Shown: positions 1-46,069 of the stretch, in pieces | How the letters are laid out: the number at the start of each line of letters is the position of its first letter | Position numbering within the stretch: the first letter of the stretch is position 1 | NCBI GenBank assembly: GCA_002753465.1 | Contig: PEAF01000011.1 | Location: 1 to 46,069 of the forward strand | Length of the DNA: 46,069 bases | Reading direction: 5' to 3' | Origin: Candidatus Omnitrophota bacterium | GTDB lineage: Bacteria; Omnitrophota; Gorgyraeia; Zapsychrales; Fredricksoniimonadaceae | Made by a program: the position numbers and the translations under genes | The notes under the pieces: generated by a model | The model's input: only the letters and a program-made list of their open reading frames with translations | Databases searched by the model: none | Told to the model about the DNA's origin: nothing

Positions 1-3
1 GTT

Positions 4-507
4 GTGGTCAAGGCGATCAAACTGACGCTGGAAAAAAAGATCCCGCCAGGTGTCTACAATATATCAACGGGTGTTAGCACGACTATCAGTTATTTAGCCA
101 CCGCATTAATGCTGCTTTTGGGGAAGCAGGTCCCCACCAAGGATCCAGGTGCGCATTCCCCGCAGCGTCATGTTTTAAGCTATATGAAATTCTTTTTTGC
201 GACGCTGGATGACGCGACAGGGCAGGGTTGGAGTCCGACGGCTTTTCTTGATGGCGTAAAGCTGAAGCTTGGGAATAAGTGGCGTCGCGCGTCAAGGGAG
301 GCTGATAATGCTCAGTTGCCCAAAGATGGCGGTGTGGACCTGCGTGATATTCAGGTTGAACGTCATGGGGCGGGGGCATCGACAGTGAATGACGATCAGC
401 AGTCTTTGCATGCGGTGTTAGGCAGTGGGCTGGGTGGATTTAAGCCGGTTGTTATCGGGTTCAGATCGGTTGAGAGCTTGGGGTATTTTCTAGGAATATC
501 GCCTTAA
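4..507 (+). CDS. C-terminal fragment resembling NAD-dependent epimerase/dehydratase; the last ~75 aa do not look like the family
   Basis: ORF opens at window edge; 'GVYNISTGVSTTISYLATAL' and 'GWSPTAFLDGVKLKL' resemble the C-terminal part of extended SDR sugar epimerases. Confidence 0.3.
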   Translation: MVKAIKLTLEKKIPPGVYNISTGVSTTISYLATALMLLLGKQVPTKDPGAHSPQRHVLSYMKFFFATLDDATGQGWSPTAFLDGVKLKLGNKWRRASREADNAQLPKDGGVDLRDIQVERHGAGASTVNDDQQSLHAVLGSGLGGFKPVVIGFRSVESLGYFLGISP

Positions 508-655
508 GTAGGGTCAGCGCGCTGATATCGATCAGGTCCCGGTTATTGATGCCGCAGGTGTTGCTCAAGTGTGGAGCAGCGATAGATCTTCCTAATAAAC
601 AATAATATTAATTTTAACATTGTCGACCATGCGCTTCAGGGGTATCATTTGACGT

Positions 656-1486
656 ATGCGAGGCCTTTTCTTATTCCTTATCAGTTTTTTCATATGCGTT
701 CATTCATCTGCTCAGGAGATGGATAAGATCGTCGTGTTGCAGGATGAGGTTTTCTTCGTTCAGAATGAATTGACCCAGTTAAAGAAAGCGTTAGCGGAAA
801 AGGACGAGGCGTTCAAGTCAGCTGTGATCGAGAATGCGTCTTCAGCGGCGAAGATCAACAGTCTGCAGCTTTCTTTGCTTCAGCGTGATAATGATCTGCC
901 TCGGCTCATGGAGCAGGCAGGCATGGTTTACCGCGCACAGATCAATGACATGAAAGATCAACTTAAGGCCATGACCTTGACGCTCGCGCAAAAGACGGAA
1001 CAGGTGTCGGCGCTTGAGGGGGAGAAAACTGGCTTGCAGGCCAAGATCGATATGCAGGCGGGTGAAAGGATATCCCTTCGGCAGTCCCTTAAGACGGTGG
1101 CGGATGAGGCGGACGCTCTTAAGCGTGAACTGAGTGAACGCGCGGCACATGAGATGTCAGTAGATCAGGTCAGGGAAAATGAGTTTAAATTACGCCTGTC
1201 TAGGGAGCAGTCATTGATGCAGGAGAAGATCACGGCCGCCAAGAAGCCGATCGAAGATAAGGTTGTTTTGCTTGAAGGGCAGCTGAAGGTTAAGGATGCG
1301 TACTGGACGCAGCGTCTTTCGGACGAAAAAACGCTGCTGGAGGATAAAGTGCATAAGCTTGAACAGCAGATCGCTGTTTTACGCGCGGGCGTGGGGCAGG
1401 AGATCAAACGGGCGCAGGATGCTGCCGCGGCTGAAATTCAGAAGATCAAAGACGAACTGGCTGTTTGCCGGTCCGGGAAGAAATAA
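656..1486 (+). CDS. Secreted coiled-coil protein
   Basis: N-terminal signal peptide MRGLFLFLISFFICVHSSAQE, then long heptad-like Lys/Glu/Leu-rich region; SD-like aggggt upstream. Confidence 0.6.
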   Translation: MRGLFLFLISFFICVHSSAQEMDKIVVLQDEVFFVQNELTQLKKALAEKDEAFKSAVIENASSAAKINSLQLSLLQRDNDLPRLMEQAGMVYRAQINDMKDQLKAMTLTLAQKTEQVSALEGEKTGLQAKIDMQAGERISLRQSLKTVADEADALKRELSERAAHEMSVDQVRENEFKLRLSREQSLMQEKITAAKKPIEDKVVLLEGQLKVKDAYWTQRLSDEKTLLEDKVHKLEQQIAVLRAGVGQEIKRAQDAAAAEIQKIKDELAVCRSGKK

Positions 1487-1495
1487 CGTAATACT

Positions 1496-2728
1496 ATGCG
1501 CATTTCATTTATCGTCGATAGTTTTCCTGCCCTTTCTGAAACGTTCATCCTTAATCAGATGACAGGCCTGATGGATTCCGGTTGCGAGATCAGGATCTTT
1601 GCCGGTGCGCGCTCGTCTGAAAAGATCGTTCATGAGGATGTTGTTCGCCATGGCCTTTTATATCACGTTCAGTACTGGAATGAGCGTCCGGCATCCGTCC
1701 TGGGACGGATCCTTAAGTTTATTTTTATTTTCCCCATACATTTGACGCGCTCCCCGCGCGTTATTCTGCGTTCCATTAATGTGTTCGCTTTTGGCCGTGA
1801 AGCATGGTCGCTGGAGCTTTTTTATATGACCGTGGCTTTTCTTGCCGCGCGTGCAGATGACATCATCATATGTCATCTGCGCTCGAATGGACTGATCGGT
1901 ATTAAAATGAAGCAGATCGGCGCTTTGACAGGCAAGATCGTTACGGTATTCCATATCGAGGACCTCGCGGACCTTGTTAAGAATAAAACAGTCGGGGCTC
2001 TTGAGGATCTTTTTTTAAAGGGGGACTTGTTCCTGCCTGTCAGCCGGTATGCCCAGGAGCGGCTTCTGGAATTAGGGTGTCCTCCGCGCAAGATCGTGGT
2101 GCATCGGATGGGGGTTGATGTCCGGCAGTTTGACGTGAGTGCACGCCGGCGTTTCGGTTCAACCACATTGAAGATCCTGTCGGTGGCGCGTCTTATTGAT
2201 AAAAAGGGTATCGCCTATGCGCTCGAGGCCCTGGCGCTTTTGGAGAACGAGCCGTTCGAGTATGTGATCATCGGCGATGGGCCCTTAAGAGAAATGCTGG
2301 AAATGCAGGCGCGTTCATTTGGCCTTATGCACAAGGTGCGGTTCCTGGGTTGGCAGGATTCGGGGGCGATCCGTCGATATCTTAAAGATGCGGATATTTT
2401 TCTGGCGCCGAGTGTCACAACAGCATCCGGTGACAAGGAAGGGATCCCTGTTGTTTTGATGGAAGCCATGGCCAGCGGCGTTCCCGTTGTAACGACCAGT
2501 AACGGGGCGATCCGCGAGTTGGTTGAGGATGGCCGGACCGGGTTTCTGGTCCCGGAAAAAAATGCGGCTGCACTCGCGGCCAAGTTGCGGATACTGCGTC
2601 AGGATCCGGCTGTGGCCGATGCCGCCTCGCGTGCCGCACGCCGGTTGATCGAGGAGCAGTTCAATATTCAAATACTGAACCAGCATTTGTTGCGGATTCT
2701 AACCCAAACAGCTTATGAAAATGCGTGA
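1496..2728 (+). CDS. Glycosyltransferase family 4 (WcaL/AmsK-like)
   Basis: 'MRISFIVDSFPALSETFILNQ' N-terminus and 'LSVARLIDKKGIAYALEAL...EGIPVVLMEAMASGVPVVTTSNGAIRELVEDGRTGFLV' GT-B donor-site motif. Confidence 0.9.
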   Translation: MRISFIVDSFPALSETFILNQMTGLMDSGCEIRIFAGARSSEKIVHEDVVRHGLLYHVQYWNERPASVLGRILKFIFIFPIHLTRSPRVILRSINVFAFGREAWSLELFYMTVAFLAARADDIIICHLRSNGLIGIKMKQIGALTGKIVTVFHIEDLADLVKNKTVGALEDLFLKGDLFLPVSRYAQERLLELGCPPRKIVVHRMGVDVRQFDVSARRRFGSTTLKILSVARLIDKKGIAYALEALALLENEPFEYVIIGDGPLREMLEMQARSFGLMHKVRFLGWQDSGAIRRYLKDADIFLAPSVTTASGDKEGIPVVLMEAMASGVPVVTTSNGAIRELVEDGRTGFLVPEKNAAALAAKLRILRQDPAVADAASRAARRLIEEQFNIQILNQHLLRILTQTAYENA

Positions 2729-4641
2729 ATGAGCCGATGATCATAAAATTCTTTGATAATTTTGAGGCGATCGGTCCCCAGGCATGGGATGCGCTTGTAT
2801 CTAAAGCACCGACAAAATCGATCTTTCAGACCTATGCCTGGCAGAGGGCATGGTGGCGTGCCTACGGGCAGAGTTCTTCACCGCTTCAGCCGGAGTATGC
2901 TTTGTGCCTGGTCGCTGGTTATGAAGGTGATAATTTGCGCATTGTTTGGCCGCTTGTTCGTCGGGAGGCCGTATTTTATTTTGTGGGCGATGGCATGGCG
3001 GACCGGCTGGATATTATTTATGAAGCCGCGCGCCCTTCTGACCTTCAGGCATTGCTGGCGCCCCTTAAAGAGCGGACAGATTGGCACGCGCTTGAATTGA
3101 ACGGGATCCCGGATACGTCGGTCACGTGGCGTTATTTGAAGGGTTTTTCACGCGCCGCCGGTCTTTTCCCTATGTCCGTGTCTAAAACGCCATTATGGGG
3201 GATCGTCATTCACGATCGAGAAGAGCGCGTCCGCCGGCATCTTCATACGGGATCTTTGGCCAAGCATGCCGGTATCTTTGCCTCAAAAGGCAAAGTCTCG
3301 GCATCTCATCAGGAGGCTCCGGATCACGCTGGCGTTCCGTGGAAGAACTTTTTTACCCAGCATATTCACCGATGGTCGTTGCGTTCTATGCCGGGGATGT
3401 TTGTCAAGCGTGCCGCGCGTGACCTGTGCCGTTATTATGTTGATGATCCGCAGCTGCGTTCAAGCCTGATCTTTACGACGTTATGCCTGAACGGTCAGCC
3501 TGCCGCTTACCATGCCGGATTCTTATATGATCAGGTTTTTTATTGGCATATTCCTTCCTTTGACCTTTCGCTGAAGCGTCTTTGTCCCGATGATGTGCTG
3601 TGGCGTGAAGTCGTGGCGTATGCCTACAAATGCGGCTGTTCTCAGGTGGCTTTTACCTCGTCAGACGAGCCGGTCGTGAGGCGTTTTGCAGACCGCTTGG
3701 GAACGGCGCGCACTGTTAAGATCTTCCGCCTTCGTAAGGAGGAATGGGTGGCGCGCTGGGTACGCTGGGTCAGTAAGATCCCCTGGGTGTCAGGATTTTA
3801 TCGTATGGCATCATCTTTGCTGGAAGCGCTGGGTGCCTGGATTTACCGCAAGAGGATCGTCAAGCAGGCCCGCCTTCAGATGAACGGCATTGATTCTTTT
3901 CAGGACCTTTATCTTCAGCGTGATATGCGCACCAGTGCAGATGCTAATTTATTTAAACCTGAAGCTGAGATCATCCGGCGGTTGCGGCCTGAGCTGAAAG
4001 ATATGTCCATGCTGGATATCGGGGTAGGGTATGGCCGGACCAGTATTTATTTTGCATCGATGGTAAAACGCTATGATGCCATTGACCATGTTCCGGCCAT
4101 GGTGGCCATTGCACAGGCTGATCTTGATGATCTTAAGGAGTGCGGTAATATTGTGCTGGCAGATGCCCGTCAGGTTAAGCCCGGGCCGGCCGGCACATAC
4201 GACTTTATTCTGTTTGCCGGTGAAGGTCTGGACGAATCTTCAGCGGAGGACCGTGTCAGGATCCTGCAGGAGATCCGTCGTGTGGGCCGCGAAGGGGCTC
4301 TGGTCTTTTTTTCATCCAGGAATTTACAAAGTTTGACCTTAAAGACAGCGCGCGGGGCTTTGGATTTTATTTCACGCTGGCGGCGGCGTTTTTTAATGTC
4401 GACAGCGAATGATAACTTATACCGTTCGCGCTGCCAGGAGTCGGTTTATCTTTTTGATGCTTCTGGAGGGTATCACCTGCCGGTTTATTACGGGACACCT
4501 AAAGAGCAGTCGCGCGTGCTCAAAGAGCTTGGTTTTCACGATGTCCGTGTTTTTTCCGGGCGATCAGGGCTGGAAGTGCGTGACTGGCGCCGCTGGGACA
4601 AGTTGACGGATGAAACGCTCTATTATCTGTGCCGTGTGTAG
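2725..4641 (+). CDS. Fusion: CelD/BcsL-like GNAT acyltransferase + SAM-dependent methyltransferase
   Basis: N-terminal 'SIFQTYAWQRAWWRAYG...' CelD-like; C-terminal 'MLDIGVGYGRTSIYFA...YDAIDHVPAMVAIAQADL' Rossmann methyltransferase motif I. GTG start overlaps the preceding stop (alternative ATG at 2737). Confidence 0.75.
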   Translation: MNEPMIIKFFDNFEAIGPQAWDALVSKAPTKSIFQTYAWQRAWWRAYGQSSSPLQPEYALCLVAGYEGDNLRIVWPLVRREAVFYFVGDGMADRLDIIYEAARPSDLQALLAPLKERTDWHALELNGIPDTSVTWRYLKGFSRAAGLFPMSVSKTPLWGIVIHDREERVRRHLHTGSLAKHAGIFASKGKVSASHQEAPDHAGVPWKNFFTQHIHRWSLRSMPGMFVKRAARDLCRYYVDDPQLRSSLIFTTLCLNGQPAAYHAGFLYDQVFYWHIPSFDLSLKRLCPDDVLWREVVAYAYKCGCSQVAFTSSDEPVVRRFADRLGTARTVKIFRLRKEEWVARWVRWVSKIPWVSGFYRMASSLLEALGAWIYRKRIVKQARLQMNGIDSFQDLYLQRDMRTSADANLFKPEAEIIRRLRPELKDMSMLDIGVGYGRTSIYFASMVKRYDAIDHVPAMVAIAQADLDDLKECGNIVLADARQVKPGPAGTYDFILFAGEGLDESSAEDRVRILQEIRRVGREGALVFFSSRNLQSLTLKTARGALDFISRWRRRFLMSTANDNLYRSRCQESVYLFDASGGYHLPVYYGTPKEQSRVLKELGFHDVRVFSGRSGLEVRDWRRWDKLTDETLYYLCRV

Positions 4642-4656
4642 AATTCGTGGATATTT

Positions 4657-4684
4657 TTGACAAAAACGTATCGAGTGATATTAT
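4657..4684 (+). promoter_or_regulatory. Sigma70-like promoter for FKBP gene
   Basis: TTGACA (4657-4662), 16 bp spacer, TATTAT (4679-4684); SD aggagg follows. Confidence 0.6.
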
Positions 4685-4713
4685 AACTCATTAACTTTTT
4701 ACTAGGAGGATGT

Positions 4714-5274
4714 ATGAACAAGTTGTTATGTGTGAGTGTGCTGGCGGGGATCGCATTTTTGGGTACGGGCGTTGTTCATGCTCAGAATGTCGTGGCGCCT
4801 GGCATGAAGGTTAAGTTCGATTATACATTGACGGTAGATAAAGAGGAAGTTGAAACGACCAAGGGCAAGCAGCCGCTTGAGTACGTTGACGGCAAAAATA
4901 TGCTTATCCCGGGTCTTGAGAAAGAGTTAACCGGGATGAAGGTGGGTGAGGCCAAGACGGTCATGGTTAAGCCTGAAGACGGTTATGGTCCGGTACGTCC
5001 TGAAGCGGTACGTGAATTTGACAAGACAAAGTTTCCTGCTGATATAACACCGCAGGTCGGCATGGTGCTTGAAATGCAGGATCCTGACGGTAATCCTTAT
5101 CCTGCCATGGTCAAAGAGGTCAAGGACAAGGTCGTGATGCTTGATTTCAATCATCCGTTGGCCGGTAAGGAATTAAAGTTTGATGTAACGATCGTCGCTG
5201 TTGAACCGGCTCCGGCTGTGGCGGTTGCACCGGCTGCACCTCAAGTTCCGGCGGTCCCTGAAGTAAAGAAATAA
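4714..5274 (+). CDS. Secreted SlyD-like FKBP-type peptidyl-prolyl isomerase
   Basis: Signal peptide ending VVHAQ; 'VKFDYTLTVDKEEVETT', 'IPGLEKELTGMKVGEAKTVMVKPEDGYGP' FKBP/SlyD motifs; Pro/Ala-rich tail. Confidence 0.9.
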   Translation: MNKLLCVSVLAGIAFLGTGVVHAQNVVAPGMKVKFDYTLTVDKEEVETTKGKQPLEYVDGKNMLIPGLEKELTGMKVGEAKTVMVKPEDGYGPVRPEAVREFDKTKFPADITPQVGMVLEMQDPDGNPYPAMVKEVKDKVVMLDFNHPLAGKELKFDVTIVAVEPAPAVAVAPAAPQVPAVPEVKK

Positions 5275-5296
5275 TAAGGTCCCTGTCAAACGTTTC

Positions 5297-5330
5297 AAAA
5301 CCCCGGCATAACCTGTCGGGGTTTTTCTTT
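5297..5330 (+). terminator. Rho-independent terminator after FKBP gene
   Basis: AAAACCCCG...CGGGGTTTTT stem with T-tract. Confidence 0.8.
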
Positions 5331-5360
5331 TGGCCGTCTTTTAAAACATCAATCTCTTTA

Positions 5361-5388
5361 TTGTTGATATTTTCCTTCATGGTATAGT
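5361..5388 (+). promoter_or_regulatory. Candidate promoter of ccdA, apparently leaderless
   Basis: TTGTTG (5361-5366), 16 bp, TATAGT (5383-5388); ATG at 5395, 6 nt after the -10; no SD. Confidence 0.45.
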
Positions 5389-5394
5389 AGCGAC

Positions 5395-6060
5395 ATGATT
5401 ATTACCGGTCATTTGCTTGATTATGCGGTTGTTTTCGGGGCAGGGGTCCTTGTCAGCTTGACGCCCTGCGTTTACCCGCTGGTCCCTGTGACCATGGCGG
5501 CCATTGCAGGGGCTAATGTGGCCGGTGGCCGGTGGTCTGGTTTTTTATTATCTTTGATATACGTTTCAGGTTTAGCGCTTGTGTATGCTCTGTTGGGTCT
5601 TATCGCAGCCATGACAGGCAATATATTCGGAGTTCTGCAGAACAATCCCTGGGTTCTGGTCGCGGTGGCTAATATTTTCATGTTCTTCGCGCTCGCTTTC
5701 CTGGATGTTATTTCATTGCCCACCGTAAGATTGGTGACGGCGGTACGACCAAACGACAGTTGGAGTGTTTTTATGATGGGTGCTGCATCAGGGTTCCTGG
5801 TAGGGCCGTGTACAGCCCCAGCTTTAGGTGCATTATTAGCGCATATTGCCGCAAAGCAAAATATACTGTACGCCGTTAGTCTTCTGGTTGTTTTTGCCTA
5901 TGGCGTCGGCGCTTCACTTATTCTTGCCGGGACCCTGGGAGGGGTTGTTACCGGTTGGCCTAAGGTGGGGGCATGGACGCTGACCATCAAGAAGGTATCA
6001 GGCGTTATTCTTATAGGATTCGCAGAATATTATCTGTTGCGTGCGGGTGGACTTTTTTAA
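5395..6060 (+). CDS. ccdA: Cytochrome c biogenesis / thiol-disulfide transmembrane protein CcdA (DsbD family)
   Basis: 'SLTPCVYPLVPVTMAAIAG' and 'GFLVGPCTAPALGALL' with the two redox Cys; multiple TM segments. Confidence 0.9.
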   Translation: MIITGHLLDYAVVFGAGVLVSLTPCVYPLVPVTMAAIAGANVAGGRWSGFLLSLIYVSGLALVYALLGLIAAMTGNIFGVLQNNPWVLVAVANIFMFFALAFLDVISLPTVRLVTAVRPNDSWSVFMMGAASGFLVGPCTAPALGALLAHIAAKQNILYAVSLLVVFAYGVGASLILAGTLGGVVTGWPKVGAWTLTIKKVSGVILIGFAEYYLLRAGGLF

Positions 6061-6074
6061 AATTGGAGAAAAAG

Positions 6075-6560
6075 ATGAGATCATGGGTCATGGGATTATT
6101 GTTAGCAGGTGCGATCATTAATACTGCCGGCTGTGCGGTGGCGCAGGAAGAAAGTGCCTTGCTCGGCAAGAGGGCTCCGGATTTCACGCTCGAGCGTGCG
6201 AAGGGGACATCCGCCAGCCTGTACGAACTTATTAAAGGGAAAAAGGCTATCCTGTTCTTTTTCGCGTCATGGTGCCCGCATTGCCGTGAGCAGCTTAAAG
6301 AGATCAGCACGCGTAAGGCGGAGATAAAGCAAGAGGGTATTGAGATCGTTCTGATCAATATCAATGAGCCGAAGGCGAAGGTTTTATCTCTCCTGGAGAA
6401 GTATAATGTTGAGTACGATTCATTTATGGATTCAAATTCGTTTGTAGCCCAGACGTATCAGGTTGCGGGTATTCCGACCCTTGTTTTTATCGGGTCTGAC
6501 GGTCTTGTGCGGTATGTTGAATACGGTATGCCGAATAATTACAAGCAAATTTTGAACTAA
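6075..6560 (+). CDS. TlpA/ResA-like thioredoxin lipoprotein
   Basis: Lipobox-like 'NTAGC'; 'FFFASWCPHCREQL' CPHC active site; cis-Pro 'GIPTLVFIGSDG'. ATG at 6075 chosen over the longer ORF. Confidence 0.88.
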   Translation: MRSWVMGLLLAGAIINTAGCAVAQEESALLGKRAPDFTLERAKGTSASLYELIKGKKAILFFFASWCPHCREQLKEISTRKAEIKQEGIEIVLININEPKAKVLSLLEKYNVEYDSFMDSNSFVAQTYQVAGIPTLVFIGSDGLVRYVEYGMPNNYKQILN

Positions 6561-6563
6561 AGC

Positions 6564-6593
6564 TTGACTTGCCACACTTATGTGTGGTAAATT
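6564..6593 (+). promoter_or_regulatory. lexA promoter with palindromic candidate LexA operator CCACAC-TTAT-GTGTGG
   Basis: TTGACT (6564-6569), TAAATT (6588-6593), perfect 6-4-6 inverted repeat 6572-6587 in the spacer; ATG at 6600. Confidence 0.6.
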
Positions 6594-6599
6594 AAAACC

Positions 6600-7202
6600 A
6601 TGGTTAATGAAGCCCTTACAGAAAAACAGCGCAATGTTCTTAAGTTCATTTATGAACGTATCCGCTTGCATCAATCAGCGCCTACCATCCGTGAGATCGG
6701 TGAGAAATTCGGATTTTCATCGACCGGCACTGTCCGCGATCATTTGAACGCTTTGGTGAATAAAGGTTATATCCGTATTAACGAAGGCAAATCCCGCGCC
6801 ATTGAATTGATCAAGGAAGCGCTTTTCCAGGTGCCTGTTCTCGGACGGGTGCAGGCCGGGATGCCGGTTTATGCCGCCGAAGACCTTTTAGGTTACCTTA
6901 ATCTTGATCAGTTCGCTTTCCCCGGGGCGGATGTGTTTGCGTTGCGTGTGCGCGGCGAAAGCATGCGTGATGCGGGTATCATGGAAGGGGATTTTGTGCT
7001 GGTCCGTAAACAGGATCATGCCCAGGCAGGTGATGTGGTCGTGGCGCTTGTCGGTGAAGAGGCAACGGTCAAGCGTCTGGCTAAGCAGGGCAGTAGCTAT
7101 TTACTGGAACCTGCCAATCCTGCTTTTTCGCCGATCCTCATGACAGCAGAAGCCTCGATCATCGGTAAAGTGCTGCAGGTTGTCCGCGATTATTCCAACT
7201 GA
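6600..7202 (+). CDS. lexA: LexA repressor
   Basis: wHTH N-terminus 'LTEKQRNVLKFIYERI...PTIREIGEKFGFSSTGTVRDHLNAL'; cleavage-site-like 'GRVQAGMP'; catalytic 'GESM' and 'TVKRL'. Confidence 0.95.
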   Translation: MVNEALTEKQRNVLKFIYERIRLHQSAPTIREIGEKFGFSSTGTVRDHLNALVNKGYIRINEGKSRAIELIKEALFQVPVLGRVQAGMPVYAAEDLLGYLNLDQFAFPGADVFALRVRGESMRDAGIMEGDFVLVRKQDHAQAGDVVVALVGEEATVKRLAKQGSSYLLEPANPAFSPILMTAEASIIGKVLQVVRDYSN

Positions 7203-7299
7203 TCATTATCCCGCAAAAATATAAACATGAAATTTTTTCTTTGCTATCTTGGCCGCTTGTGGTAAAACTTTACCATTCATTAATTACTTAGGAGCTCAT

Positions 7300-7677
7300 A
7301 TGAAGATCGTTAAGACAGATAAAGCGCCGGCAGCCGTTGGTCCCTATAGTCAGGCTGTCATTACCGGTAATTTGGTTTTCTGCGCCGGGCAGATCCCTCT
7401 GGACCCGGCCACAGGCAATGTTGTTGCTGGCGGCATTGAAGAGCAGACGCGCCGCGTGTGCGAGAATATCAAAGGCGTTCTCTCAGGCGCCGGCACATCG
7501 ATCGACAAGGTCGTCAAAGCTTCAGTTTTCCTGAAAGACATGAATGATTTTGCCGGCATGAACAAGATTTACGCCGAGTATTTTATGAAAGATTTTCCGG
7601 CGCGTTCGACGCTTCAGGTCGCGCGTATCCCGAAAGATTGTTTGGTTGAGATCGAAGTTGTTGCTGAATTGAATTAG
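7300..7677 (+). CDS. ridA: RidA/YjgF/YER057c family enamine/imine deaminase
   Basis: 'MKIVKTDKAPAAVGPYSQAV', 'GQIPLDPATGNVV', 'ARSTLQVARIPKDCLVEIEVVA'; SD ggag at 7291. Confidence 0.95.
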   Translation: MKIVKTDKAPAAVGPYSQAVITGNLVFCAGQIPLDPATGNVVAGGIEEQTRRVCENIKGVLSGAGTSIDKVVKASVFLKDMNDFAGMNKIYAEYFMKDFPARSTLQVARIPKDCLVEIEVVAELN

Positions 7678-7690
7678 TATTATCAAATAT

Positions 7691-7862
7691 AGGTTTGGGA
7701 AATCCTGTGCGCTGCCTTTAGGCGGCTAGTCAGGAACGGTCCCGCCGCTGTAGCCCCGTTTTCGGGGGAGTCAGAAAGCCAGCCTGTATTTAAGATCATC
7801 GCCACAGCGCACGACTGTGTTCGTTGATGCATCGTATTAAGGCCCAAGCACGAGGGTGCAAT
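7691..7862 (+). ncRNA. Cobalamin riboswitch (compact)
   Basis: 'GGGAAATCCTGTGCGC...GGTCCCGCCGCTGTAGCC...GAGTCAGAAAGCCAGCCTG' conserved core upstream of btuFCDB; GTGCGC (7707-7712) complementary to GCGCAC (7807-7812) in the loop of a downstream hairpin. Confidence 0.9.
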
Positions 7863-7902
7863 CCTTAAGTCTTCCCAGGAAGACTTAGGGATTTTTTATT
7901 TT
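7863..7902 (+). terminator. Intrinsic terminator = probable riboswitch expression platform
   Basis: CCTTAAGTCTTCC-CA-GGAAGACTTAGGG followed by ATTTTTTATTTT; alternative pairing TTAAGG (7837-7842)/CCTTAA (7863-7868). Confidence 0.85.
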
Positions 7903-7917
7903 AGACAGGGGTTAAAG

Positions 7918-8751
7918 ATGACAAGGTTTTTTATTTTTATATTTTCACTGCTGTTTTTAATCGCGCCTGTTCATGCCCAGGAGAGGGTCCCGTCAAGGAT
8001 CATTTCCCTGGGGCCGGTCATTACGCAGGAACTTTATTTGCTCGGCAGTGAAGACCGTATTGTCGGTGTTACCGCGTATTGCCAGCGGCCTGAGGCGGCT
8101 AAATTGAAAGAACGTGTCGGGAATGTTCAGGAGATCAATCTGGAGAAGGTCGTGGCTTTAAAGCCGGATATTGTTTTTGCAACCGTACTGACAGACCCTC
8201 GGGCTAAAACCAAGCTCCGTAATTTGGGCATTAATGTGATCGATATCCCCAATGCCCGCGATTTTAATGAGGTATGCGATGTTTTTCTAATGATCGGGAA
8301 GATCGTCGGTAAAGATCAGGCGGCGCGCGTGATCATTGCTCAGGCGAAGGCCGAGGTAGCTGCCCTGAAAGAAAAGGTCAGCCGCAGTCCGTGGCTGAGT
8401 GTTTTTGTTCAGGTTGGCGCCAATCCTTTGGTGACCATTGGCCGGGGATCCTTTGTGAATGACCTTATCGAGCTGGCTGGCGGCGTCAATATTGTAGAGG
8501 GGGCGGGATACCTTCAGTATTCTAAGGAAAAGATCGTGATGAGCGATCCAGACGTGCTGCTTATCTCAAGTATGGGTTTCGACGGGGAACGGGAGAAAAA
8601 GAATTGGCAAAAGCTGGGGGTCCTTAAGGCGGCCAGGCAGGAGAAGATCTTTATTATCGATGAATATCTTTTATGCAGCCCGACACCCCTGAGTTTTGCG
8701 GACGCACTTAAGAGCATTATGAAGCATCTTCATCCTGAGGTGGTTTTATGA
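7918..8751 (+). CDS. btuF: Periplasmic cobalamin-binding protein BtuF
   Basis: Signal peptide; 'PSRIISLGPVITQELYLLGSEDRIVGVTAYC', 'LKPDIVFAT' cluster A-2 SBP motifs; downstream of B12 riboswitch. Confidence 0.9.
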   Translation: MTRFFIFIFSLLFLIAPVHAQERVPSRIISLGPVITQELYLLGSEDRIVGVTAYCQRPEAAKLKERVGNVQEINLEKVVALKPDIVFATVLTDPRAKTKLRNLGINVIDIPNARDFNEVCDVFLMIGKIVGKDQAARVIIAQAKAEVAALKEKVSRSPWLSVFVQVGANPLVTIGRGSFVNDLIELAGGVNIVEGAGYLQYSKEKIVMSDPDVLLISSMGFDGEREKKNWQKLGVLKAARQEKIFIIDEYLLCSPTPLSFADALKSIMKHLHPEVVL

Positions 8752-9749
8752 ACCATGTACGCTGGACGTTTTGGCTATTTTCTTTATTAGGGCTCTTAGT
8801 GGCCGTGATGATGCTTTCCTTGTCTGTTGGAGCGGCGGGTATCCCTGTTACTAAGATCATCCCGGTATTCCTAGAGGGGCGCGGCAGCGCTGAGTACAGC
8901 ATCTTGTTCGATATCCGTTTGATGCGTATTATCCTCGGCTTTGCTATTGGGGGATCATTAAGTCTGGCCGGTGTTATTTTGCAGGGTCTGTTTCGTAATC
9001 CTTTGGTTGAACCATACACGCTGGGTATTTCCGGCGGTGCGGCCTTGGGCGTCGCGATCAATGTGGCCTTGGGGTTGGCGGTGTCCGGCCGGATTACAGG
9101 GCCATTGGCAGGGGTTCTGGGCGCCGGACTTGTTCTTGTATTCTTATATTTCTCGAATTTAAGGATGGGGGTCATCAAATTACAGGGTTTGCTGTTGAAC
9201 GGTGTCATGATCAGCTTTATCTGTTCATCGCTCGTGATGCTTTTGATGGCATTATCGAGCCGTGAAAGTTTGCAGGGGATCATATTCTGGATCATGGGGT
9301 GTTTGGGGGAATCGGAAGTGTCGCTTATCTGGTCCATGTTCATCGCCGCATGGGTATTATTGGTGGCGGCATATTTCTTTTGCCTGCCGTTGAATGCTTT
9401 AGCTTTGGGAGAAGAGGAGGCTCAGCATTTGGGCGTTCCTGTTGAGTGCACCAAGCGCAGCCTGTTTTTCCTAGCCGCGGTCTTGACGGGTTTTTGCGTG
9501 GCGGTCGCCGGCATGATCGGATTTGTCGGGCTTGTTGTGCCACATCTGATGAGAAGGCTCGTCGGGCATGATCACCGCATTTTACTGGGAGCCTCTTTCC
9601 TGGCGGGGGCGATCTTTCTGATCTTTTGTGACATGCTGGCACGGACCATCATTGCGCCCTTGGAACTCCCCGTTGGGGTGATCACGGGCATTGTCGGTGG
9701 CAGCCTTTTTGTGTATGCCCTTTCACGGGGGGAGGTTGATCATGCTTAA
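8748..9749 (+). CDS. btuC: Cobalamin ABC transporter permease BtuC (FecCD family)
   Basis: 'LDIRLMRIILGFAIGGSLSLAGVILQGLFRNPLVEPYTLGISGGAALG', 'GLVVPHLMRRLVGHDHR'. ATGA overlap with btuF. Confidence 0.93.
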   Translation: MNHVRWTFWLFSLLGLLVAVMMLSLSVGAAGIPVTKIIPVFLEGRGSAEYSILFDIRLMRIILGFAIGGSLSLAGVILQGLFRNPLVEPYTLGISGGAALGVAINVALGLAVSGRITGPLAGVLGAGLVLVFLYFSNLRMGVIKLQGLLLNGVMISFICSSLVMLLMALSSRESLQGIIFWIMGCLGESEVSLIWSMFIAAWVLLVAAYFFCLPLNALALGEEEAQHLGVPVECTKRSLFFLAAVLTGFCVAVAGMIGFVGLVVPHLMRRLVGHDHRILLGASFLAGAIFLIFCDMLARTIIAPLELPVGVITGIVGGSLFVYALSRGEVDHA

Positions 9750-10527
9750 GGTCAAGGCTTTAACGTGCGGGTACGGGGGCCGTGCCGTGGTATCAGGGGT
9801 TGATTTGGATGTTAAAAGCGGGGAATTTTTTGGTCTTATTGGCCCGAACGGATCGGGTAAGACGACACTTTTGAGGGCGCTCTCACGCATCATTAAGCCC
9901 ATGGCCGGGGATATTGCGCTTAACGGTAAAGCGTTGGGGAAGATGGCGTGGCGGGAAATAGCGCGCGATGTGGCCGTGGTGTCCCAGCAAGTGCCGGTGG
10001 CCGCTATGACAGTTGAAGAATTTGTGATGCTGGGAAGGCTTCCGCATTTTGCGCAAATGCAGTTTTTAGAGTCAGCTCATGATCGTAACATCACCCGTGA
10101 TTGCATGGCAACGACGGGTACGTTGTGTTTCAAAGATAAACCCCTGCAGCATCTTAGCGGCGGTGAAAGGCAGTTGGTGCAGATCACACGCGCGCTGGTG
10201 CAGCAGCCGAAAATGCTGCTTTTGGATGAGCCGACGGCGCATTTGGACATCACCCATCAGGTTGCGGTCATGGGGCTTTTAAAGCGTCTTGTGCGCGAGT
10301 TGGATGTGACGGTCTTAATGGTCCTGCATGACCTTAATTTAGCCAGTGAATATTGCGATCGCCTGGCGCTGGTAAGTGAGGGGCGTATTTATAAAACAGG
10401 GACCCCGCAGGAAGTGATGGAGCGCGGCATTATAGAAGCAGTTTACAAGACTACGATTACTGTCGGGAAAAGTCCTGTTTCATCCAAGCCGTATATTTTT
10501 ATTAATACATCAAAGGAGGAGAAATGA
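9742..10527 (+). CDS. btuD: Cobalamin ABC transporter ATPase BtuD
   Basis: Walker A 'GPNGSGKTT', signature 'LSGGERQLV', Walker B 'MLLLDEPTAHLD'. Start at 9742 overlaps btuC end. Confidence 0.93.
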   Translation: MLKVKALTCGYGGRAVVSGVDLDVKSGEFFGLIGPNGSGKTTLLRALSRIIKPMAGDIALNGKALGKMAWREIARDVAVVSQQVPVAAMTVEEFVMLGRLPHFAQMQFLESAHDRNITRDCMATTGTLCFKDKPLQHLSGGERQLVQITRALVQQPKMLLLDEPTAHLDITHQVAVMGLLKRLVRELDVTVLMVLHDLNLASEYCDRLALVSEGRIYKTGTPQEVMERGIIEAVYKTTITVGKSPVSSKPYIFINTSKEEK

Positions 10528-12530
10528 AGAGGTTAGTACTTATTATCGGGTTAATGTTCGCGGGTGTCGGCTCGCTCTGGGCCCAGGAAGTCAAGGATCT
10601 TGGGCAGATCGTGGTAACGCCGGACCGCTACGTTTCGGATGCGTCCGAGGCTGGTTCATACGTGACGGTCATTACGCGCCGTGATATTGCCGCATCAGGG
10701 GCGTTCACGCTGCCAGATCTTTTGGTCAGACAGGCGGGTGTTCATGTGTATAACAAAGGAAGTCAAAAGAGTTCCGTCATAGATATGGGCGGGTACAATG
10801 ATGCCGCGGTGAGCAATGTGCTGGTCATGCAAAACGGCCGCAGGCTTAACCCTTCAGATTCATCGGGGCCTGACCTAGCACAGATTCCGCTGGATACGAT
10901 CGAACGGATCGAGATCGTGCGCGGTGGGGCTTCTGTGCTTTACGGTGATAATGCGGTGGGCGGCGTGGTTAATATCATTACCCGCAGCGGGCACGAAGGG
11001 GTGAATGGCTCCATTGCAACCGAGCTCGGAAGTTATGATCGTAAGAAGCTGAGTGCTGATGTGAGTGCCGGGAAAAAGGACCTTACGGTGTATGTGTTTG
11101 GCGGGACGGAGCGGACCAACGGGTATCGTACGAACAATGCTTTTCAGGCCTCTGATGGGCAGGTTCGTTTGAACTGGAAAGCGGTGGAACTTTTGTCGCT
11201 GGGGATCGAGGCTGGCTGGCATGAGGATGATTATGGTTTGCCTAGCGGTTTGCATGCGGATCAGCTTGGCTCACTTGGGCGGCGCGGGAGCAGGACCCCG
11301 GATGATTTCGGGGATACACGCGACCGTTATTTACGTTTAACGTCAGAGTGGAAACCTTTTGACGCCAGCGGTGAATTCGGCACTTTGTCTTTGGATTACA
11401 CGCATCGTGACCGGGATACGTATGGTTTTTATTATTACACCAGCCCTGAGTGGGAGTTCTCCAAGACGGGGATACTGAATGATTCGGCCAATTTGAAATA
11501 CAGGATCGAGAAAGATATTGCCGGCAGGAAAGCAGGTTTGACCACAGGGGTTGATGTTGTCAGTGACCGCAGCCATGTGATCGACCAGTATAATCCATGG
11601 TCTTTGCAGGATGTGAATATCGCTAAAAAAGAGCAGGGTTATTATTTTCTGGCCCAGTACGATGTTCTAGATAAGTTGACAGCTGATATTGGCGGGCGCC
11701 ACGAGAAAGCGGACTATACGTTCATCAGCCATGACATGGGGACTAAGGACAAAACGGCTCCGACAGCGAATGTATGGGGCGGCGGTTTGAAGTATGATTA
11801 TGCGCAAGGGTCCAATGTGTTTATTCGTGCGGATGAAACGTTCCGTTTTCTTAATACGGATGAGTATTTCAGCCGTTGGACGGGTCTGAATACGACGCTG
11901 CGTCAACAAACGGGGATCGATTACAGGGCAGGGGTTAAGCATGCCTTCGGTGAAGTTTTTGAGGCAAGGCTGACGCCGTTTATGACATTGAATAAAGAGG
12001 AGATCTTTCTGGATCCAACTGTGAGCCCTGGCAACAACAATAATTACGGGCGTACGCGTCGTTTGGGTGTGGATCTGGGACAGACATTCCATATGGTCCC
12101 TGCCTTGAAAGTGGCTGGATTGAGATCAACGGATATCAATGTGGATTATACGTACTTGGATGCTGAGTTTTCCGGAGGTTCATTTGGTGGCAAACGCTTG
12201 CCTATGACGCCCAGACATCAGGTTTCTGTCGGGATGAATATAGCTGCCAAGTCGGGGTTGTCGCTCAATGTGATGGGGCGTTTTCTGGGGGCTCAGTATG
12301 GGATCAATGATGATGCGAACAGGCGCGCGCCGATCAAAGCACGCGTGATTGCCGATACGCGCTTAGGGTATGCGTTTAATCCAAATTGGGATACGTTCGT
12401 GGGAGTTAATAACGTTTTTGACAAGCGTTACTACGAGTATGTTGCTTTTGGGGCAGGGGCATCGACCAACATTGATTACTATCCCGCCATTGGCCGCAAT
12501 TATGTGGCAGGGATGAAGTATAAGTTTTAA
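10524..12530 (+). CDS. btuB: TonB-dependent receptor, BtuB-like
   Basis: TonB box-like 'LGQIVVTPDRY', plug domain 'IERIEIVRGGASVLYGDNAVGGVVNIITRSG', terminal barrel strand ending in F; in btu operon. Confidence 0.9.
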   Translation: MKRLVLIIGLMFAGVGSLWAQEVKDLGQIVVTPDRYVSDASEAGSYVTVITRRDIAASGAFTLPDLLVRQAGVHVYNKGSQKSSVIDMGGYNDAAVSNVLVMQNGRRLNPSDSSGPDLAQIPLDTIERIEIVRGGASVLYGDNAVGGVVNIITRSGHEGVNGSIATELGSYDRKKLSADVSAGKKDLTVYVFGGTERTNGYRTNNAFQASDGQVRLNWKAVELLSLGIEAGWHEDDYGLPSGLHADQLGSLGRRGSRTPDDFGDTRDRYLRLTSEWKPFDASGEFGTLSLDYTHRDRDTYGFYYYTSPEWEFSKTGILNDSANLKYRIEKDIAGRKAGLTTGVDVVSDRSHVIDQYNPWSLQDVNIAKKEQGYYFLAQYDVLDKLTADIGGRHEKADYTFISHDMGTKDKTAPTANVWGGGLKYDYAQGSNVFIRADETFRFLNTDEYFSRWTGLNTTLRQQTGIDYRAGVKHAFGEVFEARLTPFMTLNKEEIFLDPTVSPGNNNNYGRTRRLGVDLGQTFHMVPALKVAGLRSTDINVDYTYLDAEFSGGSFGGKRLPMTPRHQVSVGMNIAAKSGLSLNVMGRFLGAQYGINDDANRRAPIKARVIADTRLGYAFNPNWDTFVGVNNVFDKRYYEYVAFGAGASTNIDYYPAIGRNYVAGMKYKF

Positions 12531-12544
12531 AGTTTTAGAATCAG

Positions 12545-12599
12545 AATTACGGGGACATGTACCAAATTGCTTTTTAATTGGGTACGTGTCCCCGTAATT
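12545..12599. repeat. 55-bp palindromic intergenic element, copy 1
   Basis: aattacggggacatgtaccaaatt-gctttt-taattgggtacgtgtccccgtaatt; near-perfect inverted repeat. Confidence 0.9.
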
Positions 12600-12775
12600 A
12601 TTCCCCTAAATACTCACACTATCAATCAGTTACAACATTTCAAGATAACGTTACCAGACAGGGTGTCATCTACCCTTGTTTTAGTTATCTTTTTACATAT
12701 ATATTTATACGTGGTGGAGGTCGTTGTGCAGGAAGCGTATTCTATATATAGGTGTGGCCTAAGGGGCGGCCGATT

Positions 12776-15700
12776 ATGCGGAAGATAACATCATTCTTTA
12801 TCCTTATAGCATTTGTCCTGAGTTGTGTGATGCCCCCGCAGGGCTTTGCCCAGTCATTAACAGCTATTGGTTTGATGCCGGCACCTGGTACCCAGGTGAG
12901 TTTGACAGGTTCTTATACGCCTACGCACCTCAAAGGCATGGTGATCAATCCCAATGATCCATTCAAATTCGATTTTATCGTCTACCGTGGTGATGAAAAG
13001 CTTACACCCGAACAGAAACAGACCGAATATCCCAAGTTGATCAAATATTTTCTGGCGTCTTTGTCCGTTCCTGATACAGATCAGTGGGTCAACTTATCGC
13101 CTTACGAAAAAGAGCGGATTATCCCGGATAATTTTGGATTGACGGAGATGGGGCGTGACCTTTTGGCGCAGGATTACCTTCTTAAACAGGTCGCAGCATC
13201 GTTGACCAACCCCGATACAGATCTGGGTAAACAGTTTTGGGATGAAGTTTACGCCAAGTCGTATGAGAAATTTGGAACGACGGATATCCCTACGGATGTG
13301 TTCAATAAAGTTTGGATCACGCCGGATAAAGCTGTTGTCTTTGAAAAGGGGAATGCCGTGGTCATCATCGAGCATCATTTAAAAGTGCAGATGGAGAGCG
13401 ATTATAGGGCTATGCAGATGAACGCGGCCACGACGGCAACAGAACAGGATAATGAAGCGGTAAGGATCTCCAAGCAGGTGATGCGCGAGGTCATTATCCC
13501 GGCGATCGAAAAAGAGGTGAATGAAGGCAAGAGCTTTGCTCCGGTGCGGCAGGTTTATGGCGGCATGCTTTTGGCCACGTGGTATAAACGCGCACTCAGG
13601 GAATCGATTTTGGGCAAGGTTTATGCGGATCAGGGCAAGGTCAAGGGTATTGACCAGGACCCGGCGAATAATCAGCAGATTTATCAGGAATATGTCAAGG
13701 CGTTCAAGGTGGGCGTTTTTAATATGATCAAGGAAGATGTGGACCGCTACTCGCAGGAGATGATCCCGCGCAAGTATTTCTCCGGCGGTCTAAAGAATGA
13801 TTTTGCTCAGGTGTTAGTGATCGACCATACTCAGGCCGGTGAGGTGAAAGCACGAGAGATGATCAGCGATGACGACATCGTTAAGACTGAAATGAAGAAT
13901 TCAGACAGCTCAGCTCAGGACCGTGCCAGGGATTGGGTTACTGGTCAAGACGGCACGCTTATGGAACGATTTTCGAACGAAGGTATGCAGGCGTCGATTG
14001 ATCATGTTTGGAGTAACCCTGTCCTGAAGGAAGATATTTTAAGTATGGCAGGGTTAAAGGAATTGAAGAATCCCAGGATAATGTATGGCGGGCAGGGAAG
14101 CACAAAAGATGTTGCTTTTATTAAAGGGCAGGATGCTGACGGGAAATCGATTTCCATTGCGGTGAGGTTTTATAAATCGAATCATACGCCTTTTAAGAAG
14201 ATCGATGCGTTTGCGCAAGAGGAAGTTGCCGCGAATCTTGAAGACACGACTTCCGTGAAAGTATTCGGGTATCATTCATTTGCAGATTACTACAACAATA
14301 AGGCTATCAATGAGCTGGAGGATACTGTATTTACGGGCGCTGGATATGCAGGATTTTCAGTTGGTCAATATCTTCCATATAAGGTGACCGCATTAGAGAA
14401 CTCAGGGTTAAAGAGCAGTAATGTATATGCAGGGTTAATAGCTACGACTCTTTTAAGGTGGCTATTAAAAGGTGAATTTATGGGTGATCTTAAATTTGAG
14501 AATTTCGGTGTCGATACTGACGGTGCGGTTAAGATCATTGATACAGGGGATATGCATCAGGTGAGTTATGCGGACAGTGTTGTCAATGAACTGATATCAT
14601 TTTTCGAGAAAAAGGGATTATTAACTGATCCTGTTCAGAAGAAAGAGATATTAAAAGGGTTTAATTTGGGGCTGTCAAGGTTTTGGGATTTACAGCCTGA
14701 AAGTTTCCAAAAGTTGATGGACGGCCCTGATGAGCTCAATGCCATCCTTAATATTGAAACTAGTGTTAATAATTATATTAATCCCGGGGATCATGCTCAA
14801 GTTGATGCCGCGATGCAAGGATGGCGGGGGACGCAGAAGAAGTTCGAACGCCGGAAAAACACCGAAGCATATATTATGAGAGCCCTCAAGGCTGCTGGTG
14901 TTGCTGTTGCGGGGGTTGCCATGTATGGGATTATTAATTTGGGTACTTCAGCCGCAGCGCAGAGAAGTTATCCGGTGCCGAACATGCCAACCGTGAAGGT
15001 TGTTAAAGTTTATGATCAGAAAGGCCATGCTACGGCGGTTTCCATTGATGAAGCCAGTCCTGAGAATAATGCTGTTTTGAGTAAAGACCGTGCGATGAAG
15101 TCAACATTAGTGGCTGCCGCGATCTTGTTGGCTACGTTTATGAATGTTTCTTTGGCATCTGCGGCCGGTATTAATACGAAGACTCCTGATTCTCAGGAGT
15201 TGTCGGTAAAGAAAGAAATTACCGCTGATCCGATATTAGTAGAGTTGAATCGACTGCAAAGGGGTGCTGTTAATCCTTTCTTGATCCATAAGCAGGGCAA
15301 AGGATCATCAGGTTTTATGTCGATAAGCTTGGATAAATTAAGAGAAAACCTTAAGAATCCCGACACACTTACTGTGTTTTTTGGTTTAATGATGAAGAAT
15401 GTTTATTCGAGTTTTGAAGTTCCTGAAAGTGTTATGCCTTCTGATATTGTTAAAGAGCTTAAAGGCCTCACGAAGGGACTAACCATTGAAGGATCAAATA
15501 TTTCACCCCTCTTGCAAGAAGCGGTTAAGTTTGACGCACGCGACATTGCCAAGACGGAGGCCGTTAAACTTTATTATGATGCTAATAATGGCAATGAGAT
15601 CGGGGTCTTATTCTTTGATCGTATTTCTTCGGCAGATGTTAAAGAGAACGTGGGTGGTATTGACATGAATGCCGCTAATCTGAACATGCAGATCAAGCGT

Positions 15701-15820
15701 GACGGGGCTGGTGTTCCATTGCCTGTCAGCCAGCAGGATCTTGAGAATATCCGCATTGACGGCCTTGTGCCCGTGATCCTGGATATTAAACCGGCAGCGG
15801 GGATACCGTTATTTAGTTGA
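12776..15820 (+). CDS. Large secreted multidomain protein with central protein-kinase/APH-like signature
   Basis: Signal peptide MRKITSFFILIAFVLSCVMPPQGFAQS; kinase-like 'MYGGQGSTKDVAFIKG..ISIAVRFYK' and 'GDLKFENFGVDTDGAVKIIDTGD'; internal hydrophobic AxA-like segments. ATG 12776 in frame with ORF-track start 12752. Confidence 0.8.
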   Translation: MRKITSFFILIAFVLSCVMPPQGFAQSLTAIGLMPAPGTQVSLTGSYTPTHLKGMVINPNDPFKFDFIVYRGDEKLTPEQKQTEYPKLIKYFLASLSVPDTDQWVNLSPYEKERIIPDNFGLTEMGRDLLAQDYLLKQVAASLTNPDTDLGKQFWDEVYAKSYEKFGTTDIPTDVFNKVWITPDKAVVFEKGNAVVIIEHHLKVQMESDYRAMQMNAATTATEQDNEAVRISKQVMREVIIPAIEKEVNEGKSFAPVRQVYGGMLLATWYKRALRESILGKVYADQGKVKGIDQDPANNQQIYQEYVKAFKVGVFNMIKEDVDRYSQEMIPRKYFSGGLKNDFAQVLVIDHTQAGEVKAREMISDDDIVKTEMKNSDSSAQDRARDWVTGQDGTLMERFSNEGMQASIDHVWSNPVLKEDILSMAGLKELKNPRIMYGGQGSTKDVAFIKGQDADGKSISIAVRFYKSNHTPFKKIDAFAQEEVAANLEDTTSVKVFGYHSFADYYNNKAINELEDTVFTGAGYAGFSVGQYLPYKVTALENSGLKSSNVYAGLIATTLLRWLLKGEFMGDLKFENFGVDTDGAVKIIDTGDMHQVSYADSVVNELISFFEKKGLLTDPVQKKEILKGFNLGLSRFWDLQPESFQKLMDGPDELNAILNIETSVNNYINPGDHAQVDAAMQGWRGTQKKFERRKNTEAYIMRALKAAGVAVAGVAMYGIINLGTSAAAQRSYPVPNMPTVKVVKVYDQKGHATAVSIDEASPENNAVLSKDRAMKSTLVAAAILLATFMNVSLASAAGINTKTPDSQELSVKKEITADPILVELNRLQRGAVNPFLIHKQGKGSSGFMSISLDKLRENLKNPDTLTVFFGLMMKNVYSSFEVPESVMPSDIVKELKGLTKGLTIEGSNISPLLQEAVKFDARDIAKTEAVKLYYDANNGNEIGVLFFDRISSADVKENVGGIDMNAANLNMQIKRDGAGVPLPVSQQDLENIRIDGLVPVILDIKPAAGIPLFS

Positions 15821-15832
15821 TGATTGACATGT

Positions 15833-15887
15833 AATTAAGGGGACACGTACCAAATTAAAAGGTAATTTGGTACGTGTCCCCTTAATT
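15833..15887. repeat. 55-bp palindromic intergenic element, copy 2 (perfect 25-bp arms)
   Basis: aattaaggggacacgtaccaaatta-aaagg-taatttggtacgtgtccccttaatt. Confidence 0.95.
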
Positions 15888-15889
15888 CT

Positions 15890-18800
15890 TTATGCCAATA
15901 CCGGCGCGAGCCATTTAGCCATCACATCAACGCTCATACCTTTGCGTCGGGCATAATCTTCAAGTTGAGTGCGGTCAATATGCCCGAGCGGAAAATAGGT
16001 CGATCCCGGGTGGGCGAAGTATTGCCCGCATACGGAAGCGGCAGGCGTCATCATGAGGCTTTCGGTCAGCCCGATACCCGTAAGTGCGGTGGCATTGAGC
16101 AAATTAAAGAGCGTGATCTTTTCTGTATGATCAGGGCAGGCCGGATAGCCGGGTGCCGGGCGTATGCCGCGATAGCGCGCGCTGAGGATATCATCCAGTG
16201 AAAGATCTTCGTTGGGAGAGTAGCCCCAGTAAGTCTTGCGTACGTTCTCATGCAGCACTTCGGTAAAAGCTTCCGCGAGGCGGTCAGCCAGGGTTTTTAA
16301 GAGCATGACTTTATAGCCGTCATTGTCGACATATTTGATAGCTTCGTCCATGCCTATACCGCCAGTAGCCGCAAACCCGCCGATGTAATCTTTAATGCCG
16401 CTTTCTTTGGGCGCAATAAGGTCCGCGATCGCCATGAAAGGCTGGTCAGGATCGGTCCTCACACCTTGCTGGCGCAGGGAATGGAAGGTCGCGATCTTTT
16501 GAGCGCGCGATTCATCCGCATAGACCTCAATATCTTCACCGACGCTGTTAGCCGCAAATAAACCGACAACGCCGTTGCATGTCAGGAGTTTCTTGGCCAT
16601 GATCTCGTCAAGCATGTTCTGAGCGTCGTGGTAAAGTTTGGCTACTTCAGCACCGACCTTGGCATCCTTTAAGATCCCGGGATAGCGGCCTTTGAATCCC
16701 CACGCAAGGCAGAAAAATGACCAGTCGATCTTCTCGCGAACAGCCCTGATATCAAACCCTTTGAATGTTTTGGTCCCTAAAAATGATGGTGTGGTGATGG
16801 GCACGTTTTTCCAGTCGCTCACCATTTTGCCGCGGCGGGCTTCAGCGAGGGGGACTAATTTCCACTGTGAACGCTCTTTTTCAAAACTTTCACGCACCTT
16901 AGTCTGATGCGCCTTATGTTCGGCAATAAACGCATCGCGTGTCGCCGGGTTCATAAGGCAGCGGCAAGCGCCGACGCTCTTGGACGCATCTTTCATATGG
17001 ACCACCGGGCCAGAATAGGCAGGGGCGATCTTGACCGCGGTATGCGCTTCGGACGTTGTCGCACCACCTAAAGTCAGCGGGATGGTAAATCCCTGTGCTT
17101 CCATTTCTGTGGCGATATGGACCATTTCATCGAGTGATGGTGTAATGAGCCCTGAAAGCCCGATGATGTCAGCCTTGAGCTCCCTGGCTTTGGCCAGGAT
17201 CGTGGCGCAGGGCACCATGACGCCCAGGTCAATGATCTCAAAATTATTACACGCCAGTACAACGCTGGCAATATTCTTGCCGATATCGTGCACATCACCT
17301 TTAACGGTGGCCATGAGGATACGTCCGGCAGACCTGGCTGATCCGGCTTTATCTTTCTCGATAGCCGGCTGCAGATAAGCCACGGCTTTTTTCATCACAC
17401 GCGCGCTTTTAACGACCTGAGGCAGGAACATTTTTCCTGAGCCGAACAGTTCACCCACATGGTTCATGCCATCCATTAAAGGGCCTTCAATGATGGAGAG
17501 AGGTTTCGGGTATTTCTTTAATGCTTCTTCAAGGTCGGCATCAATGAAGTCTGTAATGCCTTTGACCATGGCATGGGCGAGGCGTGCTTCAAGTGTTTCA
17601 CTGCGCCAGGCCTGATCTTCGACGATCTTTTTGCCTTGATCCTTAAGGGTTTGGGCAAAGCTGATAAGTTTCTCAGTTGATTCGCCGTTGCGGTTAAGGA
17701 CAACATCTTCGACTAAATTCAAAAATTCGGCCGGGATCTGGTCAAGGACCGTGATCATGCCGGCATTAACGATACCCATATCCATGCCGGCCTTGATGGC
17801 GTGGTAGAGGAATACAGAGTGCATGGCCTCACGCACATGGTCATTGCCCCGGAATGAGAAAGATACATTGCTCACGCCGCCGGAAACACGGCAGTGGGGC
17901 AGGGTGGCTTTGATCGTGCGGGTCGCTTCAATGAAATCGACCGCATAATTGTTGTGGGCATCAATACCTGTCGCGACGGCAAAGATGTTGGGGTCGAAAA
18001 TGATATCTTCTGGCGCAAAACCGATCTCATCGACCAGGATCTTATAGGCGCGGGTGCAGATAGTGACCTTGCGTTGCTGCGTATCAGCCTGGCCATTTTC
18101 GTCAAAAGCCATAACGACGGTGGCCGCACCGTATTTCTTGATCTGCCGGGCGCGGTCTTTGAAAAGTTCTTCACCTTCCTTAAGCGAAATTGAATTGACG
18201 ATACCTTTGCCTTGCAGGCATTTGAGGCCAGCCTCGATCACATCCCATTTAGAGGAGTCGATCATGACAGGGACGCGCGCAATATCCGGCTCGCTCATGG
18301 CCAGGTTCAGGAATTTGACCATGGCGGCTTTGGAATCCAGCATGGCCTCGTCCATATTGATATCGATGACCTGGGCACCGGCATCAACCTGCTGGCGGGC
18401 GATGACCAGGGCTTCATCATAGTTGCCGTCAATGATAAGCTTGGCGAATTTTCTGGAACCTGTCACATTGGTGCGTTCGCCGACATTAACAAAGTTCATG
18501 CCTTCACGCAGGATGAGCGGTTCAAGCCCGCTGTAATTGGAAACAGGTGTTACGGTAGGTACCGGACGCGGCGGTATATTCTTTACTGTTTCAGCAATGG
18601 CTTTAATATGGTCCGGGGTTGAACCGCAACAGCCACCCAGAATATTAATGAGTTTATGATCTGCAAAGTCTTTGACGAGGGCGGCCATTTCAGCCGGCGT
18701 CTGGTCGTATTGCCCGAATTGATTGGGCAAGCCCGCATTAGGATACGCGCTGATGAACGTGTCCGCCATGGAGGACAATGTTTCAATGTGGGGCTTCATA

Positions 18801-19564
18801 TCTTTAGCACCCAGCGCGCAGTTGAAGCCGATGGCCAGCGGGTTGGCGTGCTTGACCGAGATCCAGAAAGCTTCGGCTGTCTGGCCTGAAAGTGTGCGGC
18901 CTGAGGCGTCCGTGATGGTGCCGGAAAGCATGATAGGAAGCGGGCGTTGGGCCGACTCATTATAGGTTAGCGCGGCATAGATCGCGGCCTTGGCGTTCAG
19001 GGTGTCGAATATGGTCTCAATGAGCAGCAGGTCAACTTCGCCCTCACCAAGGCCTTTTATCTGTTCGCCATAGGCTCTGACTAATTGGTCAAAATTGACG
19101 GCGCGGTAAGACGGGTCATTCACGTCTGGGGAGATGGACGCGGTGCGATTGGTCGGGCCAATGGAACCGGCTACAAAACGCGGCTTTTGAGGATCTTTGG
19201 CCGTGAATTCATCGGCGACTTTACGTGCTAATTTCGCGGAGGCCACGTTCAGTTCATGCACGAGGCTTTCCATGTGATAATCCGCCATGCTGATGGCATT
19301 GGCGTTGAAGGTATTGCTTTCAATGATGTCCGCGCCCGCTTCCAGATAAAGTTTGTGGATGCCGGCAATGACATCAGGGCGTGTGATAGAAAGAAGGTCA
19401 TTATTGCCTTTAAGATCACTGGCCCAGTCCTTGAAACGGGGTCCGCGATAGTCCTCTTCAGTCAGTTTGTGCCGCTGGATCATGGTGCCCATGGCGCCGT
19501 CGAGAATGAGGATGCGTTTTCTAAGTTCTTGGGCGATGGGGTATCGGGTAAATTTATTTTTCAT
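15890..19564 (-). CDS. metH: Cobalamin-dependent methionine synthase MetH
   Basis: '[14 protein letters not shown]', Zn site '[11 protein letters not shown]', '[18 protein letters not shown]', B12-binding '[12 protein letters not shown]', activation-domain '[14 protein letters not shown]'. Confidence 0.98.
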
Positions 19565-19570
19565 GGTATG

Positions 19571-19599
19571 ACGATAATGCAAAGTTTTGGCAATGTCAA
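19571..19599 (-). promoter_or_regulatory. metH promoter, apparently leaderless
   Basis: On - strand: TTGACA, 17 bp, TATCGT, 6 nt, ATG. Confidence 0.55.
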
Positions 19600-19610
19600 A
19601 TGCAGTTTCA

Positions 19611-19639
19611 TTGGACGAGTTGCAGCTCTTGCATATAAT
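19611..19639 (+). promoter_or_regulatory. trpB2 promoter
   Basis: TTGGAC (19611-19616), 17 bp, TATAAT (19634-19639). Confidence 0.6.
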
Positions 19640-19680
19640 GGAGTATTACTACTTTAACTTCATAAACATCAGAGGCTTAC

Positions 19681-21072
19681 ATGGAGCAGATAAAGATCTT
19701 TCTTGATGAAAAAGACATGCCGCGCAAGTGGTATAACCTGGCGGCAGACCTTCCTACGGCGATGTTGCCGCCTTTGACGCCTGATGGTCAGGTTGTGACA
19801 CCTCAAATGCTTGAGGCGGTTTTCCCCAAGAACCTCATTGAACAGGAAATGAGCACCAAGCGCTGGATCGATATTCCACCTGAGGTGCTGGAGGTGCTTT
19901 ATCAGTGGCGCCCGTCACCGTTGCGTCGTGCGGTGAATCTTGAACGTTACCTTAAGACGCCGGCAAAGATCTATTATAAGGACGAGAGCGTTTCGCCGGC
20001 GGGTAGCCATAAGACCAATACATCGGTCGCCCAGGCATATTACAATAAGAAATTCGGCGTCAAGAGTTTGACGACAGAAACAGGCGCGGGGCAGTGGGGT
20101 ACGGCGCTGGCTTATGCTTGCCATGTGTTTGGTTTGGAATGCAAAGTGTTCATGGTGCGTGTGAGCTTTGAGCAAAAACCCATGCGTAAGATCATGATGG
20201 GGCTGTGGGGCGCCAATTGCATTGCCAGTCCGTCAAACGAGACGCAGGCGGGGCGTACGATCCTCAAGAGCATGCCGGATACGCCTGGCAGCCTTGGCAT
20301 CGCTATCAGTGAGGCCGTTGAAGCGGCGGTCACAGATAAGACCGGCAGGACCCGTTATGCGCTAGGCAGTGTGCTTAATCATGTGCTGCTGCATCAGACC
20401 ATCATTGGCCTTGAGGCGCAGAAACAGCTTAAGAAGGTCGGCATTAAGAATCCTGATGTGATCATTGGGTGCGCGGGCGGCGGCAGTAACTTTGCCGGCA
20501 TTGCGTTCCCCTTTACACAGGAGAAGATCAACGGCGCCAAGATCGACATTATTCCTGTCGAGTCAGAGGCGTGTCCTAAGATGACCAAGGGCAAGTTTGC
20601 CTATGACCATGGCGATATTGCAGGCATGACACCGTTACTGCCCATGCACACATTAGGCTCACAGTTTGTGCCGCCGGCCATTCATGCGGGCGGATTGCGC
20701 TATCACGGCATGGCGCCTTTGGTCAGTCAGGCTATTGTTGAAGGCCTGATGCGTCCGACGGCCGTTGATCAGCTTCACAGTTATGAAGCGGCGATCATCT
20801 GGGCGAGGACAGAAGGCTTCGTTATTGCCCCTGAAAGTTCTAACGCGGTGGCACAGGTCATCAAAGAAGCAAATAAGGCTAAGAAAGAAGGCAAGCAGAA
20901 GACCATTCTGTTCAATTTGAGCGGGCATGGGTTGTTGGACCTGGTCGGGTATGATAAATATTTGAGCGGCAAGCTCGAAAGTTCACAGGTTACCAGCGAT
21001 GAGATCAAAAGATCGCTGGAGCGTGTGCAAAAAGTCCATGTGGCGCCTATGCGTAAGACGGGTAAGTGGTAA
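19681..21072 (+). CDS. trpB: TrpB2-type tryptophan synthase beta-like PLP enzyme
   Basis: 'KIYYKDESVSPAGSHKTNTSVAQAYYNKKFGVKSLTTETGAGQWG' PLP-Lys motif; long N-terminus typical of TrpB2; no trpA in window. Confidence 0.93.
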   Translation: MEQIKIFLDEKDMPRKWYNLAADLPTAMLPPLTPDGQVVTPQMLEAVFPKNLIEQEMSTKRWIDIPPEVLEVLYQWRPSPLRRAVNLERYLKTPAKIYYKDESVSPAGSHKTNTSVAQAYYNKKFGVKSLTTETGAGQWGTALAYACHVFGLECKVFMVRVSFEQKPMRKIMMGLWGANCIASPSNETQAGRTILKSMPDTPGSLGIAISEAVEAAVTDKTGRTRYALGSVLNHVLLHQTIIGLEAQKQLKKVGIKNPDVIIGCAGGGSNFAGIAFPFTQEKINGAKIDIIPVESEACPKMTKGKFAYDHGDIAGMTPLLPMHTLGSQFVPPAIHAGGLRYHGMAPLVSQAIVEGLMRPTAVDQLHSYEAAIIWARTEGFVIAPESSNAVAQVIKEANKAKKEGKQKTILFNLSGHGLLDLVGYDKYLSGKLESSQVTSDEIKRSLERVQKVHVAPMRKTGKW

Positions 21073-21103
21073 TAATACTCGAAAGATTAATCAAGGAGGG
21101 CGT

Positions 21104-21709
21104 ATGAGAAAGATCGTTGCAGGTATTCTGTTGTCAGTGGCCGTGACTTTGACCGGGGGAGCTTCTTTTGCCGCAACGCAGTTTGCCTTGGACAAGGTCC
21201 ATTCATCGGTGAATTTTGCTATTGCGCATTTGGTGGTTTCGAAGGTGACCGGAGGTTTCGATGACATTGATGCTGCCGTAGCCTTTGATGCGAATGATCT
21301 GGAGCATTCAAGCATTAACGCGACGATCCAGGTTGCAAGTATTAACACTAAGAACAAGCAGCGCGATGATCATTTGCGTAGCCCTGATTTCTTTGAAGTT
21401 GAAAAGTTCCCTACGATCAATTTCACCAGTAAAAAGATCGTCATGAAGGATGCTATGACGTATTTGATAACCGGAGACCTGACCATGAAGGGCGTCACGC
21501 ATGAGATCGAGGTCCCTGTCATGATCATGGGGCCGATCATCAATCCTATGAATCAGCAGCCGATATTGGGGCTGGAGGCTCATTTTAAGATCAACCGTCA
21601 GGATTATGGCGTTAAATGGAATAAGACATTGGACAACGGAGGGTTGATGCTGGGCAATGATGTTGACGTGGATATTGCATTTGCCGTTAATAAGATCGTA
21701 CAGAAATAA
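21104..21709 (+). CDS. YceI family periplasmic protein
   Basis: Signal peptide; 'FALDKVHSSVNFAIAHLVVSKVTGGFDDIDA', 'FPTINFTSKKI', 'GDLTMKGVTHEIEVPV'. Confidence 0.95.
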   Translation: MRKIVAGILLSVAVTLTGGASFAATQFALDKVHSSVNFAIAHLVVSKVTGGFDDIDAAVAFDANDLEHSSINATIQVASINTKNKQRDDHLRSPDFFEVEKFPTINFTSKKIVMKDAMTYLITGDLTMKGVTHEIEVPVMIMGPIINPMNQQPILGLEAHFKINRQDYGVKWNKTLDNGGLMLGNDVDVDIAFAVNKIVQK

Positions 21710-21716
21710 GAAATCG

Positions 21717-22091
21717 ATGCGGGTTATTTTATCTTTATTCCTGGGAGTATTTTTGATCGGCGCCGGTGCCGGCTGCTCTATGCTGCAGGATGCGCCTGAG
21801 GCTCCGTTTCGTGTTGAAAGTGCCTCAGTGCTGTATGAAAAAGCCATGGGCTATTATCAAAAGGGCCAATATCTCAGGGCTAAAGAGTCTTTTCATGAAT
21901 TTATCGGCCAGTATCCGGAGAGCCTGCTTTTTAAGACAGCACTCTATGACTTAGCGCATTGTTATCAGATCTTAGGTGAAACTAAAGAAGCATTAGCCTT
22001 GTATAACCGGATCGTAACAACGTACGGTGATGCGGATTTCTGGGGCGAGCAGGCGATGAAGCGTATTAAGCAAATTCAGGAAGAACAATGA
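21717..22091 (+). CDS. TPR-like outer-membrane lipoprotein (BamD/YbgF-like)
   Basis: Lipobox-like 'GAGAGC'; 'YEKAMGYYQKGQYLRAKESFHEFIGQYPES' TPR repeats. Confidence 0.75.
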   Translation: MRVILSLFLGVFLIGAGAGCSMLQDAPEAPFRVESASVLYEKAMGYYQKGQYLRAKESFHEFIGQYPESLLFKTALYDLAHCYQILGETKEALALYNRIVTTYGDADFWGEQAMKRIKQIQEEQ

Positions 22092-22693
22092 AGTCAAAAA
22101 TAAATCATAATGAGTACCCGAAGGCCCTTTCTCCGGCAGAAACATGGGTTGATCAGCACGGTGATTATTTATTCCGCTATGCGATGATGCGTTTGCGCAA
22201 CAAGGATATGGCAGAGAACATGGTGCAGGAGACGTTTCTGGCGGCTATAAAGGGAAAGCGGTCTTTTAGCGGCCGTTCAACCGAGCGCACATGGATGGTA
22301 GGGATCTTAAAGCATAAGGTCATTGATCACTACCGCAAGGATTTCCGTGAACGCCCCGTTACGGATCTGCAGAATCTGCAGCGCGATGAGGAGCAGACCG
22401 TGGATCAATTTTACGATGCCATTGAAAATCCTCGTAAATATCCCAAGGACTGGATGCCTGATCAGCGGGCCATTCTTCAATCCAAGGAATTCTGGGTCAT
22501 TTTGCATGGGTGTATGGAGAAACTTCCCAAAACAACGTCGAGCGCCTTTGCGATGCGTGAGCTGGATGATATGGATACGTCCCAGATCTGTAAGGAGTTG
22601 GGCATCACGCCGACGAATTTGTGGGTTATGCTTCATCGGGCGAGGTTGCAACTGCGTGAATGTTTGGAAAGGAATTGGTTCGAAAAAAAATGA
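22088..22693 (+). CDS. ECF-type RNA polymerase sigma factor
   Basis: 'DYLFRYAMMRLRNKDMAENMVQETFLAAIKGKRSFSGRSTERTWMVGILKHKVIDHYRK' sigma2 region and 'ELGITPTNLWVMLHRARLQLRECLE' sigma4. Confidence 0.92.
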   Translation: MKSKINHNEYPKALSPAETWVDQHGDYLFRYAMMRLRNKDMAENMVQETFLAAIKGKRSFSGRSTERTWMVGILKHKVIDHYRKDFRERPVTDLQNLQRDEEQTVDQFYDAIENPRKYPKDWMPDQRAILQSKEFWVILHGCMEKLPKTTSSAFAMRELDDMDTSQICKELGITPTNLWVMLHRARLQLRECLERNWFEKK

Positions 22694-22992
22694 CAACACC
22701 CGATAACTGGGAACAGCCCACCGATCTACCTCTTACTACTTCCTGCAAGCAGGCAGCCAGGCTGGTATCGATCTCTTTTGAGCGTAAACTGACATGGCGT
22801 GAATATACGACCATGCGCATACATCTTATGATGTGTAAGACGTGTACGTTTTACGGTCGGCAGATCAAGGCGCTGCGCGCCATTTTCACACGGCATGAAG
22901 AAGTTCTTAATAATACCCCATGTACGTGTGATGAACAGTTAGCCGCCGATGCCAAGCAGCGCATGAAAGATATTATCCAGCAACATAAATGA
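22690..22992 (+). CDS. Soluble zinc-finger anti-sigma-like protein
   Basis: 'MRIHLMMCKTC' H-x3-C-x2-C motif; overlaps the sigma gene by ATGA; no TM segment. Confidence 0.7.
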   Translation: MTTPDNWEQPTDLPLTTSCKQAARLVSISFERKLTWREYTTMRIHLMMCKTCTFYGRQIKALRAIFTRHEEVLNNTPCTCDEQLAADAKQRMKDIIQQHK

Positions 22993-23849
22993 CCCCCGGT
23001 TTGCGTATGAAGCCTTCATTGACCATCGGTCGTGGTGATATCGTCCTCGGGCTTTTGCCTGAATTGGGAGGACGCATCATTTCGCTGGCATTCCGCGGTG
23101 AAGAGCTTTTGTATGCACCTGAGGCCATGGTTTTTTCGGATATAGCGAGCATACCCGACCTCGCCGTTTTTAAACAAACGGCTGGTTTTAATGTTTATGG
23201 CGGTGACAAGACCTGGGTAGCGCCGGAGTGGGAATGGGGGCAAAAGATACCGCCGCTTGACCTTGATGCCGGTGTGTATACGCTTGAGCATAAAGACGGC
23301 GTGGTCGTGATGACCAGTCCCGTTTGCCGGGAAACGGGCTTACAGGTCATCCGTCGTGTTGGTTTTTCAGAAAGAGGAGATATTTTCCTGATTGAAACAC
23401 TGCGTAATATGTCAGCGCATACGATCACTAAAGGCATTTGGAATGTGACGCAGATCCGCCGGCCGTTCGATGTTTATCTTCCGGCAGGCAAGGACGATGT
23501 GCGTTCTTATCATTATGAGGATCAAACTTTGCCTGACCCTGAGCTTGAGATTTATTGTCAGAATGACTGGTCGACTATAGCGTGTCATGGCAATACATGT
23601 TTTAAGTTCGGGGCCATGTTGCGTGAAGGGCAGGTGGCTGTTGTTAAGGATACGCCGCACGGGCCATTGAGGTGGGTCAGGGCGTTCGATATAGCCCGGG
23701 ATAAGCCGTATGCACACCGTTCCATGGTCGAGGTCTTTAATGCCTCGCTGTATGATTATGGCGAGGTCGAAGTCCACAGCCCTTTAACAAAGATCGAACC
23801 TGGCGCTGAGGTGACCTTGACGCAATTATGGTGTTTATACCTGGCCTGA
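22989..23849 (+). CDS. Galactose-mutarotase-like / DUF4380-like protein
   Basis: 'LLPELGGRIISLAFRGEELLY...' opening typical of mutarotase-like beta-sandwich proteins; ATGA overlap with anti-sigma. Confidence 0.5.
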   Translation: MTPGLRMKPSLTIGRGDIVLGLLPELGGRIISLAFRGEELLYAPEAMVFSDIASIPDLAVFKQTAGFNVYGGDKTWVAPEWEWGQKIPPLDLDAGVYTLEHKDGVVVMTSPVCRETGLQVIRRVGFSERGDIFLIETLRNMSAHTITKGIWNVTQIRRPFDVYLPAGKDDVRSYHYEDQTLPDPELEIYCQNDWSTIACHGNTCFKFGAMLREGQVAVVKDTPHGPLRWVRAFDIARDKPYAHRSMVEVFNASLYDYGEVEVHSPLTKIEPGAEVTLTQLWCLYLA

Positions 23850-23896
23850 AGATCCGTGTTATAATCAAAATTTACTTGTATCAGAAAGGATTTTGT

Positions 23897-24652
23897 ATGC
23901 GGTTTCTAATCATAGCCATATGTCTTTGTATCATAAATTTATCTCCGGTTCAGGCGCAACCGGTGGAGCCCTTGCCGGATAACCCATTCCAGCAGCTTAA
24001 CCCTGATATGGATAAGTATGCATTTGCTAAAACCTTCATCACCAGCCTGAGTTATTACGGGCGTGTCGATCAACGTCTTATGAGCGAACAGGAGATCGGT
24101 GATAAATTTACCCAGGATCTTAAGGCGATCAAGACGCTGGTGGATGATCGTACACTGGATAATACGGATCTGCGTGTCGCAAAGAATTATTTGATGAAGT
24201 ACGCAACATCCAGAAATATGCTGATCCGCAAAGTAGCGTATGACCTGGCCGTGGCCTATGAACAGCATATTCTGGTCAGTTCAAAAGAGCGCCAGATGTG
24301 GCAGGCATATTATAAATTCAAATCAGTCGGTCTGCCCAGGGATTTAAATGAAGCGGAGTTCAAGCTTCAGATGGAGAATTTGGCACGTGACCGTAAATCA
24401 GCGGCATTGTCCGTGCTTCAACAAGTTGTCATGTTAAAGAAGGTGATCCTGAGTGCCGCGCGTTGCCGTGACGAGAAATGTCAGGAATTAGCGCTGACGC
24501 AGAAAGAGCGCATCAAACTTGTGGCCAAGCTTGACTTATTTGCCAAGGAGAATGTGGCCTGGGGGATGAAGCCCGGCCAGGGTACCTTCGAGGCTGCCGT
24601 TGCCTCTTTGCGTGAGGTTTTGGAGGATCCGCTGTTCGTGAGCCGTCAATGA
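23897..24652 (+). CDS. Secreted protein of unknown function
   Basis: Signal peptide MRFLIIAICLCIINLSPVQAQP, helical body. Confidence 0.6.
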   Translation: MRFLIIAICLCIINLSPVQAQPVEPLPDNPFQQLNPDMDKYAFAKTFITSLSYYGRVDQRLMSEQEIGDKFTQDLKAIKTLVDDRTLDNTDLRVAKNYLMKYATSRNMLIRKVAYDLAVAYEQHILVSSKERQMWQAYYKFKSVGLPRDLNEAEFKLQMENLARDRKSAALSVLQQVVMLKKVILSAARCRDEKCQELALTQKERIKLVAKLDLFAKENVAWGMKPGQGTFEAAVASLREVLEDPLFVSRQ

Positions 24653-27600
24653 AATTTTCGCATGAAGAAATGTTCTTATCACCCGAGATCAGGGTGGTGG
24701 AAGCCTCTGCCGGTTCCGGCAAGACCTATGCCCTGGCGAGGCGGTATGTTCAGCTTATCCTGCATCTGACGCGCCAGCGTCAAATACCGCCGGTCCATTC
24801 TATCCTTGCCATCACCTTCACCAATAAAGCTGCGTTCGAAATGAAAGAGCGCATTTTGAAGTTTCTCAAGCAACTGGCTTTGGGCGTGATGCCTGAAGAT
24901 GAATCAGCGGCGCTCCTGGCACCGATCGGCATGCGTGCTGAAGAGGCTAAAGAGCTGGCCGGGAAGATCATGCAGACCATCCTGCGGCATTATAATTATT
25001 TTCAGGTCGAGACCATCGATAAGTTCATCAATGCCTTACTCGTCAGTTCTGCTTTTCAGGTCGGATTGACCGCTAACTTCCGCATCAAGACCAATAGCCG
25101 GGAATATCTGGCGCGTGCACTGGATGTCGTGATCGAGCGCGTCAGGAAAGACCCCGTTCTGGCGCGTGCTTTTGATGATTTCCTGATCAGTATGCTACTG
25201 GTTGAATCTCGTTCCAGCTGGCTGCCCAAGGACGTCGTCCTTGATACCGTCGAGAAGTTGTTCAATGAATATAATACGTATGGCTTGGATTTTACGCGCG
25301 CCGGCATCACGCCTCAGGATTTGATCCAGTCTAAAGCCGCTGTCATCGCGGATATGAAGGTATTTGCCTCACCGCTGCCTGAGGGGCTTCAGGACAGGTT
25401 CGCGCAGGGCATAGACGCGTTTCTTGAAGAGTATCATGCCGCGTTCAGTTTCAAGGGTCTGCCGAAATCCTTTCAGCCGGATAACGAGAAGCGGATGAAA
25501 AAAGGTGCGTCGCTTTCACCGGAATATGAAAAGCTTTGGGGCAGGGTCGAGGAGGGTTTCAAGCGTGCGGCGGCTCTTGAGGTGGCCCATTTATATGATC
25601 CCTATATCGAGCTTTTTGAACAGGTGCGCGCCGTATTTGATACGGCCTGTGTGCGCGAAGATGTTGTTTTCCTAAGTCAGCTTAACGCTAAAGCGCGTGC
25701 TGTCTATGCCCAGGGGATGGGCGTCGATGAACTTTATTATCGCCTTGCGGCGCGGTATGAACATTATTTGCTGGATGAGTTCCAGGATACCAGCTTGTTG
25801 CAATGGGAGAATTTGAGGGTGTTGCCTGAGGAAGCCATTGCGCAGGGCGGGTCTTTGTTTTACGTCGGGGATAAAAAGCAGGCGATCTACGGTTTCCGCG
25901 GCGGAGATACGCGCCTGTTCGATGCTGTGGCGGCACGTTATGCGGCTCCGGATTATCATTGCCGTAAGGATACGCTGGATAAAAGTTACCGCAGCCGGCA
26001 GGCCATTGTGGATTTTAACAACAGGGTTTTCAGCCTGGAGAATCTAGAGCGGCTGATGATGGCCGTCAATGATAAGGGGGAGCGCCTGATCCCGGCGCGC
26101 GGGTGCGATAAAGATGAATTGCGCCGTGTTTACAGCCAGTCAAAACAAGAAGCTGTCCTGACCGGCGCTAAGGGGTATGTGCGTTTAGAGGTTCTTGCCG
26201 GGGTTAAGAAGGATGATTACCGTGAAGATGCGCGTATCAGGGTCCTGGCCAGGCTCGATGAATTAAAAGACAGGTTCAAATGGTCGGATATTGTTATTTT
26301 AGTTCGCAAGAATAATGACGTTGAGGATATGACCCGCTGGCTTTTGGAAGCAGGGGTGCCTGCCACATCTGACAGGACCTTGAGCATCAAGAAACATCCC
26401 TTGGTCGAAGAGATCGTCGCTTTTTTACGGTTCCTTCTTTCTCCGTCGGACAATGCCTCCTTTGGGTCTTTTATTTCGGGGGATATATTCTGTTCTGCCG
26501 CTGGTATTAAATCCAGCGATATCCAGGACCTTATCATGAGTTGGCGCCGGCAGCGGGGTGCGTCTTTGTCCCTGGTTTTTGCGGATAAATACCCGCAGGT
26601 TTGGAAGGAATTGGTTGAGCCGTTCCTTGTGCGCTGCGGTCTGCATCCATTATATGAATTACTGGTCATGTTCTTCCGCCAAACAAAGGCACTGGAAATT
26701 TTTGTGCCGGCGCAGGGTTTTCTGATGCGTTTTTTAGGCGTAGTCAAGGCGCGCGAAGATGAGTTTCCGGGTGTGGCGGAATTCCTTGCCTGTTATGAAA
26801 CGATCGAAGGTGATGAATTATTCGTTGAGGTTTTAAGCGGTGCTAAAGAGGGTGATGCGGTCCGTGTGATGACCGTGCATAAGGCAAAGGGCCTGGAATT
26901 CCCGGTCGTGATCATCCCGTTTTTGACGATGGGGTTGGGCAGTTCATCTTCGGGCGGCAATAAGGCATTGGCGTATACCCTGCGCGTTGAGGATGAAGCG
27001 CTGAAATTGTACCATTTTACAGCCGCTCATCTGCCGTATTCAGATTGTGCCCAGGAGTTGGATGTTGAAGAAGATATGCAGACATTTTTCTCGGAATTGA
27101 ATAATTTATATGTGGCCTTAACACGTGCGGCATGTGAGATGTACGGATTTCTGCCGCTTAAGGCGGGCAATGCGCATAATTTAGCGGTGGTGCTTTTCCC
27201 GGCAGAAACCTACGCGGTTGGTGCGCCGGCACAAGGTTATCCCGGTAAAGCCGCGGACCTGGAAGGAACGGTCAAAAAATTAATGCCCCCCGTCTGCCGC
27301 GATTGGATGGGCTTGTTGGAGGATGAGTTTGTACCCGTCGATCAGCCGTCGACACGCAGCCTGAAGGATTCCGGTAATGCGTTGCATGCGCTTTTGGCAG
27401 AGATCAAAGTCGTCGTGCCGGGACAGGAGCGTTCCGCGGTAAGCGATGCTTTGGCGCAGAACGGGCGATTAAAGGAGTTGGTGGATGAAGAAGCTTTGGT
27501 GCAGGCTTTAGCTGAGCCGTGTATTCGGACCTTCTTTAGGTCTGGTGCAGGAGAGGTCCACTGCGAATACGCATTGGTTGATCGTATGGGGAATACCCAT

Positions 27601-27825
27601 CGCCTTGATCGATTGATCATTACACCCGACGAAGTCATCATTGTTGACTTTAAAAGCAGTAGGGGTGACCCGGCAGGTCGCTCGCTGCAGGATGAAGCTC
27701 AGGTCCGGACATATATGGAGTTATTAAAACAGATCTATCCAGGACGTTCTGTTAAGGGTTATTTAGTTTTCATTAATGAAAAAGAAGTAAAAGAAGTAGG
27801 GGCTGACCTTGTGTCCACCTGCTGA
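24649..27825 (+). CDS. UvrD/AddA-like ATP-dependent helicase-nuclease
   Basis: 'VVEASAGSGKTYALARRYVQLIL' Walker A, 'LLDEFQDTSLLQWENL' motif II, 'VRVMTVHKAKGLEFPVVIIP' motif V, C-terminal 'HRLDRLIITPDEVIIVDFKSS' PD-(D/E)XK. Confidence 0.93.
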   Translation: MKFSHEEMFLSPEIRVVEASAGSGKTYALARRYVQLILHLTRQRQIPPVHSILAITFTNKAAFEMKERILKFLKQLALGVMPEDESAALLAPIGMRAEEAKELAGKIMQTILRHYNYFQVETIDKFINALLVSSAFQVGLTANFRIKTNSREYLARALDVVIERVRKDPVLARAFDDFLISMLLVESRSSWLPKDVVLDTVEKLFNEYNTYGLDFTRAGITPQDLIQSKAAVIADMKVFASPLPEGLQDRFAQGIDAFLEEYHAAFSFKGLPKSFQPDNEKRMKKGASLSPEYEKLWGRVEEGFKRAAALEVAHLYDPYIELFEQVRAVFDTACVREDVVFLSQLNAKARAVYAQGMGVDELYYRLAARYEHYLLDEFQDTSLLQWENLRVLPEEAIAQGGSLFYVGDKKQAIYGFRGGDTRLFDAVAARYAAPDYHCRKDTLDKSYRSRQAIVDFNNRVFSLENLERLMMAVNDKGERLIPARGCDKDELRRVYSQSKQEAVLTGAKGYVRLEVLAGVKKDDYREDARIRVLARLDELKDRFKWSDIVILVRKNNDVEDMTRWLLEAGVPATSDRTLSIKKHPLVEEIVAFLRFLLSPSDNASFGSFISGDIFCSAAGIKSSDIQDLIMSWRRQRGASLSLVFADKYPQVWKELVEPFLVRCGLHPLYELLVMFFRQTKALEIFVPAQGFLMRFLGVVKAREDEFPGVAEFLACYETIEGDELFVEVLSGAKEGDAVRVMTVHKAKGLEFPVVIIPFLTMGLGSSSSGGNKALAYTLRVEDEALKLYHFTAAHLPYSDCAQELDVEEDMQTFFSELNNLYVALTRAACEMYGFLPLKAGNAHNLAVVLFPAETYAVGAPAQGYPGKAADLEGTVKKLMPPVCRDWMGLLEDEFVPVDQPSTRSLKDSGNALHALLAEIKVVVPGQERSAVSDALAQNGRLKELVDEEALVQALAEPCIRTFFRSGAGEVHCEYALVDRMGNTHRLDRLIITPDEVIIVDFKSSRGDPAGRSLQDEAQVRTYMELLKQIYPGRSVKGYLVFINEKEVKEVGADLVSTC

Positions 27826-27843
27826 AACGTGTTAGAAGTGTGA

Positions 27844-27964
27844 GTTTTATGCCTGACGCGCCCATCGCCTTAAGCCGACATAAGTTGAGCGAGCGGGCAT
27901 GGTGTCGAGCCGAAGGCGAGCCAAGCGTTCGGCGAAGGTGATGGGCAAGTCAGGCAAATAAAAC
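27844..27964. repeat. 121-bp imperfect inverted repeat (MITE/REP-like) between the helicase genes
   Basis: GTTTTAT--GCCTGACGCGCCCATCGCCTT / AAGGTGATGGGCAAGTCAGGCAAATAAAAC arms, inner stem GCCGAA...TTCGGC. Confidence 0.75.
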
Positions 27965-27975
27965 CAGAGTAGGTT

Positions 27976-30789
27976 ATGAGCAAGATATTCACCATTGATT
28001 TCACAAAATCTTTTATCGATGAACTTGCGTCCTATATTGAGCGCGAATATATCGACAAGGGCCGTGCTCTGGATAAACTCGCCATTGTCTTTGGCGGCAA
28101 GCGACCGGCTTATTTCCTGAAACGTGCTTTGGCTAAACGCATCGGCAGGGCATTTATCCCACCGCGGTTTTTTACGGTCAATGAGCTTATCGATGAGATG
28201 GCGGCCATGACAGGGAAGCGTGAATGCGCCACAAGCATTGAAGATGCTTTTGAGATCTACTGTCTGGCGCAGCAATTGACGCCAGAACTCCTGGCCGGAC
28301 GCGCTTCATTTGCGAAATTCCTGCCGTGGGCAATGGATATCCTGAATTTTATCGGCCAGTTGGATATTGAGGCGATCGAACCTTCAGCACTTAAGAATGT
28401 CCAGCAAAGCGCACGCATTGGTTATCCCGTGCCGGAGAACATCAATCAGCTTCTGGAAAAGATCGGCCATTTGCGTCAGGCGTTCCATGCGCGTTTACAA
28501 ATGCGTCAGGGATCATCGCGCGGCTTGCAGTATTTAAGGGCTAAAGACAATGTAGCCTTGTGGGCGGCCGCCCAGGGTGTGTGTTATGACGAGATCATTT
28601 TTGCGAATTTCTTTTATTTCCATCAGACGGAAGAGGCTGTTGTCCAGCATCTCTATAAGGCGGGCAAGGCCACGCTTATCTTTCAGGGAGATCAGACAAA
28701 ATGGCCGGTGCTTGAGCGCATTGCCCGTAAATTCGGTTGCGAGATCAAGGAAGGCGCGGGCGGGCCTGTTCCGACTGACTTTGAGCTGAAAGCCTATGCG
28801 GCGGGTGATGCGCACGCGCAGGCCGTGACTGTCAGGGATATTTTAGGGACACTGCCTCAACTGGATAACACATTGGTGGTCGTGCCTGACCCCGCGGCCC
28901 TGGTGCCGCTTTTATCGGCTTTGCCGGAAGAGATCCAAAACATTAATGTTTCCATGGGCTATCCTCTAAAGCGCAGCAGTTTGTATTTACTTTTAAGGGC
29001 ATTGTTTGAAGCGCACACTTCACGACGGGATGATACGTATTATGCGCAAAGTTATCTGTCGGTCATGACGCATCCTTTTGTCAGGCATCTGCACCTTGGC
29101 GCCGATGAGCGCATTATGCCGGTATTGACGCGACAGATCGAAGAGGTGATCAAGGGGCGCTTATCGGGTGAGATCTCGGGACGGACATTTATCGGCCTTG
29201 ATGCGATCGAATCCGAGCGCGCGGTGGTGGCATCGACACTGGAATCTCTAGCGGGTCAGGGTGTTATGGTGACGGCTCGGGAGATCACGGATGTCCTGAA
29301 AGAGTCGCATGATCTTTTATGGCGCCTTTGGGCCGGGTTTAAAGATCTGCGCACCCTGGCGGAGGGCCTTGACCATTTCCTGGACGTCCTTGCGCAGAAA
29401 AGCCCTATGCCGCAACATCAGCTTAATGGCAATATCACCGAGCGTCTGCGCTCATGGTGTGCCTCTTTCCGTCAGGCTTCATTCGCCGACGAACCATTTT
29501 CAATGGAAGATATGGGGCATATTTTTGAGGACAGCATGGGTGTTGAGGTTGTACGTTTTCAGGGCACACCTTTAAAAGGTCTTCAGATCTTGGGTCTGGA
29601 AGAGACCCGGTCGCTTAATTTCGAACACGTGATCGTGATGGATGTCAATGAGGGCGTCCTACCCAATATCAACGTGCATGCTTCGCTTATTCCGCGCGAA
29701 GTCATGATCCAGCTAAAACTCGACCGTCTTGAATTGGAAGAAGAGATCCAGCGTTATCAGTTCATGCGCGTGATATCGTCAGCTAAAACAGTTCATCTGG
29801 TCTATCAGAAGAACAAGGAAAAGGAACCGAGCCGTTTTGTCGAAGAGCTGGTTTGGGCGGCGCAGCAAAAGGCAGGCAAACTTGCGCCTTATCCTACACA
29901 GCGTGGGGGTTTTACGGCGGGGGCGGGGGCTAATATGCGCATGGCGGCCAAGACGCCGCAGTTGATCGCGTGGCTTAAGGACTTTACCTATTCCGCCAGT
30001 GCGATCAATGCCTATTTGGCCAATCCCTATACTTTTTACACGAGCTATGTTCTGGGGTTGCGTGAAGAAGAAGACCTTCTTGATGAACCGGATGCCGCCT
30101 TGATCGGCAATTTCTTTCATCAGTTCCTCGACGATGTTTATAGGCCTTTTGAAGGTAAGGCTCTGGAGTTGGGTGATGCTTTTGAGAAGCGTTTGTGGGG
30201 GCTTTTTGAAACAAAGTTCGAAGAAACATTCCTTCAGCGGATGCGGTCGGATGCCTTTCTCGTACGTAAGGTGATGGAACATAAACTGCGTGCCTTTTTG
30301 GTCAAAGAACGGGAACGAGCTCCGTCGATCGCCCGCATCATGGGTCTTGAGAAGGACCTTTCATCTATTATCGAGTTACCCAGTGGAGCAGTGAAGTTCA
30401 AGGCGCGGCTAGACCGCATTGAACAGGGCTCTGGTGGCGGCCTGTTGGTGCTGGATTATAAAACGGGTGGTTCTGATAAATTGCCGCAAAAGCCCGTTGT
30501 CCTGTCAGATGCCTGTGATCGCCGTGAGATCTTTGACAAGGTCCGTTCATTTCAGCTGCCGCTTTACATGCATATGGTAGCTGAAACCTTTCAAGAACAG
30601 AACGTGAATGGTGGTTTATATAGTTTAAGGGATGCCGAGATCGGGTATGTGTTCACAGACAGGTTCCCGCAGCAGGAAGCGGGCGTTTTCTTGAAGCCGT
30701 TCTACGTGGCATTGGACCATTTGATGCGCGAGATCTTTGACCCGGAAAAACCATTTTTGGATGACGAGTTAAGAAAATTTGACTTTTAA
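27976..30789 (+). CDS. AddB-like PD-(D/E)XK nuclease / degenerate helicase
   Basis: 'EETRSLNFEHVIVMDVNEGVLPN', 'YSASAINAYLANPYTFYTSYVLGL', 'LLVLDYKTGG' nuclease motif; paired with AddA-like gene. Confidence 0.85.
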   Translation: MSKIFTIDFTKSFIDELASYIEREYIDKGRALDKLAIVFGGKRPAYFLKRALAKRIGRAFIPPRFFTVNELIDEMAAMTGKRECATSIEDAFEIYCLAQQLTPELLAGRASFAKFLPWAMDILNFIGQLDIEAIEPSALKNVQQSARIGYPVPENINQLLEKIGHLRQAFHARLQMRQGSSRGLQYLRAKDNVALWAAAQGVCYDEIIFANFFYFHQTEEAVVQHLYKAGKATLIFQGDQTKWPVLERIARKFGCEIKEGAGGPVPTDFELKAYAAGDAHAQAVTVRDILGTLPQLDNTLVVVPDPAALVPLLSALPEEIQNINVSMGYPLKRSSLYLLLRALFEAHTSRRDDTYYAQSYLSVMTHPFVRHLHLGADERIMPVLTRQIEEVIKGRLSGEISGRTFIGLDAIESERAVVASTLESLAGQGVMVTAREITDVLKESHDLLWRLWAGFKDLRTLAEGLDHFLDVLAQKSPMPQHQLNGNITERLRSWCASFRQASFADEPFSMEDMGHIFEDSMGVEVVRFQGTPLKGLQILGLEETRSLNFEHVIVMDVNEGVLPNINVHASLIPREVMIQLKLDRLELEEEIQRYQFMRVISSAKTVHLVYQKNKEKEPSRFVEELVWAAQQKAGKLAPYPTQRGGFTAGAGANMRMAAKTPQLIAWLKDFTYSASAINAYLANPYTFYTSYVLGLREEEDLLDEPDAALIGNFFHQFLDDVYRPFEGKALELGDAFEKRLWGLFETKFEETFLQRMRSDAFLVRKVMEHKLRAFLVKERERAPSIARIMGLEKDLSSIIELPSGAVKFKARLDRIEQGSGGGLLVLDYKTGGSDKLPQKPVVLSDACDRREIFDKVRSFQLPLYMHMVAETFQEQNVNGGLYSLRDAEIGYVFTDRFPQQEAGVFLKPFYVALDHLMREIFDPEKPFLDDELRKFDF

Positions 30790-30823
30790 TGGCGGGGAAT
30801 GCATATCGACATATAATTGGATT

Positions 30824-31189
30824 ATGCCTAAAACAATTTTGATCGTAGATGATGAGGATGTGGTTGTCGATATCAGCCGGCGCCGGCTGACCCAGGAAGG
30901 GTATGAGGTTCGCGGCGTTCACGACGGGGAGTCTGCCTTGCAGGCGCTGCGTGAAGGGGTGGTTGATCTGATCGCATTGGATGTGGAAATGCCTGTGATG
31001 AATGGTTATACGTTCCTGGCTGAGCGCAAAAAGATCCCGGGTGCCGAGAATGTGCCGGTCATTGTGCTGACCGCATATCCAAATATGCAGCCTATTTTGA
31101 AACGCCAGGGCATAGATATGTATTTGACCAAACCATTGCCGTTCCGTGACCTTCTGGCCAGTATTAAAAAAGTTATCGGCGAGCCTTGA
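30824..31189 (+). CDS. Single-domain response regulator (CheY-like)
   Basis: 'ILIVDDEDVVVDISRRRL', 'LIALDVEMPVMNGYTFL', 'VIVLTAYP', 'YLTKPLPFRDL'. Confidence 0.95.
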   Translation: MPKTILIVDDEDVVVDISRRRLTQEGYEVRGVHDGESALQALREGVVDLIALDVEMPVMNGYTFLAERKKIPGAENVPVIVLTAYPNMQPILKRQGIDMYLTKPLPFRDLLASIKKVIGEP

Positions 31190-31191
31190 GT

Positions 31192-31884
31192 ATGATCCAG
31201 TCTAATCTCGATGCTGTTATGGCATCGGTCAGATCTATTTGTCAGCGTGCGGGACGCGCGGAGGGTTCGGTCACCGTTGTTGGCGTGACCAAATATTCTG
31301 ACGCTTCGGCTGTCAATGAGGCGATGACGGCAGGCTTGTTGCATATTGCTGAGAACCGCGTTCAATCCGCCAAAGATAAGTTCCCTTTATTGAACTTCAG
31401 CGGCCGGTCGGTGGTCAGGCATCTTATAGGCCATTTGCAGACGAATAAGGCTAAAGAAGCCGTTCAGTTGTTCGACCTGATCCAGTCAGTTGACAGTTTG
31501 AAGCTGGTACAGGAGATCGACAAGCGTGCCGCGACCGTCGGCAAGGTTCAGGATGTTTTATTGCAGATCGATATTGCGCGTGAAGAACAGAAATTCGGCT
31601 TGCCGGAAGAAGAGCTGGGCTCTTTGCTGGCGCAGGTTAAAGAACTGACGCATGTGCGTGTTGGCGGACTGATGTGTATGGCACCCTTAACAGATAATAA
31701 GGATGTGATCCGTCAGGTTTTTCGCCGTCTGAAGGCCCATTTTGATCGTATCAGCAAAGAGTATGCAGGTTCATCTAATATCACCATGCAACATTTATCC
31801 ATGGGCATGAGCGGGGACTATGAGATCGCCATTGAAGAAGGCGCGACCATGGTCCGCATCGGGTCCGCGATATTTAAGGTTTAA
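31192..31884 (+). CDS. YggS/PROSC family PLP homeostasis protein
   Basis: 'VTVVGVTKYSDASAVNEAM...IAENRVQSAKDKF', 'RHLIGHLQTNKAK', 'LSMGMSGDYEIAIEEGATMVRIGSAIF'. Confidence 0.95.
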   Translation: MIQSNLDAVMASVRSICQRAGRAEGSVTVVGVTKYSDASAVNEAMTAGLLHIAENRVQSAKDKFPLLNFSGRSVVRHLIGHLQTNKAKEAVQLFDLIQSVDSLKLVQEIDKRAATVGKVQDVLLQIDIAREEQKFGLPEEELGSLLAQVKELTHVRVGGLMCMAPLTDNKDVIRQVFRRLKAHFDRISKEYAGSSNITMQHLSMGMSGDYEIAIEEGATMVRIGSAIFKV

Positions 31885-31886
31885 CG

Positions 31887-31907
31887 CCCTCCCCCTTGTG
31901 GGGAGGG
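31887..31907. repeat. GC-rich hairpin CCCTCCCC(C)TTGTGGGGAGGG just upstream of proC
   Basis: Inverted repeat followed by a second purine-rich run GGGAGGGG (31911-31918) that serves as proC SD. Confidence 0.6.
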
Positions 31908-31921
31908 AATGGGAGGGGATT

Positions 31922-32704
31922 ATGAAAATAACATTCATCGGTTGCGGCAATATGGGCGAGGCTATTCTGGCGGGCATTCATCTTAAGCATACATGTTATG
32001 TGTGCGAGCCGCGCCTGGAGCGGCAGGTTGAGCTGAAAAAGAAATATAAGGTAGCTTTTGGCATGATCGTTGACGCTGTTAAGGCGGCGGACGTCATTGT
32101 TCTGGCCGTCAAGCCGCAGGATCTGCCGGATGTTTTGGCCGAGCTGCGTACTTTTTCTTTAGCTAAGAAGTTGATCATTTCCATTGCAGCTGGCGTCACG
32201 ACGAAGTCTATTGAGAAGAAATTAGGCCAGGGTGTGCGCGTTGTGCGGGTCATGCCCAATCTGCCGGCCATGGTGGGCCAGGGCGTGAGCGGTGTTTGCC
32301 GCGGTGCCAAGGCAACCCCTAAAGATGTGACATTGACACAAAGCATTTTTAACGCCAGCGGCACAACGGTCGTAGTACCCGAGAAGATGATCAATGCCGT
32401 TACGGCTGTTTCGGGCAGCGGTCCGGCGTATGTGTTTTTATTCGTGGAGTGCTGGATCAAGGCGGCACGCAAACTTGGATTTTCCGAGAAAGAAGCGGTC
32501 GCGCTGGTTTATCAGACGCTGGTAGGCAGTACACAGATGTTATTAAAGGGTGAGGCTTCTCCCGATGTTTTGCGTGCCAGGGTTACCTCAAAGGGTGGCA
32601 CGACACAGGCAGCCATGGATGTGTTTATGACTAAGGGTATGGATGCTATGTTCGAGGCTGCGCTTAAAGCAGCGCGCGACCGGGCTAAAGAATTATCGAA
32701 TTGA
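31922..32704 (+). CDS. proC: Pyrroline-5-carboxylate reductase
   Basis: 'ITFIGCGNMGEAILAGI', 'VRVMPNLPAMVGQGVSG', 'TAVSGSGPAYVFLFVE', 'LRARVTSKGGTTQAAMDVF'. Confidence 0.97.
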   Translation: MKITFIGCGNMGEAILAGIHLKHTCYVCEPRLERQVELKKKYKVAFGMIVDAVKAADVIVLAVKPQDLPDVLAELRTFSLAKKLIISIAAGVTTKSIEKKLGQGVRVVRVMPNLPAMVGQGVSGVCRGAKATPKDVTLTQSIFNASGTTVVVPEKMINAVTAVSGSGPAYVFLFVECWIKAARKLGFSEKEAVALVYQTLVGSTQMLLKGEASPDVLRARVTSKGGTTQAAMDVFMTKGMDAMFEAALKAARDRAKELSN

Positions 32705-32710
32705 TGTAGA

Positions 32711-32728
32711 GGCACGCCATGGCGTGCC
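32711..32728. repeat. 18-bp perfect palindrome GGCACGCCATGGCGTGCC
   Basis: Perfect self-complement flanked by GTAGA/AGTAC, between proC and MTAP gene. Confidence 0.8.
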
Positions 32729-32760
32729 AGTACGTGAAATATAAGAACAGGAGAACTATT

Positions 32761-33624
32761 ATGGTAGCAACAATCGGTGTGATCGGCGGCAGTGGTTTGT
32801 ATCAGATCGAAGGTATTCAGGATGTCAAAGAGGTGGCAGTTAAAACGCCTTTTGGGGATCCGTCAGACAAGTTCATTACGGGTACGCTTGATGGGACGCC
32901 GGTTGTATTCCTGCCGCGTCATGGCATTGGCCATCGCATTTCTCCGACCGAGATCAATAATCGCGCGAATATCTGGGCCATGAAGAAGCTGGGTGTTCAG
33001 GCGATCATTTCGGTATCAGCGGTGGGCAGCCTTAAGCTTCAGATCAAGCCCATGGATTTTGTTGTGCCGGATCAGTTCATTGACCGCACCGCGCCGCGCC
33101 GCCATTCGACGTTCTTTACGGACGGTATCGTGGCCCATGTTGGGTTGGCTGAGCCTATTTCAGAGGAGATCGCCGAGATCATTTACAAGGCCTGTGAAAA
33201 AGTCGGGGTTACGGCCCACAAGAATGGGACGTATTTGAATATGGAAGGCCCTCAGTTTTCCACCAAGGCTGAATCAAACCTTTACCGCAGCTGGGGCTGT
33301 GACATCATCGGCATGACCAATTTGCCCGAAGCCAAATTAGCGCGTGAGGCCGAGATCTCCTATGCCACCCTCGCGGCTGTTACAGATTATGACTGCTGGC
33401 ACCATTCCCATGGCAGTGTGACCGTTGAGATGATCATTGAGTATCTTACCAAGAATGTTGTGAGTGCCCGTCAGATCCTTAAGATCGCCATCCCTAAGGC
33501 CGGGAAGCTTAAGAAATTCTCCGCCGCGGATGCGCTTAAGTGTGCGATCATGACAGCGCCTGATCGTATCCCTGAGCAGAAGAAAAAGGATCTGGAGATC
33601 ATCATTGGGAAATACGTTAAGTAA
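32761..33624 (+). CDS. mtnP: S-methyl-5'-thioadenosine phosphorylase
   Basis: 'IGVIGGSGLYQIEGI', 'TPFGDPSDKFITG', 'FLPRHGIGHRISPTEINNRANIWAMKKLG', 'MEGPQFSTKAESNLYRSWGCDIIGMTNLPEAKLAREAEI'. Confidence 0.96.
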   Translation: MVATIGVIGGSGLYQIEGIQDVKEVAVKTPFGDPSDKFITGTLDGTPVVFLPRHGIGHRISPTEINNRANIWAMKKLGVQAIISVSAVGSLKLQIKPMDFVVPDQFIDRTAPRRHSTFFTDGIVAHVGLAEPISEEIAEIIYKACEKVGVTAHKNGTYLNMEGPQFSTKAESNLYRSWGCDIIGMTNLPEAKLAREAEISYATLAAVTDYDCWHHSHGSVTVEMIIEYLTKNVVSARQILKIAIPKAGKLKKFSAADALKCAIMTAPDRIPEQKKKDLEIIIGKYVK

Positions 33625-33634
33625 TTTGATCGGG

Positions 33635-33691
33635 TTTTGCGGGGGCATGTTTCAAATTCGTTGGTCGAATTTGGTACGTGTCTCTGTAATT
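33635..33691. repeat. Palindromic intergenic element, copy 3 (decayed)
   Basis: ttttgcgggggcatgtttcaaattcg...cgaatttggtacgtgtctctgtaatt; right arm close to consensus, left arm degenerate. Confidence 0.8.
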
Positions 33692-33695
33692 TTTA

Positions 33696-35405
33696 ATGCT
33701 GCTTTTCTTGTCCGTTTCACCTTCCTTTGCCGAGATCGAGTTCAGCGGCGGGGTGGTTATCTCCGGAAAACAGAAGTTCACACGGCCCGTGAACTGGATC
33801 CCTTCCGTGGCACAGGCACCTACTATTCTGGGATCAACATTAACAGAACTTACCATTACCTGGCCGGATACGGTCGGAGCCGTTTCCTATAAATTGACGC
33901 GGGCTACCAATGCCGGGATGTCGACGGGCGTCACGGATCTTGGCACGCGCGCCAGCGGTTATACCAACACCGGCCTTGCCCAGGGAACTACCTACTATTA
34001 TACGGTTACTGCTGTTAATGCGACGGGGCCTTCAACACCGTCAGCACCCGGTAGCGGTGCTACAGGCCAATTGCCGGCTGAGCCAGGTGCGCCGGTTATT
34101 AACGTTGTGGCGCTGGCAAGTTTGCAAGTGACATGGAATGCAGCAGCACGCGCTACGTCATATACAGTGATTCGTGCTACAGATTCAGGTATGACGCAAA
34201 ATGTGACGGTGTTTACGAATAAGACAAGTCCTTATGCGGATACTGGTCTAGCTAATGGAACTCCATTTTGGTATACCGTGACTGCAGTGAATGGGTATGG
34301 TAGTTCGACACCTTCGTTAACGGGGACCGCTAGCACAATGGGGGTTCCCGATGCGCCTACAGGGGTCACGGCCGTGGCAGGAAATGCTTCAGCCACGGTG
34401 ACGTTCGCCGCACCAAGTTCCAATGGCGGCGGTGCGATGGTGTATGCGGTAACAGGCGGCGGGACTGATACCAATGCCGGTACATCCAACTTGACACATG
34501 CGATCACGGGTTTGACGAACGGTACGCCGTATACCTTTACGGTCAAAGCCACTAATTCAGCTGGGCAGGGTGTGGGGGGCACATCTAATACGGTGACTCC
34601 GGCGGGCGTGCCTGGTGCCCCGACAAGTGTGACCGCAACAGCCGGCAACACGACAGCGAGCGTAACATTTGTTGCGCCGAGTTCTAACGGCGGCGGTGCG
34701 ATGGTGTATGCGGTAACAGGCGGCGGGACTGATACCAATGCCGGTGCATCCAACTTGACACATGCGATCACGGGTTTGACGAACGGTACGCCGTATATCT
34801 TTACGGTCAAAGCCACTAATTCAGCTGGGCAGGGTGCGGGCGGCACATCTAATACCGTAACGCCGATCGCAACTTCATCCATTACCTTTACGAACAATGC
34901 TGGCAGTGCTGCTGCGGTGACTTTTACTGGAGTTTGGAGCGGTACACTTACACCAGGCAGTTCGCAAGTGATCAATGCCTCATCATTTTCAGTCACAATC
35001 ATCGGCGGTGGTGGTAATTGCGGTGCTTCAACGAGCGCCTCTCCACCTTGTCCTGCGGCTACTGGGGGTGGTAGTGGTGGTGGTGCTTCTTATGTTGTTA
35101 TGGGGGCTGCTTATGCTGCCGCTGGTGGTGGCAGTGGTGGTAGTGGATATTGTGGCGGAGCCGGGAGCCTTGGTGGAACTTATGGTGTAGCGGGTGCCGG
35201 AGGTTTTGGAAGCAGTGGTGTTAGCGTGACCGGCACTGGGACCGTGGGCAATGCTTGTACGTGTTATAGCCCCGACGATCAAGATTATTGTGGAGGAGGA
35301 GGCCAGGATGGAGGGTATATTGCGGCGGACTTCATTTCTTTAACGTCGCCTGTTTCGATCAAGGTCGGGGTCGGGGGTGTAGTCGCCATTATAACAGCAC
35401 CCTGA
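33696..35405 (+). CDS. Fibronectin type III repeat surface protein with glycine-rich C-terminus
   Basis: Repeated 'P.APTGVTAVAGNASATVTFAAPSSNGG...YAVTGGG...ITGLTNGTPYTFTVKATNSAGQG' FN3 units; Gly/Ser-rich end with Cys; abnormal, short start 'MLLFLSVSPSFAEI'. Confidence 0.8.
   Translation: MLLFLSVSPSFAEIEFSGGVVISGKQKFTRPVNWIPSVAQAPTILGSTLTELTITWPDTVGAVSYKLTRATNAGMSTGVTDLGTRASGYTNTGLAQGTTYYYTVTAVNATGPSTPSAPGSGATGQLPAEPGAPVINVVALASLQVTWNAAARATSYTVIRATDSGMTQNVTVFTNKTSPYADTGLANGTPFWYTVTAVNGYGSSTPSLTGTASTMGVPDAPTGVTAVAGNASATVTFAAPSSNGGGAMVYAVTGGGTDTNAGTSNLTHAITGLTNGTPYTFTVKATNSAGQGVGGTSNTVTPAGVPGAPTSVTATAGNTTASVTFVAPSSNGGGAMVYAVTGGGTDTNAGASNLTHAITGLTNGTPYIFTVKATNSAGQGAGGTSNTVTPIATSSITFTNNAGSAAAVTFTGVWSGTLTPGSSQVINASSFSVTIIGGGGNCGASTSASPPCPAATGGGSGGGASYVVMGAAYAAAGGGSGGSGYCGGAGSLGGTYGVAGAGGFGSSGVSVTGTGTVGNACTCYSPDDQDYCGGGGQDGGYIAADFISLTSPVSIKVGVGGVVAIITAP
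34425..34601 (+). repeat. Near-identical tandem FN3 block, unit 1 (period 264 bp)
   Basis: About 7 differences over 177 bp to 34689-34865. Confidence 0.85.
34689..34865 (+). repeat. Near-identical tandem FN3 block, unit 2
   Basis: See unit 1. Confidence 0.85.
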
Positions 35406-35510
35406 TTTGATTTTGGTTCAAGTGCCGTTACTATCCCTAGTCATCTTCATTCTGATTGCCTGCAAGCTTTTATATAAGGAGCGCGCACGGCGCATCAGGT
35501 ATCCTCCATC

Positions 35511-35538
35511 TTGACAATCTCTTTTTTTCCGCTAAAGT
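35511..35538 (+). promoter_or_regulatory. ileS promoter, apparently leaderless
   Basis: TTGACA (35511-35516), 16 bp, TAAAGT (35533-35538), ATG at 35548; no SD. Confidence 0.55.
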
Positions 35539-35547
35539 AATGCCCTT

Positions 35548-38352
35548 ATGGATTATCAAAAGACATTAAATCTTCCGAAAACTGACTTCTCGATGAAGGC
35601 TGGCCTTGCCCAGAAAGAGCCTGTGATGCTGGCTCAATGGCTCAAGGACGGGCTTTATGAGCAGATCCGCGCCAAGTCTGTCGGTAAGAAACCCTTTATT
35701 CTGCATGATGGCCCGCCGTATGCCAATGGCAATATCCATATCGGCCATGCCCTTAATAAGATCCTTAAAGATATCATTGTCAAAGTTAAGACCATGCAGG
35801 GGTATGACAGTTTATATATCCCCGGTTGGGATTGCCACGGGCTACCCATTGAGCATGCCCTTTTAAAAGATCTTAAAGCGAAAAAGTCTGATGTGCAGTG
35901 TTTGGATATCCGCAAGAAAGCGCATGATTATGCGATGAAATATGTCGGCATTCAGCGCGAGCAGTTCAAGCGCCTGGGCGTGATGGGCGAGTGGGATAAG
36001 CCGTATCTGACGTTGGCGCCTGACTATGAATTCTGGATCCTTAAAATGCTGGCGGCCTTGACGCGTAAGGGCTATGTGCATCGCAGTTTAAAGCCGGTCA
36101 ACTGGTGCTGTGATTGTGAGACCGCCTTGGCTGAAGCTGAAGTTGAACATGAGGACCATACATCACCGACAGTTTATGTTCGTTTCCCGGTGAATAACCC
36201 TGATGTCCTGGGCTTTCCCAAGGGTAAGAAAGTTTCACTACTCATTTGGACGACAACACCATGGACACTCCTGGCGAATGTCGCTGTGGCGCTCAGCCCT
36301 GTTTTTGATTATGTGTGCGCCGAGGTCGGCGATGAGATACTCATCCTTGAAAAGACACTTTCTGCTGCGGTGCTGGACAAAGTTCCGGGCAAGTGGAGCA
36401 TTGTCAAAGAAGTGAAGGGCGATGTGTTGACGGCATTGGTTTATACTCATCCATTCGCCAAGATCGATAACTGCCGTGTTGTCCCTGTGGATTATGTGAC
36501 CAAAGAAGACGGCACCGGCCTTGTGCATACAGCTCCGGGACATGGCCAGGAAGATTTTCAGACCGGCGTGCGCCATAAGCTTCCTATTTTAATGCCGGTC
36601 AATGACCGCGGCGTGTTCACGGCGGAAGGTGCGCCATTCGCCGGACAGCATGTTTTTAAAGCCAATGATCAGATCATTGCTGACCTTCAAGGCCGCGGCT
36701 TATTGTTCTTCACTGAAAAGATACAGCATTCCTATCCGCATTGCTGGCGCTGCAAGAAGCCTATTATCTTCCGTGCCACGTCCCAGTGGTTCATGAAGAT
36801 CGACCACAACGGCTTGCGTACCAAGCTCAAGGAAACGATCCAGAAGGATGTGCAATGGTTCCCGGCAGCGGGCGAGGAGCGCATCAAGGCCATGGTCGAG
36901 ACACGGCCCGACTGGTGCCTGTCGCGTCAGCGTTACTGGGGCGTTCCTATTCCCGCGGTCAAGTTCAAGGGCCGTGATGAGCAGTATCTTTATCCCGAGC
37001 TCATTGAGCATGTGGCTGCTTTGGTTAAAGAGCACGGGTCAAATGTCTGGTTCGAGAAAGATATCAAGGACCTTTTGCCGCCCGGTTTTAAATGCGCCGA
37101 CGGCAATATTGAGGATATGGAAAAGACCCATGATATTCTGGATGTCTGGTTTGATTCAGGCGTCAGCCATCAGGCTGTTTTCCATTCCATGATGAAACGC
37201 CCTTTGCCGGCCGACCTTTATCTTGAAGGGTCTGATCAGCACCGCGGCTGGTTCCAGTCATCGCTTATCCCATCGGTAGCGGTTGACGGTATTGCGCCCT
37301 ATCGTCAGGTGCTGACGCATGGCTTTGTGGTGGATGGGGATGGCCGCAAGATGTCCAAGTCATTGGGCAATGTGGTGACCCCGGATGATTTCATTAAGAA
37401 TAATGGCGCCGATATTTTACGTCTCTGGGTCGCGGCGTCGAACTACAGTGATGATATCCGCCTGTCCAAAGAGATCATGGACCGGCTGATCGATGCCTAT
37501 CGCAAGATCCGCAATACAGCGCGCTATTTGCTGGCCAATCTGGATGGGTTTGATCCGGCGGCGCATACGGTATCGCCTGATGAAATGCTGCCCATTGACC
37601 GCTGGGCCCTGAACCGTTTGGCAGGCCTTATCACGCGTGTGGATGCGGCTTACAGCGTCTATGATTTCTCCAAAGTGTATAAGGAGATCTATGTATTTTG
37701 CAACGAGGATCTCTCGAGCATATATCTTGACATCCTAAAAGACAGATTGTATACTTCCAGCGCTCTTTCTCTGAAAAGACGTTCGGCACAGACGGTATTA
37801 CACCATATTTCCGACGTGATCACGCGCATGCTGGCACCTATTATGTCGTTTACGGCCGATGAAATGTATGCGTTTCTGCCAGGCAATAAGGCTAAAACCA
37901 GTGTTCATTTGGCGGAATGGCCGAAGGTGGGCGATGGTTGGTCCGGGCAGCAATTTGAAGACTGTTATGCTGCTTTCCTGGAGTTAAGGCCGTTCATTTT
38001 AAAGGCACTTGAAACGCAGCGCGCCCAAGGTTTGATCGGGGCTTCACTGGAAGCTAAAGTTGTCATCAGGACGGCTTCAAAACGTGATGCGGCGGTCCTT
38101 AAAGGGTTGATCGATGAGTTGCCCATGCTCCTGATCGTTTCGCAGGTCGTGGTGGAAGAAGCGGCGGCGATCACAGTTGCCGTGAGCAGTGCCTTCCCGC
38201 AGACGGAGATCGTTGTTGAGAAGGCGGATGGGGCTAAATGCCCGCGTTGCTGGAATTACAAGCTGGATATCGGGACGGACCCTGACCATGTCGAAATTTG
38301 TGGTCGCTGTACCAGGGCCGTTAAGGGTTTAGATCAAAAGGATGTTACTTAA
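35548..38352 (+). CDS. ileS: Isoleucyl-tRNA synthetase
   Basis: 'HDGPPYANGNIHIGHALNKILKD' HIGH motif, 'DGRKMSKSLGNVV' KMSKS, C-terminal zinc motif 'CPRCWNY...CGRC'. Confidence 0.98.
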   Translation: MDYQKTLNLPKTDFSMKAGLAQKEPVMLAQWLKDGLYEQIRAKSVGKKPFILHDGPPYANGNIHIGHALNKILKDIIVKVKTMQGYDSLYIPGWDCHGLPIEHALLKDLKAKKSDVQCLDIRKKAHDYAMKYVGIQREQFKRLGVMGEWDKPYLTLAPDYEFWILKMLAALTRKGYVHRSLKPVNWCCDCETALAEAEVEHEDHTSPTVYVRFPVNNPDVLGFPKGKKVSLLIWTTTPWTLLANVAVALSPVFDYVCAEVGDEILILEKTLSAAVLDKVPGKWSIVKEVKGDVLTALVYTHPFAKIDNCRVVPVDYVTKEDGTGLVHTAPGHGQEDFQTGVRHKLPILMPVNDRGVFTAEGAPFAGQHVFKANDQIIADLQGRGLLFFTEKIQHSYPHCWRCKKPIIFRATSQWFMKIDHNGLRTKLKETIQKDVQWFPAAGEERIKAMVETRPDWCLSRQRYWGVPIPAVKFKGRDEQYLYPELIEHVAALVKEHGSNVWFEKDIKDLLPPGFKCADGNIEDMEKTHDILDVWFDSGVSHQAVFHSMMKRPLPADLYLEGSDQHRGWFQSSLIPSVAVDGIAPYRQVLTHGFVVDGDGRKMSKSLGNVVTPDDFIKNNGADILRLWVAASNYSDDIRLSKEIMDRLIDAYRKIRNTARYLLANLDGFDPAAHTVSPDEMLPIDRWALNRLAGLITRVDAAYSVYDFSKVYKEIYVFCNEDLSSIYLDILKDRLYTSSALSLKRRSAQTVLHHISDVITRMLAPIMSFTADEMYAFLPGNKAKTSVHLAEWPKVGDGWSGQQFEDCYAAFLELRPFILKALETQRAQGLIGASLEAKVVIRTASKRDAAVLKGLIDELPMLLIVSQVVVEEAAAITVAVSSAFPQTEIVVEKADGAKCPRCWNYKLDIGTDPDHVEICGRCTRAVKGLDQKDVT

Positions 38353-38366
38353 CCAAGGAATTCTTC

Positions 38367-38753
38367 ATGCCCGAGAAGATGGATGCAAAAAAGTTGGATT
38401 TCTACAAGAAGCTTCTGCTCAAGATCAAGGCGCAGATCCAGGGTGATATCCGCAGCATGAAGGATGAGGGCGAGGACGGTTGTTCGGATAAGGGTGATGT
38501 TTCCGGGCACGCGATGCATATGGCAGATGTGGCCACGGATATGTATGACCGTGAGTTCAATCTTTCTTTGGCGTCGAACGACCGTGAAGTTATCCAGAAG
38601 ATCGATGCGGCGCTTGAGCGCATTGAAAAAGGTACCTTCGGTGTTTGCGTTAAAAGCGGTAAAAAGATCCCAGAGGCGCGTCTTAAGGCGATCCCTTACG
38701 CAGAGTTCTGTCTTGAGATTCAGGAAGAAATGGACCGTAAAGGCGGCCGCTGA
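38367..38753 (+). CDS. DksA/TraR family protein with degenerate zinc finger
   Basis: 'RIEKGTFGVCVKSGKKIPEARLKAIPYAEFCLEIQEE'. Confidence 0.9.
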   Translation: MPEKMDAKKLDFYKKLLLKIKAQIQGDIRSMKDEGEDGCSDKGDVSGHAMHMADVATDMYDREFNLSLASNDREVIQKIDAALERIEKGTFGVCVKSGKKIPEARLKAIPYAEFCLEIQEEMDRKGGR

Positions 38754-38764
38754 TCCTTGGGCCT

Positions 38765-39292
38765 ATGTTGCACGACATGCGGGAAAAGCAGATCTCTTAT
38801 TTTGATATCATTGTTTGTCTGGCTACGGTCATATCTGTCGTGATCGCAGACCGTCTGACCAAAATACTTTTTTCAAATATCCTTCAGTTAGGCGAATCCC
38901 TTCCTGTTATAAAAAAAGTTTTTCACTTCACGCTTGTTCATAATACGGGCATAGCGTTCGGCCTGTTCAAGGACAATGGTTTCGTCTTCCTTATTATTCC
39001 TCTCATCGCGGTCGTGCTTTTAGGGTATAATCTTTATTATTACCATAAGGTTGGGGAATTAGACGCTGTTTACATCCTGGGTTTCTCAATGATCCTGGGA
39101 GGCGCGATCGGGAACCTGACGGACCGTATCATGCTCGGGCATGTGATCGATTTCATCGATCTGCGCATTTGGCCGGTGTTCAATATTGCCGACAGCGCGA
39201 TCACCGTCGGTGCGTGTTTGGTCCTGTTCAAGTGTTTCTTTCCGAAGCCGGTTAAAAAACCTTTCGAGCCGCGTTTCAATTTGCCGGATTAA
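38765..39292 (+). CDS. lspA: Lipoprotein signal peptidase
   Basis: 'VIADRLTKILF', 'HNTGIAFGLF', 'GGAIGNLTDRIMLGHVIDFIDL', 'FNIADSAITVGA'. Confidence 0.96.
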   Translation: MLHDMREKQISYFDIIVCLATVISVVIADRLTKILFSNILQLGESLPVIKKVFHFTLVHNTGIAFGLFKDNGFVFLIIPLIAVVLLGYNLYYYHKVGELDAVYILGFSMILGGAIGNLTDRIMLGHVIDFIDLRIWPVFNIADSAITVGACLVLFKCFFPKPVKKPFEPRFNLPD

Positions 39293-39306
39293 CTCTGGAA
39301 AAGTTT

Positions 39307-40050
39307 ATGTTCCCAGTCATTTGTTACATAGGTCCTTTTGCTATTTATTCCTATGGTTTGATGCTGGCTTTAGCGGTCATGGTCGCAAGCTTTCTGGCAT
39401 CGGATCAGGCGCGCCAGCAGGGATTGTCCAAGGATGATATTTATGACCTGGCATTCTGGGTCGTGTTGTGGGGCATTCTGGGTGCGCGGCTTTTTTACAT
39501 CCTTTTGAATACGGGCTATTTTCTTCAGAACCCGCTTGAGATCGTGATGCTTCAAAAAGGCGGGTTAGCGTGGCAGGGAAGCCTGGTGGCCGGCATTATT
39601 TCAGGCATTGTTTTCATCCGTCGTAGAAAAATGCCGCTGTTGATCGTTCTGGACATTGTGGCGCCGTTCATTGCACTTGGACATGCCATTGGCCGTATCG
39701 GGTGTTTGTTCAATGGGTGCTGTTACGGCAAGCCGTGGGCGTACGGTTTATATTTCCCGGTATGGAATGAAAGGCTTCATCCGACACAGATCTATATGGT
39801 CATCGGGGAGCTTGTGGCATTCTTTATTTTGCGTCGCCTTCAAACCAGTGCCGCCTGGGGCAGGCAGCCAGCCGGACGTTTGTTTATGTTTTATCTTATG
39901 CTTAGTTCGCTGGAGCGTTTCATTGTCGAGTTCTTTCGTGCCGACCATGACGTGTTGTGGGGCGGTTTAAGTATATTTCAGTATGTATGCGCTGGCATTA
40001 TTGCGGCGGCGATCATTGTGAATGTTAATCTTCAACGTAAGGCTGTATGA
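39307..40050 (+). CDS. lgt: Prolipoprotein diacylglyceryl transferase
   Basis: 'GGLAWQGSLVAGI', 'HAIGRIGCLFNGCCYGKP', 'HPTQIY', 'ERFIVEFFRAD'. Confidence 0.97.
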   Translation: MFPVICYIGPFAIYSYGLMLALAVMVASFLASDQARQQGLSKDDIYDLAFWVVLWGILGARLFYILLNTGYFLQNPLEIVMLQKGGLAWQGSLVAGIISGIVFIRRRKMPLLIVLDIVAPFIALGHAIGRIGCLFNGCCYGKPWAYGLYFPVWNERLHPTQIYMVIGELVAFFILRRLQTSAAWGRQPAGRLFMFYLMLSSLERFIVEFFRADHDVLWGGLSIFQYVCAGIIAAAIIVNVNLQRKAV

Positions 40051-40949
40051 GCCATAAAATTCTATCCGTGAGTGAAGAGGATAATGACACGCGCGTCGAT
40101 GTGTATATCACACGTACGCTGGGTGAGACCGTGCCTTCGCGCATGTTCATCAAGCGCTTGATCGATGCGGGGAGGGTGTCTCTTAAAGGTAAGATCATCA
40201 AGGCGCAGTACAAGGTTCAGGCTGGTGATCAGATCGATATTGATATCGCCCCTGAAGATTATCCCGATGAGCGCATTAAGCCTGAAGCGATCCCTTTGGA
40301 TATTTTGTATGAGGATGATGAGATCATTGCTATCAATAAGCCCATTGCCATGACGGTACATCCGGCCTCCGGTAATTACGGCGGTACGCTGGTCAATGCT
40401 TTGGTGCATCATTTTGGAACGCTTTCTGACGTTAATGGGGTACGCCGGCCGGGCATCGTACACCGGCTTGACCGTGAGACATCCGGGGTCATTCTTGTCG
40501 CAAAGACCAATATGGCGCATGCGCGCTTAGCCAAACAATTTGAGACACATACGATCGAGAAGAAATATGTGGCGCTCGTTGAGGGCGAGGTGCAGTTTGA
40601 TGAAGGCGTTGTTGAAGCGTCGATCGGGCGCCATCCGAAATATCATGATATGCGCTGTATTGTCCCCAAGGGCGATGGCAAGGCGGCCGTGACGTATTAT
40701 ACCGTTATCAAGCGCTCTAAATCAGTGACCGCCGTGGCGCTTTTCCCCGAGACTGGCCGTACGCATCAGTTGAGGGTTCATATGAAGCATATCGGCCATC
40801 CGATCATGGGCGATGAAAATTATGGCAATAAGGGGATCTTCCCGCGTTTAGCGCTACATGCGCAGGCCATCTTTTTTGAGCATCCGCGCACAAAATCACC
40901 GTTGGAATTGTCTACGCCTTTGCCGGTTGAATTTCTGCCGTATCTTTAA
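40047..40949 (+). CDS. rluD: RluD-family pseudouridine synthase
   Basis: S4 domain 'MFIKRLIDAGRVSLKGK'; 'GIVHRLDRETSGVILVAKT'; 'TGRTHQLRVHMKHIGHPIMGDENYG'. Confidence 0.95.
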   Translation: MSHKILSVSEEDNDTRVDVYITRTLGETVPSRMFIKRLIDAGRVSLKGKIIKAQYKVQAGDQIDIDIAPEDYPDERIKPEAIPLDILYEDDEIIAINKPIAMTVHPASGNYGGTLVNALVHHFGTLSDVNGVRRPGIVHRLDRETSGVILVAKTNMAHARLAKQFETHTIEKKYVALVEGEVQFDEGVVEASIGRHPKYHDMRCIVPKGDGKAAVTYYTVIKRSKSVTAVALFPETGRTHQLRVHMKHIGHPIMGDENYGNKGIFPRLALHAQAIFFEHPRTKSPLELSTPLPVEFLPYL

Positions 40950-41030
40950 GTATGGCCATTCTGACAAATCTTTCTTAATGCTTTACTTCGTTCGATAAAT
41001 TTTTATAATGGTATTTGGTCGGAGGATTTT

Positions 41031-41882
41031 ATGCAAAAAGGTGGTCGTACCATCCTTATATTTTTAATTTTGATCATCGTTATCCTGATCTCAGGGATTT
41101 CGATCAGCCTTTTTATGCTTCAGAAAGAAACCCTGACGCGCCAGCAATCAGAGCTGACAGTACAGGATCTGACGACGCGCAGCACCAAGCTTGACGCCGC
41201 CCTGAAAGAAGCCCGCAAACAGATCGAAACAATGGAAGCGAAGAATAAAGATGCTGAAGACCGCATCAATAGTCTGCTGGAGGAGATTGATCTCGAAAAG
41301 GGATTGAATGAGAAGATCAAGACAGACAATAAGAAAGTCCGTGAAGACCTTGAGGCGGAAATGCGCAGCAAGCAGGAGTTGCGTGAACAGTTGGCTAAAC
41401 AGATCGCTGATGTTTCCGCTCAGTTGAAAGATGCGAACAGCAAGGTCATTGACCATGAGAGTGTTGTCAGCGGCCTTCAGCAGAAGATCGTAGACCTTCA
41501 AAAAAGCAACACCGAGTTTGAGAAGAAACTTAAAGATTTGATGGCGTCCCCCACGGTCAACCAGATCCGTCAGGAGATCATTCCTCCACCCGAAAAAGCG
41601 ATGGAGGACAAGGTGAACCTGGACCGTATTGTGATCACGCCTGAAGGCGCCAAAGAAGGGCGCGTACTTAATATCGATCTCGAGACGGAATTCCTGATCT
41701 TTGACCTGGGCGGCAAGCACGGCATCAAGCAGGGCGATATCATGTCGATCTATCGCGGTAAAACGTATTTAGGTGATGTGCGCGTGACGCGCGTTCAGGA
41801 AGAAATGGCGGCGGCTGATTTTATTCCGCCGTTCTCCAGCCGCAAGGTCCGTAAGAACGACCAGGTTGTTCCCAAGAGATAA
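41031..41882 (+). CDS. Membrane-anchored coiled-coil protein with C-terminal beta-domain
   Basis: N-terminal TM 'TILIFLILIIVILISGISISLFML', coiled coil, then 'EGRVLNIDLETEFLIFDLGGKHGIKQGDIMSIYRGKTYLGDVRVTRVQEEMAAADF'. Confidence 0.7.
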   Translation: MQKGGRTILIFLILIIVILISGISISLFMLQKETLTRQQSELTVQDLTTRSTKLDAALKEARKQIETMEAKNKDAEDRINSLLEEIDLEKGLNEKIKTDNKKVREDLEAEMRSKQELREQLAKQIADVSAQLKDANSKVIDHESVVSGLQQKIVDLQKSNTEFEKKLKDLMASPTVNQIRQEIIPPPEKAMEDKVNLDRIVITPEGAKEGRVLNIDLETEFLIFDLGGKHGIKQGDIMSIYRGKTYLGDVRVTRVQEEMAAADFIPPFSSRKVRKNDQVVPKR

Positions 41883-43153
41883 TGATCCTCAACGTTCCCC
41901 CCGTCCGGAAGCTCACCGGGAGCATTGATCTGCCCGCTTCAAAATCATATTCCATCCGTGCGTTCTTTGTGGCCGCATGCGGCGGACGCTCGCGTATCCT
42001 GGGCGCATCGGACTGTGATGATGCCAAGGTTGCCTTGCGGGTGGCCAGGGCCTTCGGAGCCAAAGTGACGGCTGTTCCGGGTGGATGCCTTGTCAATGTC
42101 CCCGCTTTTCAGAAAAAGAAGGCCATGCTAGCCATTGATGTGGGCGAATCCGGCACATCACTGCGTTTCGTTTTACCCTTATTGCCCCAGTATGCCGCTA
42201 AAGCCCGGGTGGTTGGCCGTGGGACTTTGATGGGCAGGCCTAATTATCATTTATGCGCGGCTTTACGCGAGCAAGGCTTAGAGATCCGGGGCGAAGGTGC
42301 TAATGAGTCTGTGCCTATTTCATTCAGTGGCGGTGATATTCCCTGCGGGCGTGTCGAGATCGATGGATCTCTCAGTTCCCAGTTTGTATCGGCGCTCATG
42401 ATCGCGGCGCCGTTGGCGGAAAACGACACGCGCCTCGTCATGGCTGGCAAAACGCTGGTGTCTCAGGATTATGTCATTATGACGCGGCAGATCCTGGAAC
42501 GCGCCGGCATTCGCGTGACGGTGAAGGGGCGGCGCGAGTTTCTTATTCCCGGCCAACAGCATTTTAAGGGGCTTAAGGATTTTCATGTGCCCTCTGATTA
42601 TGGATTGGCGGCATTTTTTATGGCCGCGGCCGCCCTGGTCGCATCAGATATTACTTTAAAAGGTTCTTTTGATGATGCGTTGATCCAGTCTGACGGGGCG
42701 ATCATACCGCTTTTGACCCGCATGGGATTGCGTATGCAGCGCACCGGCAGGAGTATCCGTATTAAAGGTCCGCAGGACCTTAAAGGCGGTGTCTTTTCTC
42801 TCAAGAGTTGTCCGGATCTGGTGCCTATCATGGCCGTTACCGCCATGTTTGCCAAGGGGGTTACGCGCTTGAAAGATATCGGTCATGCACGGGTTAAAGA
42901 ATCTGACCGTATCAGTGACCTGCGTCAAGAATTACTTAAGGTTGGCGCCGATATCCGTGAGACAAAAGATGAATTGATCATTCATCCCTGTTCGACCTAT
43001 ACGGGCGGGGCAACGCTCGATCCGCATCACGATCATCGTCTGGCCATGGCCTTTGCCGTCCTGGGTCTTAAAGTCGGGCTCAAGGTCAGGGATGTCGAAT
43101 GCACGGCAAAATCATATCCCGGTTTTGTTAAGAGCCTTAAGGCTATAATGTAA
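41882..43153 (+). CDS. aroA: 3-phosphoshikimate 1-carboxyvinyltransferase (EPSP synthase)
   Basis: 'LTGSIDLPASKSYSIRAFFVAA', 'DVGESGTSLRFVLPL', 'DGSLSSQFVSALMIAAP', 'RVKESDRISDLRQEL', 'DPHHDHRLAMAFAVLGL'. Confidence 0.96.
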   Translation: MILNVPPVRKLTGSIDLPASKSYSIRAFFVAACGGRSRILGASDCDDAKVALRVARAFGAKVTAVPGGCLVNVPAFQKKKAMLAIDVGESGTSLRFVLPLLPQYAAKARVVGRGTLMGRPNYHLCAALREQGLEIRGEGANESVPISFSGGDIPCGRVEIDGSLSSQFVSALMIAAPLAENDTRLVMAGKTLVSQDYVIMTRQILERAGIRVTVKGRREFLIPGQQHFKGLKDFHVPSDYGLAAFFMAAAALVASDITLKGSFDDALIQSDGAIIPLLTRMGLRMQRTGRSIRIKGPQDLKGGVFSLKSCPDLVPIMAVTAMFAKGVTRLKDIGHARVKESDRISDLRQELLKVGADIRETKDELIIHPCSTYTGGATLDPHHDHRLAMAFAVLGLKVGLKVRDVECTAKSYPGFVKSLKAIM

Positions 43154-43190
43154 AGAATGGCCGCAGCCATTCTGGGTGCCACGAAACCCT

Positions 43191-43219
43191 TTGACTTCCC
43201 ATATATTTTTGGTTATTAT
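43191..43219 (+). promoter_or_regulatory. mreB promoter
   Basis: TTGACT (43191-43196), 17 bp, TATTAT (43214-43219). Confidence 0.5.
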
Positions 43220-43309
43220 TGGTGCACCATAAGTTACAAGAATTCGGTGCGTGTTCAGCCAAATTCGACGAAATTCATAAAAAACGTATTTTGATTTGAG
43301 AAGGAAGCC

Positions 43310-44383
43310 ATGATCCCACAATTAATTAGATTTATTAAAACACTCTTTGATAATTTTCTTGGCATGTTCTCCAATGACATGGGCATTGACCTTGGTACAG
43401 CGACTACGCTTGTTTTTGTGAAGGGCGAGGGCGTTGTGCTGTGCGAACCGTCCGTTGTGGCCATTGAAAAAGATACCAACCGTGTGGTCGCGGTAGGCGA
43501 TGAGGCCAAGCGCATGCTCGGTCGTACGCCGGATAATATTATCGCTATTCGTCCGATGCGTGACGGCGTCATCTCGGATCCGGAAGTGACCGAGGCCATG
43601 CTTAAATATTTTATCAAGAAAGTCCAGCCCCGTCGTTTTTTGGTCAGGCCCTCCATTGTCATTGCGATCCCGCCCGAGATCAGTGAAGTTGAGAAGCGCG
43701 CGGTCATTGATTCCGCGATCCATGCCGGTGCACGTAATGTTATTTTGATCGAGCAGCCCAAGGCGGCGGCTATCGGCGTCGGCTTACCGGTACAGGAACC
43801 GGGCGGTAACATGGTCATTGATATCGGCGGCGGTACGACGGACTTTGCTGTTATTTCACTCGGCGGCATTGTTTATGCCAAGTCCATCAAGGTTGCGGGT
43901 GATGAGATGGATATGGCCATTATGGAATATCTGCGGCGCACCTATAACATTATGATCGGTGAACGCACGTCGGAAGAGATCAAGATCCGCATCGGTTCTG
44001 CGTATCCTCTGGAAGAAGAATTGAACATGGATGTGCGCGGGCGTGATCTGATCGCTGGTCTGCCTAAAACGATCTCTATCACGTCTGTTGAGATCCGTGA
44101 AGCTCTGGCGGATACGGTACAGGCGATCGTGGATGCGTCAAAATCAACACTTGAGCATACCCCGCCTGAACTTTCAGCGGATCTTATTGATCGCGGCATT
44201 GTTATGGCTGGCGGTGGCTCACTGCTACGCGGGCTGGATAAGCGCATCGCGGATGAAACAGGCTTGCCCGTGCATGTGGCGGATGACCCGACCATCGCTG
44301 TTGTTATGGGTACGGGCGATACGCTCAATATGCCGGCGCATATGCGCAAGCGTCTCATGGCGCAGACCAAATTGGCATTTTAA
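43310..44383 (+). CDS. mreB: Rod shape-determining protein MreB
   Basis: 'DMGIDLGTATTLVFVKGEGVVLCEPSVVAIEKDT', 'VIDIGGGTTDFAVISLGGIV', 'GIVMAGGGSLLRGLDKRI'. Confidence 0.98.
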   Translation: MIPQLIRFIKTLFDNFLGMFSNDMGIDLGTATTLVFVKGEGVVLCEPSVVAIEKDTNRVVAVGDEAKRMLGRTPDNIIAIRPMRDGVISDPEVTEAMLKYFIKKVQPRRFLVRPSIVIAIPPEISEVEKRAVIDSAIHAGARNVILIEQPKAAAIGVGLPVQEPGGNMVIDIGGGTTDFAVISLGGIVYAKSIKVAGDEMDMAIMEYLRRTYNIMIGERTSEEIKIRIGSAYPLEEELNMDVRGRDLIAGLPKTISITSVEIREALADTVQAIVDASKSTLEHTPPELSADLIDRGIVMAGGGSLLRGLDKRIADETGLPVHVADDPTIAVVMGTGDTLNMPAHMRKRLMAQTKLAF

Positions 44384-44394
44384 TACCGTACGTC

Positions 44395-44453
44395 AATTAT
44401 GGGGACACGTACCAAATTCGCTTCACGAATTAATGGTACATGTCCCCATAATT
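44395..44453. repeat. 59-bp palindromic intergenic element, copy 4
   Basis: aattatggggacacgtaccaaattcg...aattaatggtacatgtccccataatt between mreB and mreC. Confidence 0.9.
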
Positions 44454-44475
44454 GTAAATCATCGGTTTAGCGCAT

Positions 44476-45255
44476 ATGTTCAACAAGATCCCCAAACAAT
44501 TCATTTATCTTGTCGTTATTGTTGCGCCCTTCTGGCTGTTATTTTTCAATTCATCTTTCTGGCACGGATTGAAGCTTAAGGCGATGGGGGCTGCGGCGTC
44601 GGCGATCAGCGTTGCAAATACGCCGCTTGAAGAGCTGCAGATCCTTCTTTCTTACCGCAGTACCTATACACAATATCAAAAACTTCAACGCGAGAATTTA
44701 CAACTCAAGGCCAGGGCCATTGACTTTGATGAAACCCTGGGTGAGAACGTGCGGATGGAAACGCTTTTGGGCCTTAAGGCGCGTGAAAATTTTACCACAA
44801 CCGCCGCGCATGTGATCGCGCGCGACCCTGCCAGTTGGAACTCATCTTTTATGATCGATAAGGGCCGTATGCAGGGCATAAAATCCGGCATGCCCGTGAT
44901 CAATGCCCTGGGTGTTGTCGGCAAGGTCGCTGAGGTTTCCAGATCATCTTCCAAGGTTATTCTGGTGAATGACCCCGGCTTTAGCGTAGCCGTGGTCAAT
45001 CGCCGTTCGCGCGAAGCAGGCTTACTCAGCGGATCGCTTTCGGGGGAGTGCCGCCTCTCGTATCTGTCGGCTGACAGTGATGTGGAAACGGGGGATGAAC
45101 TTGTTACAGCCACGTTGAGCACCTCTTTTCCGGAGGGGCTCCTGGTGGGTACCGTTCTGGAGGTTTATGCACCGGGCGGTATATCTGACGCCCGTGCGCG
45201 CGTGAAGCCAACGATCGATGTGGCGAGGATCGAAGAAGTTCTGGTTGTTAAATAA
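44476..45255 (+). CDS. mreC: Rod shape-determining protein MreC
   Basis: TM + coiled coil + 'VIARDPASWNSSFMIDKGRMQGIKSGMPVINALGVVGKVAEVSRSSSKVILVNDPGFSVAVVNRRSREAGLLSG'. Confidence 0.95.
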   Translation: MFNKIPKQFIYLVVIVAPFWLLFFNSSFWHGLKLKAMGAAASAISVANTPLEELQILLSYRSTYTQYQKLQRENLQLKARAIDFDETLGENVRMETLLGLKARENFTTTAAHVIARDPASWNSSFMIDKGRMQGIKSGMPVINALGVVGKVAEVSRSSSKVILVNDPGFSVAVVNRRSREAGLLSGSLSGECRLSYLSADSDVETGDELVTATLSTSFPEGLLVGTVLEVYAPGGISDARARVKPTIDVARIEEVLVVK

Positions 45256-45743
45256 TGCGCCAGATCCTTATTATTCCCATCCTGTGTTATATTTTCCAAT
45301 TAATGGAATATTGCCTGTTCACCCTTTTCGGGCGTTGGGGCGATCCGCATCTCATGCTGTTATTGGTTATTTTCTTTAACCTCTACTCGGGCATACGCTT
45401 TAGTCTCCTGGTGGCGATCTGTGGCGGTATCCTCAAGGATTGTTTTAGCACGATGCCCTTTGGGACGCACATCTTTAGTTACATGGTCTGCGCGTGTCTG
45501 TCGACATTCATCCGTAAACACTGGTATGAACGGGGTTCTCCGGTTTCGAAACTGATGATGGTCTTTATGCTGACGATGGCGCATACGCTCATCATGGCCT
45601 TCGTATTTAAAATGGTATTTGAAGATATCCGCATGTTCGATGTATTTGCGGGGATATGGCTCCCTGAGATGATCACGACCATGGTCGTAGCACTTTTTGT
45701 GTTTGAGAAATTGATCGCTTTGGCCAGACGGTTCAAACTATAA
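45255..45743 (+). CDS. mreD: Rod shape-determining protein MreD
   Basis: Small multi-TM protein directly after mreC; 'GGILKDCFSTMPFGTHIFSYMVCACL'. Confidence 0.85.
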   Translation: MRQILIIPILCYIFQLMEYCLFTLFGRWGDPHLMLLLVIFFNLYSGIRFSLLVAICGGILKDCFSTMPFGTHIFSYMVCACLSTFIRKHWYERGSPVSKLMMVFMLTMAHTLIMAFVFKMVFEDIRMFDVFAGIWLPEMITTMVVALFVFEKLIALARRFKL

Positions 45744-45749
45744 TTTTTT

Positions 45750-46069
45750 ATGCGCACACATATTATCCGCAACATCATTATCGCTCTTTTTTTTATTATC
45801 ACGATCGATCTGTTTTATATGCAGGTCATTCGCGGCGGATACTTCTTTCGGCAAAGTGAAACAAATTCGATCCGCATTATTCCCTTTGAAGGCAAGCGTG
45901 GCCGCATCCTTGACCGCAACGGTAAAGTGTTGGCGGACAACAAGAAAAGCTTCTGCGTTACGATCATTCCCCAGGATCAGAAAGATAAGAAAGAGGTCTT
46001 TCATTTCCTTGCGCGCGTGCTGGGGCTAGAGGCGGCGGGCCTGGAGGCGCATATTAAAAAAAACAAATT
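45750..46069 (+). CDS. mrdA: Penicillin-binding protein 2 (MrdA), N-terminal part, truncated by window end
   Basis: My translation: MRTHIIRNIIIALFFIITIDLFYMQVIRGGYFFRQSETNSIRIIPFEGKRGRILDRNGKVLADNKKSFCVTIIPQ; absent from the ORF track because it is open at the edge. Confidence 0.88.
   Translation, partial: MRTHIIRNIIIALFFIITIDLFYMQVIRGGYFFRQSETNSIRIIPFEGKRGRILDRNGKVLADNKKSFCVTIIPQDQKDKKEVFHFLARVLGLEAAGLEAHIKKNK

What the first reader, a model, noticed from the sequence alone, without database searches (positions are those of the whole stretch)
12545..15887. A 3.3-kb single-gene cassette bracketed by two copies of the same 55-bp palindrome
Copies 1 (12545-12599) and 2 (15833-15887) are both exactly 55 bp, share the core GGGGACAYGTACCAAATT, and sit just outside a single large ORF. 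The left copy starts 14 bp after the btuB stop and the right copy ends 3 bp before the metH stop, so everything between two convergent housekeeping genes is palindrome-gene-palindrome. This could be a REP/MITE-bracketed mobile cassette or a recombination-prone accessory slot. Alternatively the palindromes are only terminators for the convergent genes.
Basis: partly seen in the sequence, partly recalled or inferred. Interest (0 to 1): 0.75.

Follow-up and report, generated by a model that had tools for sequence, protein, structure and literature searches.

The report
Stray mobile palindromes beside modular gene
Two copies of a small mobile DNA palindrome happen to flank one gene in an uncultured Omnitrophota bacterium; the flanking is most likely coincidence, but the gene belongs to a large, apparently undescribed family of exported proteins with fixed ends and interchangeable middles.

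Summary
In detail: 55-bp hairpins at 12545-12599 and 15833-15887 bracket one ORF between btuB and metH. The hairpins belong to a repeat (core GGGGACAY-GTACC) with 9 exact copies in the assembly and 48 distinct copies across the order. They match the GGGGWSAS terminal-repeat class of RAYT-like (TIRYT) transposases; a RAYT in a related genus is flanked by inverted GGGGACACGTACCAATT. At least 17 of 48 copies sit in-frame inside genes, and most others lie just after stop codons. The two window copies differ in loop and flank, a pair this close arises by chance in 10-18% of draws, and the btuB-metH slot varies in relatives without any palindrome. Best reading: two independent insertions into 3' gaps around an accessory gene, not a cassette. 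Hairpin pairs do flank toxin-antitoxin or ORF6N genes in three relatives, so a cassette role is not excluded. The bracketed gene is the more interesting part: one of 38 paralogues in this assembly with a constant signal-peptide head and, in many, a constant C-terminal tail, but unrelated payloads. The family is almost confined to one Omnitrophota order and its constant parts match no Pfam or NCBIfam model.

The parts
10524..12530 (+). btuB-like TonB-dependent receptor (last gene of a B12 uptake cluster)
   Evidence: Pfam PF00593/PF07715; TIGR01779 below its cut-off
12545..12599 (.). hairpin element copy 1: AATTAC-GGGGACATGTACC...GGTACGTGTCCCC-GTAATT, C/T mismatch at stem position 8
12673..12712 (+). 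promoter-like motif CCTTGTTTT...TTTATAC shared with paralogues
   Evidence: 13 of 34 family genes in this assembly versus 2 of 63 control genes (motif found post hoc); 9 of 28 hold-out family genes in other genomes versus at most 5 in 200 shuffles
12776..15820 (+). P0001: signal peptide and constant head (about 12776-13792), orphan payload with protein-kinase-like motifs (about 14090-14640), constant C-terminal tail (15632-15814)
   Evidence: no Pfam or NCBIfam hit; kinase reading is by motif, phmmer E 0.4 only
15833..15887 (.). hairpin element copy 2: perfect 25-bp arms, 5-nt loop, between convergent stop codons
15890..19582 (-). metH, cobalamin-dependent methionine synthase
   Evidence: NF007024/TIGR02082 above cut-off
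33668..33685 (-). degenerate half copy of the same element, intergenic
44395..44453 (.). third full hairpin, between mreB and mreC

Best explanation
The two palindromes are independent copies of a short RAYT/TIRYT-type hairpin repeat (two inverted GGGGACAY-GTACC ends around a small loop) that a Y1 (HUH) transposase moves or once moved. They settled in the short 3' gaps after btuB and between the two converging genes. The gene between them is an accessory member of an order-specific family, acquired or kept in a variable slot between btuB and metH, with its own promoter. The bracket is coincidental. Once in place, the hairpins may also block transcription or stabilise mRNA 3' ends. Shown: repeat family, copy number, intragenic and 3'-gap placement, match to the terminal repeats of a RAYT in a related genus, slot variability, gene family. 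Inferred: transposition mechanism, independence of the two insertions, promoter function, any RNA role.
For: Nine exact hairpins in the assembly and 48 distinct ones in the fetched loci of the order; all seven intergenic ones in this assembly lie within about 25 nt after a stop codon, and two are in-frame inside genes. A RAYT in a related genus is flanked by inverted GGGGACACGTACCAATT; RAYTs of two further genera carry GGGGACACCCACC and GGGGACACATACC ends and those genomes contain matching hairpins; the RAYT of this assembly carries GGGTACACGTAC ends. Di Nocera et al. 2013 (PMC3733652) describe GGGGWSAS ends on TIRYT genes and REPs less than 20 bp from convergent 3' ends. btuB and metH abut without ORF or palindrome in G004, G008 and G017; other genes fill the slot in G011, G016 and G005. 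Chance of a pair this close is 0.10-0.18. Loops and flanks of the two copies differ from each other, whereas five other copies in the assembly share nearly one loop.
Against: No RAYT flanked by exactly this core is in the assembly, which is 64% complete, so the cognate enzyme is not shown in this genome. No base-exact empty site was found, because the nearest relatives are too divergent. Hairpin pairs around small modules in G029, G012 and G009 are more than the independent-insertion model predicts for G029 and G009. Three of the nine hairpins lie in this 46-kb contig.
Confidence: 0.7

Rival explanations
1. The hairpin pair is the boundary of a mobile cassette: a RAYT-type transposase, or homologous recombination at the hairpins, moves the DNA between them, as in MITE-flanked or integron-like cassettes.
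For: In G029 two nearly identical hairpins (55-bp direct repeat, 96%), the only two found there, flank a HipB/HipS/HipT-like module. In G012:C132 an 87-bp direct repeat (87%) made of 40 bp of unique flank plus hairpin brackets a BrnT-like/CopG-like pair. In G009 two hairpins flank an ORF6N gene next to a RAYT. MITE-flanked integrons are known (PMC10969869).
Against: In this window the copies share no flank beyond the element and differ in loop; the slot is occupied or empty elsewhere without hairpins; most hairpins are single; other toxin-antitoxin-like genes lie near single hairpins too, so adjacency may be incidental.
Confidence: 0.12
2. The palindromes are bidirectional transcription terminators or mRNA 3'-end elements of btuB, the ORF and metH, kept by selection on RNA structure, with no transposition.
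For: Very stable folds, placement next to stop codons, copy 2 between convergent stops and scored as terminator-like.
Against: 39 of 48 copies keep a stem mismatch, at least 17 of 48 are in-frame inside coding sequence, there is no T-tract after copy 1, and the core is the terminal repeat of a RAYT.
Confidence: 0.13
3. Hairpins and gene family are linked: hairpins are over-represented in and beside head-payload-tail genes because they travel with head modules exchanged by recombination. This is compatible with, not exclusive of, the best explanation.
For: Seven G012 paralogues carry the hairpin at the same codon region of the head while their payloads are unrelated. About 10 of 21 G012 hairpins and 3 of 9 in this assembly are in or beside such genes, which cover roughly 3.5% and 6.5% of the assemblies.
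Against: The G012 cases may be one or two insertions copied by duplication; after collapsing them the excess is modest and was not formally tested. In this window the hairpins are outside the gene.
Confidence: 0.2

Closest known systems
TIRtron/TIRYT terminal repeats with GGGGWSAS motif (Di Nocera et al. 2013, PMC3733652)
   Same: Core GGGGACAC fits the motif; inverted copies flank RAYT-like Y1 transposases in related genera; copies dispersed next to 3' ends, some within genes
   Different: No RAYT flanked by exactly this core in the (incomplete) genome itself; elements here are compact 55-59 bp double-arm hairpins with a conserved C/T mismatch
GTAG-type REPs and REPINs with RAYT
   Same: Short imperfect palindromes, multicopy, 3' intergenic, asymmetric stem, RAYT family enzyme
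   Different: No GTAG foot; few copies (about 10 per genome)
Rickettsia palindromic elements (RPE)
   Same: Tolerated in-frame inside protein genes
   Different: About 150 bp versus 55-59 bp (PMC10969869); sequence relationship not tested; the two window copies are intergenic
Polymorphic toxin/effector proteins with a constant trafficking region (general knowledge)
   Same: Constant export-type end joined to unrelated payloads; many paralogues per genome
   Different: Here both ends are constant in many members, the payload is central and mostly enzyme-like or orphan; no delivery system or activity shown

Membership tests
RAYT/TIRYT-associated palindromic repeat (GGGGWSAS class) | Repeat end carries a GGGGWSAS-like motif | tested here: met
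   GGGGACAC in at least one arm of 47 of 48 hairpins; motif from PMC3733652
RAYT/TIRYT-associated palindromic repeat (GGGGWSAS class) | The same repeat flanks a Y1/RAYT transposase gene as inverted copies | tested here: met
   G005:C115 RAYT (L161 1522-2190) flanked by GGGGACACGTACCAATT at 1432(+) and 2199(-); met in a related genus, not in the window's own assembly
RAYT/TIRYT-associated palindromic repeat (GGGGWSAS class) | Dispersed multicopy with differing presence in relatives | tested here: met
   9 in G000, about 20 in G012, 0-3 in most others
GTAG REP/REPIN | GTAG tetranucleotide at the foot of the hairpin | tested here: not met
   Flanks listed show no consistent GTAG
MITE | Target-site duplication at insertion | tested here: inconclusive
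   None visible at 12545 or 15833; no base-exact empty site available
Composite mobile cassette | Matched flanking copies | tested here: not met
   The two copies differ in loop and flank, 81% identical
Composite mobile cassette | Precise empty site, or the same unit at a second location | tested here: inconclusive
   Relatives' empty slots lack hairpins but are too divergent for base-exact comparison
Integron gene cassette (attC) | Core sites GTTRRRY/RYYYAAC in the palindrome | tested here: not met
   Neither hairpin contains GTT or AAC (sequence)
Intrinsic terminator | GC-rich stem directly followed by a T-tract | tested here: inconclusive
   Copy 2 passes a loose scan with a weak tail, copy 1 does not
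Protein kinase-like fold (payload of P0001) | Lys/Glu/Asp-Asn/Asp-Gly catalytic motifs and matching fold | tested here: inconclusive
   Motif string GDLKFENFGVD...IIDTGD present by eye; no Pfam hit, phmmer E 0.4, single-sequence model pLDDT 43

The most novel reading that the evidence does not exclude
The bracketed gene is one of dozens per genome in an order-specific family of exported proteins built as constant head, exchangeable payload and constant tail (kinase-like, SNF2 helicase, amylase, CofD and others). It would be a delivery chassis for enzymes aimed at host or prey cells, and RAYT-type palindromes that ride in or beside these genes would mark, and perhaps help, the exchange of modules and small cassettes.
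Probability: 0.2. Interest if true: 0.8.

Novelty: new member of a known kind. Interest (0 to 1): 0.45.

Why it matters
The palindromes add a RAYT-type repeat in Omnitrophota, with several in-frame insertions inside genes including metH and menE. The bracketed gene points to a large protein family with fixed ends and swappable middles in a phylum suspected of predatory or parasitic lifestyles. If the head is an export or delivery signal, the family would give a handle on how these uncultured cells act on other cells.

Tried and rejected
Composite transposon with matched ends: rejected as the best reading because loops and flanks differ and relatives' slots lack hairpins. Integron cassette: no GTT/AAC core. 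Pure terminator: conserved mismatch, intragenic copies. Fold search with the head model (pLDDT 71, pTM 0.65): no PDB match better than E 0.48. Single-sequence model of the payload: too poor to use. Payload relatives in 82 other genomes of the order: none. Rfam miRNA hits on the hairpins are chance matches to long hairpins, below gathering scores. A genome-contig scan for the AAATT-loop form gave only two Omnitrophota contigs (records very near the window's genome may be left out). A viral-contig scan returned no answer. Literature searches for a described Omnitrophota head/tail family or for RAYT-flanked toxin-antitoxin cassettes found none; they were few, and the library is open-access only.

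Full report
Observation. The two hairpins are real and at the stated places. Hairpin 1 (12545-12599) lies 14 nt after the btuB stop. Hairpin 2 (15833-15887) lies 12 nt after the stop of the ORF and 2 nt before the metH stop codon. The neighbours are a TonB/BtuB-type receptor and full-length metH. The two copies are not identical: 81% as direct repeats and 90% as inverted repeats, with different loops.

What the palindrome is. The assembly holding the window (2.18 Mb, 64% complete) has 9 exact hairpins of the form GGGGACAYGTACC-loop-GGTACRTGTCCCC. Two named contigs with the same hairpin are Candidatus Omnitrophota. A generic search found hairpins in 16 of 83 genomes of the order. Among 48 distinct hairpins, 39 have the same C/T mismatch at stem position 8. 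The bases just outside the core pair far more often than composition predicts (position 1: 34 of 48 against 13.9 expected, with four pair types), so the arms co-vary. All seven intergenic copies in this assembly lie within about 25 nt after a stop codon. At least 17 of the 48 lie inside long ORFs without breaking the frame: a GT4 glycosyltransferase, metH, menE, menD, a PMT-like protein, and heads of the gene family described below. In menE of one genus three species carry the hairpin in the same short stretch with different loops, and two others carry different palindromes there.

Link to a transposase. The RAYT of this assembly (L026 6868-7542) is flanked by inverted GGGTACACGTAC repeats, a near relative of the core. 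In G005, same family, a RAYT is flanked by inverted GGGGACACGTACCAATT. In G009 and G010 the RAYTs have GGGGACACCCACC and GGGGACACATACC ends, and those genomes contain hairpins with the same cores. The four proteins share the HUH and Tyr regions and are 41-63% identical. Di Nocera et al. 2013 (PMC3733652) described GGGGWSAS terminal repeats of RAYT-like TIRYT genes and REPs within 20 bp of convergent 3' ends. The element therefore fits that known class. It lacks the GTAG foot of classical REPs and the core sites of integron attC.

Is the bracket a cassette? The slot between btuB and metH is variable. The two genes abut in G004, G008 and G017. In G011 a nitroreductase lies between them, in G016 RecQ and a response regulator, in G005 four ORFs. 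None of these has the palindrome. Random placement of 9-12 hairpins in 2.18 Mb gives a pair within 3.3 kb in 10-18% of draws. The window copies share no flank beyond the element. The gene has its own promoter-like motif between hairpin 1 and its start; the motif is found at 13 of 34 family genes against 2 of 63 control genes, and at 9 of 28 hold-out family genes against a shuffled maximum of 5 (the motif was found post hoc and the hold-out is weaker). I conclude that two independent insertions flank an accessory gene.

What keeps the cassette reading alive. In G029 the only two hairpins found are a 96% direct repeat around a HipB/HipS/HipT-like module. In G012:C132 an 87-bp direct repeat, including 40 bp not found at other G012 hairpins, brackets a BrnT-like and a CopG-like gene. 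In G009 two hairpins flank an ORF6N gene beside the RAYT. These are few and lack empty sites, so I give the cassette reading about 0.12 for this window.

The bracketed gene. P0001 has a head of about 340 aa starting with a signal-peptide-like stretch (A1, 48-76% identity to the relatives aligned) and a tail of about 63 aa (A2). Profile searches found 38 head matches in this assembly and 23 in G012; first-look candidate counts reach about 100 in some relatives. Heads start the protein, and tails, where detectable, end within about 15 residues of the stop. Tails occur in 24 of 191 sampled genomes of the phylum, 22 of them in this order. Payloads are unrelated: alpha-amylase, SNF2 helicase, CofD with NTP-transferase and HAD domains, HEAT repeats, and many orphans. 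The P0001 payload has kinase-like motifs and no relative in 82 other genomes of the order. Seven G012 paralogues carry the hairpin at the same codon region of the head, with 50-88% identical heads and unrelated payloads, which tags head-module reshuffling. Omnitrophota include predicted predators and parasites with giant ORFs (PMC10066038), so an exported arsenal is plausible, but no export or activity was tested.

Verdict. The palindromes are a new member of a known kind, and the bracket is probably coincidental. The gene family is the part worth following.

Noticed in passing
window 12776-15820 and 37 further places in the same assembly: Order-restricted family with constant signal-peptide head, constant C-tail in many members and unrelated payloads, often in tandem arrays; constant parts not in Pfam or NCBIfam.
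   Followed up: partly
L140, L142, L143, L146, L212, L215, L216 (G012): Seven paralogues carry the hairpin in-frame at the same codon region of the head while payloads are unrelated: a natural tag for module shuffling.
   Followed up: partly
L206/L217, L218, L207, L219, L220 (menE in one genus): The same short stretch of menE holds the GGGGACAC hairpin with different loops in three species and different palindromes (GTAGGGACAGGT... and GTGACAGGGACT...) in two others, a recurrent in-frame insertion site.
   Followed up: partly
L198 218-1837; L138 2456-3436; L164 647-2170: Hairpin pairs flanking a HipBST-like module, a BrnT-like/CopG-like pair, and an ORF6N gene next to a RAYT.
   Followed up: partly
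L202 2990-3045 (G214): A GGGGACAC hairpin lies in-frame inside metH itself in a related genus.
   Followed up: no
G021:C3 near 116261-116896: Open frame of 44,856 aa reported around a GT4-like match, longer than the 39,678-aa giant ORF cited for Omnitrophota in PMC10066038.
   Followed up: no
window 7672-7830 +: Sub-threshold AdoCbl riboswitch match (35.3 bits, gathering 50) just upstream of the btu cluster.
   Followed up: no
upstream of family genes, e.g. window 12673-12712: Shared promoter-like motif CCTTGTTTT-N-TTTATACTTA, suggesting co-expression of the family.
   Followed up: partly

Follow-up and report, generated by a model that had tools for sequence, protein, structure and literature searches.

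A diverged protein kinase-like domain within a predicted exported, modular protein of Omnitrophota

In this study, we ask whether the middle of an ORF whose product begins with an apparent signal peptide encodes a protein kinase fold, and what such a domain could do outside the cytoplasm in the Omnitrophota, a lineage for which, to our knowledge, there is no known extracytoplasmic source of ATP. The ORF (12776..15820, + strand) lies in a stretch of 46,069 nucleotides, analysed as a whole and called the window throughout, and encodes 1,014 aa from ATG, with the M of MRKITS numbered as residue 1; a GTG at 12752 is an alternative start, from which the protein would have 1,022 aa. It comprises a signal peptide, an N-module, a protein kinase-like (PKL) domain, hydrophobic segments and a C-tail, and the gene is complete, since paralogues match it at both ends.

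Homologues, motifs and predicted fold

The window protein alone matched nothing in Pfam (E<=10) or NCBIfam, and a search for relatives with the full-length protein found none. A search of the phylum gave one clear homologue, L044 (E 7e-14, an E-value for one genome), a three-row alignment found three relatives in Candidatus Omnitrophota, and iterated profiles led to nine full members plus partial or distant relatives; the fringe matches L082, L083 and L059 of profiles A2/A3 look like chance and were dropped. The nine members each come from a different genome and a different genus, spanning seven families; their pairwise identity is only ~20-35%, and seven of them are harboured by ORFs of 1,300-11,900 aa. 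Neither the window protein nor the kinase-like domains of the nine members reached the curated cut-offs of the Pkinase (PF00069), APH (PF01636) and HipA families, and the Pfam matches among the nine members were weak ABC1 matches in two of them (best E 0.012). When the nine-row profile was compared with the PDB, 58 of the 60 matches were protein kinases, in register across both lobes, the catalytic loop falling on HRDLKPxN, and PKR and DYRK2 aligning with the beta1-beta3 region; the best kinase E-value was 0.022. HipA, SelO and CotH were absent among the matches listed, an absence that does not exclude likeness. The top PDB match of profile A3, 6xi1 (flagellin hook), was rejected as it arises solely at the beta1-beta3 hairpin, from four weak repeat matches. 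No single E-value is decisive, and it is the mutual agreement of the matches that carries weight for the kinase fold.

The motifs follow one another in kinase order. They are a Gly-rich loop GGQGST (residues 438-443, 14087..14104), in which G441 is invariant across the nine homologues; a beta3 strand IAVRFYK (461-467, 14156..14176); the invariant alphaC Glu483 (14222..14224); a hinge-like GFSVGQY (526-532, 14351..14371) with an invariant G530; a catalytic loop GDLKFENFG (570-578, 14483..14509), which aligns with HRDLKPxN of solved kinases and in which D571 and N576 are invariant and K573 is common; and, at the DFG position, KIIDTGD (586-592, 14531..14551) with an invariant D589, all on the + strand. 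The invariant positions include the Trp of the helix preceding the catalytic loop and the Val and Asp around the DFG position. Thus the four kinase-like strings that a sequence-only reading had picked out in this ORF are present where it placed them, and its concern that the motif residues might not be conserved among homologues is answered by the retention of the Gly, Glu, Asp, Asn and Asp. The domain itself is larger than that reading proposed: its location within 14081-14640 is right and its limits are not, since homologues and structure predictions extend it to about residues 415-665 (14018..14770, + strand).

Structure prediction with AlphaFold2 from a four-row alignment gave a low-confidence model of the window domain (pLDDT 48, pTM 0.46) and a better one of its relative L101 from Ca. 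Omnitrophus magneticus (pLDDT 70.9, pTM 0.64). The order of strands and helices in both models is that of kinases, and in Foldseek the best 50 matches were all kinase folds for both models, so that the check suggested by the sequence-only reading turned out in its favour, with the reservation of the low pLDDT of the window model. In VIA-align, all matches listed for both models were kinase folds; L101 matched RIOK3 with Z 11.8 (rmsd 4.3, 199 aligned), Rio1 and PRPK with 11.1 and APH(2'') with 11.0, and the window model reached Z up to 9.2 (PRPK, rmsd 4.9, 195 aligned). Homologues, profile search and structure prediction all support the kinase-fold reading, and this stretch almost certainly encodes a highly diverged, complete PKL domain. 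By its predicted fold and most of its motifs it is a member of the PKL superfamily, with the beta3 Lys replaced, and belongs to no Pfam family.

Members of the family differ in what surrounds the domain. Part of the N-module is present in L044 too, together with a GGID-like motif near its C-terminal end, which suggests an architecture similar to that of the window protein, and L095 is a compact 463-aa homologue with little beyond signal peptide and kinase domain. Domains found in the same ORF as a kinase homologue are cNMP-binding (L044), SpoIIE (L078), SLT (L096) and aldose epimerase (L098), and in the giant ORF of L097 (5267-19000, - strand; >4,500 aa) a canonical, motif-complete Ser/Thr Pkinase (Pfam E 3e-82) lies close behind the divergent domain. 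The ORF of L078 (3-6368, - strand) encodes 2,122 aa and looks exported; besides the kinase-like domain it has the SpoIIE phosphatase (Pfam 5e-8) and a stretch, RIGGDEFG, that resembles a GGDEF motif by reading only. No canonical Pkinase was found in the window's genome, which is only 64% complete.

The AT-richness noticed by eye in this stretch is real. Residues 411-665 have a GC of 0.404 and a GC3 likewise of 0.404, and residues 776-955 are also low (GC3 0.389), whereas GC3 is 0.571 in the N-module, 0.559 in the C-tail and 0.53-0.62 in almost every other long ORF of the window; the gene is therefore a compositional mosaic. No homologue turned up in 31 further genomes from the same family, so that acquisition of the gene may have been recent and the gene dispensable. 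Recent acquisition of the passengers as a general rule was rejected, as only a few among 32 paralogues have middles as poor in GC3 as that of the window protein. Elsewhere in the window, an ORF at 33696-35405 (+ strand) begins like a signal peptide and continues with fibronectin-like repeats and then a Gly-rich tail, and its GC2 of 0.65 and GC3 of 0.48 are odd.

The shared ends, their passengers and export

The kinase-like domain sits between two ends that the window protein shares with many others. The N-module (residues 26-359, core ~320 aa; 12851..13852, + strand) is common to more than 30 paralogues in the genome, of which 34 were aligned over the same N-terminal ~345 residues, and the closest of them resemble the window protein at its two ends only. 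The other end is the GGID C-tail (residues 960-1014; 15653..15817, + strand), a piece of ~55-70 aa that terminates most N-module proteins; a GGID tail of ~60 aa ends 23 of them, and its profile had 32 matches genome-wide. In the phylum, the N-module profile was found in 37 of 145 sampled Omnitrophota genomes, the largest number of candidate copies in a single genome being 80. Neither the N-module nor the GGID tail had a match in Pfam or NCBIfam or a convincing match in the PDB, and no description of this scaffold or of the kinase family was found in the open-access literature searched, which is an incomplete set. The C-terminal end of another family member, with an N-module, NAD epimerase and GGVD/GGID tail architecture, lies at 4-507 (+ strand) of the window; the start of its gene overlaps the terminal part of contig C70 (L058:7576-10305:+), and the gene thus seems to be common to both contigs.

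Between these ends, passengers with matches above or near Pfam cut-offs include an SNF2 ATPase, CofD with NTP-transferase and HAD, a PPDK ATP-binding domain, an NAD-type epimerase, HEAT repeats and an amylase domain, with weaker matches to HD, metallophosphoesterase and glycosyltransferase. The catalytic motifs are intact in the passengers inspected, namely SNF2 (DEPGLGKT, DEVH, RLYRIGQ), NTP-transferase, HAD and epimerase. The SNF2 protein, L062 (12981-20000, + strand), is a signal peptide-bearing N-module protein with an apparently intact SNF2 (Walker A DEPGLGKT, DEVH, RIGQ) and 4 Cys in 1,992 residues; by its sequence, a DNA-remodelling ATPase seems to be exported. We infer that the N-module and GGID tail may serve as general-purpose ends for targeting or anchoring, with widely differing enzyme domains mounted between them. 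Internal signal peptide-like segments occur in the N-module proteins L049, L051, L060, L063, L064 and L048, twice with a lipobox-like VPGC in L048, as well as at 15095-15166 of the window; it is as if entire secreted precursors had been joined on after the N-module.

Two lines of evidence bear on export. Firstly, the window protein starts with a type-I signal peptide, MRKITSFFILIAFVLSCVMPPQGFA, followed by Q (12776..12850, + strand), at a hydropathy peak; all 34 aligned paralogues begin with a corresponding segment, whose end is in most cases (Y/F/S)A before a Q, and by hydropathy and paralogue alignment the n-, h- and c-regions and the AxA-type site expected for Sec export and signal peptidase I are all present. 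Secondly, cysteine, whose exclusion is typical of exported bacterial proteins, is nearly absent: there is none in the 989 aa of the mature window protein and none in the 2,857 residues of the nine kinase domains, and only 24 in 31,716 residues of passengers (0.76 per 1,000) and 8 in 11,030 of N-modules, compared with 11.4 per 1,000 in the 17 other ORFs of the window and 11.9 per 1,000 in neighbours of the homologues. At 11.4 per 1,000, the Poisson chance of no Cys in 2,857 residues is about 8e-15, a figure to be read in the knowledge that homologous sequences are not independent. The large ORFs carrying kinase homologues have, as wholes, 2.5 Cys per 1,000. The predicted export of the window protein is thus well supported and, because of the signal peptide shared by 34 paralogues and the near-total exclusion of Cys, the kinase domain very probably lies outside the cytoplasm, as its signal peptide had suggested on first reading. 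Moreover, dozens of interchangeable, nearly Cys-free enzyme passengers between the same ends suggest that these bacteria use enzymes of an ATP-dependent type outside their own cytoplasm.

Activity of the domain and alternative readings

With moderate confidence, we consider the most likely reading to be that of an atypical phosphotransferase, exported as a passenger between the two ends, and we lean slightly towards a domain that is, as its motifs predict, a catalytically active transferase. The protein would be exported by the Sec system, and its kinase domain would bind a nucleotide, with a metal held by Asn576 and Asp589. Arg464 would pair with Glu483, replacing the phosphate-binding beta3 lysine of the Lys-Glu pair, and D571 would catalyse; phosphate or another nucleotide-derived group would then be passed to an extracytoplasmic protein or glycan in the periplasm, at the cell surface or within a cell serving as attachment partner or prey. 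Action in or on another cell is possible though less likely than not, and we put it forward as putative. Against the favoured reading weigh the beta3 Arg, the DFG Gly lost in three members, the low-confidence window model, the failure to find homologues in the 31 other genomes and the want of a known ATP source outside the cytoplasm of this lineage.

The residue at the position of the VAIK lysine is central to this question. Among the features by which PKL membership is judged, the Gly loop, alphaC Glu, catalytic Asp/Asn and DFG Asp are present and the VAIK lysine is not; what had been read as a beta3-Lys-like residue is Arg464. By the sequence definition of a pseudokinase (at least one of the VAIK/HRD/DFG residues lost), this replacement makes the domain one. 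The Arg is shared by eight of the nine members, the beta3 consensus being [VILF]-[AGS]-[VILM]-R, and the DFG Gly, present in the window domain, is degenerate or lost in three (L079, L095 and L098). In most kinases a beta3 Lys to Arg change strongly lowers activity, and ATP binding persists in STRAD-type pseudokinases that have an Arg in beta3. The beta3 Arg in this clade thus keeps alive the option of an exported pseudokinase, in which the fold would be kept for binding a nucleotide or partner, as a scaffold, sensor or in adhesion, with no phosphotransfer. We regard this as a real possibility that falls well short of probable. However, the catalytic Asp, Asn and DFG Asp are invariant despite ~20-35% identity, and it is hard to see why a scaffold would retain the full set; L044 has Lys, and among the more distant relatives some (e.g. 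L116 and L119) read Lys near the same position and others have neither residue. With D/N/D intact, as read from the sequence, inactivity of the domain is not implied by the VAIK Lys to Arg change.

An unlikely reading is that of an extracytoplasmic enzyme whose substrate would be a sugar, glycan or drug and not a protein, either a small-molecule phosphotransferase resembling APH or fructosamine kinase or an AMPylase or glutamylase with the PKL fold. APH(2'') ties with RIO/PRPK among the best structural matches of L101, and enzymes that AMPylate or glutamylate are among the members of the PKL superfamily (PMC10870513). However, the profile is nearer to Ser/Thr kinases (D-L-K-x-x-N, I-D-L-G) than to APH, and a Pfam match to APH is absent. 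It is quite improbable that the domain is not exported, the N-terminal helix being an uncleaved anchor or later hydrophobic segments returning the kinase domain to the cytoplasm. Two more signal peptide-like segments do lie behind the domain, MRALKAAGVAVAGVAMYGIINLGTSAAA (residues 701-728; 14876..14959, + strand), seen by sequence inspection and below the hydropathy cut-off, and MKSTLVAAAILLATFMNVSLASAA (774-797; 15095..15166, + strand), with a mean hydropathy of 1.99 and similar segments in several paralogues; basic residues (GTQKKFERRKNTEAYIMRALK) precede the first of them and, by the positive-inside rule, would place that side in the cytoplasm. Yet a single hydrophobic segment precedes the kinase domain, with its basic end N-terminal, the cleavage-like sites are consistent in the 34 paralogues, Cys is excluded from the mature protein and all nine domains, and L095 has no such later segments. 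Lastly, chance resemblance of the motifs within a non-kinase fold has a negligible probability. In its favour, Pfam and NCBIfam are blank, and the single sequence gets no further than PKC-theta, matched over the catalytic loop with E about 0.9. Against it, the homologues, the profile, the order of secondary structure elements and the structure searches are in mutual agreement.

Returning to the exported phosphotransferase that we favour, a more far-reaching and tentative proposal, which we think possible and rather doubtful, is a two-tag delivery, in which the signal peptide with the ~320-aa N-module and the GGID tail would carry nucleotide- and DNA-dependent enzymes into prey or hosts, the kinase being a trans-kingdom or interbacterial effector. 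If so, the kinases, SNF2 ATPase and nucleotidyl transferases would reach ATP and substrates in the prey or host. Predation or host association has been proposed for Omnitrophota (PMC10066038), which makes a putative delivery to another cell plausible. The window's genome contains secretins, and a search for SprA of the T9SS gave no match, with a control likewise matching nowhere.

Comparison with known systems and significance

The domain shares with Ser/Thr kinases (PF00069) the bilobal fold, motif order, D-x-K-x-x-N loop, DFG-position Asp and alphaC Glu, and differs from them in being below Pfam detection, in its beta3 Arg and long linkers, and in being apparently exported and Cys-free. RIO, Bud32/PRPK, ABC1 and APH(2'') include the best structural matches of L101 and, in ABC1, the weak Pfam matches of two members; however, those proteins are cytosolic, identity to them is 8-16% and there is no family motif in common beyond the PKL core. 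FAM20/FAM69, CotH and the Toxoplasma WNG/ROP kinases are examples of a kinase fold that works outside the producer's cytoplasm, inside a vacuole or within a host. Disulfides are usual in FAM20/FAM69-type kinases, whereas the window kinase domain has no Cys. A partial relative, L081, matches FAM69 PIP49_C at E 7e-4, below its cut-off, and the window protein itself has no FAM20/FAM69/CotH match; this group differs in lacking any family-level sequence match and in that the architecture here is a bacterial passenger one. The concept of secreted kinases acting without canonical elements is already known from WNG1, which is active despite having no Gly loop (PMC6442604).

In polymorphic toxin systems (PMC3482391), as here, a constant trafficking part is combined with exchangeable enzymatic parts in many paralogues per genome. 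In contrast, the variable part is here flanked by a constant piece at either end, and the passengers are housekeeping-type enzymes and not known toxins. The downstream neighbour of the kinase gene, on the opposite strand, is a MetH-like (methionine-synthase-like) ORF, named by reading, and no immunity gene candidate was seen there. Upstream, at 7918-12530, lie a periplasmic binding protein, a FecCD permease, an ABC ATPase and a TonB-dependent receptor; this neighbourhood is probably one of cobalamin uptake and unrelated to the kinase gene, and Rfam found no RNA family, and hence no riboswitch, in the window.

The giant ORFs of Omnitrophota (Seymour et al. 2023, PMC10066038) belong to the same phylum and, like most members of the kinase family, are very large. 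In the part of that report drawn on here, these large and giant exported proteins are thought important for predation or symbiosis and few domains are recognised in them, adhesins at most, and neither a kinase domain or effector nor the N-module/GGID family is mentioned. Our analysis now identifies a family of kinase-fold domains inside such proteins, and the near absence of Cys from the passengers offers independent evidence that nucleotide-dependent enzymes leave the cytoplasm. It also exposes a modular family with a constant N-module, a variable middle and a constant GGID tail, in dozens of copies per genome. The role of the giant proteins thereby becomes testable, through ATP binding by the passengers, their final location and the role of the two end pieces.

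Follow-up and report, generated by a model that had tools for sequence, protein, structure and literature searches.

The window, by which we mean the whole 46-kb stretch of DNA analysed here, contains four copies of a palindromic repeat, three intact and one decayed. The index element, an intact copy of 59 bp on the minus strand (44395..44453), follows mreB and precedes mreC. It reads AATTAT, a GGGGACACGTACC arm, a loop, a GGTACATGTCCCC arm and ATAATT, which is the layout of the intact copies in general: a 6-base outer arm, a 13-base core arm, the loop, a second 13-base core arm and a second 6-base outer arm. Across copies, the outer arm at 44395..44400 (plus strand) covaries with the opposite arm at 44448..44453 (plus strand). 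The second intact element, of 55 bp (15833..15887), lies between metH (15890-19582, minus strand) and a gene of a paralogue family (12752-15820, plus strand), where the two genes converge; its outer arms are AATTAA/TTAATT, and the variable position is C in both of its inner arms. The third (55 bp, 12545..12599, plus strand) lies 15 bp past the stop codon of a TonB-dependent receptor gene and has outer arms AATTAC/GTAATT. The decayed copy (33635..33691, plus strand) follows a nucleoside phosphorylase gene (PNP_UDP_1), 11 bp from its stop codon, and has outer arms TTTTGC/GTAATT, which have lost their complementarity. All four copies start 11-15 bp beyond a stop (12530 to 12545, 15820 to 15833, 33624 to 33635 and 44383 to 44395). 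Their positions, and the arms of the three intact copies, agree with those in the initial annotation of this DNA. With an 18-mer half-site pattern, for which up to three mismatches were tolerated, seven half-sites were observed in the window versus 0.04 expected from dinucleotide shuffles.

Folded as single-stranded DNA, the window copies gave z = -6 to -12. The eighth core position pairs as C-A on one strand and as G-T on the other in 200 of 229 elements, and one strand folds better for this reason. The index copy forms a fully paired (G-T) hairpin on the minus strand, with a DNA fold of -24.1 there versus -22.3 on the plus strand. TnpAREP is known from the literature to recognise imperfect hairpins in a strand-specific manner, and by analogy the same kind of recognition may apply to the Omnitrophota repeats. 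A search of Rfam with the elements returned no match, and the copies at mreB and mtaP, which are without a T-run, scored as non-terminators.

Repeats in the host genome and beyond

The host genome (G000) is a 2.18-Mb Omnitrophota MAG that is 64% complete. The family extends through it: the 18-mer has 15 half-site matches genome-wide, whereas the reversed control has none, and we count about 11 elements in this incomplete assembly. The inverted doublet forms a single hairpin, copies are dispersed over many sites with unrelated flanks, and most of them are found 2-41 bp downstream of a stop codon. The repeats had been described as wholly intergenic, which is correct for the window but not for the genome, in which L008 (G000:C116:34179-34225) lies in frame inside a paralogue-family gene (RGHVPLIREANLVRVP) and L011 (G000:C107:11819-11885) lies in frame inside a GT4 glycosyltransferase gene (RGHVPNSKSELGTCPL). 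A 53-bp insertion at L008 would break the reading frame unless a further indel occurred, and the pre-insertion bases of this gene were not found in its paralogues.

The core hairpin GGGGACAYGTACC...GGTACRTGTCCCC is spread over at least seven groups of phylum rank. The GTDB species matches listed are from Omnitrophota, Pseudomonadota (Caulobacter, Rhodospirillaceae), Aminicenantes, Acidobacteriota, Syntrophaceae, Bipolaricaulota and Clostridia. Within the host's order, 12 of the 81 genomes contain exact-core hairpins, and relatives have more copies than the host. The AATTAN type of outer arm is common to G000, G002 and G026, in two genera, and TAG or GTAG adjoins the GGGG of the core in a few relatives (G001, L068, L201). 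Some elements depart from the usual layout. In G026, L094:1474 and L108:1496 are composite, with the left arm duplicated and GAAATAA/TTATTTC outer arms at both sites, and two elements from an Acidobacteria MAG and an Aminicenantes MAG (L217:3354 and L200:3016) have 14 and 8 mirrored flank bases, respectively, exceeding the six-base arm. At gene ends that hold the repeat in G000, relatives hold unrelated hairpins, some of them terminator-like (L269 and L270 at fba, L289 and L286 at mreB, L276 at mtaP).

RAYT genes with related ends

Y1/RAYT genes bracketed on both sides, within about 500 bp, by inverted GGGGACAYGTAC ends were identified in the host's family (L066, L070), Clostridia (L302), Caulobacterales (L307, L311) and Aminicenantes (L324); another RAYT, L325, has a GGGGACAYGTAC end upstream only. 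A single Y1/RAYT gene, L016, was found in G000, at C131:30924, with a score under the NCBIfam cut-off for REP_Tyr_transpos and above the Pfam cut-off. In a tree of 38 rows, L016 groups with five of the GGGGACAYGTAC-bracketed RAYTs in a clade of 14 rows (97/93). Its inverted ends, TTTCGGGTACACGTAC, are a near variant of the repeat (core variant CGGGTACACGTAC; ends CGGGTACACGTACGAAAT), and because of this difference L016 is a candidate cognate, unproven; no RAYT with exact A-type ends was found in the 64%-complete assembly. A hybrid end at C131:29020, AATTAT followed by GGGTACACGTAC (AATTATGGGTACACGTAC), joins a window-type outer arm to the RAYT end core. It lies inside a short segment with L016-type ends on both sides (G000:C131:28981-29101), which is probably a miniature derivative. 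A domain scan of L016 (E <= 1) returned Y1_Tnp only and detected no C-terminal HTH, and a phage collection gave only one distant Y1 match.

The bracketed RAYT genes in several phyla, the same-clade RAYT in G000 and the hybrid end support the earlier suggestion that the repeats are of REP/REPIN type and linked to RAYTs. As for the cognate transposase itself, the host genome supplies one RAYT from the right clade, but with variant ends.

Covariation of the outer arms

The three pairs of outer arms in the window had been read as compensatory covariation, suggestive of selection on, or replication via, the folded hairpin. The covariation is real, but it is limited to certain lineages. In G000, position 1, which adjoins GGGG, is complementary in all 10 intact copies, with three pair types among them (3.8 complementary copies expected, p = 0.0004). 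In G026 the same position is complementary in 12 of 12 copies, and positions 2 and 4 also covary; in both genomes, arm matching is at chance from position 7 on. Among 21 distinct arms, 21 cells were altered on both sides, compared with 7.1 in shuffles, and none of 500 shuffles was as high, a significance that is somewhat overstated because the shuffles keep the relatedness of the copies. Matching is seen at position 1 only in G001/G003, and position 1 is at chance in a set of 172 elements from other phyla. Therefore, the covariation belongs to some Omnitrophota lineages and not to the whole family.

Near-identical interiors are found with AATTAA, AATTAT or AATTTC arms, each of them mirrored, and the covariation shows no link to the sequence or lineage of the loop. 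One-sided departures are about equal on the two arms, and two orthologous copies in G001/G003, which are vertically inherited, have decayed on one side and are uncompensated. Selection on the folded hairpin, the second part of the earlier claim, finds only partial support in these data, given that other phyla lack the match, that it has a sharp limit at six bases and no tie to the loop, and that the two orthologues decay one-sidedly. From the sharp boundary, the independence from the loop and the one-sided decay of orthologues, we suggest that the covariation was probably set at insertion rather than through slow compensation.

Some sites carry an element in only one of the two genomes G001 and G003, and these allele pairs come from elements of the GATCC/GCTCTA type. 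For the G003:199 element, the 3' bases (GGATACTAA..AGTAG) are present in the element-free G001 allele. The G001:35143 pair can be aligned in two ways and is ambiguous because the empty-site TAGATC resembles both flanks; a search of G003 for empty sites of other G001 elements turned up an old copy common to both genomes and a region that has been rearranged. One arm of L010 runs straight into the T-tract of a host terminator. The G003:199 allele pair and L010 are in agreement with an arm derived from the target. For copies of the AATTAN type, the search for a clean empty site was negative, relatives being too diverged; the orthologous sequence downstream of fba, tgt, mtaP, mreB and metH in four members of the genus had likewise diverged too far to yield one. 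Since no AATTAN copy has a clean empty allele, the target origin of the second arm is something we can only infer, and we rate it as roughly equal in likelihood to arms that travel with the element.

Discussion

The mechanism by which REPINs and related repeats spread is unresolved in the literature. On balance, and without great confidence, we favour the view that the elements described here are non-autonomous, REPIN-like hairpins mobilised by a RAYT, with a 5' tail that guides insertion and a second arm that comes from the target. Two inverted terminal repeats of a TIRtron-type RAYT would have been joined into a REPIN-like unit, of which the Y1 (HUH) transposase would recognise one folded single strand, the one bearing the G-T wobble. 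On leaving its site, the element would carry a 5' tail some six bases long and insert beside a target able to pair with that tail, and the target DNA would become the other outer arm. A mismatch resolved in the target's favour would then alter both arms at once, and the cognate RAYT would be predicted to have ends AATTAN-GGGGACAYGTACCAAATT. In Pseudomonas fluorescens, REPIN excision leaves the last ~6 bp behind, and pairing between the 5' tail and a target has been proposed as the way in which the symmetric element is restored (Bertels & Rainey 2011, PMC3116915). A 5' motif guides the site of cleavage in one TnpAREP system (Corneloup et al. 2021, PMC8266576). More tentatively, the six-base outer arms could document past guide-target pairing by RAYTs, in which mismatches settled for the target retarget the element. 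If this is so, the natural copies in many genomes would offer a direct, sequence-only test of insertion and retargeting; otherwise, our results add Omnitrophota and further uncultured phyla to the range of TIRYT-type repeats.

Alternatively, though we consider this less likely, the REPIN-like elements could be moved by a RAYT with both outer arms carried along, the complementarity being kept by selection for hairpin stability during transposition and not by any input from the target. The AATTAN arms common to three genomes of two genera are in keeping with this idea, full-length TIRtrons match at both outer ends (TTCC in L066 and L070; ATAATTT in L302), and REPIN hairpins with compensatory changes have been reported; the identical arms of L094 and L108 at two sites equally fit carried arms. 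However, copies with near-identical interiors differ in their arms, one allele pair shows host DNA on the 3' side of the element, and the arm changes in orthologous copies are uncompensated. It is improbable that template switching during replication has perfected the palindromes in place, without a transposase. Such homogenisation would account for the excess of mirrored over one-sided changes in the outer arms and for the longer mirrored flanks of a few copies (L217, 14 bp; L200, 8 bp), but not for a mirrored run that ends at six bases in two genomes, for the inner C-A/G-T mismatch retained in most elements, or for the two orthologous copies altered on one side.

We give still less credence to immobile, domesticated RNA hairpins, selected in place as bidirectional terminators or stabilisers of 3' ends. 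Most copies do closely follow a stop codon, and different hairpins stand in the same places in relatives (fba, mreB), but REPs generally sit after genes, near-identical copies are scattered among unrelated flanks, two copies are in frame within genes and Rfam gave no match. The terminator reading is further disfavoured by the copies near mreB and mtaP, with no T-run and no terminator score. Insertion into pre-existing 12-bp palindromes (AATTANN'TAATT), from which mirrored arms would follow trivially, was rejected as extremely improbable because the window has no unoccupied AATTANNTAATT, versus 82 AATTA half-sites and three sites that are occupied.

The repeats are TIRYT-linked and REPIN-like, a known type with an informative outer arm, and the core sequence was not found in print in the literature searched. 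Its start, GGGGACAC, fits GGGGWSAS, the published consensus for TIRYT/TIRtron ends (Di Nocera et al. 2013, PMC3733652). As with TIRtrons, inverted repeats bracket a Y1 transposase gene in relatives and in other phyla, many phyla are involved, and dispersed dimers are also present. However, the TIRtron and TIRYT papers list the repeats mainly as the ends of transposase genes, whereas the dimer described here has six-base covarying outer arms, and the host RAYT has variant ends and no detected HTH domain; a C-terminal HTH is reported for subclass 2.1 transposases (Quentin et al. 2018, PMC6006769), although the name does not depend on it. With the REPINs of P. fluorescens, the repeats share the inverted doublet in one hairpin, a location mostly outside genes, the link to RAYTs and compensatory changes, and the asymmetry of ~6 bp at excision is a further likeness (PMC3116915). 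They differ in their core, in a copy number of about 11 and in the AATTAN-type copies, in which the GTAG tetranucleotide 5' of the stem is absent in G000. The GTAG REP/TnpAREP systems of E. coli, Stenotrophomonas and Marinomonas (PMC8266576) resemble them in the imperfect hairpin and its strand asymmetry; the 5' flank guides cleavage there, whereas in G000 this flank is AATTAN and pairs along its whole length with the flank on the 3' side.

Rickettsia palindromic elements likewise lie in frame in coding genes, as L008 and L011 do, but they are unlike the Omnitrophota repeats in sequence, and the latter are mostly intergenic and RAYT-linked. The paralogue family in which L008 resides is very large. 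Its members include the window gene at 12752-15820, for which no Pfam match was seen at E 0.001, and G000:C116:34082 (L126). A region of ~160 aa with the motif FDFILDKGD..RLIKYFLAS.TVP..DLWVNLSPYEKDRI has 28-58 matches per genome in five members of the genus, and open frames of the family reach 4897 aa.
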